This document shows positions 1 to 64,000 of a stretch of 64,000 nucleotides of DNA, piece by piece. Both the position numbers and the translations under genes were made by a program. Positions within the stretch are counted from its first letter, which is position 1. Each line of letters opens with the position of its first letter. The DNA is from Natrarchaeobaculum sulfurireducens. Its GTDB lineage: Archaea > Halobacteriota > Halobacteria > Halobacteriales > Natrialbaceae. The stretch spans positions 372,001 to 436,000 of the forward strand of contig NZ_CP024047.1 in assembly GCF_003430825.1 (NCBI RefSeq), written 5' to 3'. The notes under the pieces are model-generated. The model made no database searches and was not told the origin of the DNA. It was given only the letters and a program-made list of their open reading frames with translations.

Positions 1-1
1 G

Positions 2-856
2 GGTGACGATGCGGCCGTGGTCGACGACCTCGTGATCACGACCGATATGCTTCACGAGCGGACGGATTTCCCTCCAGGAACGACGCGATATACCGCTGGC
101 TGGCGGGCCGTCGGTGCCTCCCTCTCCGACGTCGCGGCGATGGGTGCGGAGGCGACGGCGGCAGTCGCCGCCTACGCCGCTCCCGCGTTCGACGACGGGG
201 AACTTCTCGCGTTCGTCCGGGGCGCACGCGACGTCTGCGAGCGCGTCGGAGCGAGTTACGTCGGCGGCGACCTCGACGAACACCAGGAGTTCACTGTAGC
301 ATCTACTGCCATCGGCCGTACCGACGACCTAGTCTTTCGCAGCGGTGCTCGCCCCGGTGACGCCGTCTGTGTGACCGGCACGCTCGGGCGAAGCGCCGCT
401 GCCCTGGAACTCTTCAACCGCGCGGGTGACGGCCCGGCTCGTGACGACGAGGACGACCTCGAGCGTGCGAACGCTCTCTTTCAGTTCGAGCCGCGGGTCG
501 CGGCTGGCCGTACGCTTGCTGGCTATGCGACGGCCATGATGGACTCGAGCGACGGCCTCGCACGCTCGCTCCACCAGCTCGCCGAAGCCAGTGACTGCGG
601 GTTCACTATCGACGCCGATCGGGTTCCGATCACTGACGCGCTCACGGACGTCGCCGACGACGACGCCGTCTTAGACCTCGCAACGACGTTCGGTGAGGAT
701 TTCGAACTCGTCGTGACGCTCTCAGAATCGGACCTCGAAGCCGCCCGCAGTGTGACCGACGTTCGGCTCTCGAGGATCGGGTCCGTCGTTACACGCGAAG
801 ACGGGATCACGCTCGACGGCGAGCCACTCGCCGACCGCGGCTACACCCACGGCTGA
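2..856 (+). CDS. thiL: Thiamine-monophosphate kinase ThiL (5' end cut by window)
   Basis: This enzyme phosphorylates thiamine monophosphate to thiamine diphosphate, the last step of cofactor synthesis. The reading frame is open to the first base of the window and begins GDDAAVVDD, the family's N-terminal Asp-rich metal/ATP site, so only a few dozen N-terminal residues are missing; the GTG at 17 is not the start. Visible family signs are the GWRAVGASLSDVAAMGA helix, the GGDLDE segment and MDSSDGLARSL in the C-terminal domain, which fit the AIR-synthase/ThiL fold. It converges tail to tail with the following protease gene. Nothing suggests damage. The alternative would be another AIR synthase-like kinase, but the motifs favour ThiL. 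Confidence 0.9.
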   Translation, partial: GDDAAVVDDLVITTDMLHERTDFPPGTTRYTAGWRAVGASLSDVAAMGAEATAAVAAYAAPAFDDGELLAFVRGARDVCERVGASYVGGDLDEHQEFTVASTAIGRTDDLVFRSGARPGDAVCVTGTLGRSAAALELFNRAGDGPARDDEDDLERANALFQFEPRVAAGRTLAGYATAMMDSSDGLARSLHQLAEASDCGFTIDADRVPITDALTDVADDDAVLDLATTFGEDFELVVTLSESDLEAARSVTDVRLSRIGSVVTREDGITLDGEPLADRGYTHG

Positions 857-860
857 GTCC

Positions 861-2012
861 TCAACTGACGATCTGGATCGGGACCGGCGTGAAACAGAGC
901 ACCCCGAGTACGAACGTGATGACGCCGAGGGCGAATCGTCCGCGGCCCAGAGACTCGTCGTGTACCGGTCGGGCCGGTCCGACCGAGGCGAGTACCGCGG
1001 TGAACACGCCCCAGACGGCCCAGATGGCGATCGCGTTTCCGTCGGCGTCGGTCAGATAGTAGAGATACGCCGCGAGTCCAAAGAGCGCGCCCGGAACGAG
1101 CGCGGCGATCGTCCGCTGGTAGCTGCCGGCCATCGCACGCAGGATGTGCCCGCCGTCGAGTTGGCCGACCGGAATCAGGTTGAGGAACGTGACGAACAGC
1201 CCGACCCAGCCGCCGATGACGACGGGATTTACCGCCGTCCCCGGATCGTCGCGGTACAGCGGTTGGTCGAAGGCCATCGCCAGCCACTCGAGCAGCGGCG
1301 GATAGCCCAGTTGAAGTTGGATGGCGTCCGGGTGGTCGACCAGTGTTTCGGGGGCGGTAACCGGGGGAAGGTGGAGCCCGATGACGGTGACGACGACCGT
1401 CGCGACCAGCCCGGCGAGCGGACCGCTGACGCCGATGTCGAACAGTGCCCGCCGATCGGGCATTCGGCCGTTCATCTTGATGACCGCACCCATCGTCCCG
1501 ATCAGTGTCGGCACGGGGATGAAATAGGGTAAGGAGGCGTCGACGTCGTGATACCGGCTCATCACGTAGTGGCCCATCTCGTGGACGCCGAGGACACCCA
1601 GGATCGCGACCGTAAACGGCCAGGCGCGCCACATTTCCGTCGGTTCCGCGATCGGATCGATGTGGTACCACATCGAGCCAGCAAACAGCGTCGAAACGAC
1701 CGTCAGGGCGAACAGGACGACGTTCGTCCAGGGAATCCCGTCGATTCCGACCGACGTCGGCTCGGCGACCAGTGCGAAGCCGCCGTGACGGCGTTCGATA
1801 TGGAGTTCGTACCCGCACTCGCGAAACACCGGCCACAACTCGGCGAGTACGGTGTCGGGGTCGGCTTTCGGAACGCCGTAGTAGACGAGCCGCTCCGATT
1901 CGACGCCCGCCTCGTAAACCGAAAACACCGGCCGGAGTCGCTCGAGCGGCGGTCCGTCTTCGGGTGCGGTGATCCAGGGTGGATCGGAGCCGGACCCGAC
2001 GCTGTCGTCCAT
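861..2012 (-). CDS. Site-2 protease family intramembrane metalloprotease
   Basis: A multi-pass M50 zinc metalloprotease expected to cut substrates within the membrane. Residues 1-90 form a soluble N-terminal region. The first membrane segments follow, with the zinc motif HEMGH at about residues 144-148, then a GVSGPLAG segment and the second active-site motif QLDGGH near residue 285. The C-terminus is hydrophobic. The codon at 2013-2015 is GTG and the next is ATG (2010-2012); I chose the ATG because a TATA box lies about 28 bp upstream, typical of a leaderless transcript. It has no PDZ domain, unlike the second site-2 protease at 6597. Substrate unknown. Confidence 0.92.
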   Translation of the reverse strand: MDDSVGSGSDPPWITAPEDGPPLERLRPVFSVYEAGVESERLVYYGVPKADPDTVLAELWPVFRECGYELHIERRHGGFALVAEPTSVGIDGIPWTNVVLFALTVVSTLFAGSMWYHIDPIAEPTEMWRAWPFTVAILGVLGVHEMGHYVMSRYHDVDASLPYFIPVPTLIGTMGAVIKMNGRMPDRRALFDIGVSGPLAGLVATVVVTVIGLHLPPVTAPETLVDHPDAIQLQLGYPPLLEWLAMAFDQPLYRDDPGTAVNPVVIGGWVGLFVTFLNLIPVGQLDGGHILRAMAGSYQRTIAALVPGALFGLAAYLYYLTDADGNAIAIWAVWGVFTAVLASVGPARPVHDESLGRGRFALGVITFVLGVLCFTPVPIQIVS

Positions 2013-2036
2013 CACCCGACGTTCTTCACCCGCTCG

Positions 2037-2043
2037 TATAAAT
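2037..2043 (-). promoter_or_regulatory. TATA box for the site-2 protease
   Basis: The minus strand reads ATTTATA, centred about 28 bp before the ATG at 2012. This spacing predicts a leaderless or nearly leaderless mRNA. The call is by eye. Confidence 0.55.
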
Positions 2044-2288
2044 GGACTGTCGCCGGCAGGCTCGTCCGTCTTCGACCGCTTGCGTCTCCGTGAGTGCCGT
2101 CGCTACGGATCGAGAGTGAGGAGTCAGGGAGCAGGAGTCGTGTCGGATGGCGTCCGGGGTTGCGGACGCGCCGACAGGGGTGGAGTGGGGGCGTACGGAG
2201 CAGGGGACTCCGTGTCGGATCGTGGCGTAAGTGCCAGTGGTGGGTGCAGGTTCCTGCGGGGCTGTGCTAGCGGTCGATGTGACGACAG

Positions 2289-2534
2289 TTACACGGGAGC
2301 GACGCGCCACGTGGTTGCACTCGTGTACGACCACTTCTCGATCTCCAGGTCGTCAACCGACTCCGAGAGCTTGACCATGAGCGCGCCGATCTCTTTCGGG
2401 GACATTCCGACGTCGTCTGCGATGAACTTGCCTTTGAAGTACAGCTCGCCATCTTCGGCGCGTTCGCGCAGGTAGCGTTTCAGGCGGTGTTCTTTGCTTT
2501 CCGTGGAGGGTTGGGCTGTCGTGCTCATCGACAT
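2289..2534 (-). CDS. DUF7123 family small protein, probable winged-helix fold
   Basis: An 81-residue protein matching my memory of the haloarchaeal DUF7123 family. Residues about 10-40 form charged helices (LKRYLRERA), followed by GKFIADDVGMSPKEIGALM, which looks like a recognition-helix segment, and a C-terminal beta wing (WSYTSATTWRV). This suggests a small winged-helix DNA- or RNA-binding protein; the partner is unknown. The frame is open much further upstream, but the residues there are not haloarchaeal in character. The start at 2534 (MSMST) sits about 26 bp after a TATAA box; the ATG at 2528 is an alternative. Confidence 0.8.
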   Translation of the reverse strand: MSMSTTAQPSTESKEHRLKRYLRERAEDGELYFKGKFIADDVGMSPKEIGALMVKLSESVDDLEIEKWSYTSATTWRVAPV

Positions 2535-2557
2535 CTCTGCCTTGTGAGGGAGACCTG

Positions 2558-2563
2558 TTATAA
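2558..2563 (-). promoter_or_regulatory. TATA box for the DUF7123 gene
   Basis: A TTATAA hexamer centred 26 bp before the ATG at 2534, consistent with a leaderless transcript. It lies at the edge of an AT-rich stretch. Confidence 0.55.
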
Positions 2564-2574
2564 AGACAGGATGA

Positions 2575-2780
2575 TTCGGGAAATTTCGGTTGGGTTCAAC
2601 AAAACAGCAGGTAATAAATCTTTTATTCTTCCTTAGGATACATTTTACGAGAGGTTTAGAAGCCTTTAGACGTTTTAAAACCACTCCTAATCAATTATCT
2701 CTATGTAGAAGACACTGGCATCTTTTCAGTCATGGTTTACAGCACATCGATTGTTACAACCGCAACTGGAGTGAACTCAA
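2575..2780. other. AT-rich intergenic island
   Basis: About 200 bp of clearly lower GC than the surrounding DNA, with runs such as AATAAATCTTTTATT. No credible ORF, tRNA or repeat is visible. It lies between the moaE-like 3' end and the DUF7123 promoter, both on the minus strand. It may hold regulatory or terminator sequence, or be a relic of foreign DNA. Confidence 0.6.
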
Positions 2781-3620
2781 CTACTGGGTGCGCTCGTGAA
2801 CCCAGAACTCGTCTTCGACCGTCACTTCCTTTTTGAATAGCGGAACCTCGTCTTTGAGGCGGTTGATCCCGTCTTCGACGGTCCGAAACGCCTCGTCGCG
2901 GTGGCCAGCGAGAACGACGACGAAGACGATGTCCTCGCCGCGTTCGACGACGCCGGTTCGGTGGTAGAGTTCGACCTCGAGAACGCCGTCTCTGGCCTCG
3001 AGGTCGGCTTCGAGCGCGGCCATTCGCTCTTCGGCGACGCCCTCGTACTTCTCGAACTCGAGGAACTCCGTCGGCGTGTCGTCGGGATCGTCTTTCGTCC
3101 GGACGCGGCCCGTGAAGGTGGCAATCGCGCCCGAGAGGTCGGCCTTCGGCGAGCGTTTGACCCGGCTGACCAGCGACTCGAGCGTCTGATAGGGTTCCGT
3201 CTCTGCGAGGTCGCTCGCGAGACGGGCATCCTCGAGGTCGGCCGACGTTTCGATCACAGCCAGCACGTCGTCGTTCTCCGAGCGGTCGGCCTCTGGACCG
3301 ACCAGAACCGATGGGTATCGGAGTTCGGGGACGCCGACGACGACTGCGTACTCGCAGGTCGGGGTCAACTGATCGAGTGCGCCCTGGACGGACAGTCCCG
3401 TCCCGCTTGCCATCCAGTCACCGTCAGCACCGAGGTCGTAGGTCACGTCGCCGCCGAACGTGATGGTCTCGCCTGCCGCTGGGGTCCCGTCGGCGATCGT
3501 GGCGTCGTATCGGACGACGCCGACGCGCCCCTCGCGGGAGAGGTGATCGACGGTTCGGTCGACGACCGCCTCGAGCGTCTCCCGTTCGGCCCCACGGTCG
3601 AGTACACCGAGTACGTACAT
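2781..3620 (-). CDS. moaE: Molybdopterin synthase large subunit MoaE with N-terminal MobB-like region
   Basis: The C-terminal half (about residues 150-279) is MoaE: DLSGAIATFTGRVR, the FLEFEKYEGVAEERM segment, LYHRTGVVERGEDIVFVVV and the basic FKKEVTVEDEFWV end that carries the catalytic lysines. MoaE transfers sulfur from the thiocarboxylated small subunit to precursor Z, making molybdopterin. The N-terminal 140 residues resemble a MobB-like region without a clear P-loop. Haloarchaeal MoaE proteins of about 270 residues share this two-part form. The sulfur carrier would be a SAMP protein activated by UbaA, encoded here at 34969. Start ATG at 3620. Confidence 0.87.
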   Translation of the reverse strand: MYVLGVLDRGAERETLEAVVDRTVDHLSREGRVGVVRYDATIADGTPAAGETITFGGDVTYDLGADGDWMASGTGLSVQGALDQLTPTCEYAVVVGVPELRYPSVLVGPEADRSENDDVLAVIETSADLEDARLASDLAETEPYQTLESLVSRVKRSPKADLSGAIATFTGRVRTKDDPDDTPTEFLEFEKYEGVAEERMAALEADLEARDGVLEVELYHRTGVVERGEDIVFVVVLAGHRDEAFRTVEDGINRLKDEVPLFKKEVTVEDEFWVHERTQ

Positions 3621-4003
3621 ACCTCACGTATGCGGCCGTCGGGCTTTGTAGCTATCGCAGCCCTGACGAGCGATGCATCTGTGTCGCTGTCGTAGCCGTG
3701 ACGATTCCCGCACCTCCCAACCGCGTCGAGGGGTGGCCACCCGCCCGACTCGAGGCTGACGACTGTGCGGTCAACGGGGCGAGTCCGGACGCAATTCGAC
3801 TGAACTCGAGCGGGGGATCTGTACGCGCGGTCGGATGGGCTACGCTCCCGAAGCCGTTCAGAACCCAGCTCGAACGCGATGGAGAAACGCTGGCCTGTTC
3901 GCTCGAGGTCGCTCTCGAGATTGAGAGTGGCTCGTGCTCGCACGCTACGGCCGCCGGCCAGTTGACAATCCTTAAGAGAGCAACCCGGCTACACCGGATT
4001 AGT
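3621..4003. other. Divergent intergenic region between moaE and pyrH
   Basis: A 383-bp gap between divergent genes. Open frames cross it on both strands, but none has haloarchaeal family character, and codon pattern gives no support. It should hold both promoters: a TATA-like element just before pyrH (3969-3976) and a weaker TACAAA about 25 bp before moaE. Confidence 0.5.
3969..3976 (+). promoter_or_regulatory. TATA-like element for pyrH-lysS
   Basis: TCCTTAAG centred about 31 bp before the pyrH ATG, in a fitting place for a short-leader promoter of the pyrH-lysS pair. Confidence 0.4.
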
Positions 4004-4726
4004 ATGAAAGTGGTCGTCTCAATAGGCGGAAGCGTGCTCGTGCCCGAGCCGGGCGGGGATCGGGTGGCCGAGCACGCGGCCGTCGTCGAAGACCTCGTCG
4101 CGGACGGCTGTCGGGTCGGTGCCGTCGTCGGGGGCGGCGGCGTCGCCCGCGAGTACATCGGTGCCGCACGCGAGCTGGGGGCTAACGAGATCGAACTCGA
4201 TCAGCTAGGAATCGACGTTACGCGACTCAACGCACGGTTGCTCATCGCCGCCCTCGGCGAGGAGACGATCACCGCGCCCGCCGAGGACTACGAGGAAGCC
4301 GGCGAGTCGCTCCGGCAGGGAGACGTCTCGGTCATGGGCGGCGTCGCACCGGCCCAGACGACGGACGCCGTCGGAGCTGCGCTCGCTGAATACGTCGATG
4401 CCGACTTGCTCGTCTACGCGACGAGCGTTCCCGGCGTCTTCAGCGCCGATCCCAACGAGGACGACGACGCGACGAAGTACGCAGAGCTCACCGCGACCGA
4501 ACTCGTCGACGTCATCGCCGGCCTCGAGATGAACGCCGGTGCCTCGGCCCCCGTCGACTTGCTCGCGGCGAAGATCATCGAGCGCTCGGGAATGCGGACG
4601 ATCGTCCTCGACGGCACCGACCCTGAACGCATCGCTCGCGCCGTCCGTTACGGCGATCACGACGGCACCGACGTCGTCCCGGAGGGTGCCGGCGAAGAAC
4701 CGACGTATTGGGCCCAAAACGACTGA
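4004..4726 (+). CDS. pyrH: UMP kinase
   Basis: Archaeal-type UMP kinase of 240 residues, phosphorylating UMP to UDP with ATP. It starts MKVVVSIGGSVL, the amino-acid-kinase phosphate-binding strand, and carries GGGGVAREYI, the Asp/Asn-rich nucleotide region and DLLAAKIIERSGMRTIVLDG near the end. The open frame runs further upstream, but this ATG fits the family N-terminus and the TATA spacing. Its stop codon overlaps the lysS ATG (TGATG), so the two are probably translated in a coupled way from one mRNA. Confidence 0.96.
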   Translation: MKVVVSIGGSVLVPEPGGDRVAEHAAVVEDLVADGCRVGAVVGGGGVAREYIGAARELGANEIELDQLGIDVTRLNARLLIAALGEETITAPAEDYEEAGESLRQGDVSVMGGVAPAQTTDAVGAALAEYVDADLLVYATSVPGVFSADPNEDDDATKYAELTATELVDVIAGLEMNAGASAPVDLLAAKIIERSGMRTIVLDGTDPERIARAVRYGDHDGTDVVPEGAGEEPTYWAQND

Positions 4727-6480
4727 TGAGAGACGAGAACGCCGACGAACCTGAGACGGCCGACGACACGGACGCGAGTCCCTACACGCTCCAGCGCGAC
4801 GACGGGGACGAACACCACGCCTTCTGGGCGGACGATGTCGCCGACCGAATCGAAGCGCGGACTCCCACGGAACCCATCGTCGTCAAAGGTGGTATCTCCC
4901 CATCGGGCGTTCCCCACCTCGGCAACGTCAACGAGATTATGCGCGGGTACTACGTCGCGGAGGTCCTCAGAGAACGCGGATACGAGGTCCGTCAGGTCTT
5001 CACCGCCGACGACCGCGACCCGCTCCGCGGGCTCCCGCGAACGCTCTGTGATCTCGAGGGCACCCTCGTCGACTTAGGCGACGTCAACGCTGGCGCGCTC
5101 GGCCGGAATCTCGGCGCGCCCTACACGGACATCCCCGACCCCTTCGGCTGCTGTGACTCCTACGGCGAGCACTTCTCACAGATCATCGCCGATAGCGCCG
5201 ACGCCGTCGACGTGCCGATCGACCTCCTCTCGAACACCGAGCTCTACGAGACAGGAGCGTTCGACGAGGTCACTCGGTACGTCCTCGAGCACGCCGACCG
5301 TGCCCGCGACGTCCTCTCGAGGTACCAGGACAAGGTGGACGCCGACGGCGACTACGTCCCGTTCAACCCGATCTGTGCGGAGTGTGGAAAGGTGACCGAA
5401 ACCGTCACTGACGTCGACCTGGACGCCGAGCCGCCGACCGTCGACTACGTCTGTACGGATATGGACGCCGGCGATCAGACGATCGACGGCTGTGGCCACG
5501 AGGGCACGGCGACGATCCGCGAAGGCAAGATGCCCTGGCGGTTCGAGTGGCCCGGCCAGTGGCAGATGCTTGGCGTCGACTTCGAACCGTTCGGCAAGGA
5601 CCATGCCGAGGGTTCCTGGCCCAGCGGTCAGGACGTGGCCAGAACCGTCCTCGAGACCGAACCGCCCGTCCCGATGGTCTACGAGTGGTTCACGCTCGAC
5701 GGCGAGCCCTTCTCGTCGTCTGCGGGGAACGTCATCCTCGTCTCGGACGTTCTCGAGTTGATCGAACCCGAAGTCCTGCGCTATTTCTTCGCCAAAGATC
5801 CCTCGAAGGCCCGCGACTTTAGTGTCGAGCGTTTAGACCAGCTGGTCGACGAGTTCGACCGCTTCGAGGCGATCTACTTCGGTGACGTCGAGGCAAGCGA
5901 GGACGAACGCGAGTTCGCCGAGCGTGTCTATCCGCTCGTCGTGGACGGGGCGGCTTCAGCCGCCGAAAACGAGCGCACCAGTGAGCGCGAAAGCGAGCCT
6001 CGAGAAGACCGAATTCGGCTTCCCTACACCTTCGCTGCCGTCCTCGGCATGACCGATGATCCCGACCTGCGCGAAGAAATCGCCCGCCGTGAAGGACACA
6101 TCGCCGACGACGCCCCCGAGTGGGCCGTCGAGGGCGCACTCGCCCGTGTCGACCGCGCCCGAAACTGGGCCCGGCGAACGGGCAACGAGTTCGACTACGA
6201 ACTCAAGCGGACGACGCTCCCAGATCACGAGTTCGATGCCGCAACTGAGGCGGCGCTCGACGAACTTGCCGACTTCGTCGCGGCGGCCGACGACCTCGAG
6301 CCGGACGCGCTTCAGGGCGAAATCTACGAAACCGCAAAGCGCCACGACGTCCCGGTCGGCGACTTCTTCGGGGCCGGTTACCGGCTCTTTTTCGACGAGG
6401 AACAGGGGCCGAAGCTCGGTCCGTTCCTCGCGAAGGTCGATCGCGAGTTCGTCGTCGACCGATTACGCCGGGAAACGTAG
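4726..6480 (+). CDS. lysS: Lysyl-tRNA synthetase, class I
   Basis: Archaeal class I LysRS (584 residues), charging tRNA-Lys. The HIGH-equivalent is PHLGN in SGVPHLGNVNE near residue 65, and the KMSKS-equivalent is SSSAGN in EPFSSSAGNV. A zinc-binding Cys cluster (CAECGKV ... CTDMDAGDQTIDGCGHEG) lies between them. The C-terminal helical anticodon-binding region follows. An insert of about 20 residues rich in Ala, Glu, Ser and Arg (bases about 5950-6006) interrupts the C-terminal half and reads like a haloarchaeal low-complexity insertion. The ATG overlaps the pyrH stop. Confidence 0.96.
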   Translation: MRDENADEPETADDTDASPYTLQRDDGDEHHAFWADDVADRIEARTPTEPIVVKGGISPSGVPHLGNVNEIMRGYYVAEVLRERGYEVRQVFTADDRDPLRGLPRTLCDLEGTLVDLGDVNAGALGRNLGAPYTDIPDPFGCCDSYGEHFSQIIADSADAVDVPIDLLSNTELYETGAFDEVTRYVLEHADRARDVLSRYQDKVDADGDYVPFNPICAECGKVTETVTDVDLDAEPPTVDYVCTDMDAGDQTIDGCGHEGTATIREGKMPWRFEWPGQWQMLGVDFEPFGKDHAEGSWPSGQDVARTVLETEPPVPMVYEWFTLDGEPFSSSAGNVILVSDVLELIEPEVLRYFFAKDPSKARDFSVERLDQLVDEFDRFEAIYFGDVEASEDEREFAERVYPLVVDGAASAAENERTSERESEPREDRIRLPYTFAAVLGMTDDPDLREEIARREGHIADDAPEWAVEGALARVDRARNWARRTGNEFDYELKRTTLPDHEFDAATEAALDELADFVAAADDLEPDALQGEIYETAKRHDVPVGDFFGAGYRLFFDEEQGPKLGPFLAKVDREFVVDRLRRET

Positions 6481-6596
6481 TCCCAGCAGCCGTTTTTTTC
6501 TCGTGTGGCGACCGGGTGGCAGGTCCGATCGCCGACTCGCCTTCGACAACTCGAGAGACAAAAGCCATTTGAAAGCGCCTCCCTGAGTAGGGATAG

Positions 6597-8438
6597 ATGG
6601 AGTACGGCGTCCCTGCGTTTATTTCACCCCCCGAACTCTTCGGCTCCGAGACGATCACGTGGATTCTGCTCGGGCTGTTCGTCTACTGGGCCGGAGTCCT
6701 CGCGCTCAGAAACGCGAATCTGCTGCCGAGTTACGTCGGCACACAGGGGCCGATCCTCACGTTCCACACGAAACGTGGCCGTGCGTTTCTCGACTGGCTC
6801 TCCGGCCCCAAACGGTTCTGGCGTGCGTGGGCGAACTTCGGCATCGGCATCTCGCTCGTCGTCATGGTCGCGATGTTCGGTTTCCTGTTGCTTGCGGCCA
6901 TCGCAGCGCTCACATCGCCACAGCCAGCGACCGACGTCCAACAGCCGCGGAACGTTCTCGTAATCCCCGGCGTCAACGACTTCTTACCGCTGTCGGCCGC
7001 GCCAGGTATCGTCTTCGGGCTGCTCGTCGGCCTCGTCGTCCACGAGGGCGGCCACGGATTGCTCTGTCGCGTCGAAGACATCGATATCAACTCGATGGGC
7101 GTCGCGATGCTCGCGATCATCCCGATCGGCGCGTTCGTCGAACCGGATCACGAAAGCAGCAAAGACGCCTCGAGAGGCGGTCAAACGCGGATGTTCGCGG
7201 CCGGAGTGACGGCGAACTTCGCGGTGACGATACTCGTGTTTGCGCTGCTGTTCGGCCCGATCGCGGGTTCGATCGCCGTCGCACCGGGAGCGGCCGTCGG
7301 CGGCATCGCCCCTGACTCACCCGCCGCTGATGCTGGTATCGAACCCAATGATCGGATCACAGCGATCAACGGCGATCCTGTCGAGGGCAACGACGACCTC
7401 GAGGATCGACTCGAGGCCGCCGACGGCGAGGTGATCGACGTCGAGGTAAACGATGAGGAGACCGCGAGCGTCGAGCGCTCGCTGCTCGTTACCGCAGCGA
7501 TGGACAACGGTCCGACGGGACTCGACATCGGCGATGCAGTCGTCGCCGTCAACGGCCAGGAGGTCGCAACGGAAAACCAGTTCTACGAGGCGGTCGGTGA
7601 CAACGAGGTCGTTACGCTGACGGTCTCCCCCGACGGGGAAGACGAACTGGTCGAGCGTGACGTTCCCATCGGCGCGGCCGTCACTCTCGTCGAGGACGGC
7701 CCGCTCGAGTCGGCACTCGGCGCGACTGAAGCCCCTGTCGTCGTCACCGCCGTCGACGGTGAGCGTACCCACACCTATAGTGACCTGACGTCGATACTCG
7801 GCGAACGCGAGCCGGGCGACGAAATCGCCATCACCGGCTACGTCGATGACGAACGCATCGAAGAGACGGTCACCCTCGACGAACACGCCCAGCAGGCTGG
7901 CAATGCGTTCCTCGGCGTCGAGCCGAACCCCGGCACATCGGGACTCGATCTCTCCGCGATCGGCGTCCAACTGTATCCCGCAGAAGAGTATCTGGTAATG
8001 CTCGGTGGCTCCGGTGAGGGGAGTTTCGGTGCCGTCACCGACTCGTTCCTCGGAAAGATCGGCCTGGCGTTACTATTGCCGATTATCGGCGTCGTCGGTA
8101 TGTTGCCGTTTAATTTCGCCGGCTTCACGGGTGGCGTCGAGAACTTCTATGAGGTGCAGGGGTCACTCGCTGCACTCGGCGACGGGACGGTTTTCGTGAT
8201 CGCAAACCTGTTGTTCTGGACCGGCTGGATCAACGTCCAGCTCGGCTTCTTCAACCTCATCCCGGCGTTCCCCTTAGACGGCGGGCACATCCTTCGGACG
8301 AGCACGGAAGCGGTCGTCTCCCGGCTGCCGATCGAGGCGACTCGTGGGATGGTCAGAGTGGTGACGACCACAGTTGGGCTGACGATGCTCGCCAGTTTCC
8401 TCCTGATGTTGTTCGGACCGGGGCTACTCGCCGGCTAG
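6597..8438 (+). CDS. Site-2 protease family protein with PDZ domains
   Basis: A 613-residue M50 intramembrane metalloprotease. An N-terminal membrane helix and loop are followed by VVHEGGHGL with the zinc motif at residues 149-153. A large extracytoplasmic region (about residues 230-440) contains at least one PDZ-like segment (GGIAPDSPAADAGIEPNDRITAING) and a second similar one. The last part returns to the membrane with the FPLDGGH motif at residues 558-564. This is the RseP/S2P arrangement used in regulated intramembrane proteolysis; the substrate is not evident. The ATG at 6597 fits the family. It is one of three intramembrane-protease-type genes in the first 30 kb. Confidence 0.93.
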   Translation: MEYGVPAFISPPELFGSETITWILLGLFVYWAGVLALRNANLLPSYVGTQGPILTFHTKRGRAFLDWLSGPKRFWRAWANFGIGISLVVMVAMFGFLLLAAIAALTSPQPATDVQQPRNVLVIPGVNDFLPLSAAPGIVFGLLVGLVVHEGGHGLLCRVEDIDINSMGVAMLAIIPIGAFVEPDHESSKDASRGGQTRMFAAGVTANFAVTILVFALLFGPIAGSIAVAPGAAVGGIAPDSPAADAGIEPNDRITAINGDPVEGNDDLEDRLEAADGEVIDVEVNDEETASVERSLLVTAAMDNGPTGLDIGDAVVAVNGQEVATENQFYEAVGDNEVVTLTVSPDGEDELVERDVPIGAAVTLVEDGPLESALGATEAPVVVTAVDGERTHTYSDLTSILGEREPGDEIAITGYVDDERIEETVTLDEHAQQAGNAFLGVEPNPGTSGLDLSAIGVQLYPAEEYLVMLGGSGEGSFGAVTDSFLGKIGLALLLPIIGVVGMLPFNFAGFTGGVENFYEVQGSLAALGDGTVFVIANLLFWTGWINVQLGFFNLIPAFPLDGGHILRTSTEAVVSRLPIEATRGMVRVVTTTVGLTMLASFLLMLFGPGLLAG

Positions 8439-8441
8439 CGC

Positions 8442-8594
8442 TCACGCCTCGTCGTCGACGCCGAGGCGGTCGTAGAACTCCTCGAGCGTCTCTTCGACCT
8501 GCTCGAACCCGTAGACAGACCCGTAAGACAGCTCCCAGTGGCCGTCGCTGCTCTCTCTGAGATATTCGTAGCCGTATCGGGTTTTATAGCAACT
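8442..8594 (-). pseudogene. Start-less coding remnant or very small gene
   Basis: The minus strand encodes a protein-like stretch: RYGYEYLRESSDGHWELSY, then GSVYGFEQVEETLEEFY and an acidic end, with a TGA at 8442-8444. Composition is typically haloarchaeal (acidic, aromatic-rich, amphipathic helix). No ATG, GTG or TTG lies in frame between it and the first upstream in-frame stop near 8655, so it is either the 3' remnant of a decayed gene or a gene with an unrecognised start. I do not recognise the family. The rest of the gap to 8792 holds the pitA promoter. Confidence 0.4.
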
Positions 8595-8762
8595 CGGGGA
8601 CGAGTTAGTCGATGAGCCCCTTCGGCGGCCCGCATTTCTGCAGTGACACTCGGGTTAACTGGGTGAGGTAAATGCATTCGGTCGGCAGCGTCGGTCGATT
8701 TCCGCCCGAATACCCGACGACCCGCCGTTCGACGGGTGCGACTGAACGGCAGAAGCAGTTCC

Positions 8763-8769
8763 TTCTTAT
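8763..8769 (+). promoter_or_regulatory. TATA-like box for pitA
   Basis: TTCTTAT centred about 26 bp before the ATG at 8793, as expected for a leaderless haloarchaeal transcript. Confidence 0.45.
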
Positions 8770-8792
8770 CGGTCGCGTCCTAACGCGCGATC

Positions 8793-10295
8793 ATGGAGCG
8801 ACGGACACCACCGCGTACGAAAGAAGGCTGGTACATTTTGCACGACTTCCGGACCGTCGACTGGGACGCCTGGCGGGCGGCTCCCGATCACGTCCGCGAA
8901 CGCGCACTCGAGGAGGGGCGTGCCTTCCTCGCCGACTGCGAGGCGGTCGACGATGCCGAAGACGGCGACTCGGCGATGTTCGCCATGCTCGGTCACGAGA
9001 CCGACCTGTTGTTCATGCACATCCGGCCAACGATGGCTGACGTCGAACAGGTCGGTCGTCGGTTCGACCAGACGGCCTTCGCCGAGTTCACCGAGCGAGC
9101 CGACTCGTACGTCTCGGTCGCGGAGGTCTCCGACTATGTCACCGAAGCCTACTTCGAGGAGGATGAGGAGGTCGAAAACGCCGGCCTCAAACGGTACCTC
9201 GACCAGAAACTCTACCCACAGATTCCAGACGCCGAGTACGTCAACTTCTACCCGATGGAGAAACGCCGGCAGCCGGAGTTCAACTGGTACGACCTCCCGT
9301 TCGACCAGCGTTCTGAGCACATGAGCTCCCACGGCGACATCGGCCGCAGCTACGGCGGGAAAGTCAGCCAGATCACCGCCGGGAGCATCGGCTTCGACGA
9401 CTACGAGTGGAGCGTCTCGCTGTTCGCCAACGACCCCGCGAACATCAAGAACCTGCTCGCAGAGATGCGCTTTGACCCATCGACCTCGAAGTACGCCGAG
9501 TTCGGCCGCTTCTACGTCGGTTGCCGCTTCGATCCCCACGACCTCGAGGCGTACATGGCTGGTGAGGCCGTCCCGGCCGAAGACGACGACTCGAGCGAGA
9601 CGGGTGGACACCCTCACGCCGAGGGTCACGCTGAAGACGCTGACGAGCACAGCCACGGCCACGGCGACGGCGACGCGGGCGGCCCACCGAGTAGCGTCGC
9701 TGGCGACGATGTCCGTGGCGAACTCGAGGAGATGGGCGTCTACGCGGGCAAGCCCCACGGCGAGGACGTCCACGCGGTCGTCCTCTACTCCGAGGCCGAT
9801 CCGGCCGAGCTGTTCGAGGAGGTCGACGGGCTGCGAACCAACTTCGACCACTACGACACGCACGTGATGACGGCCGTCTACGAACCCGAACACGACGAGG
9901 AGGCCGAAACGGCCGTCGTCAGCCTCTGGGAGACCGACCGGGCAGCGAACACGGCTGCCGGCTTCCTCTCGGAGCTACCCGGCGTCGTCCGTCAGGCCGG
10001 TGACGACGGCGACTCCTGGGGGACGATGGGAATGTTTTACACGGTCAAACCCGACTACCGCGAGGACTTCGTTGGCACCTTCGAGGAGGTCGGCGGGCTC
10101 CTCGCCGACATGGACGGCCACCGCAAGTCCAACCTGCTGATCAACCGTGAGGACGAAAACGATATGTTCATCGCCAGCCGGTGGGACTCTCGCGAGGACG
10201 CGATGGCCTTTTTCCGCAGCGACGCCTTCTCCGACACCGTCGAGTACGGCCGCGACGTTCTTGCTGACCGACCGCGACACGTCTTTTTGGCCTGA
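8793..10295 (+). CDS. pitA: PitA-type heme-binding protein: chlorite-dismutase-like domain fused to an ABM domain
   Basis: A 500-residue fusion. Residues 1 to about 265 form a chlorite-dismutase/HemQ-like domain (GWYILHDFRTVDWDAW start, MRFDPSTSKYAEFGRFYVG near its end), and residues about 310-500 form an antibiotic-biosynthesis-monooxygenase/Dabb-like ferredoxin fold. Haloarchaeal PitA proteins have this architecture. Cld-like relatives bind heme or coproheme, so a role in heme b formation (HemQ-like coproheme decarboxylation) is possible but not proven for PitA. The linker contains six His within about 20 residues among acidic residues, a possible metal-binding tail. Single gene with its own promoter. 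Confidence 0.9.
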   Translation: MERRTPPRTKEGWYILHDFRTVDWDAWRAAPDHVRERALEEGRAFLADCEAVDDAEDGDSAMFAMLGHETDLLFMHIRPTMADVEQVGRRFDQTAFAEFTERADSYVSVAEVSDYVTEAYFEEDEEVENAGLKRYLDQKLYPQIPDAEYVNFYPMEKRRQPEFNWYDLPFDQRSEHMSSHGDIGRSYGGKVSQITAGSIGFDDYEWSVSLFANDPANIKNLLAEMRFDPSTSKYAEFGRFYVGCRFDPHDLEAYMAGEAVPAEDDDSSETGGHPHAEGHAEDADEHSHGHGDGDAGGPPSSVAGDDVRGELEEMGVYAGKPHGEDVHAVVLYSEADPAELFEEVDGLRTNFDHYDTHVMTAVYEPEHDEEAETAVVSLWETDRAANTAAGFLSELPGVVRQAGDDGDSWGTMGMFYTVKPDYREDFVGTFEEVGGLLADMDGHRKSNLLINREDENDMFIASRWDSREDAMAFFRSDAFSDTVEYGRDVLADRPRHVFLA

Positions 10296-10337
10296 GATCG
10301 GACGCTTCTTGAGTTGTTGCTGGGCAACGGTGTCGGA

Positions 10338-10526
10338 TCAAATCCGACCCGATTCCGACCACTCGTCGTAAAAGAAGTAGCCAGCGACGCCAGCAAGCCC
10401 CAGCGCGAGCGTGATGTACGGCCAGTTACCGGCCTCTTGATCGGTCAGATAGGCGTGACCGGTGACGAAGACCGCGAACCCGACGTGGGCGACCGCGGTC
10501 GCGAACAGGAACGCGGTAAGCTCCAT
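10338..10526 (-). CDS. Small two-helix membrane protein
   Basis: A 62-residue protein with two predicted membrane helices (about residues 3-24 and 35-53) joined by a short loop (TDQEAGNW), ending in a charged tail. I recognise the type as a conserved haloarchaeal small membrane protein but know no function. It faces pitA tail to tail. ATG start at 10526. Confidence 0.65.
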   Translation of the reverse strand: MELTAFLFATAVAHVGFAVFVTGHAYLTDQEAGNWPYITLALGLAGVAGYFFYDEWSESGRI

Positions 10527-10685
10527 TACTTGCGTATTCGAGAGTTCGGGCTTAGCGGTTTCGAAGCCTCGGAGGTATCACACCCCTCGGTAGGTCCCAG
10601 ATTGGTAGCGTTGCCACCACCCGACGCCGTGCGTCGCTCGCCAGCGAGTCAACCCGAGAAGAGTTACGTCGGAGTCGTCGCCCGA

Positions 10686-11111
10686 TCAGGCGACGTCGTG
10701 GTCCGGATCGTCTTCGACGGACCGCTTCAGCGAGTCGCGTCGGGCCTTTGCGTCCCGGCCGGTGGCCTCGAGCAGGAAGTCGTTTTTGGCGTCGACGGCG
10801 TCGGCGGCCGCCTCGAGTTCGTCCGGACCGAGTTCCGTCGGATCGCGTTCGTGGAACTCGACGGCGAGTTTGTCCTTCTTGCCGGAGTACTCGACGGCAC
10901 CGACGACGATCTTCTCGAAGACGGGGTTGTCGGGTTCGCCAACGACGTAGAGGTCGCTTCCGTTGAACTCCTCGGTGTCCGTGATGGGGCCGAAGTAGTC
11001 CTCGACGGATGCTTCCATGTCAGGAATTCGCTCCTCGAGATATTCACCGCGACGCATCTTGTACTCCTTCATGCCTTCGAGATACACGGCAGGGTGTTTA
11101 CCTCTTTTCAT
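10686..11111 (-). CDS. DUF5611 family protein
   Basis: A 141-residue soluble protein fitting my memory of the haloarchaeal DUF5611 family: a basic start (KMRRGEYLEERIP), then EDYFGPITDTEEF, a beta-rich middle (DLYVVGEPDNPVFEKIVVG) and an acidic helical end. Its function is unknown. The ATG is at 11111, about 140 bp after the end of the next minus-strand gene, so it may have its own promoter. Confidence 0.8.
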   Translation of the reverse strand: MKRGKHPAVYLEGMKEYKMRRGEYLEERIPDMEASVEDYFGPITDTEEFNGSDLYVVGEPDNPVFEKIVVGAVEYSGKKDKLAVEFHERDPTELGPDELEAAADAVDAKNDFLLEATGRDAKARRDSLKRSVEDDPDHDVA

Positions 11112-11252
11112 AGCCGACGTTTTGTACGCCCAACAGGTTCAAAATCGCCGCTCGAGGCGGAGACTGTAGCAACCGACGATCGAGCGGATCGGTGACAGTC
11201 GCGCCACCACGCTTGGGAGTGTGCGGTCGGTACCGAGCGGAGGGTGACCGCC

Positions 11253-12137
11253 TTACTGGAGCGGTCGTTCGCCGAGGTAGCCTTTCCGGCAGTCGGGGCA
11301 GATGTCGCCCGCCCGGAGCGAGCCGCGGTCGTCTGATTCGACGAACTCACAGCGAGGACAGTAAAACTCCGTCGGCCCATCGTCGGTCCGTCGAACGCCG
11401 GTTTCGCCCGGTGTCGGGATGGACTCGGCGCGTTCGATGCCGGAGCCTGACGCCGCCGTCGTCTCCGGAGTCGGCTCGGGCCCCTCATCGACGATCTCGG
11501 CGTCCGTTGCGACTGTGTCGGCGCCGGCTGCCGTCTCGGCCGAGTCACTGTGTTCTAAGACGACGGCGTCTTCAGCCTGCTCGCCCTCGCGGTCGGGCCA
11601 CTCGGTCGGCTCGTTTTCGGCACCGACGGGTGGGCCGACGTCGGACGAGTCGGGCCACTCGCCGGGCTCACGGCCGTCGTCACCGTCGTCTTCGTCGTCG
11701 ACGAGGATCTCGCCGTCGTCGGTAACTGGCTCGTCGTTCGCGTCGGTGGCGTGGTCGGACGCGACCGCGGGTTGGGACTCGATCGGGTCGTCGTCCTCGA
11801 TCGTGACGCCGCTTCTATCGTCGTCGACGAACTCGCCACTATCGTCGCTCGAGCCAATAATCTCGGCGTCCGTTCCGTCCGACTGGACAGTGTCGTCGAT
11901 TTCGGTTGCTGTCGGTGCTGTCTCGGCATCGGGTTTGGGGGTGGTGGGTCGGTCGGTGGCCGTTCCGGAGAGACTCTTTACTTCGGTGTTCTCGCTGATG
12001 ACATTCCGGTCGCCACAGCGGGTACACTCTTCGTACTCCTGGACGGTTACGACGACTTCGCTGCCCCGTTCCTCGCGCTCGCGTTCGACTTCGGAGTCAC
12101 CGTAGTCGTGTCCGAGCAGCGAACATCGCAGGACCAT
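11253..12137 (-). CDS. DUF7093 family protein with terminal zinc ribbons
   Basis: A 294-residue protein. The N-terminus (VLRCSLLGHDYGDSEVERE ... EECTRCG) and C-terminus (FYCPRCEF ... CPDCRKGYLGE) are short Cys-containing zinc-ribbon-like modules. They are joined by about 200 residues of acidic, Ser/Thr/Pro-rich, probably disordered sequence. This matches the haloarchaeal family I recall as DUF7093; no function is known. The frame is open further upstream, but the ATG at 12137 starts at the conserved Cys-containing segment. It is divergent from the winged-helix gene at 12260, so the 122-bp gap holds both promoters. Confidence 0.8.
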   Translation of the reverse strand: MVLRCSLLGHDYGDSEVEREREERGSEVVVTVQEYEECTRCGDRNVISENTEVKSLSGTATDRPTTPKPDAETAPTATEIDDTVQSDGTDAEIIGSSDDSGEFVDDDRSGVTIEDDDPIESQPAVASDHATDANDEPVTDDGEILVDDEDDGDDGREPGEWPDSSDVGPPVGAENEPTEWPDREGEQAEDAVVLEHSDSAETAAGADTVATDAEIVDEGPEPTPETTAASGSGIERAESIPTPGETGVRRTDDGPTEFYCPRCEFVESDDRGSLRAGDICPDCRKGYLGERPLQ

Positions 12138-12259
12138 TGTGCCATCGTACCGATTCTGGCTATAAAAAACGTACCGCTGGCCGAGGTGTCGTCGACCTGT
12201 CTCGTCACCGTCCTCGAGACGACAAACGTCAAATCCCGGGTCGACGAAGTACCGCATGG

Positions 12260-12562
12260 ATGAGAGCCAAGCCGGAGTACCGGGACCGCGAGCGGACAGA
12301 AGTGGCGGTACTCGATACCCTCGTCGACCGCGCCGAGGAGGGACTGACAGTTTTCGAACTCCGAGCAGCGGTCGAGGTAGATATCGACGACCTCGAGTCG
12401 GCCCTCTCGACGCTGAAAGCCGACGGCCTGATCGTCGTCGAGTCCGACACGGGCCAGACAGTCATCAAACCGGACGAGCGGGTCGTCCCCGACCGGCCGA
12501 CCGACGAGGACGACACTGCACCGACGATCGGCGACTGGCTGCGCGAGCGATTTCCTTTCTGA
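12260..12562 (+). CDS. Small MarR-like winged-helix protein (DUF6432-type)
   Basis: A 100-residue protein with a winged-helix pattern: YRDRERTEVAVLDTLVDR (helix 1), EGLTVFELRAAV and DIDDLESALSTLKADGLIVV (helix-turn-helix plus wing). An acidic linker and GDWLRERFPF end follow. This is probably a transcriptional regulator of the MarR-like group seen in haloarchaea (DUF6432 from memory). I chose the ATG at 12260 because upstream in-frame sequence lies within the neighbouring promoter and is not protein-like. Targets unknown. Confidence 0.75.
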   Translation: MRAKPEYRDRERTEVAVLDTLVDRAEEGLTVFELRAAVEVDIDDLESALSTLKADGLIVVESDTGQTVIKPDERVVPDRPTDEDDTAPTIGDWLRERFPF

Positions 12563-12601
12563 ATCGAAACGCCTGATACGCTCAGGCCCGAGGACGTATG
12601 C

Positions 12602-13711
12602 ATGAGTGTCATCGAGCGTATCCACGCCGACCACGGGGCGACGTTCGGCGAACGCGGCGGCCGAACGGTCGTCGACCACTACGGCCGGCCGGAGCGGGCC
12701 CACCGTGCGGTTCGAAACGGTGTCGGCCTGCTCGAGGCCGCCTACGGCGTGGTCGTCGTCGAGGGTGAGGACCGACTCGAGTACGTCGACAACGTCGTCT
12801 CGAACCGCGTGCCGGACGAGGACGGGCGAGGCTGTTACGCGCTCGTACTCGATCCGCGGGGCGGAATCGAGATCGAACTCTACGTTTACAACGCCGGCGA
12901 GCGACTCCTCCTGTTCGTTCCACCGGGCGAAGCCGAGTCGCTTGCCGCGGACTGGTCCGAGAAGGTGTTCATCCAGGACGTCGAGATCCGCGTCGCGACC
13001 GACGAGTACGCGATTTTCCGAGTGTCCGGTCCGCACGCGACCGAGAAAGTCGCGAGCGTCCTCAATGGGGCTGCCTCGCCCGACGAGCGTTTTACCTTCG
13101 TCCGCGGGACGATGGCCGACGCGGGCGTCACCGTCGTCAGAACCGACGCGCTCACCGGGGAGGAGAGCTACGAGGTCGTCTGTGATACTGACGAGGCCGA
13201 ACTCGTCTACGACACCCTCGAGACCCAGGGAATCAACGCCGCCCCGTTTGGCTACCGGACCTGGGAAAGCCTCTGTCTCGAGGCCGGCACGCCGCTGTTC
13301 GAGACCGAACTCGAGGGGACGATTCCGAACGTCCTCGGCCTGCGAACCGCCGTTGACTTCGAGAAGGGCTGTTTCGTGGGCCAAGAGGTCGTCTCCCGCG
13401 TCGAAAACCGTGGCCAGCCGAGTAAGCGTCTGATCGGGCTCACCCTCGAAGAGCCAGCCGACGATGTCGAAGTATCGATCCCGCAGGCTGGCGCGGCGGT
13501 GTTCGACGGCGATGCGACGGTCGGTGAAGTAACGCAGACCGGAGAGAGCCCGCTGCTCGAGACAGTGATCGCGCTCGCGCTCGTCGAGTTCGACCTCGAG
13601 GCCGAGTCACTCTCGGTTCGTGTCGGTGGCGAGGACGTCCCGGCAACGCGAACCGAGCTCCCGTTCGTCGAGGGTTCGGAGCGGTCTGCCAGGCTCCCGT
13701 CATACCAGTAG
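12602..13711 (+). CDS. GcvT/YgfZ-family folate-binding protein
   Basis: A 369-residue protein of the aminomethyltransferase/YgfZ superfamily. It has the tetrahydrofolate-binding fold with the YgfZ-type motif KGCFVGQEVVSR near residue 260 and a C-terminal beta barrel. The KGCxxGQE cysteine marks YgfZ/IBA57-like proteins that help maintain Fe-S enzymes, so glycine cleavage itself is less likely. Haloarchaeal annotations often label it 'aminomethyltransferase'. It follows the winged-helix gene by 39 bp and may share its transcript. Confidence 0.85.
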   Translation: MSVIERIHADHGATFGERGGRTVVDHYGRPERAHRAVRNGVGLLEAAYGVVVVEGEDRLEYVDNVVSNRVPDEDGRGCYALVLDPRGGIEIELYVYNAGERLLLFVPPGEAESLAADWSEKVFIQDVEIRVATDEYAIFRVSGPHATEKVASVLNGAASPDERFTFVRGTMADAGVTVVRTDALTGEESYEVVCDTDEAELVYDTLETQGINAAPFGYRTWESLCLEAGTPLFETELEGTIPNVLGLRTAVDFEKGCFVGQEVVSRVENRGQPSKRLIGLTLEEPADDVEVSIPQAGAAVFDGDATVGEVTQTGESPLLETVIALALVEFDLEAESLSVRVGGEDVPATRTELPFVEGSERSARLPSYQ

Positions 13712-13763
13712 TCGTGCATTCGGTTTTCGCGTGACTCCCGGCCGGGTTGGGGACAAAGGACAG

Positions 13764-13769
13764 TATAAT
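13764..13769 (+). promoter_or_regulatory. TATA box for the aspartoacylase-like gene
   Basis: A TATAAT element centred about 28 bp before the ATG at 13795. It overlaps an in-frame upstream ATG at 13768, which argues that the upstream ATG is not translated. Confidence 0.5.
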
Positions 13770-13794
13770 GGTGGATCGGTCCGTCGTGACGGAC

Positions 13795-14754
13795 ATGACG
13801 ACGACGCTCGGAACGGCGAGTGCGGGCCCTGGAGAGATCGATACGGGCCGTCTCGAGGTCGGCGAGACTCGAGACGGAAGCCCGGTCGGACTCCCCGTAG
13901 CCGTGATCAACGGCGAGAAGTCGGGCAAGACGCTCTACATGCAGGCAGCCAGCGATGGAGACGAACTGAACGGTGTCGGCGTGATCCAGCGGGTTGTCCC
14001 CCAGCTCGATCCCGCTTCGCTCTCTGGTACGATCCTGATCGTCGGGATCGTCAACTACCACGCGTTCCAGGTCGCAGAACATCGGAACCCGATCGACGAC
14101 ACGAAGATGAACCGGGCGTATCCCGGTAACGACAACGGCACCTCGAGCGAGCGCATCGCGGCGGCGACGTTCGACGCCGCGACTCGGGCTGACCTGATTC
14201 TCGATCTCCATCAGGGCTCGACCAGCCGGATGATCGACGAGGTTCGGGTCCGCTGTGGGCGACGCCACCGGCTCCACGAGCAATGTCTCGAGCTCGCGAA
14301 GGCCTTCGGCTGTGGGTACGTACTCGACCAGAAGGGACCCGACGGCCAGCTCGCTCGGGTCGCTCCCGACAAGGGGGTCCCGACCGTCGATCCCGAACTC
14401 GGCGGCTGCGTCGGCTGGGACGAGACGAGCATCCGCAAGGGCGTCGACGGCGTCTTCAACGTCCTCCGTCACTACGGCTTCCTCGAGGAGAGTTCCGACC
14501 TCGAGTCCCAGACCCGTGCGACCGGCTTCGAGCAGTACGGCGCACCCGCTGGCGGACTCGTCGACATGCAGAAAGCACTCGGCGAGCGAGTCGCCCGCGG
14601 AGAGCCGATCTTCGAGGTGACGACGCCGTTCGGCGAGTCGAAGGCGACGATCACTGCCGACAGTGACGGCATCCTCTGGCGGACGCGACGGCTTCCACAG
14701 GTCGCCACCGGCGAGTACGTCTGTTCGGTCGGCACCGACGTGGACTCGTTCTGA
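13795..14754 (+). CDS. Succinylglutamate desuccinylase/aspartoacylase family protein
   Basis: A zinc carboxypeptidase-like hydrolase of about 319 residues. It carries LYMQAASDGDELNGVGVI and DLILDLHQGSTSRM, the metal-binding His-containing strand, plus a C-terminal beta domain. Members remove acyl groups from N-acyl amino acids or related compounds; the substrate here is unknown. In-frame candidates TTG 13747 and ATG 13768 lie in or before the TATA box, so I chose ATG 13795. The stop is 2 bp before the PLP-enzyme start, so the two are probably one operon and may act in one amino-acid pathway. Confidence 0.85.
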   Translation: MTTTLGTASAGPGEIDTGRLEVGETRDGSPVGLPVAVINGEKSGKTLYMQAASDGDELNGVGVIQRVVPQLDPASLSGTILIVGIVNYHAFQVAEHRNPIDDTKMNRAYPGNDNGTSSERIAAATFDAATRADLILDLHQGSTSRMIDEVRVRCGRRHRLHEQCLELAKAFGCGYVLDQKGPDGQLARVAPDKGVPTVDPELGGCVGWDETSIRKGVDGVFNVLRHYGFLEESSDLESQTRATGFEQYGAPAGGLVDMQKALGERVARGEPIFEVTTPFGESKATITADSDGILWRTRRLPQVATGEYVCSVGTDVDSF

Positions 14755-14756
14755 CC

Positions 14757-15860
14757 ATGCCCTCGGATCTTTCCTGTCCCGCCTGCGGGACGACGTACGT
14801 CGCCGAACCCGAAGAGCCCTGGCGGTGTGGCTGTGGCAGCGCCCTCGAGTTCGCCGACCGGCCGTATCCCGAGGGCGACCCGCTTCCGCTCGCCCGTCTG
14901 GATACGAGCGACGGCCTCTGGACGTTCTTCGAGTTCCTCCCGATCGAACCGCACGTTACCTTTCACGAGGGATTTACGCCGCTGGTCGACGCGCCCGACT
15001 GGAACGCGGCGTTCAAACTCGAGTACGTCTTCCCGACGGGCTCGTTCAAAGACCGCGGTGCGACCACGACGCTCTCGCGGGCGGTCGAACTCGGCGTCGA
15101 GACGGTGCTCGAGGACTCCTCGGGCAACGCCGGAGCAGCCATCGCGACGTACGCCGCACGCGCCGGGCTCGAGGCGGATATCTACGTGCCCGCGGACGTC
15201 AAACAGTCGAAGCTGATGGCGATCCAGCGCGCTGGTGCCCGTCCGGTTCGCGTCGAGGGCTCTCGCCAGGACGTCACCGACGCCTGCATCGACGCGGTCG
15301 AGTCCGGCGACGGATGGTACGCCAGCCACGCCTGGAACCCGGCCTTTTACGCCGGAACGATGACGTTCGCCTTCGAGGTCGCCGCCCAGCGGGAGTGGAC
15401 CGTTCCCGACGCCGTCGTCCTCCCGATCGGCCACGGCACGCTCTTTCTCGGTGCCTACCGTGGCTTCCGGTTGCTCAACGACGCCGGAATCGTCGACGAG
15501 ATGCCGCGGTTGCTCGGTGCCCAGGCGGCCGGCCACGCGCCCATCGTTGATGCTCTCGGCTACGATCCCCTCGGCGAGAGTGACGCCGAGACAGACATCG
15601 CCGACGGCATCCAGATCGAAGCGCCCGCGCGCCAGGACGAGATCCTCGAGGCGATCGAGGCGACCGACGGCGACGCCATCGCCCTCGGCGACGACCCGAT
15701 CGAGGCCGCCCTCGATCGACTCCATCGCGGTGGCTTCTACGTCGAACCCACCTGTGCCGTCGCGCCGGCCGCCCTCGAGCGCTATCGTGACGACGGAATC
15801 ATCGCCCCTGACGCCGACGTCGTCGTGGCCCTGACTGGAAGCGGATTGAAAACGCTTTGA
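14757..15860 (+). CDS. Threonine synthase-like PLP-dependent enzyme
   Basis: A 367-residue fold-type II PLP enzyme. An N-terminal zinc-ribbon-like segment (CPACGTTYV ... CGCG) precedes the PLP lysine motif FPTGSFKDRGA and the phosphate-binding SSGNAGAAIATY. The family holds threonine synthase and threonine dehydratase-like enzymes. The N-terminal Cys module is typical of archaeal threonine synthases, but the gene lies beside an aspartoacylase-like gene, so a related lyase or synthase activity is possible. It starts 2 bp after the upstream stop. Confidence 0.85.
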   Translation: MPSDLSCPACGTTYVAEPEEPWRCGCGSALEFADRPYPEGDPLPLARLDTSDGLWTFFEFLPIEPHVTFHEGFTPLVDAPDWNAAFKLEYVFPTGSFKDRGATTTLSRAVELGVETVLEDSSGNAGAAIATYAARAGLEADIYVPADVKQSKLMAIQRAGARPVRVEGSRQDVTDACIDAVESGDGWYASHAWNPAFYAGTMTFAFEVAAQREWTVPDAVVLPIGHGTLFLGAYRGFRLLNDAGIVDEMPRLLGAQAAGHAPIVDALGYDPLGESDAETDIADGIQIEAPARQDEILEAIEATDGDAIALGDDPIEAALDRLHRGGFYVEPTCAVAPAALERYRDDGIIAPDADVVVALTGSGLKTL

Positions 15861-15886
15861 TAGCCCCATCCCTCATTGTCCCGTAG

Positions 15887-16423
15887 ATGGTCAGCCGACC
15901 TGCCGAGTTCTGCCCCCGGTGTGGTGATTCCGTCGAACCGATCGTCGCCGACGGTCGCGAGCGCGAACGCTGTCCGACCTGTGAGATCGTGATCTGGCAC
16001 AATCCGGTGCCGTGTGCCGGGGTCGCCGTCGTCGACGCCTCGGCTGCCGAGCCCGCCGTACTCTGTGTCGAACGCGGTATTCCACCGGGCGTCGGCGAGT
16101 GGACGCTCCCCGGCGGCCACATGGAGATTGGCGAAGACCCCGAGGTCGCCGCTGCACGAGAACTCGAGGAAGAAACCGGCGTCTCGGTCGATCCCGCAGC
16201 GCTCGAGATCCTCGACGCGACGAGCCTGCCGCCCCGTGGCGGCAAGCACGTGGTGACGATCCACTACCTCGTCGAGCGCGCCCATGCCGAGGGTGTTCCG
16301 GAGGCCGGGACGGACGCGAGCGACGCACGCTTCTGGACGCCGAGTGAGTTCGACGCCTCCGACGAACAGTTCCGCCCGATCCACGAACGACGATTCCGTG
16401 CCGCAGCAGCCCGGTTTGCCTGA
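15887..16423 (+). CDS. Nudix hydrolase with N-terminal zinc ribbon
   Basis: A 178-residue Nudix protein. A CPRCG ... CPTCE zinc ribbon occupies residues 7 to about 30. The Nudix box GHMEIGEDPEVAAARELEEE lies near residue 80 and matches GX5EX7REUXEEXGU. The zinc-ribbon plus Nudix form resembles NudC-like or ADP-ribose-type pyrophosphatases. The substrate cannot be told from sequence. It follows the threonine-synthase-like gene by 26 bp. Confidence 0.9.
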   Translation: MVSRPAEFCPRCGDSVEPIVADGRERERCPTCEIVIWHNPVPCAGVAVVDASAAEPAVLCVERGIPPGVGEWTLPGGHMEIGEDPEVAAARELEEETGVSVDPAALEILDATSLPPRGGKHVVTIHYLVERAHAEGVPEAGTDASDARFWTPSEFDASDEQFRPIHERRFRAAAARFA

Positions 16424-16429
16424 TAGGCG

Positions 16430-16855
16430 CTATTCCGGGAGCACGTCGATGTCGATCGCCTCCGACGTCTCCCACTCGAGGTCGCCCTCGGAGAGGAGAC
16501 GGAAGGCGACTGCGGTTTCGCCGGGGGACGCTCCCGTGACGGTGACGTGGTCCCCGTGGGACTCGCCGTCCGCGATCGACTCGTCGACGACCGCCACCTC
16601 GACTCGGTAGCGTTCGTCCGCACCGAGGCTGAGTTCGGTCCCGTCAGCCGTTTCGACGACGGGCTCGAGCGTCACGGATTCTCCGACCGGAATCGACGGG
16701 AGGCTGCCATGCCAGTGTCCGTGGTAGTTCGCGATCGCGTCGTCAGTTTGCCGATCGACGACGTGAAGTTCGTACGGACTCGTTCCGAATCGTCCCGATG
16801 TGAGCGTTGCGAGTCCAGCACTGACCGTTCGTCGTGTCCGCTGTAGTGGTCCCAT
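16430..16855 (-). CDS. Hypothetical haloarchaeal protein, beta-rich
   Basis: A 141-residue protein I do not recognise. After a basic N-terminus the sequence alternates like a beta sandwich (SPYELHVVDRQ, NYHGHWHGSLPSIPVGESV, DHVTVTGASPGETAVAFRL). A His-containing HGHWHG motif could bind a metal. No convincing signal peptide or membrane helix is seen. It is convergent with the Nudix gene and preceded by a clear TATA box. Codon use looks normal for the window, so I take it as a real gene. Confidence 0.6.
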   Translation of the reverse strand: MGPLQRTRRTVSAGLATLTSGRFGTSPYELHVVDRQTDDAIANYHGHWHGSLPSIPVGESVTLEPVVETADGTELSLGADERYRVEVAVVDESIADGESHGDHVTVTGASPGETAVAFRLLSEGDLEWETSEAIDIDVLPE

Positions 16856-16887
16856 ACGTTGGTCGGTTTACGCTTCCGATCGTCCGG

Positions 16888-16894
16888 TATAAAT
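16888..16894 (-). promoter_or_regulatory. TATA box for the hypothetical gene at 16430-16855
   Basis: The minus strand reads ATTTATA about 35 bp before the ATG at 16855, predicting a leader of roughly 8-10 nt. Confidence 0.45.
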
Positions 16895-17007
16895 GGTCCC
16901 GTTTCTATCTGACACCGCCAGGACCGCGATACAGCCACGCCCACGCACGACTGAAGCCGACGGTGACCGATCGACAGGGCCGATACCGGCGACGGAACCC
17001 GACATTC

Positions 17008-17014
17008 CTTTAGC
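17008..17014 (+). promoter_or_regulatory. TATA-like box for argS
   Basis: CTTTAG centred about 26 bp before the argS ATG; fits a leaderless transcript. Confidence 0.4.
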
Positions 17015-17036
17015 CGACCCCTGAATACGGGCGGGT

Positions 17037-18824
17037 ATGTTCCTCTCCCTACGCGCGGAGGTCGAAGACGCCCTCGAGGGGGCGCTCTCCGCACTCGAGT
17101 TTCCCACCGACGACCTCGGGATCGAAGAACCGCCGGCGGACGTCGAGAGCGTCCTCGCCTCGAGCGTCGCGTTCCGACTGGCCGGCGAGGCGGGCCAGGC
17201 ACCGCCACAGGTCGCTGCACAGATTGCCGAGGAGATCGACGTCGACGAAGTAGCCTACGTCTCCGAGATTCAGACCCAGGGGCCGTATCTCAACTTCCTG
17301 CCGAGCGATGCCTACTTCGGCGAGACGCTCGAAACCGCGACCGACGAGGGCTACGGCGCACTCACAGACCGCGACACGTCGGTCGTCGTCGAGCACACGA
17401 GCGCAAACCCCACGGGACCGGTCCACGTCGGCCGCGCGCGGAACCCGATCATCGGCGACGCCGTCGCGACCCTGCTCGAGTACGCCGGCTACGACGTTTC
17501 CCGCCACTATTACGTCAACGACGCCGGCCGGCAGATGGCCGTCTTCACGTGGGCCTACGAGACGTTCGACGAGGACGACCTCGAGGACGACCCAGAACGC
17601 GACTGTATCGAGTACGACCTCGTTCGCTACTACCGCACGGGCAACGCGTTCCTCGAGAACGCAAGCGAGGAGGAAGTCGAGGCAGCAGAAGCCGAGATCG
17701 AGTCGATCATGCAGGGCCTCGAGGAGGGCGACGAGGACGCCTATGAACGCGTCAGCGAGGTCGTCGACCAGGTCCTCTCGGGGATGAAGGCGTGTCTCGG
17801 TCGGCTCCCTGCTGAGTTCGACGAGTTCATCAAAGAGACTCGATTCATGCGCAACGGCGACACCGACGACCTCGTTTCGCGCCTCAAGGAACTCGACGAG
17901 GCAGTCTACGAGGAAGACGCCTGGCAGCTCGAACTCGAGGCCCACGGCATCGATAAGAACCTCGTTTTCCTGCGTTCTGATGACACCTCCCTCTATGCGA
18001 CCCGAGACCTCGCCCACCACGAGTGGAAGTTCGACGAGTACGACCGCGCGGTGACCGTCCTCGGCGAGGACCACAAGCTGCAGGCCAGACAACTCCGGAC
18101 GGCCCTCGACCTCCTCGGCAACGACACCGACCCACTCGAGCAGGTGCTGTACTCCTACGTCAACCTGCCCGAGGGGAAGATGTCGACCCGCCGCGGCACC
18201 GGCGTCGATCTCGACGACTTGCTCGACGAGGCCATCGACCGCGCCCGTGGCGAAGTCGAGGACCGACTCGACGACCGCATCCGTGACGACGACTTAGACG
18301 ACGAGGACATCGAGCGCATCGCTCACCAGGTCGGCATCGGTGCCGTTCGCTACGATATCGTCTCGAAACAGCCGACGAAGGCGATCACGTTCGAGTGGGA
18401 TCGCGCACTCGACTTCGAGGCTCAGTCCGCGCCGTACGTCCAGTACGTCCACGCCCGCTGCTGTGGCATCTTAGAAGAGGCTGGCCTCGACCCAGAAACC
18501 GATCTCGCAGATCAGGACATCGAACTCGACGCCCTCGAGGCCGACCTGCTCGACACCGACGCCGAACGCGACTTGCTCGAGACGATCGCTCGGTTCCCAG
18601 CCGTCGTCGACGAGGCCGCAGACGACTTAGAGCCCCACCAGATCGCGACCTACACGCGTGAGTTCGCCGACCGGTTCAACGGCTTCTATCGTGAGTGTCC
18701 GGTGCTCGCCGACGACGTCGACCCCGACCTCCGGGCGGCACGCCTCGCGCTCGTAGCCGCCTCGAAGCACACGGTCGCGAACGCCCTCGAGATCCTCGGC
18801 GTGGCCGCTCCACGGTCGATGTAG
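17037..18824 (+). CDS. argS: Arginyl-tRNA synthetase
   Basis: Class I ArgRS of 595 residues that charges tRNA-Arg. It has the N-terminal additional domain, the HIGH-equivalent HVGR at residues 130-133 within [18 protein letters not shown], the KMSTR motif at about residues 381-385 and a C-terminal DALR anticodon-binding domain ending AANALEILG-like. Length is normal for archaea. It stands alone with its own promoter. Confidence 0.96.
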
Positions 18825-18941
18825 CTGGACAACGGACACGTCCAAGACACACGAACTGACCGGGCGCACCGCTTGTCGACGATCTGGGTTCGAAAAAGCG
18901 ACAGCACAGCGCCGTCGTAGCCGTGAACCGGGCCGAACGGC

Positions 18942-19472
18942 TCAGTGCTTCGTATCGCGGACCTTCGCCGCCAGCTCCTCTTCGGTGATGTAGCCGTCGA
19001 GTAACTCCATCACCCAGGCGACGTCGATGTACACCGCGAACACGCGACTGCCTCCGTGCTCGAGAGCCAACTCGATGGTCTCGACTTCGCTTTCGAAGAC
19101 GTCGCGGTCGACGACCGCGTGGGCGAGGTCGTCGGCTACGTACTTCAGCTCCGCGTAGAGCTTCTCGGTGTCGGTGGTGTCGGTCTCGATGAGGACGTGG
19201 AGTGCCTCCGTGGCGTGTTCGACTTCGACGACCGACATGCTGTCGGTGCTGATGTCTTTGACACCTTCTATGCCGGGCACTTCTTCATCGTCGTCATCGT
19301 CATCGTAGTCTTCTCCGTCGTCGTACTCGTCGCTGGCATCGTCGGCTCCGTCGTCGAAGCCACCATCGTCGTCTTCGTCGGGCGATTCTTCGTCTGTTTC
19401 GGTACTGGTACAGCCCGCAAGCACGGTCGCGAGCGCTGCTCCACTGCCGAGGAGGATTTTTCGTCGCTCCAT
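18942..19472 (-). CDS. Tat-exported lipoprotein, unknown function
   Basis: A 176-residue protein with a Tat-type signal (MERRKILLGSGAALATV) ending in the lipobox LAGC, so it should be exported folded and lipid-anchored on the outside. Residues about 25-70 are an Asp/Glu-rich disordered linker. The C-terminal part (about 75-176) is helical with pairs of amphipathic segments (EALHVLIETDTTDTEKLYAEL, shortened here). The function is unknown. It converges with argS. Confidence 0.75.
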   Translation of the reverse strand: MERRKILLGSGAALATVLAGCTSTETDEESPDEDDDGGFDDGADDASDEYDDGEDYDDDDDDEEVPGIEGVKDISTDSMSVVEVEHATEALHVLIETDTTDTEKLYAELKYVADDLAHAVVDRDVFESEVETIELALEHGGSRVFAVYIDVAWVMELLDGYITEEELAAKVRDTKH

Positions 19473-19806
19473 GCTCGACCGCTCCAGCGTGACCGGGATT
19501 AGTAATTAGCTCGTACTGTCTCGAGACACGATACGTGCCGACCGACCGAGTTTCTCAGTCAAAGATCGTCCGAATGAGGCGCTAAACTGCTTTTTCCGCC
19601 GTCCTGAGCGTCTCTGGGTGGCGGCGTATACTCGAGAACCGAACTGTCTCGATGTACCGACTGTACCCGACCGATGGTAGTCACACCATTCGATAGAAAC
19701 GGCCCGTTCAGAGGGTTCCAGTGGGTGGTCCAGCCACCGCCTACCGTCGTGGTAGCCGGTGACCACTGCCGTCGTTCCCGAGTGGTTGGTGGCCGGTATC
19801 GACGCC
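19473..19806. other. Intergenic region with no supported gene
   Basis: A 334-bp stretch between the lipoprotein start and the minD stop. A minus-strand frame of 124 codons covers part of it, but it overlaps the 3' end of minD and has no family character. No RNA gene or strong repeat is visible. It probably holds the lipoprotein promoter and the minD 3' region. Confidence 0.5.
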
Positions 19807-20652
19807 TCAGGAATCAGTTTCGGCTTCGGTAATCGCACTCGAGACGTCGTCGGGTGCGGCTCCACTGTCGCCTTCGGCATCGCCAGTGTTACCAGCGTCG
19901 GCCGCCGCGGTCGCGTCGGTCACGCTCGAACTGGGTGCAGTGTCGATACCCGCAAGCTCTGCGGCGATGCGGCGGTAGGCGATCGCTGCCGGGCTTTCGG
20001 GCTGGTAGACGACCAGTGGCGTCCCAGCGTAGACGCTCTCGCGGGCGGCCCCGTCTTCGGGGACGGCTCCCAGCAACGACAGCTCGAGGCGGTCTGCGAT
20101 CTCGTCGTAGGAGACCTCGGTATCGGGGTGGACGCGCGTGACCACGAGGCCGGCGACGCTCCCACCGGCGTGATCGGTTAGCTCGATGGTCTTTCTCGAG
20201 TCCTGGACGGAGGCGGGCTCGGGAGTCGAGATGACGACGACTGCGTCGGCAAGCCCGAGCGGCAGGACGGTCTCGTGGCTGATGCCTGCCCCGACGTCGA
20301 GGAAGACGTAGTCGTATTTCGCCCGAAGGTCTGCAACGGCGTCGCGCAGCCCTTCAGGGGACGTTTCGGCGTACTCGTCGAGGCCGGTCCCGCTGGGGAC
20401 GGCAACGATGTTGTCCGCCAGGCGGTACGTGGCGTCGTCGATCGATGCCTCGCCAGCCAGAACGTCGTGTAGCGTCGTCGCGTCGGGCGTGAGGCTGACA
20501 AATCCGGCCAGATTTGCCATTCCGAGGTCGGTGTCGACGATCGCGACGCGCTCGCCAGCCTGCGCAAGCGCGGTCCCGAGATTGACCGTCGTCGTCGTCT
20601 TACCGACCCCTCCTTTCCCGCTCGCGATAGCATAGACCGTCTCGTGGGACAT
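19807..20652 (-). CDS. minD: MinD/ParA-family P-loop ATPase
   Basis: A 281-residue deviant Walker A ATPase with SGKGGVGKTT at residues 11-20, a VDTDLGMANLAG switch segment and VFLDVGAG Walker B. MinD proteins position cell-surface or division structures through ATP-dependent dimerisation. Haloarchaea carry several paralogues with roles including motility and chemosensory array placement. The last about 45 residues are Ala/Asp/Ser-rich and probably disordered; no clear amphipathic membrane-targeting helix is seen. No minC or minE partner is adjacent. Confidence 0.9.
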   Translation of the reverse strand: MSHETVYAIASGKGGVGKTTTTVNLGTALAQAGERVAIVDTDLGMANLAGFVSLTPDATTLHDVLAGEASIDDATYRLADNIVAVPSGTGLDEYAETSPEGLRDAVADLRAKYDYVFLDVGAGISHETVLPLGLADAVVVISTPEPASVQDSRKTIELTDHAGGSVAGLVVTRVHPDTEVSYDEIADRLELSLLGAVPEDGAARESVYAGTPLVVYQPESPAAIAYRRIAAELAGIDTAPSSSVTDATAAADAGNTGDAEGDSGAAPDDVSSAITEAETDS

Positions 20653-20896
20653 ACTCGGATACGCGGACGATGGAACGGCAGCACCTTAAATCGTCACCTC
20701 GATTGGACGACGTCAGGCGTCCACTCGGCCGGTAGGCTCTTGTATGGGGTCTAATCCGACCGTGAGCTCGAGCGACCATCACAGAGAACCGTTGACAGTA
20801 CCCGCTTGGTGGCGACCAGTCGTCGGTCGCTCACCGGCTCGGGAGGACCGTCGCCCGTGGCGTCTCGATTGGTTCGATACCGATAGCGTGTCAAAG

Positions 20897-20904
20897 AATA
20901 CTTA
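20897..20904 (+). promoter_or_regulatory. TATA box for prf1
   Basis: AATACTTA centred about 29 bp before the prf1 ATG at 20930. Confidence 0.45.
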
Positions 20905-20929
20905 GCCACAGCACCGTTTTGTACTGGCA

Positions 20930-22189
20930 ATGAGCCAGGAGGCCGAGCAGGAGCAATCCGACCGGAAGAAGTACGAATTCCGGAAGGTTATCGAGGACCT
21001 CAAGAACTACGAGGGCTCCGGGACGCAACTCGTCACGATCTACGTTCCCGAGGACCGAAAGATCAGCGACGTCGTCGCCCACGTCACCCAGGAACACAGC
21101 GAAGCGGCGAACATCAAGTCGAAACAGACCCGAACGAACGTCCAGGACGCGCTGACGAGCATCAAAGACCGACTGCGATACTACGATACCTTCCCACCGG
21201 AGAACGGGATCGTGCTCTTTTCCGGTGCGGTCAACTCCGGCGGTGGCCAGACCGAAATGGTCACCAACGCCCTAGAGAGCCCACCACAGCCCGTCGAGTC
21301 CTTTCGGTATCACTGTGATTCTGACTTTCTCACCGAACCGCTCGAGGAGATGCTCGCGGACAAGGGCCTCTACGGCCTGATCGTCCTCGACCGTCGCGAG
21401 GCAAACGTCGGCTGGCTCAAAGGAAAACGGATCGAACCCGTCAAGTCCGCCTCCTCGCTCGTTCCCGGCAAGCAGCGAAAAGGTGGCCAGTCCGCCCAGC
21501 GATTCGCCCGACTGCGCCTCGAGGCAATCGACAACTTCTACCAGGAAGTTGCGGGGATGGCCAACGACCTGTTCGTTCCCAAACGGCACAACGTCGACGG
21601 CATTCTGGTCGGTGGCCCGTCACCGACCAAAGACGAGTTCCTGGACGGTGATTACCTCCATCACGAGATTCAGGACAAGGTCATCGGCAAGTTCGACGTC
21701 GCCTACACGGACGAGTCGGGGTTGAAAGACCTCGTCGACAACGCCGAAGACGCACTGGCCGACGCCGAGGTGATGAAAGACAAGCAGGTGATGGAGGAGT
21801 TCTTCGAAGAACTCAACGCGGGCGAGCTCGCTACCTACGGCTTCGAGCAGACCCGCGAGAACCTCGTGATGGGGTCGGTCGACCGGCTGCTCATCAGCGA
21901 GGACCTGCGGAAAGACGTCATTAGCTACGCCTGTACGGAGTGTGGGAACACCGACCGCGAGGTACTCGACCGCCGCAAGTCGACGCCCGAACACACCTGC
22001 AGCGAATGCGGTGTCGATGTCGAGGCGACCGACGAGGACCGCGAGGACGCCATCGACCACCTCATCGAGATCGCCGAACAGCGCGGCACCGAGACCAAGT
22101 TCATCTCGACCGACTTCGAGAAGGGCGAACAGCTTTACAACGCCTTCGGCGGCTTTGCCGGCCTCCTGCGGTACAACACCGGCGTGTGA
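20930..22189 (+). CDS. prf1: Peptide chain release factor aRF1
   Basis: A 419-residue archaeal/eukaryal-type class I release factor. It has the stop-codon recognition motif NIKS at residues 61-64 and the peptidyl-tRNA hydrolysis motif GGQ at 185-187 (KGGQSAQRFARLRLEA). The C-terminal domain contains CTECGNTD ... CSECGVDVEA, which should bind zinc. Length and motifs are complete, and an own TATA box precedes it. Confidence 0.97.
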   Translation: MSQEAEQEQSDRKKYEFRKVIEDLKNYEGSGTQLVTIYVPEDRKISDVVAHVTQEHSEAANIKSKQTRTNVQDALTSIKDRLRYYDTFPPENGIVLFSGAVNSGGGQTEMVTNALESPPQPVESFRYHCDSDFLTEPLEEMLADKGLYGLIVLDRREANVGWLKGKRIEPVKSASSLVPGKQRKGGQSAQRFARLRLEAIDNFYQEVAGMANDLFVPKRHNVDGILVGGPSPTKDEFLDGDYLHHEIQDKVIGKFDVAYTDESGLKDLVDNAEDALADAEVMKDKQVMEEFFEELNAGELATYGFEQTRENLVMGSVDRLLISEDLRKDVISYACTECGNTDREVLDRRKSTPEHTCSECGVDVEATDEDREDAIDHLIEIAEQRGTETKFISTDFEKGEQLYNAFGGFAGLLRYNTGV

Positions 22190-22241
22190 ACGGGTTCCTG
22201 GCTCGTTTTCCGTCTCTGCTTTTCGAGTGCGTTCGCGTCGA

Positions 22242-22487
22242 TCAGAGCGTCCCGCGGAGGTAGACCGCGTCGTCGGTGATCTTCTCGATGCTTCCCTCGT
22301 CGAGTGGGTGGGCGGCGGCCGTCGGGTCCCCCCAGCCCAGTCTGGCCTTGATCGTCTCCAGGACGCTCGGGTTGGGTTCGACGTAGCCACGCCCGTCCTC
22401 GACGTCGACGAGGCGTCCGACGGTGGTCCCGTCGGTGTTCAGTACACGCTTTCCCTCGTCGTCTTTCGTGAGGTGCTCTCGAGTCAT
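22242..22487 (-). CDS. PRC-barrel domain protein
   Basis: An 81-residue protein with the PRC-barrel pattern (GKRVLNTDGTTVGRLVDVE near the N-terminus and GSIEKITDDAVYLRGTL at the end). Stand-alone PRC-barrel proteins are common in archaea; proposed roles include RNA metabolism and cell division, but the partner is unknown here. It converges with prf1. ATG at 22487. Confidence 0.82.
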   Translation of the reverse strand: MTREHLTKDDEGKRVLNTDGTTVGRLVDVEDGRGYVEPNPSVLETIKARLGWGDPTAAAHPLDEGSIEKITDDAVYLRGTL

Positions 22488-22772
22488 GATTGGTCGGCCG
22501 CGTCGACGACGGCTCGAGTGGGCTGTCAGCTCACTGCCGTCACGGAGGTCGGCCGGCTCAACGGCCGGTCGCGATATAAAGTGGCGAAATCGTTGTCACG
22601 GGATACGGACTGTTTCTCCCGGTCGTGCCCGTAGGTCGTGCCTAGTCGAGCTGAAACGGTCAGCAATCACTGCCTAGGCGCGCTTTTCGCACCCAGTTTC
22701 CGGATCAGTCCTGCAGCGCATTCGTTTCCAACAGAAGGGTTATGACGCTAGTCGCGTATTACCAGTCGATCA

Positions 22773-23522
22773 ATGGCCGACTGCCACGTCGTCGTCGACG
22801 ATCCCCGGATCACCGGCCAGTTCTGTCGCCGGCTCCCCGGGGTCTCGGCCGAGCTGACCCTCCTCGGTGTCGTTCACGACCACCCGGCGAGTATCGGGCG
22901 CGTCGAACGCGTCCTCGAGTCGATCGCTCCCGACGTGCTGGCACTGGAGTTGCCTCCCGCGGCACTGCCGCTTTATCAAGCGTACGCTCGAGACGGTGAC
23001 TCGGACGAGTCTCCACGTTTCGGCGGCGAGATGAGCGCGGCGATCCGTACGGCTCCCGACGCCGACGTTGTGGGAATCGACGCGCCAAACTGGTCGTTCC
23101 TCCGACGGCTCATCACTCGATTGGTCGCCGACCGCGTCCCGCCGTCGACGGCGCGTCGGGTCGTCTCGAGTCTCGGCGGAGCGACCCGGGAGGCACTTAC
23201 CTACCGAATTGCGGCCACCCTCACGCACGCGACGTCGACGACGGTGGTCTGCGACGATCCGATCGAGTACGACTGCTCGCACGACGATTCGCCGGCCGAA
23301 CAGGCCGCCCACGAGCGGGCGCACGTCGCTACCGTCCAGGCGTTACTCGGAAGCGTCGACACCGATGGGACGGCACTCGCCTACCGGGACGAGACGCGCG
23401 AGCGGTGTATGATAGAGCGTCTCGAGTCGCTTCGAGCCCGCGGTGACGTCGTCGCCGTCGTCGGGATCGACCACCTCGGGGCACTCGAGTCGGCCTTGCG
23501 GGTCGAGGGCCTCGAATCGTAG
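22773..23522 (+). CDS. TraB/TIKI-like protein
   Basis: A 249-residue protein whose pattern suggests the TraB/TIKI superfamily: an N-terminal strand with a GxxH motif (LLGVVHDH), then PDVLALELPPAALPLY with the conserved Glu, and a C-terminal GIDHLGALE-type second motif (VVAVVGIDHL). TIKI members are metalloproteases with GX2H motifs, but this version has not been characterised and lacks the membrane helices of many archaeal TraB proteins. The family call is from pattern only. Divergent from PRC-barrel. Confidence 0.65.
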   Translation: MADCHVVVDDPRITGQFCRRLPGVSAELTLLGVVHDHPASIGRVERVLESIAPDVLALELPPAALPLYQAYARDGDSDESPRFGGEMSAAIRTAPDADVVGIDAPNWSFLRRLITRLVADRVPPSTARRVVSSLGGATREALTYRIAATLTHATSTTVVCDDPIEYDCSHDDSPAEQAAHERAHVATVQALLGSVDTDGTALAYRDETRERCMIERLESLRARGDVVAVVGIDHLGALESALRVEGLES

Positions 23523-23607
23523 CGTTGCGGGTCGCCGTGTGCGAATCGGGTCGCGACGGCCAGCGGAAACGGCCAGTAGAAAGCAGGAACTCGAGTTGGA
23601 CCGGCGC

Positions 23608-23922
23608 TCACCGACGTACCGGCGGTTCGACGGTGATCTCTCCGTCGGCGGTCACCGTCACGTAGTGGTCCTCGACGACGAACGAGAGGTGGCCGCCGGT
23701 TCGCGGCGTGCCGTCGTACTTGGGGCGGAAGAGAGCGTCGAGTGCGTCTGGATCGATGGCGTCGTACAGTGAGAGGCGTCCGTCGGTCGGATCGAGACCC
23801 GTACAGTCGGCCAGCGCGTGAACGACGGTCGTACTCAGCGTCGCTGGACCGTCGGGATCGTGAACGGCACGATAGATCGCTCGAGGCTGTGATGGTGGCG
23901 GCGAAGTCGGATGTCCGTGCAT
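23608..23922 (-). CDS. Stand-alone HalOD1 output-domain protein
   Basis: A 104-residue protein fitting the haloarchaeal HalOD1 output domain: AIYRAVHDPDGPATLSTTVV, LADCTGLDPTDGRLSLYDAI, DALDALF and a beta-rich end (GHLSFVVEDHYVTVTADGEI). HalOD1 is usually found alone or behind response-regulator or PAS domains and is thought to give a signalling output; the mechanism is unknown. It converges with the TraB-like gene. Confidence 0.8.
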   Translation of the reverse strand: MHGHPTSPPPSQPRAIYRAVHDPDGPATLSTTVVHALADCTGLDPTDGRLSLYDAIDPDALDALFRPKYDGTPRTGGHLSFVVEDHYVTVTADGEITVEPPVRR

Positions 23923-24208
23923 AACGATTCGTCGTGAGAGTCACTCGCGGACGATACTAAAAGTCTATTCGTTACGTACCGACGAATCCACACTGGAATG
24001 ACGATTCCTGACTGATTTGTCGGATAAATCGCCTTCAGTTGTTCAGCAGTTAACTCCTGGGTGATGGTGGGTGGTGCTCGAGTCGACCGTTGTCACTGTC
24101 GCAGCCAGCCCTCGCAACGACGGTGAGGGACGCCCGCGCTGGTCGCCTCGGTGCCACTATCTGGAGTCGCACGCGGTGGTCACCCCGTCGCCAGGTGGCC
24201 TGGGGCAG

Positions 24209-24532
24209 TCACTGCCGGAGCGTCGAGACGCAGTGCCAGCAGTACGTGAAGGTCGGATCGGCTGCGTTCTGTGCGCCGCAGTGAGGACAGCGCACCGTCT
24301 CGCCAGCGACATGGTGTTCATCCTCTGGCGGGTCGACATCGCCGTTGTCGTCGGTCGCGATGGCGTATCGGTCGGACTCCGGTGAGGCATGCGGTCGGAC
24401 CCGGTTGGGATCGGCGAACGCCGCACTCGCCGCGCCGTCGTCCTCTTCACGCCGGACGTACACGTAGTACAGTACCAGGTGAAGCAGGGCGAACAGCAGT
24501 ACGTACCCGATGAGCCAACCCCAGAGCTCCAT
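24209..24532 (-). CDS. DUF7577 membrane zinc-ribbon protein
   Basis: A 107-residue protein with one N-terminal membrane helix (MELWGWLIGYVLLFALLH), a polar linker and a C-terminal zinc ribbon (CPHCGAQ ... YCWHCVSTL). This resembles the haloarchaeal DUF7577 family; the function is unknown. I start at ATG 24532, directly before the membrane helix, rather than at the upstream in-frame ATG. Confidence 0.75.
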   Translation of the reverse strand: MELWGWLIGYVLLFALLHLVLYYVYVRREEDDGAASAAFADPNRVRPHASPESDRYAIATDDNGDVDPPEDEHHVAGETVRCPHCGAQNAADPTFTYCWHCVSTLRQ

Positions 24533-24577
24533 CACTGTGCTATTGGCTCTCAAGGGACTTGGCTGTTCCCCGACTCA

Positions 24578-24633
24578 CACGGTCTGTTGTAATTCGTTAC
24601 CGGTGACCGCTCGACCGGGGTAGCGGTCACCGC
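24578..24633. repeat. Dispersed palindromic intergenic repeat, copy 1
   Basis: A 56-bp element starting ACGGTCTGTTGTAATTCGTT and containing an 11-bp inverted repeat (CGGTGACCGCT / AGCGGTCACCG). A second, diverged copy lies at 35840-35895. It sits between the acyltransferase 3' end and the DUF7577 start. Confidence 0.7.
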
Positions 24634-24686
24634 TAACACGTTCCAACGAACCGTCTCAACCGGTGGCAGTGTCTCGAGCGGGTGAC

Positions 24687-25586
24687 CTACCGGGGGGGCC
24701 GCAGGTCGCGTCCAAACTCGTCGAAGACCTCGAGGTCCTCGGGAAGGTCGTACTCGATGTGGCGTTCTTCCTGGCGGTTGACGCCGGCTTCCTCGAGCGG
24801 CGTGGCGACGTCTTCCCAGCCCGGTTTGATCTTGACGCTCTTGGCTGGCGTGCCGATGGCGATGTGGTGAGCGGGTACGTCGTGTTGGACGATTCCTCGG
24901 GCGCCGACGATGGCGTTTTCGCCGACCGCACAGCCAGCACGGACCATCGAGTCGTAAGTGAGTCGAACGTCGTCTTCGACGATGGTGTGGTAGTTCCGAA
25001 CCTCGGTCTGGTCGACGACGTCGTGGTCGTGGCTGTAGATGTGGACGCCGTCGGAGATCGAGACGCGGTCGCCGATGGTCAGCGTCCCGCGGTCGTCCAG
25101 GTGGACGTCGTCGTGGATCACGACGTTGTCGCCGACCGTGATGTTGTGGCCATAGGTGAACGTGATTCCCTTGAAAAAGCGGCAGTTCTCTCCACACTCC
25201 TCGAAGAGGTGGTCTGCGAGCATCCGTCGGAACCGCAGGGCGAACTCGACGTTGTCCGCGATCGGCAGACTATCGAACTGACGCCAGAGCCACTGGAGGT
25301 GTTTCGAGCGTCGAAACGTCGCTTCGTCCTTTTCGGCGTAGTACTCGCTCTCGAGCGTCGTGTTGCACGGATCGTAACTCTGGAGGCGGACGCGCTCGGC
25401 CGCCGAAACCTCGGCACCGGCCTGCCAGCGTTCGTAGGCGTCCCGGTCCCCAGAGAGGTCGAGCAGGACGTCCTCGACGACGGCACAGGTGTCCTCGTCG
25501 CTCGCCAGTCGTCGATCGACCTCGTCGATGAACTCGCGCATGCCCGATTCCGCCTCGTCAGGGAGCGAGACGTACCGCTTTGTCAT
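24687..25586 (-). CDS. Left-handed beta-helix acyltransferase (hexapeptide family)
   Basis: A 299-residue protein. Residues 1 to about 130 are helical (the charged EYYAEKDEATFRRSKHLQW region). Residues about 150-260 carry hexapeptide repeats (ITFTYGHNITVGDNVVIHDD, then DRVSISDGVHIYSHDHD), the trimeric left-handed beta-helix of maltose/galactoside O-acetyltransferase relatives with its catalytic-type His. It probably transfers an acetyl or acyl group from CoA to a sugar or similar acceptor. I chose the ATG at 25586; the long upstream open frame lies in intergenic DNA and the next gene. Confidence 0.85.
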   Translation of the reverse strand: MTKRYVSLPDEAESGMREFIDEVDRRLASDEDTCAVVEDVLLDLSGDRDAYERWQAGAEVSAAERVRLQSYDPCNTTLESEYYAEKDEATFRRSKHLQWLWRQFDSLPIADNVEFALRFRRMLADHLFEECGENCRFFKGITFTYGHNITVGDNVVIHDDVHLDDRGTLTIGDRVSISDGVHIYSHDHDVVDQTEVRNYHTIVEDDVRLTYDSMVRAGCAVGENAIVGARGIVQHDVPAHHIAIGTPAKSVKIKPGWEDVATPLEEAGVNRQEERHIEYDLPEDLEVFDEFGRDLRPPR

Positions 25587-25699
25587 ATGGCGTGCTATGG
25601 CCCGCCGCCTTGATAGGGGTTCGGTTGTGCGTTCGTTTCGCCGGCGCTTTCCCGGTAACGCAAGGGTTACCGGCCTCGAGGCGGCCGTCGTCGGTTTCC

Positions 25700-25909
25700 T
25701 CACGGCTGTTCGGCCTGCCACTTCGAGAGCAACCAGGCTGGAAGCGCGATCGACGTAATCACCAGCCCAGCGGCGACCACTCCCGTCCCGACGGTCAACT
25801 GTCGGGGGCCGACGTCGAACCGAAGCGTCGCGAGGACGACGGCGGCGACGGACGCGAGGATGACCGCGACTAACACCCGTTCCGGCGGCCACCGGTGAGT
25901 GTCGCTCAT
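25700..25909 (-). CDS. Small two-helix membrane protein
   Basis: A 69-residue protein with two membrane helices (about residues 11-29 and 39-61) and a short polar tail. I do not recognise the family. It lies head to head with the bile-acid-symporter-family gene. The ATG start at 25909 is convincing (MSDTHRWPPERVL). Confidence 0.6.
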   Translation of the reverse strand: MSDTHRWPPERVLVAVILASVAAVVLATLRFDVGPRQLTVGTGVVAAGLVITSIALPAWLLSKWQAEQP

Positions 25910-26044
25910 ACCGGTGCTTCGGTCGCCACTCCTTTCAGCGGTTCGACTGAACGGCCCGAAACCGACGGTCGATTCGCATCATTTATAATCTGGTATTCGC
26001 CGATAAGTGACTATGACTACGATACTCGAGTCGGTGAGTCGTCG

Positions 26045-27031
26045 ATGAGCGGGATCGACACGATAGAACGGATCGGACGGGTCACGAGCAAGTACTTCGT
26101 CGTCTGGGTGCTGATCGCTTCCGGTCTCGCGCTCTATACGCCCGGAACGTTCGTCCCGATCGGCGACCACATCTCCCTGTTGCTCGGCCTCGTCATGCTC
26201 GGAATGGGGCTGACGCTGACGCCCGCGGACTTTCGTCGAATCCTCGAGCGGCCTCGAGACGTGTTGATCGGCTCGGCCGCCCAGTGGGTGTTGATGCCGT
26301 TGTTCGCGTACGGGCTGGTCGTCGTCCTCGGGCTGCCGTGGGAGATCGGCGTCGGACTGATCCTCGTCGGTGCCGCACCGGGTGGGACGGCCTCGAACGT
26401 GATGACGTACCTCGGCCGCGGCGACGTGGCACTGTCGGTGACGATTACGTCTGTGACGACGATCGCGGCACCGCTGGTGATGCCGGCGTGGGTGGTCTTG
26501 CTCGCCGGCGAGCAGATCACGGTCACGTTCGCCGAGATGGCCCAGGAGATCGTGCTCATCGTCTTGATTCCCGTCGTCGCTGGACTCGTACTCCGGTATC
26601 TCCTCGACGCCTACGCACCGACGGCGGCGAAGGTAGGGCTGTCGATCTTCCCTGCGATCAGCGTCGCCGCCATCGTCGCCATCGTCGCGGCCGTCGTCGG
26701 TCTCAACGTCGAAGAGATCCTCACCGCCAGCGCGATCGTCCTGTTTGCGGTCGTTCTGCACAACGGGCTGGGACTGGGTGCCGGCTACGGCGTCGGGCAC
26801 CTGACAGGGATGAGTGAGGACCGGTCGCGTGCCTGTGCGTTCGAGGTCGGGCTCCAGAACAGCGGCCTGGCGGTCGCCATCGCCGTCGCGTTCTTCGATC
26901 CGCTCGCCGCACTCGTCCCGGCGCTGTTCAGCGTCTGGCACAACGTCTCCGGGCCCGCACTCGCGACGTTCTTTACCCGAGCGGACGGCGAGCCCGTTTC
27001 GGACTACGAACCGGGGATCACCTCCGACTGA
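26045..27031 (+). CDS. Bile acid:sodium symporter family transporter
   Basis: A 328-residue polytopic membrane protein of the BASS family with about ten hydrophobic segments. Typical motifs are LGLVMLGMGLTLTPADF in the second helix region, LVGAAPGGTASNVMTYLG (Na+-binding crossover) and EVGLQNSGLAVAIAVAFF near the end. Prokaryotic members take up organic anions (for example keto acids) with sodium; the substrate cannot be inferred. The first ATG compatible with the family N-terminus is 26045. A TATAAT-like element near 25983 could serve as promoter. Confidence 0.92.
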   Translation: MSGIDTIERIGRVTSKYFVVWVLIASGLALYTPGTFVPIGDHISLLLGLVMLGMGLTLTPADFRRILERPRDVLIGSAAQWVLMPLFAYGLVVVLGLPWEIGVGLILVGAAPGGTASNVMTYLGRGDVALSVTITSVTTIAAPLVMPAWVVLLAGEQITVTFAEMAQEIVLIVLIPVVAGLVLRYLLDAYAPTAAKVGLSIFPAISVAAIVAIVAAVVGLNVEEILTASAIVLFAVVLHNGLGLGAGYGVGHLTGMSEDRSRACAFEVGLQNSGLAVAIAVAFFDPLAALVPALFSVWHNVSGPALATFFTRADGEPVSDYEPGITSD

Positions 27032-27137
27032 TCGCCAGCCAGTTTCGGCCGGTTTCCGTTCGTCTCTGGGTGATTGTCTATTGAACGTGAACTAGCTATG
27101 GATGGCCTTATATGATTTTAATCTACTCGCCCATATA

Positions 27138-27145
27138 CTTATACG
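27138..27145 (+). promoter_or_regulatory. TATA box for the Nudix gene at 27171
   Basis: ACTTATAC centred about 28 bp before the ATG at 27171 within an AT-rich 80-bp stretch; fits a leaderless mRNA. Confidence 0.5.
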
Positions 27146-27170
27146 TGTGTTTGGTGTGTTATAAGATAAC

Positions 27171-27623
27171 ATGAATGAGGTCACGCACGTCCAGAAGGCG
27201 TGTGCCTACGTCACTCGAGCGACCGGTGAACTGCTCGTCTTCGAGGGGCCGGGCCACGACGGTCTCCAGATCCCGAAAGGTACCCTCGAGCCGGGCGAGT
27301 CACCCCGCGAGGCGCTCCACCGGGAGGTACTCGAAGAGACGGGGCTCGGGACGTTAAACGGCGTCTCGCACCTGACGACCGACGTCTGGACGCGCCGTCG
27401 GTCGAAACGATACGTCCGCCACTTCTTCCACGCGACGGTACACGAGCCACGCGACCGGTGGACGCACGTCGTCACCGACGGCGGCGAGGAACACGGTTCC
27501 GAGTTCGAACTGTCCTGGGTCGCTCCGCCGACCGCGGCCGAGTTCGCACTCGACCTCGACGACTACCTCCACCTGCTGCCGACCGTCCCCTCGGCGGATG
27601 CGATCTCGAGTTTCTCCGACTGA
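27171..27623 (+). CDS. Nudix hydrolase
   Basis: A 150-residue Nudix protein with the box TLEPGESPREALHREVLEE at about residues 41-62, matching GX5EX7REUXEEXG. No extra domain. Small Nudix proteins hydrolyse nucleoside diphosphate derivatives; the substrate is not clear. It converges with the FAU-1 gene at 27653. Confidence 0.9.
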   Translation: MNEVTHVQKACAYVTRATGELLVFEGPGHDGLQIPKGTLEPGESPREALHREVLEETGLGTLNGVSHLTTDVWTRRRSKRYVRHFFHATVHEPRDRWTHVVTDGGEEHGSEFELSWVAPPTAAEFALDLDDYLHLLPTVPSADAISSFSD

Positions 27624-27652
27624 GCGAAAAGGGCGCGATCGGATTCAGGGCG

Positions 27653-29077
27653 TTACGTCGAGAGTGCCCGTTCGACCGCTTTGGCGACGCTTCGTGCCTT
27701 TTCGGCCAGCGCTTCCGTGAGCAGTCCGTCGTCGACGGCGGCCTCGAGTTCGTCCGCGTCGACGATGTCGACCGATCCGTCGGGTCGGCGGATCACGTCG
27801 ATGTAGAGATCGACGTAGCGGACGCAGTCGGGGAAGAGTTCGACGGGCGTGCAGACGTTGACGTAGGTCCCTTTCGACTCGCCGTTGGCGGTTTTGTACG
27901 TCGTCGGATACCACCACCGCCCCTCACGGAACCTGGTGACGGCCACGTCGCCGGCTTCTTTGGGTGTTCCGAGGGCGTCGTAGCTGCCGCCAGCGTGCAT
28001 CGAGCGCTCGAGCGTGATCGAGCCGTCGTGGTCCCACGCCGTGACCTCGCCGGTGCCGAGTGAGATGTATCGGCCGTCGGGCTTGCCGTGGCCGATCTCG
28101 AGGCGGTCGCCGTCTACGGGACCGAACTGCCGGGAGACGGCGGCGAACGGGAACTCGGCCTCGCCGGGGCTATCACAGACGGCTTCGGCGAAGTCGACTG
28201 CGGCGCTGGCCGACCGGTCGGCGGCTTTGATCCGATGGTGGCCGGCCATCGTCGTCTCGACTTCTCGCCGGGCGTCGTCCAGTGTGAGTCTTGACTCGCG
28301 GCCGAACCAGTACCAGTCGGTTCGTCGCTGGCCGAGGAGTTGTCCGGGGGTGTCAGGGTCGTCCGGCGCGTCGGCGAGGTCCTCCTCGAGGTGTTCGACC
28401 CGGCTGACGGCGCGCTCGAGGGCGGTCCGCATGGCCTCGAGATCGGCGTCAGCGGCGGCGTGCTGCCAGCGGACGCCCCAGCCGTCGGGGATCTCGACCG
28501 ACAGCAGGTCGGTCATCCCGACCAGTTCTTCCGCTGCGGGGCCCCCCATCGCGGCCGAGACGCCGGTTCGGTCCCGCGAGAGCGTACAGAGCCCGCCTTC
28601 GACCTCGAGCCCGGGCTCGACGAGCGGTCGGTCGTCGTCCCAGGGGGGTGTCGGCTCGGCGATCCGGACGCGATAGCGATCGCCCGAATCGACGTAGCCG
28701 TCGACGTCGTCGTAGCGCAGATAGCCCCGGCGGCCCTCGCCGAGGTCGACGACCGCCCCGCTGCCGCCGGCGGCCTCGAGCACTTCGGCGTCGTAGATGG
28801 CCCCGCGGGCGATCTCGCCGCGCCAGTGGAAGGTGTCGATCGCGAGCGTTGCGAGCTCGTCGACGACCGACTCGACGGCGTCGGGATCGCCGGAGACCTC
28901 GAGCCCCTGTCGGTCCCGGCTCGTCCAGACCGAGACGTCTGCTGGCGCGATCGTGAACGCGTCGTCGTCGAACCGGTCACGGATCGGTTCCGAGGCCTGG
29001 ACGACCTCGAGTCCAGCGTCGCTCAACAGCTGCGTCACCGCCGTCGCGTAGATGCCCCGAACGCGTACCCTCGTCAT
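27653..29077 (-). CDS. fau-1: Probable ribonuclease FAU-1 (RNase E/G-like, DUF402)
   Basis: A 474-residue protein matching archaeal FAU-1, an AU-rich RNA-binding protein with reported ribonuclease activity. The N-terminal half has an S1-like strand pattern (GAVVDLGEGRRGYLRYDDVDG). The C-terminal half is a DUF402-type beta barrel (YKTANGESKGTYVNVCTPVE, YVDLYIDVIRRPDGS) ending in a helix. A role in RNA turnover or rRNA processing is plausible. I chose the ATG at 29077 (MTRVRVRGIYAT), which fits the family. Confidence 0.88.
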   Translation of the reverse strand: MTRVRVRGIYATAVTQLLSDAGLEVVQASEPIRDRFDDDAFTIAPADVSVWTSRDRQGLEVSGDPDAVESVVDELATLAIDTFHWRGEIARGAIYDAEVLEAAGGSGAVVDLGEGRRGYLRYDDVDGYVDSGDRYRVRIAEPTPPWDDDRPLVEPGLEVEGGLCTLSRDRTGVSAAMGGPAAEELVGMTDLLSVEIPDGWGVRWQHAAADADLEAMRTALERAVSRVEHLEEDLADAPDDPDTPGQLLGQRRTDWYWFGRESRLTLDDARREVETTMAGHHRIKAADRSASAAVDFAEAVCDSPGEAEFPFAAVSRQFGPVDGDRLEIGHGKPDGRYISLGTGEVTAWDHDGSITLERSMHAGGSYDALGTPKEAGDVAVTRFREGRWWYPTTYKTANGESKGTYVNVCTPVELFPDCVRYVDLYIDVIRRPDGSVDIVDADELEAAVDDGLLTEALAEKARSVAKAVERALST

Positions 29078-29225
29078 GGCTGATCGCTTCGTCCGGCACC
29101 CCTTTGTGAATTCCGAGTCGTGACAGGTTGAGCACGTCTCAGTTCGACCGCGCAATCGGCCCTGGCGGCGCTCGAATCGGTGTCGGTGGCGAACGCTTAC
29201 TGGTCCGGGGACCTAACGTCCCGGC

Positions 29226-30230
29226 ATGCAGCGTAGGCGAGACCCGGTCGAACGAGCCGACGAGGAATCTCGAGACCTCTACGACGTCTCGACGTGGGAG
29301 CCGCGATCGCTGCTCGACCGGGTCGCCTACGCTATCTACGCCGGGATCAACTACGGATTTCACGGGATCGTCCTGTTGGTTGCACTGGCGATTACGCTGC
29401 TCTTGCTCGCCCAGCCGACGATCCTCTTGCTCGAGGAGCCGCTGCTCGGTGGATTTTTCGCGCTGTCGATCGTCCCTGCGGCGTTGCTCGCCGGGTTCAT
29501 CTGGTATACGGACGTTACGACCAGCGAACCGCTCGGGCTGCTCGTGGCGACGTTCGTCCTCGCGGTGCTCTTTGCGACGTTTGCAGCCGTCGTCAACGAG
29601 GTCACGGGACCGTATCTGCAGGTCATCCCGCTGGTCGGCTGGGCGCTGTTTTTCTACGTGATCGTCGGACCGGTCGAGGAGGCCGTCAAACTCCTGGCTG
29701 TCCGGGTGTTCGCCTACCGGAGCGACACGTTCGACTCGGTGCTCGACGGGGCGGTCTACGGTGCCGTCGCCGGGCTGGGATTCGCCGCGATCGAGAACAC
29801 GATCTACATCAGTGGGAGCGTCGCCCAGGCCGACGCTGGTTTCTTCACCGCGGCGACGGGGATCGCGACGGTTCGGGCACTCGTCGGTCCAGGCCACGTC
29901 ATTTACTCGGCTATCGCGGGATATTACCTCGGCCTCGCGAAGTTCAACCCGCAGTACGCTGGCCCGCTCGTCGTGAAGGGGCTGGTCGTCGCCGCGTTCG
30001 TCCACGCCACGTACAACACCACGGTCAGCATCGTCCCCGAACTGATCGCGACGATCTATCCGGTGTCGGCCGCGTTCGCGTTCGTCAGCTACGTGATCTT
30101 CTTCAACCTCCTCGTCGGCTACTACCTCTACCGGAAGATCTCCCGCTACCGTCGTACCTACCGCACCGTTAGAGACGACGCCGAGGACGTGACTCCGGAA
30201 CTGACCGAGTTCGATCCGCCACAGCGCTGA
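29226..30230 (+). CDS. PrsW-family intramembrane protease
   Basis: A 334-residue polytopic protein with about eight membrane segments. The PrsW signature is complete: VEEAVK with EE at residues 151-152 and Lys 155, GLGFAAIENTIY, and conserved His residues in later helices (GPGHVIYS, VHATYN). PrsW proteins are glutamic-type intramembrane proteases; bacterial PrsW cleaves an anti-sigma factor, which archaea lack, so the substrate is unknown. It lies 148 bp from the divergent FAU-1 start. Confidence 0.9.
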   Translation: MQRRRDPVERADEESRDLYDVSTWEPRSLLDRVAYAIYAGINYGFHGIVLLVALAITLLLLAQPTILLLEEPLLGGFFALSIVPAALLAGFIWYTDVTTSEPLGLLVATFVLAVLFATFAAVVNEVTGPYLQVIPLVGWALFFYVIVGPVEEAVKLLAVRVFAYRSDTFDSVLDGAVYGAVAGLGFAAIENTIYISGSVAQADAGFFTAATGIATVRALVGPGHVIYSAIAGYYLGLAKFNPQYAGPLVVKGLVVAAFVHATYNTTVSIVPELIATIYPVSAAFAFVSYVIFFNLLVGYYLYRKISRYRRTYRTVRDDAEDVTPELTEFDPPQR

Positions 30231-30322
30231 TCGGCTTCTACTCGCCCGTCAGACCGCGCTCGAGTCCTGTCGTGGCCCGCTCGAGGCCCAGTCACGGACG
30301 CCTCCTCGAGCACCGCCTCGAG

Positions 30323-31030
30323 TCAGTCGAATCGCGACTCGAGCAGCCGTTCGACGTACTTCGCGAGGACGTCGACCTCGAGGTGAACGGGGTCGCCGAC
30401 GTCTTTCTCGGAGAGCGTCGTGAGGTCGTACGTCGTGGGGATGATGGCGACGGTGACGGTTCCCGCCTCGTGAGCGACGTCCGCGACGGTGAGGCTGATC
30501 CCGTCGAGCGTGATCGAGCCCTTCTCGACGACGTAGCGGTCGTAGCCCTCGGGAAGGGTGAACTCGAAGAACCAGTCGTCGCCGACCGACTCGACGTCGC
30601 GAACCGTCGCCACCGCATCGACGTGGCCCTGGACCACGTGACCGTCGAACCGGCCATTGGCGGGCATCGCACGCTCTACGTTGACCGTCTCGCCAACTTC
30701 GAGGTCACCCAGATAGGTCCGCTCGACGGTCTCACTCGCGAGGAAGACCTCGAACCACGACTCCCGATATTCGTCACCGCTCGCCTCTTCGGAGGCATTA
30801 CGCGCCTCGCGTTCCTCTCGCGGCCCATCACCGCTTGGTTTTTCCGAGGCGCTTTGTGCCTCGCGCTCCGCGTACCGCTCGACCGTGAGACAGGCTCCAC
30901 TGACGCTGATGCTCTGGCCGTGCTCGAGTCCCGTGGCGACCTCGTCGGCCCCGATTCGGAGCCGGAGCCCCTCCTCGGTCTGCTCTCGAGCGACGATCTC
31001 GCCGGTCTCCTCGACGATTCCCGTGAACAT
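30323..31030 (-). CDS. ribE: Riboflavin synthase (alpha-type) with duplicated insert
   Basis: Converts two 6,7-dimethyl-8-ribityllumazine molecules into riboflavin. It starts MFTGIVEETG and shows the two lumazine-binding barrels with ISVSGACLTV in the first and SITLDGISLTV in the second. The usual length is about 200; this one is 235 because of a 36-residue low-complexity insert right after the first CLTV strand. The insert is two in-frame 54-bp tandem units. The barrels themselves look intact, so activity is likely kept. ATG at 31030. Confidence 0.93.
   Translation of the reverse strand: MFTGIVEETGEIVAREQTEEGLRLRIGADEVATGLEHGQSISVSGACLTVERYAEREAQSASEKPSGDGPREEREARNASEEASGDEYRESWFEVFLASETVERTYLGDLEVGETVNVERAMPANGRFDGHVVQGHVDAVATVRDVESVGDDWFFEFTLPEGYDRYVVEKGSITLDGISLTVADVAHEAGTVTVAIIPTTYDLTTLSEKDVGDPVHLEVDVLAKYVERLLESRFD
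30761..30868. repeat. 54-bp imperfect tandem duplication inside riboflavin synthase
   Basis: Units 30761-30814 and 30815-30868 have equal length and clear similarity, most strongly in ATCACCGCT-, TTCCGAGGC- and GCCTCGCG-like blocks. Each encodes 18 residues of charged Ser/Glu/Ala-rich sequence (containing ASEKPSGDG and ASEEASGDE). Confidence 0.8.
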
Positions 31031-31132
31031 ACTCGCAGATGGTCGACGGCGGGGGAAAGCCGTTCCGGGTCCGCGTGACTCCGACGACCTATCGAGCGAA
31101 CAGTACCCGTATAAAACGCGGCCTCGTGGTCG

Positions 31133-32218
31133 CTACTCGAGCAGCGCCGACGGCTCGAGCGCTCGTGACGGTGCGCTGAGCCACTCGACGCCGTCGTCGT
31201 CGACGGCGAGTACGTCGGCCAGTCGGATCCAGCCATCCCCGACGCGGGCGGCCGCCTCGAGTCGAACGACGCTCCCCGGACCGATCGTCTCGCTGCCCTC
31301 GAGTGGCGGCTCGTACTGCTCGAGGCCGACGCCCGTGACCCGTGTGTCGACATCGTCGGCTTCCGGGAAGCCGAACGCGCGGACCTCGGCCTCGAGGTCG
31401 GCCTCGACGGCCGTCACCGACTGCGAATCGGCGGTGAGCATCGCCTCGCTCGAGCGAAGCGCGTGAGTGACGGCGACGTGTCCCCGTCGATCCGTTCCGC
31501 CGTCGCTTTCGACGACGACGGTCCGGGTGAGCCCCCCATAGTAGCCGCCGGGTCCTCGCGGAGCGACCGAAAGCGTAAGTGGCGTGCCAGCCCGGAGTGT
31601 CCCATCATCGGTCCCCGGCTCGATCCGGGTCTTTCCCGCTGGAAACGCCGCCGCCGCGACGATCGCTTCGTCGATGGCGACCCGAGTCCGTTCGAGGGTC
31701 AGTTCCGTCCCGCCGACCTCGAGGTCCCCGTCGGGGTCGACGACGGTCGCCTCGGCGAGCAGTTCGACACCGGCACGGACGCCGGCACTCGCAGCCCGCT
31801 GTGCGGCCGCGATCCGGTCGCGTTCTGCTCGTGTTTTCGTCGCTCGAGCCCGTTCGAGGACGTCCGTCGAAGCGAGCGGGAAGCCAGCCTGCTCGAGAAA
31901 GAGTGCGGCGTCGTGGGGGAGTCGTGACGGCGTCAGAACGGTTCCTGTGAGCCCGCGGTCGGCGAGGGCATCCGCGACCGCCTCGCCGGGGTGGGCCGTC
32001 GACTCGCTCGAGTGGGACAGCCACGTCTCGCGGTCGGGATCGAACGCGACGGCGTGAACGGCTCGACCGACTGCGTCGTCACCGCCGTGTTCGACTGGGG
32101 GACAGTACCGGACGTCGGGGTCACGTCGAGTGCCGACGTGGACGAACGCCACGGCGTCGCGACTGGCGAGTTCGTCGGCGAGGGCGGCCTCGAGATGTGT
32201 GTGAACCTCCTCGGGCAC
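31133..32218 (-). CDS. M24-family (aminopeptidase P-like) protein with degenerate active site
   Basis: A 361-residue protein with creatinase-like N-terminal and 'pita-bread' C-terminal domains. In active M24 peptidases five residues (D, D, H, E, E) bind two metals. Aligning by eye, the strand ending LTRTVVV has V and G where the two Asp should be, the expected GHGIG/His region reads RVTGVGLEQYE, and the final IED motif reads RLAD. Only the first Glu (RLEAAA) remains. It is therefore probably not a metallopeptidase and may bind a ligand or partner. GTG start at 32218, 3 bp after the helicase stop, so the two are likely translated from one mRNA. Confidence 0.8.
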   Translation of the reverse strand: MPEEVHTHLEAALADELASRDAVAFVHVGTRRDPDVRYCPPVEHGGDDAVGRAVHAVAFDPDRETWLSHSSESTAHPGEAVADALADRGLTGTVLTPSRLPHDAALFLEQAGFPLASTDVLERARATKTRAERDRIAAAQRAASAGVRAGVELLAEATVVDPDGDLEVGGTELTLERTRVAIDEAIVAAAAFPAGKTRIEPGTDDGTLRAGTPLTLSVAPRGPGGYYGGLTRTVVVESDGGTDRRGHVAVTHALRSSEAMLTADSQSVTAVEADLEAEVRAFGFPEADDVDTRVTGVGLEQYEPPLEGSETIGPGSVVRLEAAARVGDGWIRLADVLAVDDDGVEWLSAPSRALEPSALLE

Positions 32219-32221
32219 GGC

Positions 32222-34084
32222 TCAGGGTGCTTCGGCTTCGACTTCTTCGGCCTCGATCGGCTGCTGGGCCGCTTCGACCAATTCCTCTAAGCTCGCGTCC
32301 GTTAGCTCGTTGTTGAGCAGGACGTCGATCGGCAGGGTCGGAGCGCCGTCGACTAAGTTCTCGAGGAGCGTCAGGCGCTCTCGGGCACGTGACATGCCGA
32401 CGTAGAAGACGCGCCGTTCGTTGTCGGTGAGGATGGGGACCGGCGAGGTGGACTTGGTAAACTCCTCACAGCCGGGGATGTCTTCGGGGTCGTCGACGGT
32501 CGCGACCATCTGCTCGACGACCTTCTCGGTGAGATCGGTGCCGACGATCACGTGGTCGGCTTCGCGACCCTTCGCGGAGTGGATCGTGCCGACGCGGACG
32601 CGATCGGTGTCCATCCCGCGGTACTCGCCGATCGCGAAGTACGACCGGATACTCTTTTTCTGGAAGTTGGTCACTTTCCGAACCATGTCTCCCGCCGAGG
32701 CGGGACCGGGCATGAATGGGGCGTGTTCTTCGATGACCTCGCCAGGGATCATGAGTTCCGCGAGATCGTCGATGCCGGCTTCTTCCTGGCGCTCGTCGAT
32801 GGCATCGAACAGTTCGTCGCGCTCGTTGGTGCCGAACGCCGACTCCTGGAGCATGTCGGCGAGTCGGCGGGCCTGTAGTCCGGTGACGTCTTCGCCCTCG
32901 TCGATCGCCTCGACGGCTCGGACGTAGTCGGTGAGTCGGTCGGTCCACATCCGCTGGTCGGTCAGCGAACTGAAGGGGACGCCTTCAGTGATGAACTCAT
33001 CGATGAACTGGAACATCTGGTACCGCGCCCGGAACAGCACCATGATCGTCCCATCGCCTTCGACGAGGGTCCGCCGGACCATCCGAACGACGTCGAGCAT
33101 CGAGGCGTTCCGACGAGCCTCGACGCTCCCGCCTTCCTTGCGCGGATTGAGGTCTTTGTCCTGGCGCTGATCGATGTGGCGAATCTCCTTGTTCACCGCG
33201 TTGAGCACGTTCGAGGGCAACCGGTAGGAGTTCGGGAGGATGACGTCCTCGTCGACGTCCTCCTCGAGTAAGAGCGCCGGGTCGGCGCCTTGCCAGGAGT
33301 AGACGACCTGGTCGTCGTCACCGGCGATCAGGACCTCTTCGACGTGGGGTTTCCACTCTTCGTAGACGTCGTACTGCAGGGTCGTAATGTCCTGGAACTC
33401 GTCGATCACGAGGTAGTCGACGTTCGGGACGAGCGAGCGTTGTCTGACCCGCTCTAACATGTCGGCGAAGCCGATCTTGCCCTGCTCGCCCTTGTAGGAT
33501 CGCCAGCCGCGGATCGCTTCCGGGACGTCGATCCGATCGTCGTCGGATGGCCAGGTCGGGGTGTACTTGTTTCCTTCCTGGGCGTTCGGGTCGATCTCCG
33601 GCGGCAGTCTGACCTCTTCGACGTCCCACTGGAAGGGAACGTCGTACCAGTCAGCGACGTCACGGCGCGTTCGCTGGAGCCACTGACTCGTGGCGATGAT
33701 CTTGTTCCCGATTGTCGTCGAGCGGGCCGTCCGTCGGCCAGCACCGGAGTATTCGTCTTCGAACTCGAGGCCGAAATCCTCACAGAACTCCTCTTTGTCC
33801 TTCTCGCCGATGACGTCGCTCCGAGAGAGATCGAGAAGATCGTACGCCTTGGCGTGCATCGTACAGACGTTGCCCTGGAGCGCCCGTGGGCTTTCGTCGA
33901 GCCGGTCGGCGAGTCGTTCGCGAACTTCCTGTGCGGCCGCGCGGGTGTAGGAAACGACGAGAATGTCCCGGAACGTGACGTCGTCACGATCGAGAATCTC
34001 TTCGACGTGGTCGAGCAAGGCAGTCGTCTTCCCACTGCCCGGACCACCGAACAACCGGGTCACCTTCGTCTCCGTGGTAGCCAT
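32222..34084 (-). CDS. UvrD/Rep-family (SF1A) DNA helicase
   Basis: A 620-residue superfamily 1 helicase: Walker A GGPGSGKT at residues 13-20, VVSYTRAAAQEVRERL (Ia), DYLVIDEFQD (Walker B), DDDQVVYSWQGA (III), NSYRLPSNV (IV), VGTIHSAKGREADHVIV (V) and FYVGMSRARERL (VI). Relatives unwind DNA 3' to 5' in repair and replication restart. No nuclease domain is visible. The acidic C-terminus is dispensable-looking. It is upstream of and coupled to the degenerate M24 gene. ATG at 34084. Confidence 0.93.
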   Translation of the reverse strand: MATTETKVTRLFGGPGSGKTTALLDHVEEILDRDDVTFRDILVVSYTRAAAQEVRERLADRLDESPRALQGNVCTMHAKAYDLLDLSRSDVIGEKDKEEFCEDFGLEFEDEYSGAGRRTARSTTIGNKIIATSQWLQRTRRDVADWYDVPFQWDVEEVRLPPEIDPNAQEGNKYTPTWPSDDDRIDVPEAIRGWRSYKGEQGKIGFADMLERVRQRSLVPNVDYLVIDEFQDITTLQYDVYEEWKPHVEEVLIAGDDDQVVYSWQGADPALLLEEDVDEDVILPNSYRLPSNVLNAVNKEIRHIDQRQDKDLNPRKEGGSVEARRNASMLDVVRMVRRTLVEGDGTIMVLFRARYQMFQFIDEFITEGVPFSSLTDQRMWTDRLTDYVRAVEAIDEGEDVTGLQARRLADMLQESAFGTNERDELFDAIDERQEEAGIDDLAELMIPGEVIEEHAPFMPGPASAGDMVRKVTNFQKKSIRSYFAIGEYRGMDTDRVRVGTIHSAKGREADHVIVGTDLTEKVVEQMVATVDDPEDIPGCEEFTKSTSPVPILTDNERRVFYVGMSRARERLTLLENLVDGAPTLPIDVLLNNELTDASLEELVEAAQQPIEAEEVEAEAP

Positions 34085-34199
34085 TGTAGCTGTTCAAGAG
34101 CGCTAGACCCATAAGTCACGTGGGTTTTCTTCGACAAACGGCCGGGAGACGCGCCGGCGTTGGAGATTCGTGGAAACGGATGTCCCAATCAGGACCGAA

Positions 34200-34226
34200 C
34201 ACTCGACGAGAACGTCCCGTCGAGTG
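34200..34226 (-). terminator. Hairpin after the DUF7563 gene (candidate terminator)
   Basis: An 8-bp perfect inverted repeat (CACTCGAC / GTCGAGTG) with an 11-nt loop, 12 bp after the DUF7563 stop on the minus strand. No clear T-tract follows, so terminator function is uncertain. Confidence 0.35.
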
Positions 34227-34237
34227 GGATGGAACTG

Positions 34238-34396
34238 TTATGAGTTTCGCGGGGAGCGGGCGGTTCGTACGTCGGCGCCGTCGCGGATTTTGTCTTCACA
34301 CTCTGGACAAACGCGTGGGTCGTCCACGCCACGTGGCGTGAATACCCTGGCGTATGCGTCTGTCACGAATGCGCCGCAGTTCTGACATTCCGGCAT
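34238..34396 (-). CDS. DUF7563 tiny zinc-finger protein
   Basis: A 52-residue protein read directly from the minus strand: ATG at 34394-34396, TAA at 34238-34240. It begins MPECQNCGAFV and continues with AYARVFTPRGVDD and VCPECEDKIRDGADVR, giving two CxxC pairs that should bind one zinc. This matches the haloarchaeal DUF7563 family from memory. Haloarchaeal mini zinc fingers affect traits such as growth or biofilm formation; this one has no known role. A TATA-like ATTATT lies about 38 bp upstream. Confidence 0.85.
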   Translation of the reverse strand: MPECQNCGAFVTDAYARVFTPRGVDDPRVCPECEDKIRDGADVRTARSPRNS

Positions 34397-34584
34397 CGGT
34401 ATACCCAATACGATACTGGTGCGTACTCTCTAATAATTGTGTCGCACCGGGCCGCAAAAATGACTGATTGTATCGTCGCCGTCGACCGGACTCACGTTAC
34501 CGACCGCGATCCGGTTCGCCCGTCACGGCCACGGCCTGCGTTCCGGACTCAGCGTCGGAACTCGAGCGAACCGACCTTGAGCGA

Positions 34585-34770
34585 CTATATGGTCGGTTCC
34601 CACCCACAGACAGTACAGCAGCTGGCGGACGTATCGTGGAGTCCGCCACACTCGGGACACTGCTTTTTGTTATACTCCTGTTCCCACCCGACTCGTTCTA
34701 CCGTGTGACCGCGATCCACGAGGAATTGATCGAACACGTCGTCACCGGCACCGTTGGGTGAGGATGCCAT
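34585..34770 (-). CDS. HVO_0416-family tiny zinc-finger protein
   Basis: A 61-residue protein starting MASSPNGAGDDVFDQFL and carrying KKQCPECGGLHDT and CCTVCGWEPTI, i.e. two CxxC knuckles. It matches the haloarchaeal HVO_0416 zinc-finger family from memory. The frame is open upstream with two other Met codons, but a TATA box 27 bp before 34770 supports this start. It is 188 bp upstream of the other mini zinc-finger gene on the same strand. Confidence 0.85.
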   Translation of the reverse strand: MASSPNGAGDDVFDQFLVDRGHTVERVGWEQEYNKKQCPECGGLHDTSASCCTVCGWEPTI

Positions 34771-34792
34771 AGGTGTGTGAATAGTCAGCATA

Positions 34793-34800
34793 CTACTAAA
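34793..34800 (-). promoter_or_regulatory. TATA box for the HVO_0416-family gene
   Basis: The minus strand reads TTTAGTAG centred 27 bp before the ATG at 34770; it supports that start over the upstream Met codons. Confidence 0.45.
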
Positions 34801-34968
34801 CCGTTGGGGTGGGTGAAAGGACTGCCTCGTCTTTGCGACAAAATACCACACAGTAATGGGCATGTGGGTGAGCGTCGACCGTCCTCGCTCACGGAAGGCC
34901 GAACGCAGCCAGCTCTCGGGTTCGAATCGACCCGCGGACTTTTCTCACGGTCCATCCAAAGACGACGT

Positions 34969-35838
34969 ATGAGCGACCTTCGCCTCGATGCGACCCAACT
35001 CGATCGCTACTCGAGACACGTCATCATGGACGAGATCGGTCCCGAGGGCCAACAACGCCTGCTCGAGGGGAGCGTTCTCGTCGTCGGTGCGGGCGGCCTC
35101 GGCTCGCCGGCGATCCAGTACCTCGCGGCCGCCGGCGTCGGTCGGCTGGGGATCGTCGACGACGACGTCGTCGAGCGCTCGAACCTGCAGCGACAGATCG
35201 TCCACGCCGACGCGGACGTCGGAACGCCGAAAGCTGACAGTGCCGCCGACTACGTGGCGGCGCTCAACCCGGACGTCGACGTCGACGTCCACGAAACGCG
35301 GCTTACGCCCGACAACGTGGCGGCGCTCGTCGACGACTACGACCTCGTCCTCGACGCCAGCGACAACTTCGCGACCCGGTACCTGCTGAACGACTACTGT
35401 GTGCTCTCCGAGACGCCGCTCTGTCACGGGGCGATCTATCGGTTCGAAGGGCAGGTGACGACGTTCACGAACGACCGCTCGAGCGATCCCGACACAGCCG
35501 AGGCAGCCGAAGTCGGCGGCGAGTCCCAGCCGTGTTACCGCTGTCTCTTCCCGGAAGCGCCCGAACCGGGGACGGTCCCCGACTGTGCCACCACCGGCGT
35601 CCTCGGTGTCCTCCCTGGCACCGTTGGCTGCATTCAGGCGACGGAGGCCGTCAAGGTCATACTCGAGACGGGCGACCTGCTCGAGGGTCGGCTGTTGCTT
35701 TACGATGCGATGGACATGAGCTTCGAGACCGTCGAAATCCGGTCGAATCCCGACTGCCCGGTCTGTGGCGACGATCCCGTGATCGAGTCGGTTGCCGACG
35801 CAACCTATGAGGGGAGCTGTTCGTTGACGGCCGACTGA
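34969..35838 (+). CDS. ubaA: SAMP-activating E1-like enzyme UbaA
   Basis: A 289-residue ThiF/MoeB/HesA-type adenylating enzyme. It has the ATP-binding GAGGLGSP at residues 40-47, the RSNLQRQ motif near residues 70-75, the zinc CxxC pairs CYRC (189-192) and CPVC near residue 265, and a candidate catalytic Cys in PDCATTG near residue 206. In Haloferax this enzyme activates SAMP proteins both for protein conjugation and for sulfur transfer to tRNA and molybdopterin, linking it to moaE at 2781. Start ATG 34969 matches the family (MSDLRLDATQLDRYSRH); the upstream open frame is not protein-like. Confidence 0.92.
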   Translation: MSDLRLDATQLDRYSRHVIMDEIGPEGQQRLLEGSVLVVGAGGLGSPAIQYLAAAGVGRLGIVDDDVVERSNLQRQIVHADADVGTPKADSAADYVAALNPDVDVDVHETRLTPDNVAALVDDYDLVLDASDNFATRYLLNDYCVLSETPLCHGAIYRFEGQVTTFTNDRSSDPDTAEAAEVGGESQPCYRCLFPEAPEPGTVPDCATTGVLGVLPGTVGCIQATEAVKVILETGDLLEGRLLLYDAMDMSFETVEIRSNPDCPVCGDDPVIESVADATYEGSCSLTAD

Positions 35839-35839
35839 T

Positions 35840-35895
35840 ACGGTCTGTTACAATTCTTTACCGGTGATCGCCGTCCCGTCAGAGCGGTCAGCGGT
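35840..35895. repeat. Dispersed palindromic intergenic repeat, copy 2
   Basis: A 56-bp element beginning 2 bp after the ubaA stop and colinear with the copy at 24578-24633: ACGGTCTGTT, AATTC and TTACCGGTGA are shared. Its inverted repeat is imperfect (CGGTGATCGC / GCGGTCAGCGG). Confidence 0.7.
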
Positions 35896-35952
35896 AGAAC
35901 GGCGTAATGATCCGTATGATGGACTACAGCGCAACCGTCCTCTCGTTCGCGA

Positions 35953-36417
35953 TTATTCGCGATCCTGGTGGCGAACTCGGACCATTCCCTCCGAGGTCAC
36001 CCCGACGATCAGCGGCGTCGCGATCTTTCGCCCGGAAACGGCCGAGCCGGCGGCGTCGCTGACGGTTTTCATCAGGTCGGGCGCCGTATAGTCGACCTTG
36101 ACGCCCTCGTCGTCACAGGCCTCGTAGACGAGCTGGGGGACGTCGTAAAGGTCTGTTCCCGCCGGCACGCGAACGCGAACCGGTGCCCGGAGTGCCTCCG
36201 CGAACGCGACCGTCTCGCGGGCTTTCTGTAAGTTCTCGCGAGCACTCGACTCGACCGACGAGACGTTCGCCCGCGAGGTCCCGAGTTCGGCGGCGATGTC
36301 GGCCTGTGAGATACCGCGTTCGCGCAATGAAAGTACCTGTGCCTGGCGATAGGTCAGTACGCTCGTCTGCGGATCGAACCCGATTTCCTCGAGCAACTCG
36401 TCGACCTCGTCGATCAC
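35953..36417 (-). CDS. Tfx-family DNA-binding transcriptional regulator
   Basis: A 154-residue protein. Residues about 15-65 form the helix-turn-helix (TSVLTYRQAQVLSLRERGIS, QADIAAELGTSRANVSSVE), and the rest is the Tfx C-terminal domain (VPAGTDLYDVPQLVYEACD). Tfx of Methanothermobacter binds the promoter of a molybdenum enzyme operon; the haloarchaeal target is unknown. I chose GTG 36417 because an AGGAGG Shine-Dalgarno-like sequence precedes it by 8 nt; GTG 36426 is an alternative. A 13-codon uORF (ATG at 36455) ends in a TGA overlapping this GTG. Confidence 0.85.
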   Translation of the reverse strand: MIDEVDELLEEIGFDPQTSVLTYRQAQVLSLRERGISQADIAAELGTSRANVSSVESSARENLQKARETVAFAEALRAPVRVRVPAGTDLYDVPQLVYEACDDEGVKVDYTAPDLMKTVSDAAGSAVSGRKIATPLIVGVTSEGMVRVRHQDRE

Positions 36418-36627
36418 TGCCGACACCTCCTGGGCGCTCGGACTCGCGTACTCATACGTGCATAGTAATTGGTGGTGGGATCAAAGCTTCCCCGGTCTCT
36501 TCGAGTCGATCGCCTCTCGAGGGCGTGATAGTAGCGACTGAACTGTCTCCGGTCGTGCCTCTCGATCCGTGTCCACGGGATGCGAGGAGCCGAACGCTAT
36601 ATGCCGCTCGCGGAAGTGCCACGAGAC

Positions 36628-37581
36628 ATGAACGTTTCCGAGGCCGCGAGGACGGCTGACGCCGTCCTCGAGGAGCTTCGCGGCGCCGTGATCGCCGACC
36701 ATAGGCGGCTCGAGACGATCCTAACGGCTGTCGTCGCCGAAGGCCACGTCTTGCTCGAGGACGTCCCCGGCACCGGGAAGACGCTCACCGCGCGGTCGCT
36801 GGCGACGGCGCTCGGTCTCGAGTTCAGCCGAATTCAGTTCACTCCCGACCTGCTTCCGGCCGACGTGACGGGCACGCACGTCTACGATGAGCACGCCGGG
36901 ACGTTCTCGTTCGAGGCAGGTCCGATCTTCGCCAACGTGGTGCTCGCCGACGAGATCAACCGTGCGCCGCCGAAGACCCAAGCTGCGTTGCTCGAGGCGA
37001 TGGGTGAAACGCAGGTGACGGTCGGTGGCGAAACGCGCCCGTTGCCGGAGCCGTTTTTCGTCGTTGCGACGCAAAACCCCGTCGAGCAGGAGGGGACCTT
37101 CCCACTTCCGGAAGCGCAGATCGACCGGTTCATGGTCAAAACCGAACTGGGCTATCCCGACCGGATGGGTGAGATCGAACTGATCGACCGCCGGGCGAGC
37201 CGTCGGTCGCGGACGCCAGCGGTCGATCCAGTCGTCGGTCGGAAAACCGTCCTCGCCCTGCAGTCGGTCCCCGAGACAGTTACCGTCGACCCGGCGCTCC
37301 GTGAGTACATCGTCGACGTCTCTCGGGCGACTCGCGAGGACGACCGCGTCGACGTCGGCGTCTCCCCGCGTGGCGTCCAGCGGCTGTTCGAGGCGGCTCG
37401 AGCACGGGCGGCGATCGCCGGCAGAGACTACGTCGCGCCGGAGGACGTCCACGCGGTGGTCCACCCGGTCGTCGATCACCGGCTCGTGCTGACGACCGAC
37501 GCCGAAGTCCGTGGGGTCGATCCGGCCGCCATCGTCGAGGGGGCCCTCGAGCGCGTGGCGGTGCCGTCGATGGCCGATTGA
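36628..37581 (+). CDS. MoxR-family AAA+ ATPase
   Basis: A 317-residue AAA+ protein: Walker A EDVPGTGKT at residues 45-52, Walker B VVLADEINRAPP, the MGETQVTVGG sensor region, ATQNPVEQEGTFPLPEAQIDR, and a C-terminal lid with GVSPRGVQRLFEAARARA. MoxR proteins act as chaperones in assembly or activation of complexes and usually neighbour DUF58 genes. Here the DUF58 operon lies on the other strand beyond an MBL-fold gene. The start at ATG 36628 fits the family; 36601 (MPLAEV) is an alternative. Confidence 0.92.
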   Translation: MNVSEAARTADAVLEELRGAVIADHRRLETILTAVVAEGHVLLEDVPGTGKTLTARSLATALGLEFSRIQFTPDLLPADVTGTHVYDEHAGTFSFEAGPIFANVVLADEINRAPPKTQAALLEAMGETQVTVGGETRPLPEPFFVVATQNPVEQEGTFPLPEAQIDRFMVKTELGYPDRMGEIELIDRRASRRSRTPAVDPVVGRKTVLALQSVPETVTVDPALREYIVDVSRATREDDRVDVGVSPRGVQRLFEAARARAAIAGRDYVAPEDVHAVVHPVVDHRLVLTTDAEVRGVDPAAIVEGALERVAVPSMAD

Positions 37582-37583
37582 GA

Positions 37584-38576
37584 TCAATACTCGAGTTCCC
37601 AGCGTTCTTCCGAAAGCGCCGCCAGTCGGTCGCTGACGCCGTCGGCGAGGCGATACTCGTCGCCGTCGCGGACGACGGTGCCGTCGCGTTCTAAGTGCTC
37701 GAGGTGGGCGTAGGATTCGCCGGGGCCGTGGAGGATGTGGATGTCCTCGAGGTCGCCGAAGAGGTCGGCGCTGACGGTCCAGGTGTCACAGGGGCCCAGC
37801 CGGTCGAGCGCGTCGAGTACCCGGTAGGACCGTTCTTCGTGGTGGTGAATAATGTAAGCTGCGCGATCGGCGGGGTCGTCGATCGGGTCGCGGTGGCCCG
37901 GCCAGGCGCGGTCGTAGTCGGCGTCGACGATCCGCTGGAGTGCTCCGAGATACTTCTCGAGGGGCTGGTCGACGCGGACGTCCGCGCCGCCGACGTTGGG
38001 GGTGTAGACTGGCAACAGGGCGTCACCGGAGATAACGTCCCGACTGTCGCCGTTCTCGAACTCGAAGATACAGAGCCCGGCCGCGTGGCCGGAGGTGTGG
38101 ACGGCCGTCAGCTCGGTGTCGTTTACGGTGAACGTTGCCCCGTCCTCGAAGGTCGTGACGTCCGGAAACTCCATCGAGACGCCGCCGTGGATCATGCGCT
38201 CGCGCAACACTTCGCGGCCCGCCTCTGGAATGCCCCAGGACTCGAAGTACGCCTCCTGTAGTTCCTGGAGGTCGGCCCAGGCGTCGTCGTCGCCCTCGAT
38301 CAGCGGTGCGTCGGCGGCGTGGGCGTACACCGCCGCGTCGCTCTCGGCCTGGATCTCGCCGGCCAGCCCGACGTGGTCGTGGTGCCAGTGGGTGAGGAAG
38401 ATCCGGTCGACGTCGGCGAACGAGACGCCTCGGTCGGCGAACTCGGCCTCGAGTTGCTCTCGAGTCGTCGCCATCCAGTCGCCGGTGTCGACCATGACGA
38501 CCTCGTCGCCGTCGGCGAAGAGGTAGGCGTTGTTGTCGCCTTCGAACGCGGAGTTCGACAGTGGAATTCGTTCCAT
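37584..38576 (-). CDS. MBL-fold metallo-hydrolase
   Basis: A 330-residue metallo-beta-lactamase-fold protein with the zinc motif HWHHDH at residues 63-68, further ligands in TSGHAAG, SGDALLP and WPGHRDPI, and a C-terminal helical part that may be a winged helix (HLERDGTVVRDGDEYRLADG). It resembles LACTB2-like or glyoxalase II-like hydrolases; the substrate is unknown. I chose ATG 38576; the long upstream frame is an artefact. It is tail to tail with moxR (2 bp apart). Confidence 0.9.
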   Translation of the reverse strand: MERIPLSNSAFEGDNNAYLFADGDEVVMVDTGDWMATTREQLEAEFADRGVSFADVDRIFLTHWHHDHVGLAGEIQAESDAAVYAHAADAPLIEGDDDAWADLQELQEAYFESWGIPEAGREVLRERMIHGGVSMEFPDVTTFEDGATFTVNDTELTAVHTSGHAAGLCIFEFENGDSRDVISGDALLPVYTPNVGGADVRVDQPLEKYLGALQRIVDADYDRAWPGHRDPIDDPADRAAYIIHHHEERSYRVLDALDRLGPCDTWTVSADLFGDLEDIHILHGPGESYAHLEHLERDGTVVRDGDEYRLADGVSDRLAALSEERWELEY

Positions 38577-38635
38577 GGGCCAGAGAGGCATGGGATCGAA
38601 CAAAACCTTTTGTGAGACGGAAGCTTCGCAGGTGA

Positions 38636-40276
38636 CTAGCCGCGGAGGGCCCACGCGACGAGTACAACTGCGAGCAGCCCGGTAACGACCGCGAGGGCGG
38701 CGTACGCGGGATCCGTCACCGGCGCGTCGACGGCGGTCCATCGGTAGAGCGCGATCGTTCCGCCGGCGATCACGAGCCCCGAGAGCAGGGAGCCGCCGAG
38801 GTGGACGAACTCGGCCCGGACGGTGGTCGATCCAGCGCCGAGATCCCGGCGCATCCCGTCGCCGTACTCGCCGACGTCCCAGACGACGAACGCGCCGGCT
38901 GCCGTTGCGATGGCCAGTTCGACCCGGCCGACGACCGCGAGGCCAGCCGCCAGGAGGAGTATCGCTCCGGCCGCGAGCGCCGCACCGATCGCCCGTCGGG
39001 GAACGATGCGAAACGTGCGCAACCCGACGACGGCGAACGAAAGCGATGCCAGCGAGACCAGCCCGACGGCCAGCACTCCAGCCGCGAGCGCGAACGGCGG
39101 CACCGCTCCGGCGAGTGCGACGACCGACGCTGGCGCGACCCCGTCGAGCCCAGCTGCGGGGTCCGCCGCGAGTACGGGTTCCGCGAGCGCCCAGGCGAGT
39201 GCGACGGCGACGACCCCGCCGCCGAGCGCCGGTGCGACCAGCGTCGCGAAGACGCGGGCGGCGTCCCGGCGCAACGCCCGGCGAAGCCACTCGAGACCGG
39301 CGAACCCGACCGCGAGGCCGAGAACGAGACACAGCACGAGGCGAAGGCTCGAGGCGGTGATGAGGGCGGCGAGGCCCTCACCGAGAGGGGCGGGGACGAC
39401 GGCCGCGAGGTCGCCCGGCGTCAGGAGCGTCGATTCCACCTGATCCGCGAGCGTCGGCACGACGACGGCCGCGAGTCCGATCACGACTGCGAGACGAACT
39501 GCGACGTCACATCCTCGTTCGAGCCCGTCGAGAGCTGCCGACACGCTCGCTCGCCGGTCTGGCGGCATGAATCGCTCGAGCGCGACGTAGTTCAGGCTGG
39601 TGCGAAGCCCGACGGCGGTCGCGAACAGTAACACGGCGAAGGAGCCGAGCGCCCACGGGCCGTCGGCGACGACGACGGCATTCCAGAGCCAGCCGGCGGC
39701 GTCGGCCGCGGCAACGCCCGCTCGCTCCCTGGCGGCTGACTCGGGGACGAGACGGAAGAGAGCGACGCCGACCACGCCGACTGCGGCGACCACTGTGCCG
39801 GTCGCTCCCCGGCGGACGCCGCCGTCCCCGAATCGCTCCCAGACGAACAGGCCGGCCGCGAAGGCGGCCACGAGCAGTGCCCAGACAGTCACTCCGGCGT
39901 ACCGACCCACGCCACCGACGCGCACGAGGTCGGCGACGAGCACCGTCGGTGCCAGGACTAGCAGGGAAACGGGGACCGCGAGGACGCCGCCGACGCCCCG
40001 AACGACCGCCTGCTCGCTCGCAAGCAGGACGATCGCACCCGCTGCGGCCAGACCCGCAACGCTCGCGAGCACGGCGACCTGACTCCCAACGAGGACGGTA
40101 CCGATCGTGATGCCGATCGAAAGCGCCAGCCCGATCGCCACGACTTCGCTCACGGTCGCTCGCTCGAGTGCAGCGCGTACCGACCGCAGTACCCGGGCAG
40201 GAAATCGTCTGACGCCGTCGAGTGCGCGCTCGCTGCTCGACGTTTCAGGCCGATCGACCGTCGGCGAGCGCGTCAC
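38636..40276 (-). CDS. DUF7519 family polytopic membrane protein
   Basis: A 546-residue protein with about 12 hydrophobic helices and few polar loops, matching the haloarchaeal DUF7519 family from memory. After a short polar N-terminus the first helix begins at VSEVVAIGLALSIGITIG. GTG start at 40276 overlaps the DUF58 stop as GTGA, showing translational coupling. It is the last gene of a four-gene operon; a role as membrane partner of DUF58/DUF4129 proteins is inference only. Confidence 0.8.
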   Translation of the reverse strand: MTRSPTVDRPETSSSERALDGVRRFPARVLRSVRAALERATVSEVVAIGLALSIGITIGTVLVGSQVAVLASVAGLAAAGAIVLLASEQAVVRGVGGVLAVPVSLLVLAPTVLVADLVRVGGVGRYAGVTVWALLVAAFAAGLFVWERFGDGGVRRGATGTVVAAVGVVGVALFRLVPESAARERAGVAAADAAGWLWNAVVVADGPWALGSFAVLLFATAVGLRTSLNYVALERFMPPDRRASVSAALDGLERGCDVAVRLAVVIGLAAVVVPTLADQVESTLLTPGDLAAVVPAPLGEGLAALITASSLRLVLCLVLGLAVGFAGLEWLRRALRRDAARVFATLVAPALGGGVVAVALAWALAEPVLAADPAAGLDGVAPASVVALAGAVPPFALAAGVLAVGLVSLASLSFAVVGLRTFRIVPRRAIGAALAAGAILLLAAGLAVVGRVELAIATAAGAFVVWDVGEYGDGMRRDLGAGSTTVRAEFVHLGGSLLSGLVIAGGTIALYRWTAVDAPVTDPAYAALAVVTGLLAVVLVAWALRG

Positions 40277-41604
40277 GGTCGGCCACCTCCTCGCACGCCG
40301 GCTGCGCGGCCACGACGGACCAGCGTCCGAATCGTTCGCCGGAGATCGACCGACAGCGGCTCCTCGAGATTCCAGTCGACGACGGTCGCACCGAGTCCGC
40401 GGAGTTCGTCGATTCGGTTCGCCCGTCGCAGCCGGTCGATGCGGGCGCCGCTCGAAAACACCGGCGCGGCGACCCCGGTCGTCATGTCCGGCGAAACGAC
40501 CGTTACAGCTCGCCCACGCCGTCGAAGTGTCTCGACGAACGCTACCGAACCCTCCTCGGAAAGCGGCGTACAGAACACCACCTGGGCACGGCTGGGGAGT
40601 CGCTGCTCGAGGTCGAGTGCGAACGTCCCGCCGTCGGTTCCGACCCGACGGGTCGACTCCGCACGCGCTGTTGTACTCGAGTGGGCCGTCCCGATCACGT
40701 CCTCGGCTCGCCGGCGCACGTCGCTCCCGGCTCCGGGCTCGACCCACCCTTCCCCGGAGACCGTCGCCACGCCAGTCCGGTTGCCGTTCTCGAGCGAGGC
40801 AACGACGCCACGCGAGGCGGCGTACAGCGTGAGGTCGAACGAGTCGGGGCCGCCGCCCGGCGGTTCGCGGTGGACGTCGTCGCGGTCGTCGAGGACGAAG
40901 ACGATCGTCGCGGCACGTTCCTCGCGGTACTCGACCGTCGCGAGGTCTCCCGTCCGGGCGAACCGGTGCCAGTCGATGCGGTTGATCGGGTCGCCCCGTC
41001 GGTACTCGCGGGTCGCGAAGAACTCGACGCCGGTACCGCCGTCGTCGGTCGGCGTCGGGCCGACGAACTGGATCGTTTGCTCGTGGACGGGGACCGACTC
41101 GAGCAGCGTCTCACACGCAAATCTTCCCTCGCCGTCTGGTTCTCGTTGCGCAGTTGCAACGGTGGTCGCCGTGACGGACCGCAGCCGAACTGTCGCCGGT
41201 CCGAACGCGAACTCGCCTCGCGGCGGCGTCAGTTCGTACTCGTGGCTGACGGTTTCGCCGGGTCGAATCGACGTCGCGAACGCCGGCTCGCCCCCGGTTA
41301 CGGGAACGCTTCCTGGCGGCTCGTCGACGACGCGTACGTCCGAGGCCACGTCGCCACCCTCGTTCGTCACCGAGAGCGTCACGGTCACGGACTGACCGGG
41401 CCGTACGCGCGCTTCGTCGAGCTGTCGCTCGAGCGTGAGGTCGGCCGCTGGCGTCGTGCTCACCTGGCCGACCAGGACGAACCCGAGTGCGACGACCGCG
41501 AGGAAAAAGAGGGCGGGAACCCCCAGCACGAGCGCCAGCAGACACGATGCCAGTGCGACCACGAGCGCCCCGTGCCAGCGCGCTTGTCGGGTCTGTGACG
41601 TCAC
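40273..41604 (-). CDS. DUF58 domain protein
   Basis: A 443-residue protein. Two N-terminal membrane helices (residues about 12-48) precede a beta-sandwich region with the COG1721-type pattern (RPGQSVTVTLSVTNEGG, PRGEFAFGPATVRL). The DUF58 motif follows: EFFATREYRRGDPINRIDWH near residue 200, then a von Willebrand factor A-like part. DUF58 proteins usually work with MoxR ATPases. GTG start at 41604 overlaps the DUF7269 stop. It is highly typical and complete. Confidence 0.9.
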   Translation of the reverse strand: MTSQTRQARWHGALVVALASCLLALVLGVPALFFLAVVALGFVLVGQVSTTPAADLTLERQLDEARVRPGQSVTVTLSVTNEGGDVASDVRVVDEPPGSVPVTGGEPAFATSIRPGETVSHEYELTPPRGEFAFGPATVRLRSVTATTVATAQREPDGEGRFACETLLESVPVHEQTIQFVGPTPTDDGGTGVEFFATREYRRGDPINRIDWHRFARTGDLATVEYREERAATIVFVLDDRDDVHREPPGGGPDSFDLTLYAASRGVVASLENGNRTGVATVSGEGWVEPGAGSDVRRRAEDVIGTAHSSTTARAESTRRVGTDGGTFALDLEQRLPSRAQVVFCTPLSEEGSVAFVETLRRRGRAVTVVSPDMTTGVAAPVFSSGARIDRLRRANRIDELRGLGATVVDWNLEEPLSVDLRRTIRTLVRRGRAAGVRGGGRP

Positions 41605-42401
41605 GTCTCTCCCTCCCGGCGGTGTCGGCCCACCCGTCGTTCGCCCGGCGCTTTCGTTGTTGCTTCCGTCGTCGCCTCGAGCGCCTCAAGCTCATCGAGC
41701 GTCCGCTCGAGCGCCCGCGAGAACGGATCTCCCGGCCGAACGAGGTCGGCCAGCCAGACCCAAAGCGGCGTCGAGGGGCCCCTTTCGTCGGCGAGAAACG
41801 GACCCGCGCGCGGATCGTCAGTCCACGAACCGGTCTCGATCGCCCGGCGTGCCTCGTCTCGGGGACGCCCGGTCGTGTTCGCGTACGTTCTGGCCGCGAC
41901 TGGCCGGAGCGTCTCGACGAGCGTTTTGCGGGCACCGTCTCTGACCGCTCGCGGTTCGTCGTCGTACGTCGTCGCGAGCGCGACGTACCGGTCGTACGGC
42001 TCCCCGACGACCGGATAGGTCGTGCTCTCGCTTCGGTGCTCGTTCCTGTCCTTTGGCTGCTCATCTCTCTCTCGAGACTGCTCTCTGACTCCGGTTCGGC
42101 TGCGATTTCGACTGCATCTGCTCGCGCTGTCCGTCGCTCCCGTCGCTGGCGTCGACCGGAGCGGTTCTACGGGCGGCCGACGGAGCTTGCCCGCGACGCC
42201 GACGAGCGCCGCGACCCCGAGTGTTCCGAGGATCGACGCCAGCACCACCGTTCGGGGCTCGAGCCCGCCCAGCGCCGACTCGAGCGCCGGAACCTGCTCG
42301 AGAAGCGTCGGCCGGAGGACAGCCGTCGTGCCGAGCGCCAGCGCCGCTCCGGCGAGCGCCACGGCGACGAGCAACTCCCGCGTCGACGGCGTCCGGCTCA
42401 T
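41601..42401 (-). CDS. DUF7269 family membrane protein
   Basis: A 266-residue protein with two N-terminal membrane helices (about residues 8-28 and 50-70), then an Arg/Ser-rich variable linker and a cytoplasmic helical domain (EPRAVRDGARKTLVETLRPV, ARRAIETGSWTDDPRAGPFL). This matches the haloarchaeal DUF7269 family found between DUF4129 and DUF58 genes. ATG start overlaps the DUF4129 stop (ATGA). Confidence 0.82.
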   Translation of the reverse strand: MSRTPSTRELLVAVALAGAALALGTTAVLRPTLLEQVPALESALGGLEPRTVVLASILGTLGVAALVGVAGKLRRPPVEPLRSTPATGATDSASRCSRNRSRTGVREQSRERDEQPKDRNEHRSESTTYPVVGEPYDRYVALATTYDDEPRAVRDGARKTLVETLRPVAARTYANTTGRPRDEARRAIETGSWTDDPRAGPFLADERGPSTPLWVWLADLVRPGDPFSRALERTLDELEALEATTEATTKAPGERRVGRHRREGET

Positions 42402-44188
42402 TCGCGCTGGGCCTCCGATCCGTCGACGTCGACTGTCTTCTCCGGGTCAGCCGCGGTCTGTAGGCGCTCGTGGGCTGTTGTCGTCCGCTCGAGATACCGA
42501 TCCGGATTCCGCTGGCCGTACTCGACGTCGCGGAACGAGTCGGTGATCGTCTCGACCGGTTCCGCCGGTGCCCCGGCTCGTTTCGCGCTGGCGGCGACAT
42601 CCGACGGCGTGAGGGTTTCGACCCGTCGACGGTAGATCCCCGAGCGATCGACTACCGTCTCGAAGGCTGCCCGAATTCGCTCGCGTGCGACGTTCTCGGG
42701 CGTCTCCGATTCGAGGTCCCTGGATGCACTCTCGCCTGCAGCGCCCTCCGCTCCTGATAGTCCACGACGCGCTTGCATCCGTCCACGGAGGTTCGCGAGA
42801 ACCCTGGCGAGTGTTGCCCGGACGAGCCCGGGGAGTTCGCGCACGGACTCGAGCCTGGCGAGAGCGGCGAGCCCCCGCTCGAGCGCCCGTGAGATAGCGA
42901 CGACGACGTGCAAGACGACGGAGACGAGTCTTCCAGGAAGCGAGCGAACTGCGGCAACCGGGTTCGTCCGCGTGTAGAGGAGGTAACCGACCGCGAGAAG
43001 GCCGAGGACGACGGCCGCCGCGACGACGACGTCCGAGAGCCCTGGGACCGAATCCGTGATCGACGAGCCGTCCTCGCCCGCGGCGGCGGTACTCGTTTCG
43101 TTGTCGGAGTCGGTGTCTGTCGCCTCATGGTTGGTATCGGGATCCGTCGTTTCGTCGCCGCTATCAGCATCTGTTGCCTCGCCATCGGGGTCTGCTGTGT
43201 CTCCGTCGACGTTCGCGGCTTCGCCGTTGTCCGTCTCCGGGTCGGACGCTGTCACCTCGTCGCCATCGTCGGCCGTCTCAGCCGCCTCACCGTCGTCGAT
43301 GCTCTCGCTATCGGACGTCTCGGCCGTGTCATCTCCGTCCTCGAGGCTCTCTCCTGTCGCGTCGCTCTCGCTTTCGACGGCGGCGGCGTCGGTGGCGTCG
43401 CTGTCCATCGCTTCGCCGTCCTCGCCTGTCCCCGCCGTGGCCTCCATTTCCCCGTCATCGAGCGCGTCGCCGTCCGTCTCGGCGTCGCCGGTTGCCCCAT
43501 CCTCATCCGCGTCGGTGGTCGACTCGAGCGCGCCGTCGTCGGTCGCGTCTTCGCCTCCCGATGCGTCGACGCCATCCTCGTCACCGGTAGGGACACCATC
43601 GCCGGTTCGCTCGCTGTCGGTGTCGGCTGCCGGCGGTGTGTCGCTCGCTCCGCCGTCGCCCGCTCGCTCGTGGGTATCTTCGTCCGCGAGCAGGTCGCCG
43701 AACTCGCCACCTATTCCGCGATCGTCTCGGTCGTCGGCCGCTGACTCGGTGGCCGCCGCGGTTGCTGTGTCGTCGTCTCCTCCCAGCGCGCTAAGACCGC
43801 CCAGTGCACCGCCGACGAGTGCCTCGCCGGCGCTGGCGTCGGCAGACTCGAGCGTCTCTGCCCCAGTTGCGGAGTCTGCGAGGGCGTCTCCCTGCCGTTC
43901 GTCGTCAGGTCCTGGCTCGCTCGGTGTCCCATCACCGTCGACGTCGCCGTTGGGTCCGTCGGGATCGGATTCGTCGGCGGTCGATTCACCCGTTTCCGCC
44001 GGATCGGTCGTGTCTGCCGTCTCGGTTGCGCTACTCGTCTCAGCCGTATCACTCTCGACCGAACTCGACTCGAGCGCGTCGGAACCGATCATCGGGAAGG
44101 CGCTGGCTGCGAGTACCAATCCAGCGATCGCACAACCGATGGCAATGGCTGCGAGCAGCCGTCGACCGACGGGCCTTCGAGCCGCCAT
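42398..44188 (-). CDS. DUF4129 domain protein with long acidic ectodomain
   Basis: A 596-residue protein. An N-terminal membrane helix/signal anchor (residues about 8-30) is followed by about 330 residues of Asp/Glu/Ser/Thr/Ala-rich repetitive sequence, a second membrane helix (VVVAAAVVLGLLAVGYLLY), and a cytoplasmic helical part ending in a DUF4129-like domain (TPSDVAASAKRAGAPAEPVE, TDSFRDVEYGQRNPDRY). The acidic stretch should be extracellular and disordered. First gene of the DUF4129-DUF7269-DUF58-DUF7519 operon. DUF4129 often neighbours MoxR/DUF58 and transglutaminase-like proteins; none of the latter is seen. Confidence 0.85.
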   Translation of the reverse strand: MAARRPVGRRLLAAIAIGCAIAGLVLAASAFPMIGSDALESSSVESDTAETSSATETADTTDPAETGESTADESDPDGPNGDVDGDGTPSEPGPDDERQGDALADSATGAETLESADASAGEALVGGALGGLSALGGDDDTATAAATESAADDRDDRGIGGEFGDLLADEDTHERAGDGGASDTPPAADTDSERTGDGVPTGDEDGVDASGGEDATDDGALESTTDADEDGATGDAETDGDALDDGEMEATAGTGEDGEAMDSDATDAAAVESESDATGESLEDGDDTAETSDSESIDDGEAAETADDGDEVTASDPETDNGEAANVDGDTADPDGEATDADSGDETTDPDTNHEATDTDSDNETSTAAAGEDGSSITDSVPGLSDVVVAAAVVLGLLAVGYLLYTRTNPVAAVRSLPGRLVSVVLHVVVAISRALERGLAALARLESVRELPGLVRATLARVLANLRGRMQARRGLSGAEGAAGESASRDLESETPENVARERIRAAFETVVDRSGIYRRRVETLTPSDVAASAKRAGAPAEPVETITDSFRDVEYGQRNPDRYLERTTTAHERLQTAADPEKTVDVDGSEAQRE

Positions 44189-44294
44189 ACTATGAGAATC
44201 GTACGAGAAACTGCCACTTACCTCTTGTTGCAGAACTGATGACTGTCCCAGACCGACGGCTCTCGCCTACCTGACTGTCCGTTCCGGGGCCGGG

Positions 44295-44756
44295 CTACGA
44301 ACCCCAGAAGTTCTCGCGACTACCGAGCTCCGGCGGCCTGCGTGGACCGCCACTGTCCGTGCTGTCGCCTTCGTCGCCTTCACCATCTTCGTCGTCGGCC
44401 GCTTCGGCTTCCTCGTCGGACTCGAGCGGGAGGCGCTCGACTTCTTCGGCGCGTGCGTGGTTGTTGTGGACGCGGGTGATCTCGACGCGGGATCGGGCGT
44501 CGGGAAGGACGCCGTCGACCATGACGATGAAGCCGTCTTCGGTCCGGCCGACGCCAGCGCCGCTTTCGTGCATGTCGACGACGTCGACGATGACTTCCTC
44601 GCCGGCTTTGACTGGCTGCGTTTTCAGGTCCTCGATCGGCTGGTTGTAGTGGTTACACCACTCTTTCCCGCCGCGGTCACCGTAGTGTTGACACCCCATT
44701 CCTGCGATCTGCTCCGAAAAACTCGGACAGTCGTCGGCGAGCGGACAGTCTGCCAT
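44295..44756 (-). CDS. TRAM domain protein with N-terminal Cys cluster
   Basis: A 153-residue protein. The N-terminus has four Cys (CPLADDCPSF ... GCQHYGDRGGKEWC) that may bind a metal. Residues about 50-108 form a TRAM beta barrel (VKAGEEVIVDVVDMHESGAG, DGFIVMVDGVLPDARSRVEI), an RNA-binding fold; archaeal TRAM proteins act as RNA chaperones. The C-terminus is an acidic tail. The ATG at 44756 is convincing. Confidence 0.88.
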   Translation of the reverse strand: MADCPLADDCPSFSEQIAGMGCQHYGDRGGKEWCNHYNQPIEDLKTQPVKAGEEVIVDVVDMHESGAGVGRTEDGFIVMVDGVLPDARSRVEITRVHNNHARAEEVERLPLESDEEAEAADDEDGEGDEGDSTDSGGPRRPPELGSRENFWGS

Positions 44757-44957
44757 GACCTGTACTACCGGAGGCGTCGTTAAACCGTTTCCGTCTCACA
44801 GACGAGATCGGGGGTGTCAGCTACCGCTACTCGTTCCTGTTCCTGTTGACCTCGATCGCTCGGCCTGTAGCGCCACTCACGACCGGCGGCAAATGAACTG
44901 AACCAACCGCACCGGCCGTTCCGAAAAGGTTTACGGGAGGGAGGTCGGAGTGATTAA

Positions 44958-45752
44958 ATGATGAAAATCCTCGTAACGGTCAAAGAAGTCGCGACCGTCG
45001 AAGACGAGTTCGAAATCGAGGGGACGGCGATCGCCGACCAGTACCTCGGTGCCGATCTCAACGAGTGGGACGATTACGCCGTCGAAGAAGCTGTCCAGCT
45101 TCAGGAAGCCGGTCTCGCCGACGAAGTCGTCACCGTCACCATCGGCCCGGAAGACTGCGAGCAGACCATCCGACAGGCGCTCGCAAAGGGGGCAGACCGC
45201 GCGATCCGCGTCTGGGACGACGCGCTCGAGGACGTCGATGTACTCGATGTCGGCGCGAAGACCGACATTCTCGAGGCCGTCGTCGAGGACGAAGACCCCG
45301 ACCTGATCCTGACCGGTGTCCAGTCCGGTGACGATAGCTGGGGGGCAACCGGTGTTGCACTCGCCGAGGACCTCGGCTTCGAGTGGGCCGCCGTCGTCAA
45401 CCACTTAGAACACGATCTCGAGGACGGCGTCGCCTCGGTCCGTCGTGAACTCGAGGGTGGTGTCGAGGAGCTTACTGACGTGGAGCTTCCGGCCGTCCTG
45501 ACGATTCAGACGGGTATCAACGAACCACGCTACGCGAGCCTCCGCGGTATCCGTCAGGCTCAGCGCAAGCCGCTTGACGTCCAGGGACTGGGCGACCTCG
45601 GCGTTGACGCAGCGGCCGTCGAAGGCGCAGTCACGCTCACCGAGATGTACGAACCCGAAAGCGAAAGCGACGTCACCGTCTGGGAAGGCGGTGCCGAAGA
45701 CACCGCCGGACAACTCGCTGAACTCCTCCGCGAGAAGGGGGTGGCACCATGA
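44958..45752 (+). CDS. etfB: Electron transfer flavoprotein subunit beta
   Basis: A 264-residue ETF beta subunit (FixA type): MKILVTVKEVATVEDEFEIE start, DDYAVEEAVQL, TGVQSGDDSWGATG (nucleotide-binding) and YASLRGIRQAQRKPL. With EtfA it carries electrons from acyl-CoA or other dehydrogenases to the quinone pool. The ATG pair at 44958/44961 leaves the start uncertain by one codon; a GGGAGG sequence lies 15 bp before it. Its stop overlaps the etfA start (ATGA). Confidence 0.95.
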   Translation: MMKILVTVKEVATVEDEFEIEGTAIADQYLGADLNEWDDYAVEEAVQLQEAGLADEVVTVTIGPEDCEQTIRQALAKGADRAIRVWDDALEDVDVLDVGAKTDILEAVVEDEDPDLILTGVQSGDDSWGATGVALAEDLGFEWAAVVNHLEHDLEDGVASVRRELEGGVEELTDVELPAVLTIQTGINEPRYASLRGIRQAQRKPLDVQGLGDLGVDAAAVEGAVTLTEMYEPESESDVTVWEGGAEDTAGQLAELLREKGVAP

Positions 45753-46702
45753 CTTCCGTCCTGGCCATTACCGACCACCGACGCGGCGAGCTGCGAGATA
45801 TCAGCTACGAGATCATCACCGCCGGCCGCGAACTCGCTGACGAAACCGGTGGCGACCTCCACCTCGCGGTCATCAGCGGCACCGTCGACGAGTTCGCCGA
45901 GAAGCTCGATCGTGACGGCGTCGACGCCATCCACACCGTCGACTACGGCGAGGAGTTCAACCACGGCGTCTACAGCCAGGCCGTTACTCAGCTTTACGAC
46001 GAACTCGCACCCCAGTACGTGCTGGCGCCCAACAGCGTCAACGGCCTCGACTACGCACCCGCCGTCGCGAACGAACTCGACCTGCCGATCGTCACCGACG
46101 CTGTCGGCCTCGAGACCGACGGCGATACGCTCGCAGTCACCCGCGAGATGTTCGGGGGCAAAGTCGAAACGACGACCGAACTCGAAGGTGAGGCGATCGT
46201 TACGATCCGAAGCGCGGAGTGGCCTGTCGCCGAAGGGACCGGTGACGCCGCGATCGACGCCTTCGACGTCGAGATCGACGAGGGTGCGCTCGGCTCTACC
46301 GTCACCGGCTTCGAGGAAGTCGGCGGCGGCGACGTCGACATCAGCGAAGCGGACGTGCTCGTCTCGGTCGGCCGTGGGATCGAGGAAGAGGACAACATTC
46401 CGATCATCGAAGAACTCGCCGACGCACTCGACGCGACGGTCTCCTCGTCGCGCCCGATCGTCGACAACGGCTGGCTGCCCAAAAACCGGCAGGTCGGCCA
46501 GTCCGGGAAGGTCGTCACCCCCGATGTCTACATCGCGATCGGCATCTCCGGTGCGGTCCAGCACGTCGCCGGCATGAAGGGCTCCGATACGATCGTCGCG
46601 ATCAACACGGACCCCAACGCGCCCATCATGGACATCGCCGACTACGCGATCCACGACGACCTCTTCGACGTTATTCCCGCACTGACCGAAGCGTTCCAGT
46701 AA
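45749..46702 (+). CDS. etfA: Electron transfer flavoprotein subunit alpha
   Basis: A 317-residue ETF alpha (FixB type). The N-terminal domain has [20 protein letters not shown], and the C-terminal FAD-binding domain has [48 protein letters not shown] and [20 protein letters not shown], all conserved. It starts inside the etfB stop. No fixC/fixX or ETF-quinone oxidoreductase gene follows in the window; the next gene is unrelated. Confidence 0.95.
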
Positions 46703-46878
46703 CTGATCTGCGAGCAATACGAACGGTTTTTTATCGATGTTTTCACACGGCAGACGCCGATAGCGCCCGTTGTTACCGTCTCGACGCACTCGAGGCGACC
46801 GTGGTGACGGCGACTCGAGCGGGACACGTTCGGTGGTGATCCGTTAGCTACTTTTCTACCCCCTCCTAAGCGCGGGTA

Positions 46879-47721
46879 ATGCAACTTCTGGAGCGCCGTC
46901 GGGCGCTGGTCGAAGAGCGTCTCGTCGAGGTCATCGACGGGATCGAACCCGAGACGCTCAACGCGGAAGTTCGTCACGTCGTGCTTTCGGGGGGAAAACG
47001 CGTCAGGCCGGTGGTTACAGTTCTCGCCTGCGAGACGGTCGGTGGGACGGCCGAAGACGCGGTGGATTTCGGCGTCGGAATCGAACTCGTTCACACCGCG
47101 TCGCTGGTCGTCGACGACATCATCGATCGCTCGGAGCTCCGCCGTGGCACGCAGAGTGCGTGGGCCGAGTTCGGCCACGGGCCGGCGATCATCACCAGCG
47201 ACGGGCTGCTCGGCGAGGCGTTCGCACTCTTCTCGACGGAGCCGGAAGCGACCCGCGTGGTCGCCGAATCGATGGTCGAACTCGGTATCGGCGAAGCCAC
47301 CGAACTCTCGGCGAAGCCGTCCAACGAGGCGGAGTACATGACGCTCGCCAGGCGTAAAACCGGCGCGCTCTTTCGGGCCGCCGCGGAACTCGGTGCGATC
47401 GCGGCCGACTCCGATCCCGTCACCGTCGAAGCGCTCGGTGAGTACGCCGAACGGGTCGGCATCGCTTTCCAGATCAGAGACGACGTCCTCGACGCGGTCG
47501 CCGACGCGGAAGACCTCGGCAAACCGACGGGCCACGACGCGGCACTCGAGCGTCCCTCCGTCGTTCAGGTGACCGACCTCTCGCCGGAGGAGGCAAACGC
47601 CCGCGCTCGAGCGGAAGCACAGGGGGCGATCGACGCCTTAGAGCGGGTCGAAGTCGTCGATCAGGACGCGAAAGCGTATCTGCTGGAGCTGGCGGAGTTC
47701 GTCGTCGAGCGCGAGCGCTGA
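46879..47721 (+). CDS. Polyprenyl (isoprenyl) diphosphate synthase
   Basis: A 280-residue all-alpha trans-prenyltransferase. It has GGKRVRP near residue 39, the first Asp-rich motif DDIID at residues 79-83 and the second, DDVLD, in FQIRDDVLDAVAD. It condenses isopentenyl diphosphate with an allylic primer; in archaea the product could be GGPP or a longer chain. It is shorter than the usual GGPP synthase (about 330), so a special product is possible. Converges with the DUF373 gene. Confidence 0.88.
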   Translation: MQLLERRRALVEERLVEVIDGIEPETLNAEVRHVVLSGGKRVRPVVTVLACETVGGTAEDAVDFGVGIELVHTASLVVDDIIDRSELRRGTQSAWAEFGHGPAIITSDGLLGEAFALFSTEPEATRVVAESMVELGIGEATELSAKPSNEAEYMTLARRKTGALFRAAAELGAIAADSDPVTVEALGEYAERVGIAFQIRDDVLDAVADAEDLGKPTGHDAALERPSVVQVTDLSPEEANARARAEAQGAIDALERVEVVDQDAKAYLLELAEFVVERER

Positions 47722-47747
47722 GGCCACTCGACTCCCTTCTGTGACGC

Positions 47748-48857
47748 TCAGATACTGTCGGCGTTTCGCGGACCGTCAGCTTCGGAGTCGTCGTACCATG
47801 ACTCGACGACGGCGAACGCGAGCGTGCTCACGATTCCCAGTAGCGTCCCGGCAGTCAGTGCGGCGGCCAGGTAGCTGATTCCGACTTCGTCCAAAAAGAA
47901 CGCACTCACTGCGTGGAGGACGATGGCGATCGAGAGGACGTAGAAAGGTGCGTTGAGGTAGCGCCACTCGAGCGTGCCCGCGATGTACTCGTCGGTGATC
48001 TGGCCGAGGCTGGTCGTGACGCCCGCGGCGGCGAGCCACTGGATCGAGCCGTAGACGAGCGCGGCAAGCATGACGGGAATGCCGACTTCACCGTGGGCCT
48101 CCTGAATGCTCTCGAGGGTGTTCATCCCGCTGACGCCACCCAGGACGAACAACGCAGCGGCGACGACGTAGGCGAGCAACGTCGTCCGGCCCGCATAGAG
48201 CAGACGCCGACCGCGTTCGACGGCCGAATCGAGCCGTTCTCCCAGGCCGAGCCCTCTCGAGATCAGATAGAGCCCGAGCAGGGCTGACGTAGTGCCGAGG
48301 ACGAACCCCGGCATCTCGAGGGCGCTGCCGATCAGCGCGAGCGGGTAGATGAGCAGGAGAATGCCGAGGGGGATAAGCACGGTGCCTCGCGTCTCGGGGT
48401 CGTCGAGCACCTGCTTGATCGTGTAGTACATCGACTCGAGATTCTGCGCCTGGCGGACGACAACGCGGCGGACGCCGTCGATGGGGACTCGTGAGCGGAT
48501 CACCGGGATGACGGACTCGTCCTGTGCGCCGTCCGTGATGACCAACGCAGTGACGTCCTCGGCCGTGGTGAGGCTTGCGAGCACGGTGTCGACCTCCTGG
48601 CCGACTTCCCGATTGGCCGCGACGTCGCCATTTTCGTTCCCGGTGACGACGGCGACTTCGACGCTTTCGTCGCGGGCGTCGAGGTCGTCGTAGATGTGGA
48701 GTCCCTGGAAGATGACGTTGACGTCGGAATCCTCTGGATCTGCAGTCGCGAGCGCGACGGCTGCCTCCTCGACCGTCTCGCGGCCGATGACCGGCGTCGA
48801 GAAGCCGGTCTTGCGGCCGAGGTCGTCGTCGAGGTCGACACAGAGGATCAGCAGCAT
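47748..48857 (-). CDS. DUF373 family membrane protein
   Basis: A 369-residue protein beginning MLLILCVDLDDDLGRKTG, the DUF373 hallmark. The N-terminal soluble part (about residues 1-130) has a Rossmann-like pattern (GRETVEEAAVALATADPEDS, VALVITDGAQDESV-type strands), followed by about six membrane helices. The archaeal family is widespread but has no known function. The open frame runs almost to 50231 upstream, but that part is shadow of the radical SAM gene. It is divergent from the radical SAM gene by 249 bp. Confidence 0.87.
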   Translation of the reverse strand: MLLILCVDLDDDLGRKTGFSTPVIGRETVEEAAVALATADPEDSDVNVIFQGLHIYDDLDARDESVEVAVVTGNENGDVAANREVGQEVDTVLASLTTAEDVTALVITDGAQDESVIPVIRSRVPIDGVRRVVVRQAQNLESMYYTIKQVLDDPETRGTVLIPLGILLLIYPLALIGSALEMPGFVLGTTSALLGLYLISRGLGLGERLDSAVERGRRLLYAGRTTLLAYVVAAALFVLGGVSGMNTLESIQEAHGEVGIPVMLAALVYGSIQWLAAAGVTTSLGQITDEYIAGTLEWRYLNAPFYVLSIAIVLHAVSAFFLDEVGISYLAAALTAGTLLGIVSTLAFAVVESWYDDSEADGPRNADSI

Positions 48858-49106
48858 CACTCCCTCGTTGACCGTCGCGGTATTTCCCTCTTCTGGGACT
48901 GACACATCATCTCGTGGTGAGAATCGCAACAGACGACGCCGACGACCGCCTCGATCGGAGACACGAGCACACTGATCTACTGATCCGGACGGCGGACTCG
49001 AGCACACTCGGTCACGGCCGATCCGTGCTGTCACCTGTGGATCGCTCGAGCGACTGCCGGTCCGTTTCGCACGGCTTTTGTGGGTCGGCCCAGTACGGAC
49101 TGTCGA

Positions 49107-50102
49107 ATGATCTCGAAGGGCTGTGAGCAGTGCGCGAAAGGCGGCAAGATGGTGCTGTTCGTCTACGGCTACTGCGACCAGCGCGACTGCTTTTACTGCC
49201 CGCTTGGCGAGAACCGCAAGAACGTCACCGACGTCTACGCCAACGAACGACTCGTCGAGGACGACGAGGACGTCATCACCGAGGCCAAGCATATGGACGC
49301 GTTGGGCACCTCGATCACCGGCGGTGAGCCCCAGGAGGCCCTCGAGCGGACCTGTCACTATCTCTCCCTGCTCAAAGACGAGTTCGGCGAGGACCATCAC
49401 ACCCACCTCTACACCGGCATCACGGGCGGCCGCGAGAATATGCGCCGGCTCTCGGAAGCCGGTCTGGACGAGATCCGTTTTCACCCGCCGCTCGAGCAGT
49501 GGGGCGACCTCCACGGCACCGAATGGGAAGAGATCCTCTATATCGCACGGGAGGAAGGGCTTACGCCTGCGTTCGAGATTCCGGGCATCCGCGCGGAACC
49601 GGAGTTCCTTGACTTCCTGGACGAGGGTGCGGCCGACTTCTGTAACGTCAACGAGTTCGAGATGTCCCACGGCAACTTCCGCCGGATGCAAGCGAAAGGC
49701 TACGAACTCAAAGAAGGCCATATGAGCGCCGTCGACAACGACCGCGAGGACATTCTCGAGGTGATGGGCGACCATCCGAACGTGTACTTCTGTACCTCGG
49801 TGTTCAAAGACGCCGCCCAGCACCGCCGACGCCTGAAACGGATGGCCAGAAACGTCCGCCGGGAGTTCGACGACGTCACCGACGACGGTACCCTCGTCTA
49901 CGGAAAAACCTACACCGAGCCCGAACGCTTCGAGGAACTCGGCGTTCCCGAAGAGTTCTACACCGTCAAGTCGAGCCATCTCGAGGTCGCCTGGTGGCTG
50001 CTCGAGGAGATGATCGAGGAAGGCGACGTCGACGACGGTGAAATCGTCGAACAGTATCCGAGTTACGATGGCCAGGTAGTCGAGCGAACGCCGTTGGCGT
50101 AG
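49107..50102 (+). CDS. Radical SAM protein with CX4CX2C cluster motif
   Basis: A 331-residue radical SAM enzyme. The cluster ligands are Cys23, Cys28 and Cys31 (YCDQRDCFYCPLGE), one residue more than the canonical CX3CX2C. An extra CxxC lies at residues 6-9 (GCEQCAKGG). Further signs are the SITGGEPQE SAM-binding motif and HLYTGITGG. The same architecture occurs in other archaea as an uncharacterised radical SAM family; the product is unknown. The C-terminal part (from about residue 250) is helical and acidic. I chose the ATG at 49107. Confidence 0.88.
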   Translation: MISKGCEQCAKGGKMVLFVYGYCDQRDCFYCPLGENRKNVTDVYANERLVEDDEDVITEAKHMDALGTSITGGEPQEALERTCHYLSLLKDEFGEDHHTHLYTGITGGRENMRRLSEAGLDEIRFHPPLEQWGDLHGTEWEEILYIAREEGLTPAFEIPGIRAEPEFLDFLDEGAADFCNVNEFEMSHGNFRRMQAKGYELKEGHMSAVDNDREDILEVMGDHPNVYFCTSVFKDAAQHRRRLKRMARNVRREFDDVTDDGTLVYGKTYTEPERFEELGVPEEFYTVKSSHLEVAWWLLEEMIEEGDVDDGEIVEQYPSYDGQVVERTPLA

Positions 50103-50193
50103 GGGCTTGACCCGCCCGAACGTAGTGAGCGCGGCTTTTTGCTGGAGAGTTTTGCGCGAGTGATGAGCGAGCGCTGACCTCGAGCCCGTCGAT

Positions 50194-50216
50194 TCTGGCT
50201 CAGTCCCTGAGCCGGG
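50194..50216. terminator. Stem-loop 1 in the convergent gap
   Basis: GGCTCAG-TCC-CTGAGCC, a 7-bp perfect stem with a 3-nt loop, extendable by wobble pairs to about 10 bp. It lies about 95 bp downstream of the radical SAM stop and could act as a terminator or mRNA 3' stabiliser. Confidence 0.4.
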
Positions 50217-50280
50217 GGTTCCGTGGTACAATTCTACGAACGTACCAGAACGTCGAATACCCGTCCGCGCTATTTCCTAT

Positions 50281-50309
50281 GTGATCTGTCCACGCGTTGG
50301 ACGGATCGT
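50281..50309. other. Stem-loop 2 in the convergent gap
   Basis: GATCTGTCCA and TGGACGGATC flank a CGCGT loop: nine Watson-Crick pairs plus one T-G wobble, with two more wobble pairs outside. Confidence 0.5.
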
Positions 50310-50473
50310 GCCGCCGGGACGATCACCGATGTACGCTCGCGTGCACCTGGGGGTTGATCGTGGGTCCAACTGCAGCATCCCGGCGGTTTCTGCTTTCGGA
50401 ATCGAGTCACTAGGGTATCACTTATGGCTAAGTACGACGAGTGAGAGCACCATGATGCACCGAACGGTGCGTC

Positions 50474-50514
50474 GTATGCGGGGAATCCGAAACCACCTAC
50501 CGTTCCCCGCATAC
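50474..50514. other. Stem-loop 3 in the convergent gap
   Basis: A perfect 12-bp inverted repeat, GTATGCGGGGAA (50474-50485) and TTCCCCGCATAC (50503-50514), with a 17-nt loop. This is the strongest hairpin I found in the window. Confidence 0.65.
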
Positions 50515-50630
50515 TGCTTTCATTGCGGAAGCGCGCGATTCTTCGAGTTGCGTCAGTGAACCAGTATCGGCTGCTCCTCGAGCGACAGCGTTCGTCACAC
50601 CCAGACGGCCGTGGGGTCCCACAGATCGAC

Positions 50631-51527
50631 TCATACGCGAGCGACCACGTCGAGGTGATGGGCGACGAAGACGAGGTCGCCACGGTCGAGCTGTGTCCGA
50701 CGGGTCTCGAGCCACTGGTCGCGTGTGCTCGGCTCCAGTATCGACGGCGGATAGTCGGCCAGTGCACCCTCGATCGTCTCGAGGACGTGTTCGACGACGG
50801 TGGCTTCGTCATCCGGATAGTGGCCGTCGCGTGAGTGAACGAGCCAGTCCGAGCCACCGGCTGCCACGACGTCGAAGCCGCATTTGGGGGCGGCCTCGAG
50901 GAGCTCCCGGCCGGCGCGACTGGACCCGGGCTGGTCGCGGATCTCGTCCATGTGTCGGTGGTAGTGTCGTTCGATCCGCCCGTCGAGCGGGTGCGCTGGA
51001 GCGAATCTCGTTCCGCCGTCGAACGTGATGGGGGCGTAGAGCACGCCGCCGTCGCGAAGTAGCCCCCGAACGCGCGCCAGCGTGGACTCGAGGTCGACCA
51101 GGTCGAAGACGGCGGCCCCGATCACGGCATCGGCGTCGTCGTCGAGGGCGAAGCCGTCGGCTACCTCGAGCGTAACCTCCAGGTGCGTCTCGGTACCCCC
51201 GTCGACTCGGCTGGCGACGAGTCCCTCGCCGTAGCTCTCGACGTCGTATCCTGCGTCCTCGAGCCAGTGGGGGAGACGCTCGTGGGCGGCCGTCACGCAC
51301 GACGAATCGAGGTCGACGGCGCGATACGAGACGGCTTCAGGGAGTGATTCCCACGCGGCGAGTCGGGAGATCATCGACCCGACGCCAGCGCCGACCTCGA
51401 CGATCCGGACGGGGTCGTCACGGTTCCGGTCCGGGAGCGCGTCAACGAACCGATCCCAGACCCGTCGGTCGAGCGCCCGGTCGTCGATCGTTCGTTTGGC
51501 CGTCAGGTAGTCGACTTTCGTGGTCAC
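50631..51527 (-). CDS. Class I SAM-dependent methyltransferase
   Basis: A 298-residue methyltransferase with motif I VRIVEVGAGVGSM near residues 40-52, an acidic loop (AVDLDSSC) after strand 2, AVIGAAVFDLVDL as motif II-like and LLRDGGVLYAPITFDGG. The acceptor is unknown. GTG start at 51527, 27 bp after the PTPS-like gene end, so it is the last gene of the four-gene operon starting at 53852. Its place beside a pterin-type and a CDP-alcohol enzyme suggests it modifies that product. Confidence 0.85.
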   Translation of the reverse strand: MTTKVDYLTAKRTIDDRALDRRVWDRFVDALPDRNRDDPVRIVEVGAGVGSMISRLAAWESLPEAVSYRAVDLDSSCVTAAHERLPHWLEDAGYDVESYGEGLVASRVDGGTETHLEVTLEVADGFALDDDADAVIGAAVFDLVDLESTLARVRGLLRDGGVLYAPITFDGGTRFAPAHPLDGRIERHYHRHMDEIRDQPGSSRAGRELLEAAPKCGFDVVAAGGSDWLVHSRDGHYPDDEATVVEHVLETIEGALADYPPSILEPSTRDQWLETRRTQLDRGDLVFVAHHLDVVARV

Positions 51528-51554
51528 GGTCGTCCCTCTGGAAGACAGTCGGCC

Positions 51555-51932
51555 TCAAAGCGGCCGTTCATGGTTCACCGTCGCGATGTCATCTTCGTCG
51601 ATTCGAATCACGAGTTCGGTCGCCGTTGCCGGCTCGAGACGTTCGAGTAGGCGATCTCCGACGGTTCTTGCGAGCCGTTCGGCGCTCGGATTTCGACCCT
51701 CGAGCGCGGGAAGTTCGTTGAGCGTGCGATCCCGGAGCGAGTCTACGACGGCCTCGAGCGCGTCGATCACGGCGTCGATGTCGACGAGGTAGCCGTACTC
51801 ATCGAGGTCGGGGCCGCGAAACGTGGCTTCGACCGTATACTGGTGTGAGTGTAAGGTCCCCTCCGGACCCGGGTTCGGAACCGTCAGGTAGTGCTGGGCG
51901 ACAAACGTCCGAGAGACCGACACCGCGTACAT
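51555..51932 (-). CDS. 6-pyruvoyltetrahydropterin synthase-like (QueD/PTPS fold) protein
   Basis: A 125-residue T-fold protein. The zinc His ligands are seen in QHYL and LHSHQYTVEATFRG. YLVDIDAVIDAL, LNELP, NPSAERLA and the Glu in IRIDEDD fit the family. The catalytic Cys that precedes HxH in QueD and mammalian PTPS is replaced by Glu (PEGTLHSH). PTPS-III enzymes have this Cys-to-Glu change and form 6-hydroxymethylpterin, so a pterin-type side-chain cleavage is possible. ATG at 51932. Third gene in the operon, 105 bp after the CDP-alcohol enzyme. Confidence 0.82.
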   Translation of the reverse strand: MYAVSVSRTFVAQHYLTVPNPGPEGTLHSHQYTVEATFRGPDLDEYGYLVDIDAVIDALEAVVDSLRDRTLNELPALEGRNPSAERLARTVGDRLLERLEPATATELVIRIDEDDIATVNHERPL

Positions 51933-52037
51933 ATCTCGAGAGTGGCCGTGAAATCACTTAACTCCCGTCGGTGGTGACAGGAGAGGCGGCCGTTGTCGGT
52001 GGTCGATCGACCGACGGTGGTCATGTCCAGCGGTCCA

Positions 52038-52811
52038 CTAGTCGGCCCGTGGTTCGAGTCGATCGGAGACGACCAGCCAGTCCCGACCGAATTGCAGGAG
52101 AAACGGAACCAGCACGGCCGCAGTGATCAACCACGATCCCGTCCGGCCGGGAACCGGCAGGAGGGCGAGCCAGATGGCGGCCATCGCGAGTGCGCCGAAG
52201 AACCGACGGGCCTGGCTCCGGTCGAGCCCCCGGACGGGTCGCCCGCGTCGACGTCTGCTGGCGATCCCGGCAACGAAGACGTACCGTGCCAGGCCGACGG
52301 CGAGAAACGCCAGGGGGGCGACCCCGTACAGGACGACGATCGAGGCGCCACAGAGAACCGTGAGCGCGTCGATTTCGGTGTCCAACCGGGCGCCGAACTC
52401 GGTGACCGAGTCCGTTCGCCGGGCGACAACGCCGTCGATGGCGTCGAGGCCGGCCGCAATTGCGAACAGCGCTCCGGGAACCCAGACGAGCGTCCCCGTC
52501 GAGGGATCGACGAACACGAACCCGGCGAGCAACGCGAGGGCGCTCCCTCGAGCGATCGTGATCCACGTCGCGAGCGTCAGTGGTTGTGGTCCGGCCTCGA
52601 CTCGAGCCAGGACGAGCGTTCGCCGGACGACCACGAACTGGATCGCGAGGACTGCAAGCGTCCCCAACAGGAATCGGGCCGTCGGCCCGCCGTCCCAGAT
52701 GACCGCGAGTGCGGTCAGCCCGATACCCGCGAAAACGACGTTTCCGACGGTCGCACGCGACACCCGTCCACGCATCGACGGCAGGTCGGTCGTCCTCGAG
52801 CGTTCGATCAC
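52038..52811 (-). CDS. CDP-alcohol phosphatidyltransferase family protein
   Basis: A 257-residue membrane protein with about six helices. The full catalytic motif D-x2-DGx2-AR-x8-G-x3-D-x3-D is present as DAIDGVVARRTDSVTEFGAR followed by LDTEID. These enzymes transfer a phosphoalcohol from CDP-linked donors to an acceptor, making phospholipids or related phosphodiesters. Neighbours imply a special product rather than a common lipid. GTG 52811 is the first start; ATG 52775 is an alternative that would place the start nearer the first helix. Confidence 0.88.
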   Translation of the reverse strand: MIERSRTTDLPSMRGRVSRATVGNVVFAGIGLTALAVIWDGGPTARFLLGTLAVLAIQFVVVRRTLVLARVEAGPQPLTLATWITIARGSALALLAGFVFVDPSTGTLVWVPGALFAIAAGLDAIDGVVARRTDSVTEFGARLDTEIDALTVLCGASIVVLYGVAPLAFLAVGLARYVFVAGIASRRRRGRPVRGLDRSQARRFFGALAMAAIWLALLPVPGRTGSWLITAAVLVPFLLQFGRDWLVVSDRLEPRAD

Positions 52812-52856
52812 GGTCGCGTCCTCACGTCCGTGTCCCGTGCCGTCATGCTGAATAGA

Positions 52857-53852
52857 TCACCTGTCGTACGTGAGCAGTACCTGAAGTGCCGACTCCGGGC
52901 TGGCGTCGAGTCGTTCGTACGCAGCCTGGGCCTCCCAGAACGGAACGTGGTGTGTGATGAGTTCGTCGACGTCGAGTCGCTGGAGCCACTCGAGTGCGGT
53001 CTCGAGGCGACGATCGGTGTCCCATCGGCCACAGAGTGCGGGATCGATGGTGCTGACCTGACTCGAACGCAGGTCGATACGGTCGCGGTGGTATCGTCCG
53101 CCAAGTTCGAGTGGGGCGCGTTTGGTGCCGTACCAGGAGCCGACGACGACCCGCGAGTCGTAGCCGACGGCTCCGATGGCGTCGTCGAGTGCCGTCGGGT
53201 CGCCGGACAGTTCGATCGCGACGTCCGCGTCGTCGACTTCGGCATCGATCTCCTCGGGTGGAACCGCTCGGTCGGCACCGAACGCGAGCGCGAGTTCTCG
53301 TCGAGACTCGAGGGGTTCGACCGCGACGAGTCGCTCGAGCGGAAACGACGCGAGCAATCCGATCACACAGAGGCCGATGACACCGGCTCCGAAGACGACG
53401 ACCTGCTCGCCGAGCCGCGGATGGGCGTCGAGGACGAGGTTCGTCGCGGTTTCGACGGAAGGAAGCAACCCGGCAGCCGTCGGCTCGAGCGGCTCGGGGA
53501 CGGGCACGAGCGCGTCGGGTTGCGCGGTGAACCGCGTCTGGTGGGGGACGAACGAGAAGACGGTGCGTCCTCGCCACGTGTCGTCGACGCCATGGCCGGT
53601 GTCGACGACCTCGCCGACGGCCGCGTAGCCGTACGTCGTCGGGTACGAGAGGTCGCCTTTGAGGGCGTCGATCGTCTCGTCGGCGACGAGATCAGCGGGA
53701 ATCTCGTCCCGATAAACGAGCAGTTCGGTCCCGGCACTGATTGCGGAGACCTGCGTCTCGACGCGTACCTCCCCACGGTCGGGCGAGGGGACGTCAATCG
53801 GTCGCGTCTCGACGGTTCGCGGGCCAGTGAAATGCAGTGCAGCGTCGTCCAT
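52857..53852 (-). CDS. BchC-like medium-chain dehydrogenase (zinc-site Cys missing)
   Basis: A 331-residue MDR-family oxidoreductase with a Rossmann GAGVIGLCVIGLLA segment near residue 165. Instead of the usual GICGSD zinc-site loop it reads SAISAGTELLVYRDE, the pattern seen in BchC-type and related zinc-poor dehydrogenases, and the structural-zinc Cys cluster is absent. It probably uses NAD(P)H; the substrate is unknown. First gene of the operon. The ATG at 53852 was chosen over the longer frame. A TATA-like sequence at 53991-54000 lies about 140 bp upstream. Confidence 0.83.
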   Translation of the reverse strand: MDDAALHFTGPRTVETRPIDVPSPDRGEVRVETQVSAISAGTELLVYRDEIPADLVADETIDALKGDLSYPTTYGYAAVGEVVDTGHGVDDTWRGRTVFSFVPHQTRFTAQPDALVPVPEPLEPTAAGLLPSVETATNLVLDAHPRLGEQVVVFGAGVIGLCVIGLLASFPLERLVAVEPLESRRELALAFGADRAVPPEEIDAEVDDADVAIELSGDPTALDDAIGAVGYDSRVVVGSWYGTKRAPLELGGRYHRDRIDLRSSQVSTIDPALCGRWDTDRRLETALEWLQRLDVDELITHHVPFWEAQAAYERLDASPESALQVLLTYDR

Positions 53853-53990
53853 TGTTGTGTTTTCGTGTCCGTCGCACGGGCCCGTCCTCGACATCCTGAA
53901 CGGTCGGGTACGCCAAACCGATCGGCACGCTGAACCCGATGGTCAGCCGAAACTGGCGGCCGACCGGACTCTTGTTATTCATTTGGCGAT

Positions 53991-54000
53991 AGAATATAAT
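53991..54000 (-). promoter_or_regulatory. TATA-like element upstream of the four-gene operon
   Basis: The minus strand reads ATTATATTCT in the only AT-rich patch upstream of the dehydrogenase gene. It would give an untranslated leader of about 115 nt, unusual in this window where most leaders are short. Confidence 0.4.
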
Positions 54001-54073
54001 AGCTTACTGCTACCTATGCTGGCTTCGAGGTGTCTCCCGGCGACCGGGGTTTCCGGTGAGCGGGCGAACGGGG

Positions 54074-55336
54074 TCAGTCGATTTCAGTGGGATCGACTTC
54101 AGGCAGCGTGATGAGGTTTTCGCGGCCGATCCGAAGTTTCTCGATCTCGTCGTCGTCGTCCATCTGTGAGAGCAACTGCGAGACCTTGGCGTTCGACCAG
54201 CCGGTCTCTTTGACGATGTTCGCCTGTTTCATCCGACCGCCGTTCTGTCTGAGTAGCCGGTGAACGCGCTCTTCGTCGCTCAGCAGTTCGAGGTCGACGT
54301 CGTCGGCTGCTTCGTCGAACTCGATCTGGGTACCCGTCGCCGGCGATTGAGCGGACTCCACTTCGTCCTTCGAACGGGGTGTCGTCGGTTCTGCGCCGTC
54401 GTCGACAGCGCGCTCGCTTCCCCCGCTGGTCGGTAGCCGCTCGAGCGGGCTCTCACCGTCGTACGCCCGACGGAGATAGCGATACAGAACGTATCCGCCA
54501 GCGCCGAGAATCAGTCCGACGACGCCGGCGAGGATCCACCACGAGCCGACCGATGTCGGGCTGGCACCGCGGAGGAAGACGATCTCGAGGTCGCCAGCTT
54601 CGAACTGGTGTGGGCCGTCCCAGGTGAGCGTCGTGGGGGTCTCGAGGCCGTAGCCCGGCGGCGTTTCGACGACGAGTCGCTGCCCGTCGGCGAGCCCGGG
54701 GAACCAGGTTTCGTCTTCGCCGGGCGTCTCAAACGCGTCGCCGAAGTAGATTCGGTCATCGTCGTCGGTCGCGAAGTTCGTCCAGGTGAACGAGTATGAG
54801 ATGACGCCGACCTGGACCTGATCTTCGTCGTCGATTTCGTCAGCATCCTCGTCGTCGGGCGCGTCGAGTCGGGGGTCGTCCCAGCCGGCGTTCTGGATCG
54901 TCATCTCGCGGTCGGTCGCTTCCGACGCAACGGCGGCGCTCGCTTCGAACGTCTGGACGTCGTAGCCAACGTCACGGTCGCCGCTGACGACTGCCTCGGC
55001 GAACTCCTCGAATAGGGCTTCGTCCTCGTCGTCGGTCACGAGAAAGTGACTTTCGATCGTCCAGTGGGCGTCACCGTCCTCGGCGACTTCGATCCGTATC
55101 TCCTGTTTCGGTTCCGCGGGCTCGAGCGCCGTTCCGTTCGCCGTGGCGGACGACGTCAAGTGCTGGCCCTCCTGGCTGGTCGACTGGAATGAGGGCGACT
55201 CCGAGAGGTGTCGGTCGACGGTCGGTGAGTCCGGTTCGGACTCGAACGCAGTCGCGGGCGTTGCGACTACCGTTCCCAGCGTGGAGGCGACGAGGAGGGC
55301 TGTCAGGGCAAGCGTTACGGCGGAGGATATCCGCAT
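54074..55336 (-). CDS. Membrane-anchored winged-helix regulator
   Basis: A 420-residue protein. A signal peptide (residues 1 to about 28, ending near ATAFES) is followed by an extracellular beta-rich domain (about 75-255; DUF7345-type from memory), one membrane helix (WWILAGVVGLILGAGGYVLY, about 266-285), a polar linker and a C-terminal winged helix (about 350-412: ERVHRLLRQNGGRMKQANIV, TGWSNAKVSQLLSQM). Outside sensing linked directly to DNA binding is the evident design. An alternative ATG is at 55345. It is divergent from the secreted-protein gene at 55493 and could regulate it. Confidence 0.85.
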   Translation of the reverse strand: MRISSAVTLALTALLVASTLGTVVATPATAFESEPDSPTVDRHLSESPSFQSTSQEGQHLTSSATANGTALEPAEPKQEIRIEVAEDGDAHWTIESHFLVTDDEDEALFEEFAEAVVSGDRDVGYDVQTFEASAAVASEATDREMTIQNAGWDDPRLDAPDDEDADEIDDEDQVQVGVISYSFTWTNFATDDDDRIYFGDAFETPGEDETWFPGLADGQRLVVETPPGYGLETPTTLTWDGPHQFEAGDLEIVFLRGASPTSVGSWWILAGVVGLILGAGGYVLYRYLRRAYDGESPLERLPTSGGSERAVDDGAEPTTPRSKDEVESAQSPATGTQIEFDEAADDVDLELLSDEERVHRLLRQNGGRMKQANIVKETGWSNAKVSQLLSQMDDDDEIEKLRIGRENLITLPEVDPTEID

Positions 55337-55463
55337 GCGTACCATCAGGGTGGTTGCCCGGAGGAAAAAACACTTTCCATCCGAAAATAAAACGTTACTG
55401 ACGGTCCTGAAGGGTCTCGACCGCCGAGATTCGTTCGTTTCGATCAGACAAGTGCGACCGGCT

Positions 55464-55470
55464 TTTATAT
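55464..55470 (+). promoter_or_regulatory. TATA box for the DUF7096 gene
   Basis: TTTATAT centred about 26 bp before the ATG at 55493. It lies in the divergent region shared with the membrane regulator. Confidence 0.6.
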
Positions 55471-55492
55471 CAGGAGGCCGTACGATGGGTCG

Positions 55493-56725
55493 ATGAACGA
55501 CGCGTTGCCGCCCCTCCTCGCGTTGGTCCTCGTCCTCTCGCTCCCCGCGACCGCCCTCGCAGCGGCCGATTACCAAGGCGAAAACGACGTCGACTCCAGC
55601 ATGACCTTCCATGACGGTGTTGCAGGTCAGGTGTCTCCGGTTGACGTCGACGAGACGACCAACCGGCTCCCACTCTTAGACCCTGTCGAGTACGACTACG
55701 CAACCCGCGGCCCCGACCTCGGTGCAACCCTCGCCGGTACGGACGACGAACTCCGGATCGACCACTCCCAGTACGTCCTCGTCGATCGCGAGTTCGATGA
55801 GGCAGACGACGGCGAACGCGCTGAGATGCTCGAGGACGCCCATGATGCCCTCCAGGACCACATCCGAGACCTCGACGAACGCGAGCGAGATGTCGTTCGA
55901 GAACACGCCACCGGCGAGCGCTCAGACGACGACCTCGTCGAGACAGTGTTGGGTAACTACTACGAAGCCACGAAACTGCTCGACGTTCTCAACCACCTCG
56001 ACGACCGGGCTGACGAGGTCCCTGGGTACTCGCTGTCGTCGAGTCAGGTGCGAGAGGATCGGCGAGCGATCGAAGCTCACCAGTCACCGATCAAGTCAGA
56101 TATCGCAGCGGCCGCCGAGGAGTTCGATTCGACCGACCGATTCGAGTTTCTGATCCAGACGTCCCATGACGGGTATCGGCTGTCGACGATCGACGGACAG
56201 ACGTACGTGTTCGAAACGACACGGTTCGATAACTACGATCCGGATACCCCCGACCAGTTTGCCGACCAGAACCAAACTGGCCTCGACTACGCGGAGGAGC
56301 TGTACCCGTGGGCTGCAAGCGAGGGATCGCCGGATTACACCCAGGCCGGAAGCATCCACGACGTTCGGTTCACGGACAACGACTTCGACGTCCGGATGTT
56401 CATCGACGGCGGAAGCGGAGAAGTCTACCGAGAGTACCAGGAACTGTCGATAGATCGTCTCCCCATCGTCGAAGAGTGGACCGTCGATGACGATGGCCTC
56501 GAGCTATCGATCCAGGCGACGCCGGCCGACGGGCCAGTCGAGGCGACCGTCACCGACGCTGAAACCGGCGAACCGGAGCAAGCGACGATCTTCGTCGACG
56601 ACCACGAACTCGGTGTAACGGACGAGGACGGCATACACTGGTTCGTCCCACCGATGGGTGAGTACGAGCTGACGGCCGAAACCGAAACCGAGAGCGTGAC
56701 CACCACGATCGACCTCGGCGGCTGA
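55493..56725 (+). CDS. Secreted DUF7096-type protein
   Basis: A 410-residue exported protein. The Sec signal peptide (about residues 1-24, ending ATALAAAD) is followed by an acidic helical region (about 95-200: AEMLEDAHDALQDHIRDLDE) and a C-terminal beta domain of carboxypeptidase-regulatory type (about 330-410: VEATVTDAETGEPEQATIFV, GEYELTAETETESV). It resembles haloarchaeal DUF7096 proteins from memory. The function is unknown, probably at the cell surface. It is divergent from the membrane regulator and followed by a pilin gene with its own promoter. Confidence 0.78.
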   Translation: MNDALPPLLALVLVLSLPATALAAADYQGENDVDSSMTFHDGVAGQVSPVDVDETTNRLPLLDPVEYDYATRGPDLGATLAGTDDELRIDHSQYVLVDREFDEADDGERAEMLEDAHDALQDHIRDLDERERDVVREHATGERSDDDLVETVLGNYYEATKLLDVLNHLDDRADEVPGYSLSSSQVREDRRAIEAHQSPIKSDIAAAAEEFDSTDRFEFLIQTSHDGYRLSTIDGQTYVFETTRFDNYDPDTPDQFADQNQTGLDYAEELYPWAASEGSPDYTQAGSIHDVRFTDNDFDVRMFIDGGSGEVYREYQELSIDRLPIVEEWTVDDDGLELSIQATPADGPVEATVTDAETGEPEQATIFVDDHELGVTDEDGIHWFVPPMGEYELTAETETESVTTTIDLGG

Positions 56726-56770
56726 CTGGCTTCGCTCTCGAGGCCTCTTCCTTTCTCTTATCGCCGGACG

Positions 56771-56777
56771 TTTATAT
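56771..56777 (+). promoter_or_regulatory. TATA box for the type IV pilin gene
   Basis: TTTATAT centred 27 bp before the GTG at 56801, predicting a leaderless mRNA that starts on GTG. Confidence 0.55.
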
Positions 56778-56800
56778 CCGAAGCCGCAGCCAGAACGGCT

Positions 56801-57310
56801 GTGCCCCGTCCCGGACAGCCACTCGAGTCAGACTCCCGTCGTTGGCTCTGTGAGCGCGGGCTCAGTCCGCTCGTCGGTGTCCTCGTGCTGGTCGCGATCA
56901 CGGTCGCGCTGGCCGTCGTGGTCGCCGCGGGTGCTGCCTCGCTGTCCGTCGGTTCTGCACCACCAACCGCAGCGTTCGACCTCCAAGCCGACGGTGAGTC
57001 GGGCGAGATTGCGATCGACCACGTTGCCGGCGACGTGATCGACGTTGGGTCGCTTTCCGTGTCCGTCTCGGTCGACGAAACTGACCTGGCTATGCAGCCG
57101 CCGGTCCCGTTCGTCGGCGCGGATGGGTTCGATGGTACGCCGGACGGGGCGTTCAACGCTGAGGCCGACCCGACGTGGCGAACCGGCGAACGGGTTTCGG
57201 TCACCGTCGCCGAGACGAACGAGCCGACGCTCGAGTCCGGCGACGCCGTGACCGTCACGCTCAGCGTTGACGACGTGCGGGTGACGACGCTCGAAACCAC
57301 GGCACAGTGA
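56801..57310 (+). CDS. Archaeal type IV pilin-like protein
   Basis: A 169-residue protein with a class III signal peptide: a polar leader ending CERGLSPLVG and a 22-residue hydrophobic helix (VLVLVAITVALAVVVAAGAA). The leader should be cut by the prepilin peptidase PibD, and the helix packs the pilus core. The C-terminal domain is a beta fold (AIDHVAGDVIDVGSLSVSVS). It resembles the PilA-like N-terminal domain family. The TATA-derived leaderless start is GTG 56801. No pilus assembly ATPase is adjacent, so it probably uses machinery encoded elsewhere. Confidence 0.83.
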   Translation: MPRPGQPLESDSRRWLCERGLSPLVGVLVLVAITVALAVVVAAGAASLSVGSAPPTAAFDLQADGESGEIAIDHVAGDVIDVGSLSVSVSVDETDLAMQPPVPFVGADGFDGTPDGAFNAEADPTWRTGERVSVTVAETNEPTLESGDAVTVTLSVDDVRVTTLETTAQ

Positions 57311-57349
57311 GAACAGTACGCAGAACACTCCGTCGGACGAACTGGTCGG

Positions 57350-57973
57350 CTATTCCGGAGCGCGAGCGATGGTCGTGATCGCGACCTCGGGTTCGTAGGA
57401 CGGTCCCTGGAACAGGTGTTTGACGTCCTCGAAGCCAGCGGTCTTGAACATCCGATCGGCCTCGTACTCGTCGTAAAAGAGCATTATCGCGTCGGCCAGT
57501 GTCTGTGTCACCAGGCTGTCGGGGTAGTTCGGACCGACGACGAGTACCTGTCCGCCGGGTTTGAGCACGCGTCGGAACTCCCGCAACGCGAGAATCGGGT
57601 TCGGCCAGTACTCGATCGAGCCCGAAGACCAGACGACGTCGAACGTGTCCGTCGCGAACGGGAGCCGTTCGGCGTCCCCACGGTGGAAGTGCACCGGCGG
57701 TGCCTGTTTGCCGAACTTGTCGTACGCCCGCTCGAGTTGGTGTTCGCTCTGATCGATGGCGTACACCTCGTCGACGTGCTCGAGCAGCCCTTCGGTGGCG
57801 AAGCCGGTGCCACAGCCGACGTCGAGTACCGTCATCTCGGGCTCGAACTCGAGCAATTCGAGTGCCTCGGTTCGCATCTCCTCGTTCCAGATGTAGGGAT
57901 TGATCTCGTCGTAGATCTTCGAGAGGTACTTGTAGAACAACCGAGCTCGAGCCTTGTTCTCCAGAATTCCCAT
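57350..57973 (-). CDS. MPBQ/MSBQ-type methyltransferase
   Basis: A 207-residue class I methyltransferase starting MGILENKARARLFYKYLSK, a start shared with 2-methyl-6-phytyl-benzoquinone-type methyltransferases. Motif I is VLDVGCGTGFATEGLL, then VYAIDQSEHQL, VVWSSGSIEYWPNP and LKPGGQVLVVGPNYP. Haloarchaeal annotations relate it to quinone or methylmenaquinone synthesis; the acceptor is not proven. The ATG at 57973 was chosen because the upstream frame lies in a promoter region. It converges with the pilin gene and is divergent from atpH. Confidence 0.85.
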   Translation of the reverse strand: MGILENKARARLFYKYLSKIYDEINPYIWNEEMRTEALELLEFEPEMTVLDVGCGTGFATEGLLEHVDEVYAIDQSEHQLERAYDKFGKQAPPVHFHRGDAERLPFATDTFDVVWSSGSIEYWPNPILALREFRRVLKPGGQVLVVGPNYPDSLVTQTLADAIMLFYDEYEADRMFKTAGFEDVKHLFQGPSYEPEVAITTIARAPE

Positions 57974-58118
57974 CAGGTGAACCTTTCGGTTCGAGGGAGA
58001 AAGGTCTACTGTTCCGGATGGCCGACGGACGGCTATGACGGCGGTCTCGCGAGCGGTCCGTAATCCGTGACTACCGCGGCTCTCTCCTGTTGGTGTGTCG
58101 ATCGACTTTCGCAACTAC

Positions 58119-58126
58119 CATATACG
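58119..58126 (+). promoter_or_regulatory. TATA box for the A-type ATP synthase operon
   Basis: CATATACG centred about 34 bp before the atpH ATG at 58157, giving a leader of about 8 nt. Confidence 0.5.
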
Positions 58127-58156
58127 CGCTCTCGCAAACTCTCATCTGCTTAGAGT

Positions 58157-58489
58157 ATGCCGAGGCCACAGGTTCTTGAACGAGTTAAGTCGGCGGAAGA
58201 AGAGGCCGACCAGATCGTCGCAGAGGCTGACAAAGACCGCGACGAGCGAATAGCCGAGGCCCGGGAACGTGCCGAGGCGGTTCGCACGGAAGCGGAACAG
58301 GAGGCACGCGATCTCAGAGAGCGTCGCCTCGAGGAGGCGCGAGACGAGATCGACGCCGAGTGCGAAGCCGTCCTCGAAGACGGCGACGGTGAGCGCGAGG
58401 CGCTCGCCGAGCGCGCCCGGGACCGGGTCGACGAAGTGACCGACCACGTCGTCGAGCTGTTCCAGGAGGACGTCCATGCTCAGACCTGA
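58157..58489 (+). CDS. atpH: A-type ATP synthase subunit H
   Basis: A 110-residue Glu/Arg-rich coiled-coil protein (residues about 8-90: EEEADQIVAEADKDRDERIAEA) fitting the AhaH peripheral-stalk subunit, which pairs with subunit E. First gene of the operon. Its last 14 bases overlap the start of atpI. Confidence 0.88.
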   Translation: MPRPQVLERVKSAEEEADQIVAEADKDRDERIAEARERAEAVRTEAEQEARDLRERRLEEARDEIDAECEAVLEDGDGEREALAERARDRVDEVTDHVVELFQEDVHAQT

Positions 58490-60758
58490 GCAGATGAGCA
58501 AGGTGTCGGTGGCCGGTTCCAAGGGCGTCATGCCCACGGTCATCGACGAAATTCACGGGTTGAATCTGGTGCATCTATCGGACTACGACGGTTCCTGGGA
58601 GGGATTCGACAACGGTAACCCGATCGAGGGAGCCGACGACGCCTCCGAGAAACTGGTGACCGTCCGTGCGCTCGAGAGTACGCTCGGTCTGTCCTCCGAG
58701 GAGATGGCACCCGGCCGGCCCGAGGACGACTGGGAGCAGCGACTCGAGGAGATCCGCACCCGGATCAACGAACTCGACGACCAGCGCAGCGACGTCCGCG
58801 AAGAGCTCCGACAGGTCGACGAACGAATCGACCGCGTTTCGCCGTTTGCGGAACTCGGAATCGATCTCGACTTGCTGTCCGGTTACGAGTCGGTCGACGT
58901 CCTCGTCGGCGAGGGCTCCGAGAGCGACCTCGAGACGGCACTCGAGGCGGCCGACGACGTCCGGGCGTTCGAGACGTTCACCGGCGGCGACGTCGTGGCC
59001 ATCGTGGCCGCGCCGACCGACGGTGCGGACGTCGACGGCGTTATCGACGATGCCCTCGTCGGCGTCGAGTTCACCCGCCACGAGATTCCCGAAACCCAGC
59101 GCGGTCCGCGGGCCTATGTCGGCGAACTCGAGGACGAGCGTCGCAAACTCGAGACGCGAATCGACGAGATCGACGCCGAACTCGAGGACATCAAACACAC
59201 CGAGGGACCGTTCCTCCTCGGACTCGAAGAGGAGTTATCGATCGAGGTCCAGCGTGCGGAAGCGCCGTTGCTGTTCGCGACGACCGACCGCGCGTTCATC
59301 GCCGAAGGCTGGATTCCGTCTACCCAGGTCGCAGATCTCGAGTCCGCACTTCGTGACGCCGTCGGCGACAGTATCGAGTTCGAGGAACTCGAGCGTGCCG
59401 ATTACGAGGGTCACGACCACGGTGCGGTCGCTCACACCGACACGCCGGGTGACGAAGACGACGAGGAGGCGACCGAGTCGGAGCCGCCGAAACAGAAGGC
59501 GGCAACGGACGGCGGTACGACCGACCACGGCGGTCACGGCAGCGGTGCAGTGACGATGGACGACCAGCCGCCGGTTCGGCTGAGCAACATCACGCCGGCG
59601 AAGCCGTTCGAGCTGATGGTCAAGATGGTCAGCCAGCCCAAATACAGCGAACTCGATCCGACGCTGTTGATCTTCCTGACCTATCCGTTCGCGTTCGGGT
59701 TCATGATCGGTGACATCGCGTACGGGATCCTCTACATGCTGATGGGCTACGGGGCCTGGAAGGTGTTCGATTCCGACGCTGGAAAAGCACTCGGCACCAT
59801 CGCGATCTGGGCCGGTGTTTTCACGATCCTCTTTGGCTGGCTGTACGACGACATCTTCGGCTTCCACATGGCCGACGTCTTGCCCGCAGAGATCCACAAC
59901 ATGATGCTGTTCGCTGGCACCTTCGATAAGGGGCTACAGGCCGAGCAGTGGGCGATGTTCTGGATCATCTTCAGCCTGATCTTCGGGCTGATCCACCTGA
60001 ACCTCGGACTGATCCTCGGGTTCGTCAACGAACTCAGCCACGGCCTCAAGGCCGCGATCTACGAGAAGTTCTCGTGGATCCTGGCGATGAACGGCGCGTT
60101 CATCTGGATCTTTAGCCACCAGGATGCCGGAAGCATGGGCCTCGGTGTCGACACGACTGCTGCCGGTACCAAACCAGAGTTCCTGGTTGGAACCGCCAAC
60201 GAGGCCGTCCTCTACGAGTTCCTCGGCTTTGCCGGATTGCCGGAGATCGTCGGTATCGTCGGTCTGGGCATGCTCGTGGTTGGGCTCGTGCTCGTCGGCA
60301 TCGGCGAAGGCTTCGCCGGCGCGCTCGAGGCACCTGCCTGGGCGTTCGGCCACGTCCTCTCGTACCTCCGGATGGTCGCGGTCTTGCTCGCGAAAGGTGG
60401 GATGGCGTTCGCGGTGAACCTCCTGGTCTTCGGTGCGTCCGAGACGGACGGCTACATCAGCTTCGCGTTCTTCGACGCCCCGAGCACCGTCGAAGGCGCC
60501 GACGAGGTCGTCTTCGAAGGGCTCGTCTGGGTCGGTCTCACCGCCGACTCCATCGTGATCATGGCGCTCGGCCTCCTCGGCGCCGTCGCCGTGTTCATCT
60601 TCGGGCACATTCTGGTCTTGCTGCTCGGCATCACCGCCGCCGGCATCCAGATGCTGCGCCTCGAGTACGTGGAGTTCTTCCAGAAGTTCTACGAGGGCGG
60701 CGGCGAGGAGTACGACCCGTTCGGCCACGAGGCTCCCTCGGGTCAGCAGGCCGACTGA
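58476..60758 (+). CDS. atpI: A-type ATP synthase subunit I (a-type stator subunit)
   Basis: A 760-residue subunit. Residues 1 to about 365 are soluble (stator-arm contact), with a charged low-complexity stretch at about 320-355 (HGAVAHTDTPGDEDDEEATE). The rest carries about eight membrane helices, including LTYPFAFGFMIGDIAYGILY and GEGFAGALEAPAWAFGHVLS, the conserved proton-path half-channel region. It forms the ion channel with the K (c) ring. Start at ATG 58476; MSKVSVAG at 58494 is an alternative close to the family N-terminus. Confidence 0.95.
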   Translation: MLRPEQMSKVSVAGSKGVMPTVIDEIHGLNLVHLSDYDGSWEGFDNGNPIEGADDASEKLVTVRALESTLGLSSEEMAPGRPEDDWEQRLEEIRTRINELDDQRSDVREELRQVDERIDRVSPFAELGIDLDLLSGYESVDVLVGEGSESDLETALEAADDVRAFETFTGGDVVAIVAAPTDGADVDGVIDDALVGVEFTRHEIPETQRGPRAYVGELEDERRKLETRIDEIDAELEDIKHTEGPFLLGLEEELSIEVQRAEAPLLFATTDRAFIAEGWIPSTQVADLESALRDAVGDSIEFEELERADYEGHDHGAVAHTDTPGDEDDEEATESEPPKQKAATDGGTTDHGGHGSGAVTMDDQPPVRLSNITPAKPFELMVKMVSQPKYSELDPTLLIFLTYPFAFGFMIGDIAYGILYMLMGYGAWKVFDSDAGKALGTIAIWAGVFTILFGWLYDDIFGFHMADVLPAEIHNMMLFAGTFDKGLQAEQWAMFWIIFSLIFGLIHLNLGLILGFVNELSHGLKAAIYEKFSWILAMNGAFIWIFSHQDAGSMGLGVDTTAAGTKPEFLVGTANEAVLYEFLGFAGLPEIVGIVGLGMLVVGLVLVGIGEGFAGALEAPAWAFGHVLSYLRMVAVLLAKGGMAFAVNLLVFGASETDGYISFAFFDAPSTVEGADEVVFEGLVWVGLTADSIVIMALGLLGAVAVFIFGHILVLLLGITAAGIQMLRLEYVEFFQKFYEGGGEEYDPFGHEAPSGQQAD

Positions 60759-60902
60759 TCGGTCGCCTTTTTTCCGCGGTTTCGGAACTGTGGTTGTTGG
60801 GAAGACATATCTAAATTTCGCCAAATCAAGGTGTTGGCAAGGACTCTCACACTCTCGCGAAAACCGTTGATGTTTCGTGTCCATGTCGAATTGTTTCGAG
60901 AG

Positions 60903-60910
60903 TTTTATAG
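60903..60910 (+). promoter_or_regulatory. Probable internal promoter (TATA) before atpK
   Basis: TTTTATAG lies about 64 bp before the atpK ATG at 60970, inside a 211-bp gap in an otherwise tightly packed operon. Transcription from here would add c-ring subunit, which is needed in more copies than the others. Confidence 0.5.
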
Positions 60911-60969
60911 GGAGTGCAGAGACAGATACGCCTGTTCGGAGCAATCGAACCTATAGAGCATATCAACCC

Positions 60970-61230
60970 ATGATGGAACTTGCACTCGCTATGGAGACCG
61001 TGCTGCAGAACGGAGACGTGACCGAAGCGCCATTCCTCGAGCCCGAGGCTGCTGCCGCGATCGCAGTCGGACTGTCGGCGCTCGCCGCGGGATACGCCGA
61101 GCGAGGTATCGGTGCCGCTGCAATCGGTGCAATCGCCGAAGACGACGACCTCTTCGTCCCGGGACTGATCATGACTGTCCTGCCGGAAACGCTCGTCATC
61201 TTCGCAATCGTCGTCGTTTTCTTGGTCTAA
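60970..61230 (+). CDS. atpK: A-type ATP synthase subunit K (c-ring proteolipid)
   Basis: An 86-residue two-helix proteolipid. Helix 1 is AAAAIAVGLSALAAGYAE, the loop contains RGIGAAAIGAIAEDDDLF, and helix 2 carries LPETLVIFAIVVVFLV, where the Glu in PET is the ion-binding carboxylate. The ring turns to drive ATP synthesis. Start at ATG 60970 (MMELALAMETV); 60973 and 60991 are alternatives. Confidence 0.93.
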   Translation: MMELALAMETVLQNGDVTEAPFLEPEAAAAIAVGLSALAAGYAERGIGAAAIGAIAEDDDLFVPGLIMTVLPETLVIFAIVVVFLV

Positions 61231-61249
61231 CCGACCACCCCCTTCACCA

Positions 61250-61831
61250 ATGAGTTTGGACACAGTCGTCGAAGACATCAAAGAAGAGGCCCACGCGCGT
61301 GCGGAGAACATCCGCGACGACGGCGAGTCTCGCGCAGAGGAGATCGTTTCGGCGGCCGAATCGGACGCCGACGAGATTCTCGAGCAGGCCGACCAGGAGG
61401 TCGAACGCGAGATCGAGCAGCTTCGCGAACAGCGACTCTCCAGCGCCAAGCTGGAGGCGAAACAGAAACGCCTGGAGGCCCGGCGTGACGTCCTCGGTGA
61501 GGTCAGCGAGCAGGTCGAAGCCGAACTCGCCGCCCTCGAGGGAGAGACTCGGGAAGAACTGACCCGGACGCTGCTCGAGGCGACGAGCGAGGAGTTCGAC
61601 GACGGCGACGACGTCCGCGTCTACGGTCGAGCTGACGACCAGGAGCTCCTCGAGTCGATCCTCGAAGACTACGACGGCTACGAGTACGCTGGCGAGTACG
61701 ACTGTCTCGGCGGCGTCGTCGTCGAGAGCGACCAGTCCCGCGTTCGCGTCAACAACACCTTCGACTCGGTGTTCGAGGACGTCTGGGAGGAGAACCTTCG
61801 GGAGATCAGTAACCGACTCTTCGAGCAATGA
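61250..61831 (+). CDS. atpE: A-type ATP synthase subunit E
   Basis: A 193-residue peripheral-stalk subunit. Residues 1 to about 105 are a long charged coiled coil (EEAHARAENIRDDGESRAEE), followed by a globular C-terminal domain (YDCLGGVVVESDQSRVRVNN, the family hallmark). It pairs with subunit H. Its last four bases overlap the atpC start (ATGA). Confidence 0.95.
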   Translation: MSLDTVVEDIKEEAHARAENIRDDGESRAEEIVSAAESDADEILEQADQEVEREIEQLREQRLSSAKLEAKQKRLEARRDVLGEVSEQVEAELAALEGETREELTRTLLEATSEEFDDGDDVRVYGRADDQELLESILEDYDGYEYAGEYDCLGGVVVESDQSRVRVNNTFDSVFEDVWEENLREISNRLFEQ

Positions 61832-62880
61832 GCCTAGGCGCCTCGAACACGGAGTACGTCAGCGCTCGCGTCCGGGCACGGAGAGCGGCGCTGTTCGCGG
61901 ACGAGGATTACCGAAAGCTCGTCCGCATGGGGCCAAGCGGGATCGCCCGGTTCATGGAGGAATCGGAGTACGAACGCGAGATCAACGAACTCGGGGCGCG
62001 ATTCTCGGGGGTCGACCTGATCGAGTACGCGCTAAACCAAAATCTCGCAAAGCACTTCGGAGATTTACTCGAGTGGTCGGAGGGACGACTCTACGACCTC
62101 GTCGCTCGATACCTCCGGAAGTTCGACGTCTGGAACGTCAAGACGATCATTCGCGGGATCTACACCGAGACGCCCACCGAGGAGATCCAGACGGACCTGA
62201 TTCGTGCCGGTGAACTCGACGACGCGACGCTCGACCGACTGCTCGAGGTCGACGCGATCGAAGACGTCGTCGAGATCCTCGACGGAACGGTCTATCACGA
62301 CCCGCTCGAGGCCGCCTACGAGCAGTTCGAGGAGACCGGGACGCTGGTGCCACTCGAGAATGCCCTGGATCGGGAGTTTTACGAGCATCTGCTCGACGAT
62401 CTCGGCCGACCCCAGGAGGGGCCGGAGGCAAAGTACGTCGAATTCCTGCAGGCCGAGATCGACTTCCGGAACGCCCGAAACGCGTTGCGCCTTGCACGCA
62501 GCGGGGCGGACCTCGACCCGGCGAGTTATTACATCGAAGGCGGTGTCTTGTTCGATCAGAAAGAACTGAACCGCCTCGTTACCGACCTCGACGAACTCGT
62601 CGATCACATCGCCGAGAACAAACGCTACGGCAAGCGACTCTCCAGTGCGCTGGGACAGCTACGAGAGGCTGACAGCCTTATCCAGTTCGAGCACGCACTA
62701 GACGCTGCGTTGCTCGAGTACGCCGACACACTCTCGAGCATCTACCCGGTTTCGGTCTCGTCCGTGCTATCGTACATCCTCGCAAAAGAGCGAGAGATCG
62801 AGAACATCCGCGCGATCGCGCGTGGAAGAGAAGTCGGCCTCTCCGAAAGCGAGATCGAAGAGGAGCTGGTGATCCTATGA
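61828..62880 (+). CDS. atpC: A-type ATP synthase subunit C
   Basis: A 350-residue helical funnel subunit linking the rotor shaft to the K ring (V-type d homologue). Conserved parts are NTEYVSARVRARRAALF at the start, YLRKFDVWNVKTIIRGIYTE, DFRNARNALRLARSGAD and SVSSVLSYILAKEREIENIR near the end. Start and stop both overlap neighbours by 4 bp, so translation is coupled. Confidence 0.95.
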   Translation: MSLGASNTEYVSARVRARRAALFADEDYRKLVRMGPSGIARFMEESEYEREINELGARFSGVDLIEYALNQNLAKHFGDLLEWSEGRLYDLVARYLRKFDVWNVKTIIRGIYTETPTEEIQTDLIRAGELDDATLDRLLEVDAIEDVVEILDGTVYHDPLEAAYEQFEETGTLVPLENALDREFYEHLLDDLGRPQEGPEAKYVEFLQAEIDFRNARNALRLARSGADLDPASYYIEGGVLFDQKELNRLVTDLDELVDHIAENKRYGKRLSSALGQLREADSLIQFEHALDAALLEYADTLSSIYPVSVSSVLSYILAKEREIENIRAIARGREVGLSESEIEEELVIL

Positions 62881-63209
62881 GCCAGGAAATTGCCGTCGTC
62901 GGCAGTCCGGAGTTCACGACCGGCTTTCGCCTCGCTGGCGTCAGCCGGTTCGAGAACGTCGCGGACGACGAGAAAGAAACAGCGTTAGACGACGCCGTCA
63001 CGAACGTTTTAGAGGACGAGAACGTTGGAATCGTCGTCATGCACGACGACGATCTCGACTCGCTCTCCCGAAACGTTCGACAGACCGTCGAAACGAGCGT
63101 CGAGCCCGTCGTTGTCACCATCGGTAGCGGTACCGGTGGTGGCGGACTGCGCGATCAGATCAAGCGGGCGATCGGTATCGACCTAATGGAAGAAGAGGAA
63201 AGCGACTAA
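62877..63209 (+). CDS. atpF: A-type ATP synthase subunit F
   Basis: A 110-residue rotor subunit: [18 protein letters not shown] start and [20 protein letters not shown], both family features. A Gly-rich turn ([21 protein letters not shown]) near the C-terminus fits the V-type F pattern. It binds the central shaft and may regulate rotation. Overlaps atpC by 4 bp. Confidence 0.95.
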
Positions 63210-63211
63210 TT

Positions 63212-64000
63212 ATGAGCCAGGCAGACGAAACCCAGACCGTCGACGAAGACGGTGTAATCGAAAGCGTGAGTGGTCCCGTCGTGACCGCTGCGGACCTCGA
63301 CGCCCGGATGAACGACGTCGTCTACGTCGGCGACGAAGGACTGATGGGCGAGGTCATCGAGATCGAAGGGAACCTGACCACGATTCAGGTGTACGAAGAG
63401 ACCTCCGGTGTCGGCCCCGGCGAACCCGTCGAGAACACGGGAGAGCCACTGAGCGTCGACCTCGGACCAGGCATGCTGGACACCATCTACGACGGCGTCC
63501 AGCGCCCCCTCGACGAACTCGAGGAGAAGATGCAGTCGGCGTTCTTAGACCGTGGGGTCGACGCGCCGGGTATCGACCTCGAGAAGCAGTGGGAGTTCAC
63601 CCCCACCGTCTCGGAAGGCGACGAGGTCGAACCGGGAGACATCATCGGAGAGGTCCCCGAGACCGAGAGCATCACCCACAAGGTGATGGTACCGCCGGAC
63701 TACGAGGGCGGCGAGATCACCTCGATCGAAGACGGCGAGTTTACCGTCGAAGAGGTCATCGCCGAACTCTCCTCGGGCGAAGAGATAACCATGCACCAGG
63801 AGTGGCCGGTCCGGAAGGCCCGACCGTCCGCAGAGAAGCAGACGCCGACGGTTCCGCTCCAGTCCGGACAGCGTATCCAGGACGGCCTGTTCCCGATCGC
63901 CAAAGGTGGGACTGCAGCGATTCCCGGTCCGTTCGGATCGGGGAAGACCGTCACCCAGCACCAACTCGCGAAGTGGTCCGACGCGGACATCGTCGTCTAC
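63212..64000 (+). CDS. atpA: A-type ATP synthase subunit A (3' end beyond window)
   Basis: The first 263 codons of the catalytic subunit, cut by the window end; the full protein is usually about 585 residues. It starts [21 protein letters not shown] and has [21 protein letters not shown], the non-homologous insert region (about 110-190: [18 protein letters not shown]) and the start of the P-loop GPFGSGKT. No frameshift is seen in the visible part. It follows atpF by 2 bp. Confidence 0.95.

Follow-up and report, generated by a model that had tools for sequence, protein, structure and literature searches.

The window (the whole stretch of 64,000 nucleotides of Natrarchaeobaculum sulfurireducens DNA that was analysed) exhibits a four-gene operon that is the haloarchaeal version, devoid of a glycosyltransferase, of a biosynthetic cluster common to archaea and bacteria. 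In both domains the four gene subfamilies travel together, normally accompanied by a GT4 glycosyltransferase and often by a GTP cyclohydrolase. The window operon contains neither of these two enzymes, both having been lost from it. The best explanation, in which our confidence is about evenly divided, is that the cluster converts GTP to a glycosylated, methylated, phosphodiester-linked and probably membrane-bound pterin-like molecule, through a chemistry that we infer. The four ORFs of the original prediction and their coordinates were all confirmed in the window sequence. All lie on the minus strand, with gaps of 45 bp (MDR to CDP-alcohol transferase), 105 bp (CDP-alcohol transferase to PTPS) and 27 bp (PTPS to methyltransferase):

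53853 to 54073, no strand assigned: 221 bp of intergenic DNA ahead of the operon, presumed promoter region, with an AT-rich segment at about 53970-54010
52857 to 53852, minus strand: zinc-free NAD(P)-type MDR (medium-chain) dehydrogenase, the operon's first gene (PF00107 ADH_zinc_N, 38.5 bits; GxGxxG; subfamily model)
52038 to 52811, minus strand: CDP-alcohol phosphatidyltransferase with full catalytic motif (PF01066 CDP-OH_P_transf, 53.9 bits against a Pfam cut-off of 22; subfamily model)
51555 to 51932, minus strand: PTPS-like tunnel-fold protein, haloarchaeal relative of PTPS-IV with motif ExxxHSH (PF01242, 82.9 bits; structure model; tree)
50631 to 51527, minus strand: class I SAM methyltransferase, last gene of the operon (PF08242 Methyltransf_12, 31.3 bits, barely above the cut-off of 30; glycine-rich SAM motif VGAGVGS)

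The original prediction took these genes for one pathway, an idea to be given up if a neighbourhood analysis found them rarely together. Our analysis finds the subfamilies co-occurring and linked in both archaea and bacteria, which bears out a single pathway. Of 147 Halobacteriales genomes, 81 have a member of the MDR subfamily and 84 one of the PTPS subfamily; all 81 MDR-positive genomes also possess the PTPS (Fisher p = 1.7e-38, shared ancestry being ignored). The PTPS likewise accompanies the CDP-alcohol transferase in 63 of 65 genomes. The gap between MDR and PTPS is below 1 kb in 65 of the 81 genomes, with both genes on the same strand in 62. The closest relative of the window operon (L075, Natrialbaceae archaeon B1-Br10_E2g2) exhibits the identical four-gene order with 79-93% amino-acid identity, and the codon differences between the two are mostly at third positions; gene calls were from a codon-trained caller. 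Over half of the sampled haloarchaea carry the cluster, and some of these are cultivable.

The same subfamilies occur together in Rhizobium, Agrobacterium, Methylosinus, Thiodictyon, Microbacterium and Streptomyces, usually in the arrangement MDR-PTPS-glycosyltransferase-methyltransferase. We identified bacterial clusters containing RibA (GTP cyclohydrolase II), a RibD-type reductase, MDR, PTPS, GT4, methyltransferase and CDP-alcohol transferase. The bacterial clusters were drawn from plasmid records; in a scan of genome contigs, the best 80 of 539 matches were all from haloarchaea. Against the MDR subfamily model, bacterial cluster members score 197-239 bits and other MDRs at most 122 bits. 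Against the CDP-alcohol transferase model, they score 87-126 bits and the two other such transferases of the source genome 23 and 9 bits; with these controls the subfamily is cluster-specific in both domains. The methyltransferase subfamily recurs with the cluster in the loci examined, with homologues in all ten annotated bacterial clusters (48-100 bits); 16 of 19 relatives match PF13649.

A pathway of the four activities alone, as first proposed, gains no support, since the usual set adds the GT4 glycosyltransferase and the GTP cyclohydrolase; the prediction as a whole is supported in part. The cyclohydrolase is the entry enzyme that had been overlooked: it is of type III in haloarchaea, and of type II (RibA), together with a RibD-type (RibD_C) reductase, in bacteria. 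The same pathway appears in two domains with the cyclohydrolase type swapped. In 33 of the 84 cluster-positive haloarchaeal genomes, a GTP cyclohydrolase III gene is found no more than 10 kb from the PTPS, every time on the same strand; the other 51, the window's genome included, have no copy within that distance. At 28 of 80 loci the cyclohydrolase gene directly precedes the MDR, and in relatives where the PTPS is separated from the MDR (coded g24), the PTPS is mostly 34-629 bp from it. RibD was not seen in haloarchaeal clusters. The bacterial cluster RibD scores 115 bits against the model of the ribityl-forming archaeal reductase (TIGR01508), below its cut-off, and 148 bits against the RibD C-terminal model. 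Elsewhere, the source genome possesses a second GTP cyclohydrolase III-MDR pair (on C2), a GT4 homologue of 52% identity (C3:1814162) and a RibD-type reductase (C3:2306013). With GTP cyclohydrolase III or II and the RibD-type reductase as members of the clusters, a GTP- or pterin-type precursor is likely, in support of the original suggestion of a pterin-like compound.

The first enzymes of the archaeal entry into riboflavin and F420 synthesis (ArfA, a GTP cyclohydrolase III, and the TIGR01508-type reductase) are tied to the cluster or common to both, whereas the cluster-specific MDR, PTPS, GT4, methyltransferase and CDP-alcohol transferase are foreign to those pathways. CofD, a marker of F420 synthesis, is present in all 123 good Halobacteriales genomes, while the cluster PTPS is found in 71 and absent from about 42% of them; we therefore reject F420 supply as the role of the cluster in haloarchaea. 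Glycosyl and CDP-alcohol transferases are equally foreign to core F420 or riboflavin synthesis. A role in F420 or riboflavin supply more generally is very unlikely, despite the linked GTP cyclohydrolase and RibD-type genes, the F420-type or PPOX oxidoreductases near two clusters and the AGeNNT observation that PF00925 and RibD_C adjoin PTPS-IV (PMC5445326). The function of PTPS-IV has so far rested on an unpublished remark, quoted in a review, that it is involved in F420 synthesis; the same review calls the function of PTPS-V unclear (PMC5041015).

The PTPS-like protein of the window exhibits the fold (predicted structure, pLDDT 92.4) and the zinc-histidine triad (His14, His28 and His30, all invariant) of the tunnel-fold superfamily (PF01242). 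By both sequence and fold, the closest relative with a solved structure is SCO6650 (PDB 3d7j, TM-score 0.91), a PTPS-IV protein (FGPAQ-motif COG0720) whose structure has been available since 2008 without an assigned function; the TM-score with QueD is about 0.80. A phylogenetic analysis places the haloarchaeal and bacterial cluster PTPSs, SCO6650-type proteins included, together against QueD (support 97/87), a grouping that rests partly on long branches. The PTPS-IV bacterial clusters contain the same MDR, GT4, methyltransferase and CDP-alcohol transferase subfamilies as neighbours. Haloarchaeal members have the motif GPEGxxHSH, which includes three zinc histidines and a glutamate, in contrast to FGPAQxxHGA in PTPS-IV: the window protein has PGPEG where the bacterial cluster members mostly have FGPAQ. 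The bacterial forms lack the third zinc histidine (HGA, not HSH) and the catalytic glutamate, so the haloarchaeal and bacterial forms may catalyse different reactions.

The motifs of PTPS-I, PTPS-II and PTPS-III were not found in the window protein. Its EGTLHSH (ExxxHSH), conserved throughout the haloarchaeal subfamily, stands in place of the CxxxHGH of PTPS-I (QueD), and differs from the ExxHGH of PTPS-III (folate) in that the glutamate is one residue farther from the first histidine and the motif ends in HSH. The fold, the three zinc histidines, the ring-anchoring glutamate and the NPT/S-x-E motif are common to QueD, PTPS-III and the window protein, but the usual catalytic Cys/Asp/His residues are missing from the latter, with Arg-Asp in place of the Asp-His dyad, and its clade is separate from QueD. 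It is hardly credible that this protein serves the organism as QueD or as a folate enzyme and lies among unrelated neighbours. TIGR03367 (QueD) is its best NCBIfam match, but the score of 43.4 bits falls below the cut-off of 89.25; the genome encodes a QueD-like protein with CxxxHGH in another gene, at C3:2521339, and the PTPS is co-distributed with the MDR and the CDP-alcohol transferase. The separate QueD copy, the motif and score tests and the tree lead us to reject that identity as stated. For the PTPS paralogues, the cluster supplies a whole enzyme set, making the question of their product directly testable.

The MDR had been described as lacking zinc cysteines, and indeed it has only two cysteines (GLCVIG and ALCGRW), neither in a zinc-ligand context; the family alignment exhibits no conserved cysteine and no GHE motif, and retains GxGxxG. 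The "BchC-like" label attached to it corresponds to its best match, a weak one (TIGR01202, 66 bits against a cut-off of 291 bits), and a BchC identity is rejected. With the MDR beside GTP cyclohydrolase, an early step fits as well as the late reduction formerly proposed.

In the pathway that we propose, GTP would be opened to a 2-amino-4-oxo-5-(formyl)amino-6-ribosylaminopyrimidine phosphate, and a RibD-type reductase (the one in the bacterial clusters or the archaeal housekeeping enzyme) would convert the sugar to ribityl. The zinc-free MDR might then oxidise a side-chain hydroxyl; if this is C2', reduction plus oxidation would amount to an Amadori shift, and the 5-amino group could then close a pterin ring. 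The PTPS-like enzyme would next reshape the ring or the side chain, with decoration by the methyltransferase and GT4. Finally, the CDP-alcohol transferase may couple the polyol (or polyol phosphate) with a CDP-activated alcohol, CDP-archaeol being the likeliest, to yield a phosphodiester-linked, probably membrane-bound pterin-like molecule. A literature search found no description of this pathway.

The CDP-alcohol transferase exhibits the complete motif D-x2-D-G-x2-A-R-x8-G-x3-D-x3-D (DAIDGVVARRTDSVTEFGARLDTEID), as originally noted. It shares this motif and its family (PF01066) with archaetidyl(inositol/glycerol)-phosphate synthases, but falls well short of all NCBIfam equivalog cut-offs (pgsA scores best, at 40 bits with a cut-off of 109) and is separate from the two other PF01066 members of the source genome. 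The CDP-OH fold is that of an integral membrane enzyme, known members of which take CDP-diacylglycerol-type or similar donors. The predicted membrane or phosphodiester step stays plausible, given the cluster-specific subfamily and the PAP2, flippase-like and cytochrome b561 genes near some clusters, and the enzyme probably joins the pterin-like compound to a lipid or polyol. As the transferase was not seen in the displayed stretches of clusters L158, L163 and L165 and of several haloarchaeal clusters, this step may be optional.

Alternatively, the same enzyme could build a small phosphodiester and the product be a glycosylated pterin, soluble and charged, instead of a lipid, which we consider quite unlikely. 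Halophiles reportedly contain charged pterins, "phosphohalopterin" and "sulfohalopterin" (Lin and White, 1980s), some clusters have sulfatase-like and PAP2 genes, and the co-distribution and GTP cyclohydrolase III linkage would suit such a product as well as a lipid-linked one. However, our literature search found no paper naming either compound, the CDP-OH fold is that of a membrane enzyme with lipid-type donors, and the flippase-like and cytochrome b561 genes beside bacterial clusters point to a membrane product. It is also rather unlikely that the cluster is a polar-lipid or glycolipid head-group route from CDP-archaeol and a sugar or polyol, with the PTPS-like protein acting on a sugar-like compound and no pterin involved. 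The CDP-alcohol transferase, GT4, methyltransferase and MDR, with the fused Gfo/Idh-aldo-keto reductase, FkbM methyltransferase and PAP2 of some clusters, are typical of sugar and lipid chemistry. Yet a pure sugar-lipid route would need neither the GTP cyclohydrolase III or II nor the RibD-type reductase linked to the PTPS in both domains, and the NPS-x-E motif and anchor glutamate retained by the PTPS suit a guanine- or pterin-type ring.

Should the pterin-like product prove membrane-bound, it would represent a new type of cofactor or pigment linked to a lipid. We suggest, with considerable doubt, that haloarchaea and bacteria share a new class of pterin-type redox cofactor that is lipid-anchored and made from GTP via riboflavin-type enzymes and a zinc-free dehydrogenase without GTP cyclohydrolase I. 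The presence of cytochrome b561 in several bacterial clusters hints that it might serve membrane electron transfer. Considered as a candidate haem protein, DUF7475 exhibits one well-conserved histidine, too little to assign that role. The recurrent neighbours c12, c31, c15 and k5 received no clear name from Pfam.

The window (G000:C3:372001-436000) belongs to a Halobacteriales genome. The original prediction of four genes in this order on a single strand, spaced by 27-105 bp, was borne out by open reading frames and family scans. In transcription order, the genes are:

52857-53852 (-): MDR dehydrogenase
52038-52811 (-): CDP-alcohol transferase
51555-51932 (-): PTPS-like protein
50631-51527 (-): methyltransferase

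The successive intergenic gaps are 45, 105 and 27 bp. As had also been claimed, the MDR dehydrogenase lacks the zinc-ligand cysteines (its GxGxxG motif being present) and no residue of the CDP-OH catalytic motif is missing. The label "BchC-like" for the dehydrogenase reflects a weak best match only (66 vs 291 bits) and was not retained. The nearest relative found, Natrialbaceae archaeon B1-Br10_E2g2, shares all four genes and their arrangement with 79-93% identity, and codon differences are concentrated at third positions (23/16/76 at positions 1/2/3 for the MDR gene, 8/2/33 for the PTPS gene). This comparison shows the four genes to be real and under purifying selection. A 646-aa open frame running antisense across the CDP-alcohol transferase and MDR genes (51993-53933, +) was taken as a high-G+C artefact. 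A radical SAM protein gene lies nearby on the opposite strand (49080-50102, +), with no sign of cluster membership in related loci.

With subfamily models, MDR was identified in 81 and PTPS in 84 of 147 Halobacteriales genomes spanning dozens of genera. The possibility that the four genes are rarely together is contradicted by their co-occurrence: PTPS is present in all 81 MDR genomes (Fisher p = 1.7e-38, shared ancestry ignored) and in 63 of the 65 genomes with the CDP-alcohol transferase (p = 1.7e-20, again ignoring shared ancestry). MDR and PTPS lie within 1 kb of each other in 65/81 genomes, on the same strand in 62 of those 65. Among 80 MDR-anchored loci from named haloarchaea (the best 80 of 539 matches, many ending at contig ends), 70 contain PTPS, 56 the methyltransferase, 55 the CDP-alcohol transferase and 41 all four genes.

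The full gene set exceeds these four. In most of 40 fetched neighbourhoods a GT4 glycosyltransferase sits between PTPS and the methyltransferase, and the small membrane protein DUF7475 is a further neighbour; some also contain a fused Gfo/Idh-aldo-keto reductase, an FkbM methyltransferase, a sulfatase-like protein, a PAP2 phosphatase or a DoxX protein. Another neighbour is GTP cyclohydrolase III (PF05165, 291 bits), found immediately upstream of MDR on the same strand in 28/80 MDR-anchored loci. It lies within 10 kb of PTPS in 33 of the 84 PTPS genomes, always on the same strand, and in 21 of these 33 is the only copy among the matches listed. In the g24 group of relatives, PTPS is parted from MDR and mostly lies 34-629 bp from GTP cyclohydrolase III. 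This recurrent same-strand linkage therefore ties the set to a GTP-opening enzyme.

Two cluster loci on one Haladaptatus pallidirubidus chromosome (L130, L131) exhibit identical match scores and spacing for MDR, PTPS, GT4 and methyltransferase, which suggests either that the cluster was recently duplicated or that the repeat arose in assembly. The cluster PTPS of Haloarcula marismortui ATCC 43049 (L171:10021-10390, pHMA411) is matched in two pieces and lacks an annotation in each of two separate records, H49 and H50, as though a frameshift had disrupted the gene in this strain. The recurrent neighbour families c12 (L038:5677-6486) and k5 (L176:7202-7807), without clear Pfam match, carry short DGNHR or similar G-x-HR motifs with a ParB-like resemblance.

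A tblastn search of plasmid records revealed adjacent MDR and PTPS genes in Alphaproteobacteria, one gammaproteobacterium and Actinomycetota. The usual order in ten annotated loci (L157-L160, L162-L167) is MDR-PTPS-GT4-MT, and methyltransferase (MT) homologues score in all ten. A RibD-family reductase is present in 8/10, the CDP-alcohol transferase in 6/10, GTP cyclohydrolase II (RibA) in 5/10, and a cytochrome b (b561 family) and a flippase-like membrane protein in 4/10 each. The bacterial RibD scores 148 bits with the RibD C-terminal model and 115 bits, under cut-off, with the archaeal reductase model TIGR01508. The haloarchaeal CDP-alcohol transferase model gives bacterial cluster members 87-126 bits versus 23 and 9 bits for the two other CDP-OH transferases of the host genome; the MDR model gives 197-239 bits versus at most 122 for other MDRs of the same loci, a Nonomuraea MDR (201 bits, no PTPS nearby) being the exception. 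Because both models separate cluster members from other family members, the clusters of the two domains are assigned to the same subfamilies, beyond the same broad families. With GTP cyclohydrolase III in haloarchaea versus GTP cyclohydrolase II in bacteria, the two sets start with unrelated enzymes and share the later ones.

The window PTPS was modelled with a mean pLDDT of 92.4. Its best solved relative, by both sequence and fold, is Streptomyces coelicolor SCO6650 (PDB 3d7j, TM-score 0.91), deposited as uncharacterised. The three zinc histidines, the anchor glutamate and NPS-x-E are invariant. QueD has a cysteine at the catalytic position and an Asp-His pair, whereas the cluster PTPS has a glutamate (motif ExxxHSH) and the window protein Arg-Asp at the latter site. 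ExxxHSH matches none of the motifs listed in PMC5041015: CxxxHGH (PTPS-I), CxxxxxHGH (PTPS-II) and ExxHGH (PTPS-III). Bacterial cluster members carry the PTPS-IV signature FGPAQ, and HGA where the haloarchaeal form has HSH. A phylogenetic tree groups haloarchaeal and bacterial cluster PTPSs apart from QueD (support 97/87), with long branches as a caveat. Two Streptomyces plasmids (L161, L170) exhibit PTPS-IV-type genes without MDR or the rest of the cluster within the stretches shown; some PTPS-IV proteins may thus have another role.

GTP cyclohydrolases III and II convert GTP to formylamino- or diamino-ribosylaminopyrimidine phosphates, from which a RibD-type reductase yields the ribityl form. 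The MDR, closest to polyol and threonine dehydrogenases, would then oxidise the side chain. Were C2' its target, the reduction and the oxidation together would amount to an Amadori shift, after which the pterin ring could be closed through the 5-amino group; such a route would not need GTP cyclohydrolase I. The next step, on ring or side chain, would fall to the PTPS-like enzyme, the methyltransferase and GT4 would decorate the product, and the CDP-alcohol transferase would make a phosphodiester, most simply with CDP-archaeol. A membrane product would agree with the PAP2, flippase-like and cytochrome b561 genes nearby; a soluble charged pterin is possible. A pure sugar-lipid route leaves the GTP cyclohydrolase and RibD-type genes unexplained. 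An unpublished remark links PTPS-IV to F420 (PMC5041015). F420 supply was rejected, CofD occurring in 123/123 good genomes and cluster PTPS in only 71/123, as was a QueD function, the host having a separate QueD-like copy.

As to a soluble charged pterin, halopterins were reportedly described in the 1980s; the literature searched yielded no paper naming them and no description of the pathway. PTPS-IV genes are known to neighbour PF00925 and RibD_C (PMC5445326). What appears new is the haloarchaeal form, the complete co-distribution of MDR with PTPS and the exchange of one cyclohydrolase type for another.

GT4, DUF7475 and GTP cyclohydrolase III are missing from the window operon. Elsewhere, the host genome (contigs C2, a 166-kb replicon, and C3) contains:

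C3:1813 kb: full-length GT4, 52% identical to the cluster form, beside cluster-associated family c15
C3:1960 kb: second GTP cyclohydrolase III copy
C3:2306 kb: RibD-type reductase
C3:2521 kb: QueD-like gene
C2, ~80.8-83.1 kb (L175:8272-10619): second GTP cyclohydrolase III-MDR-c31 unit
C2 (L199:9309-10389): DUF7475-c12 pair, apart from that unit

Together, the two C2 entries form a further, incomplete cluster split into separate pieces. In this host the pathway may be whole with its genes scattered, and its parts would then work together. A probable transposase ORF directly follows c31 on the replicon.
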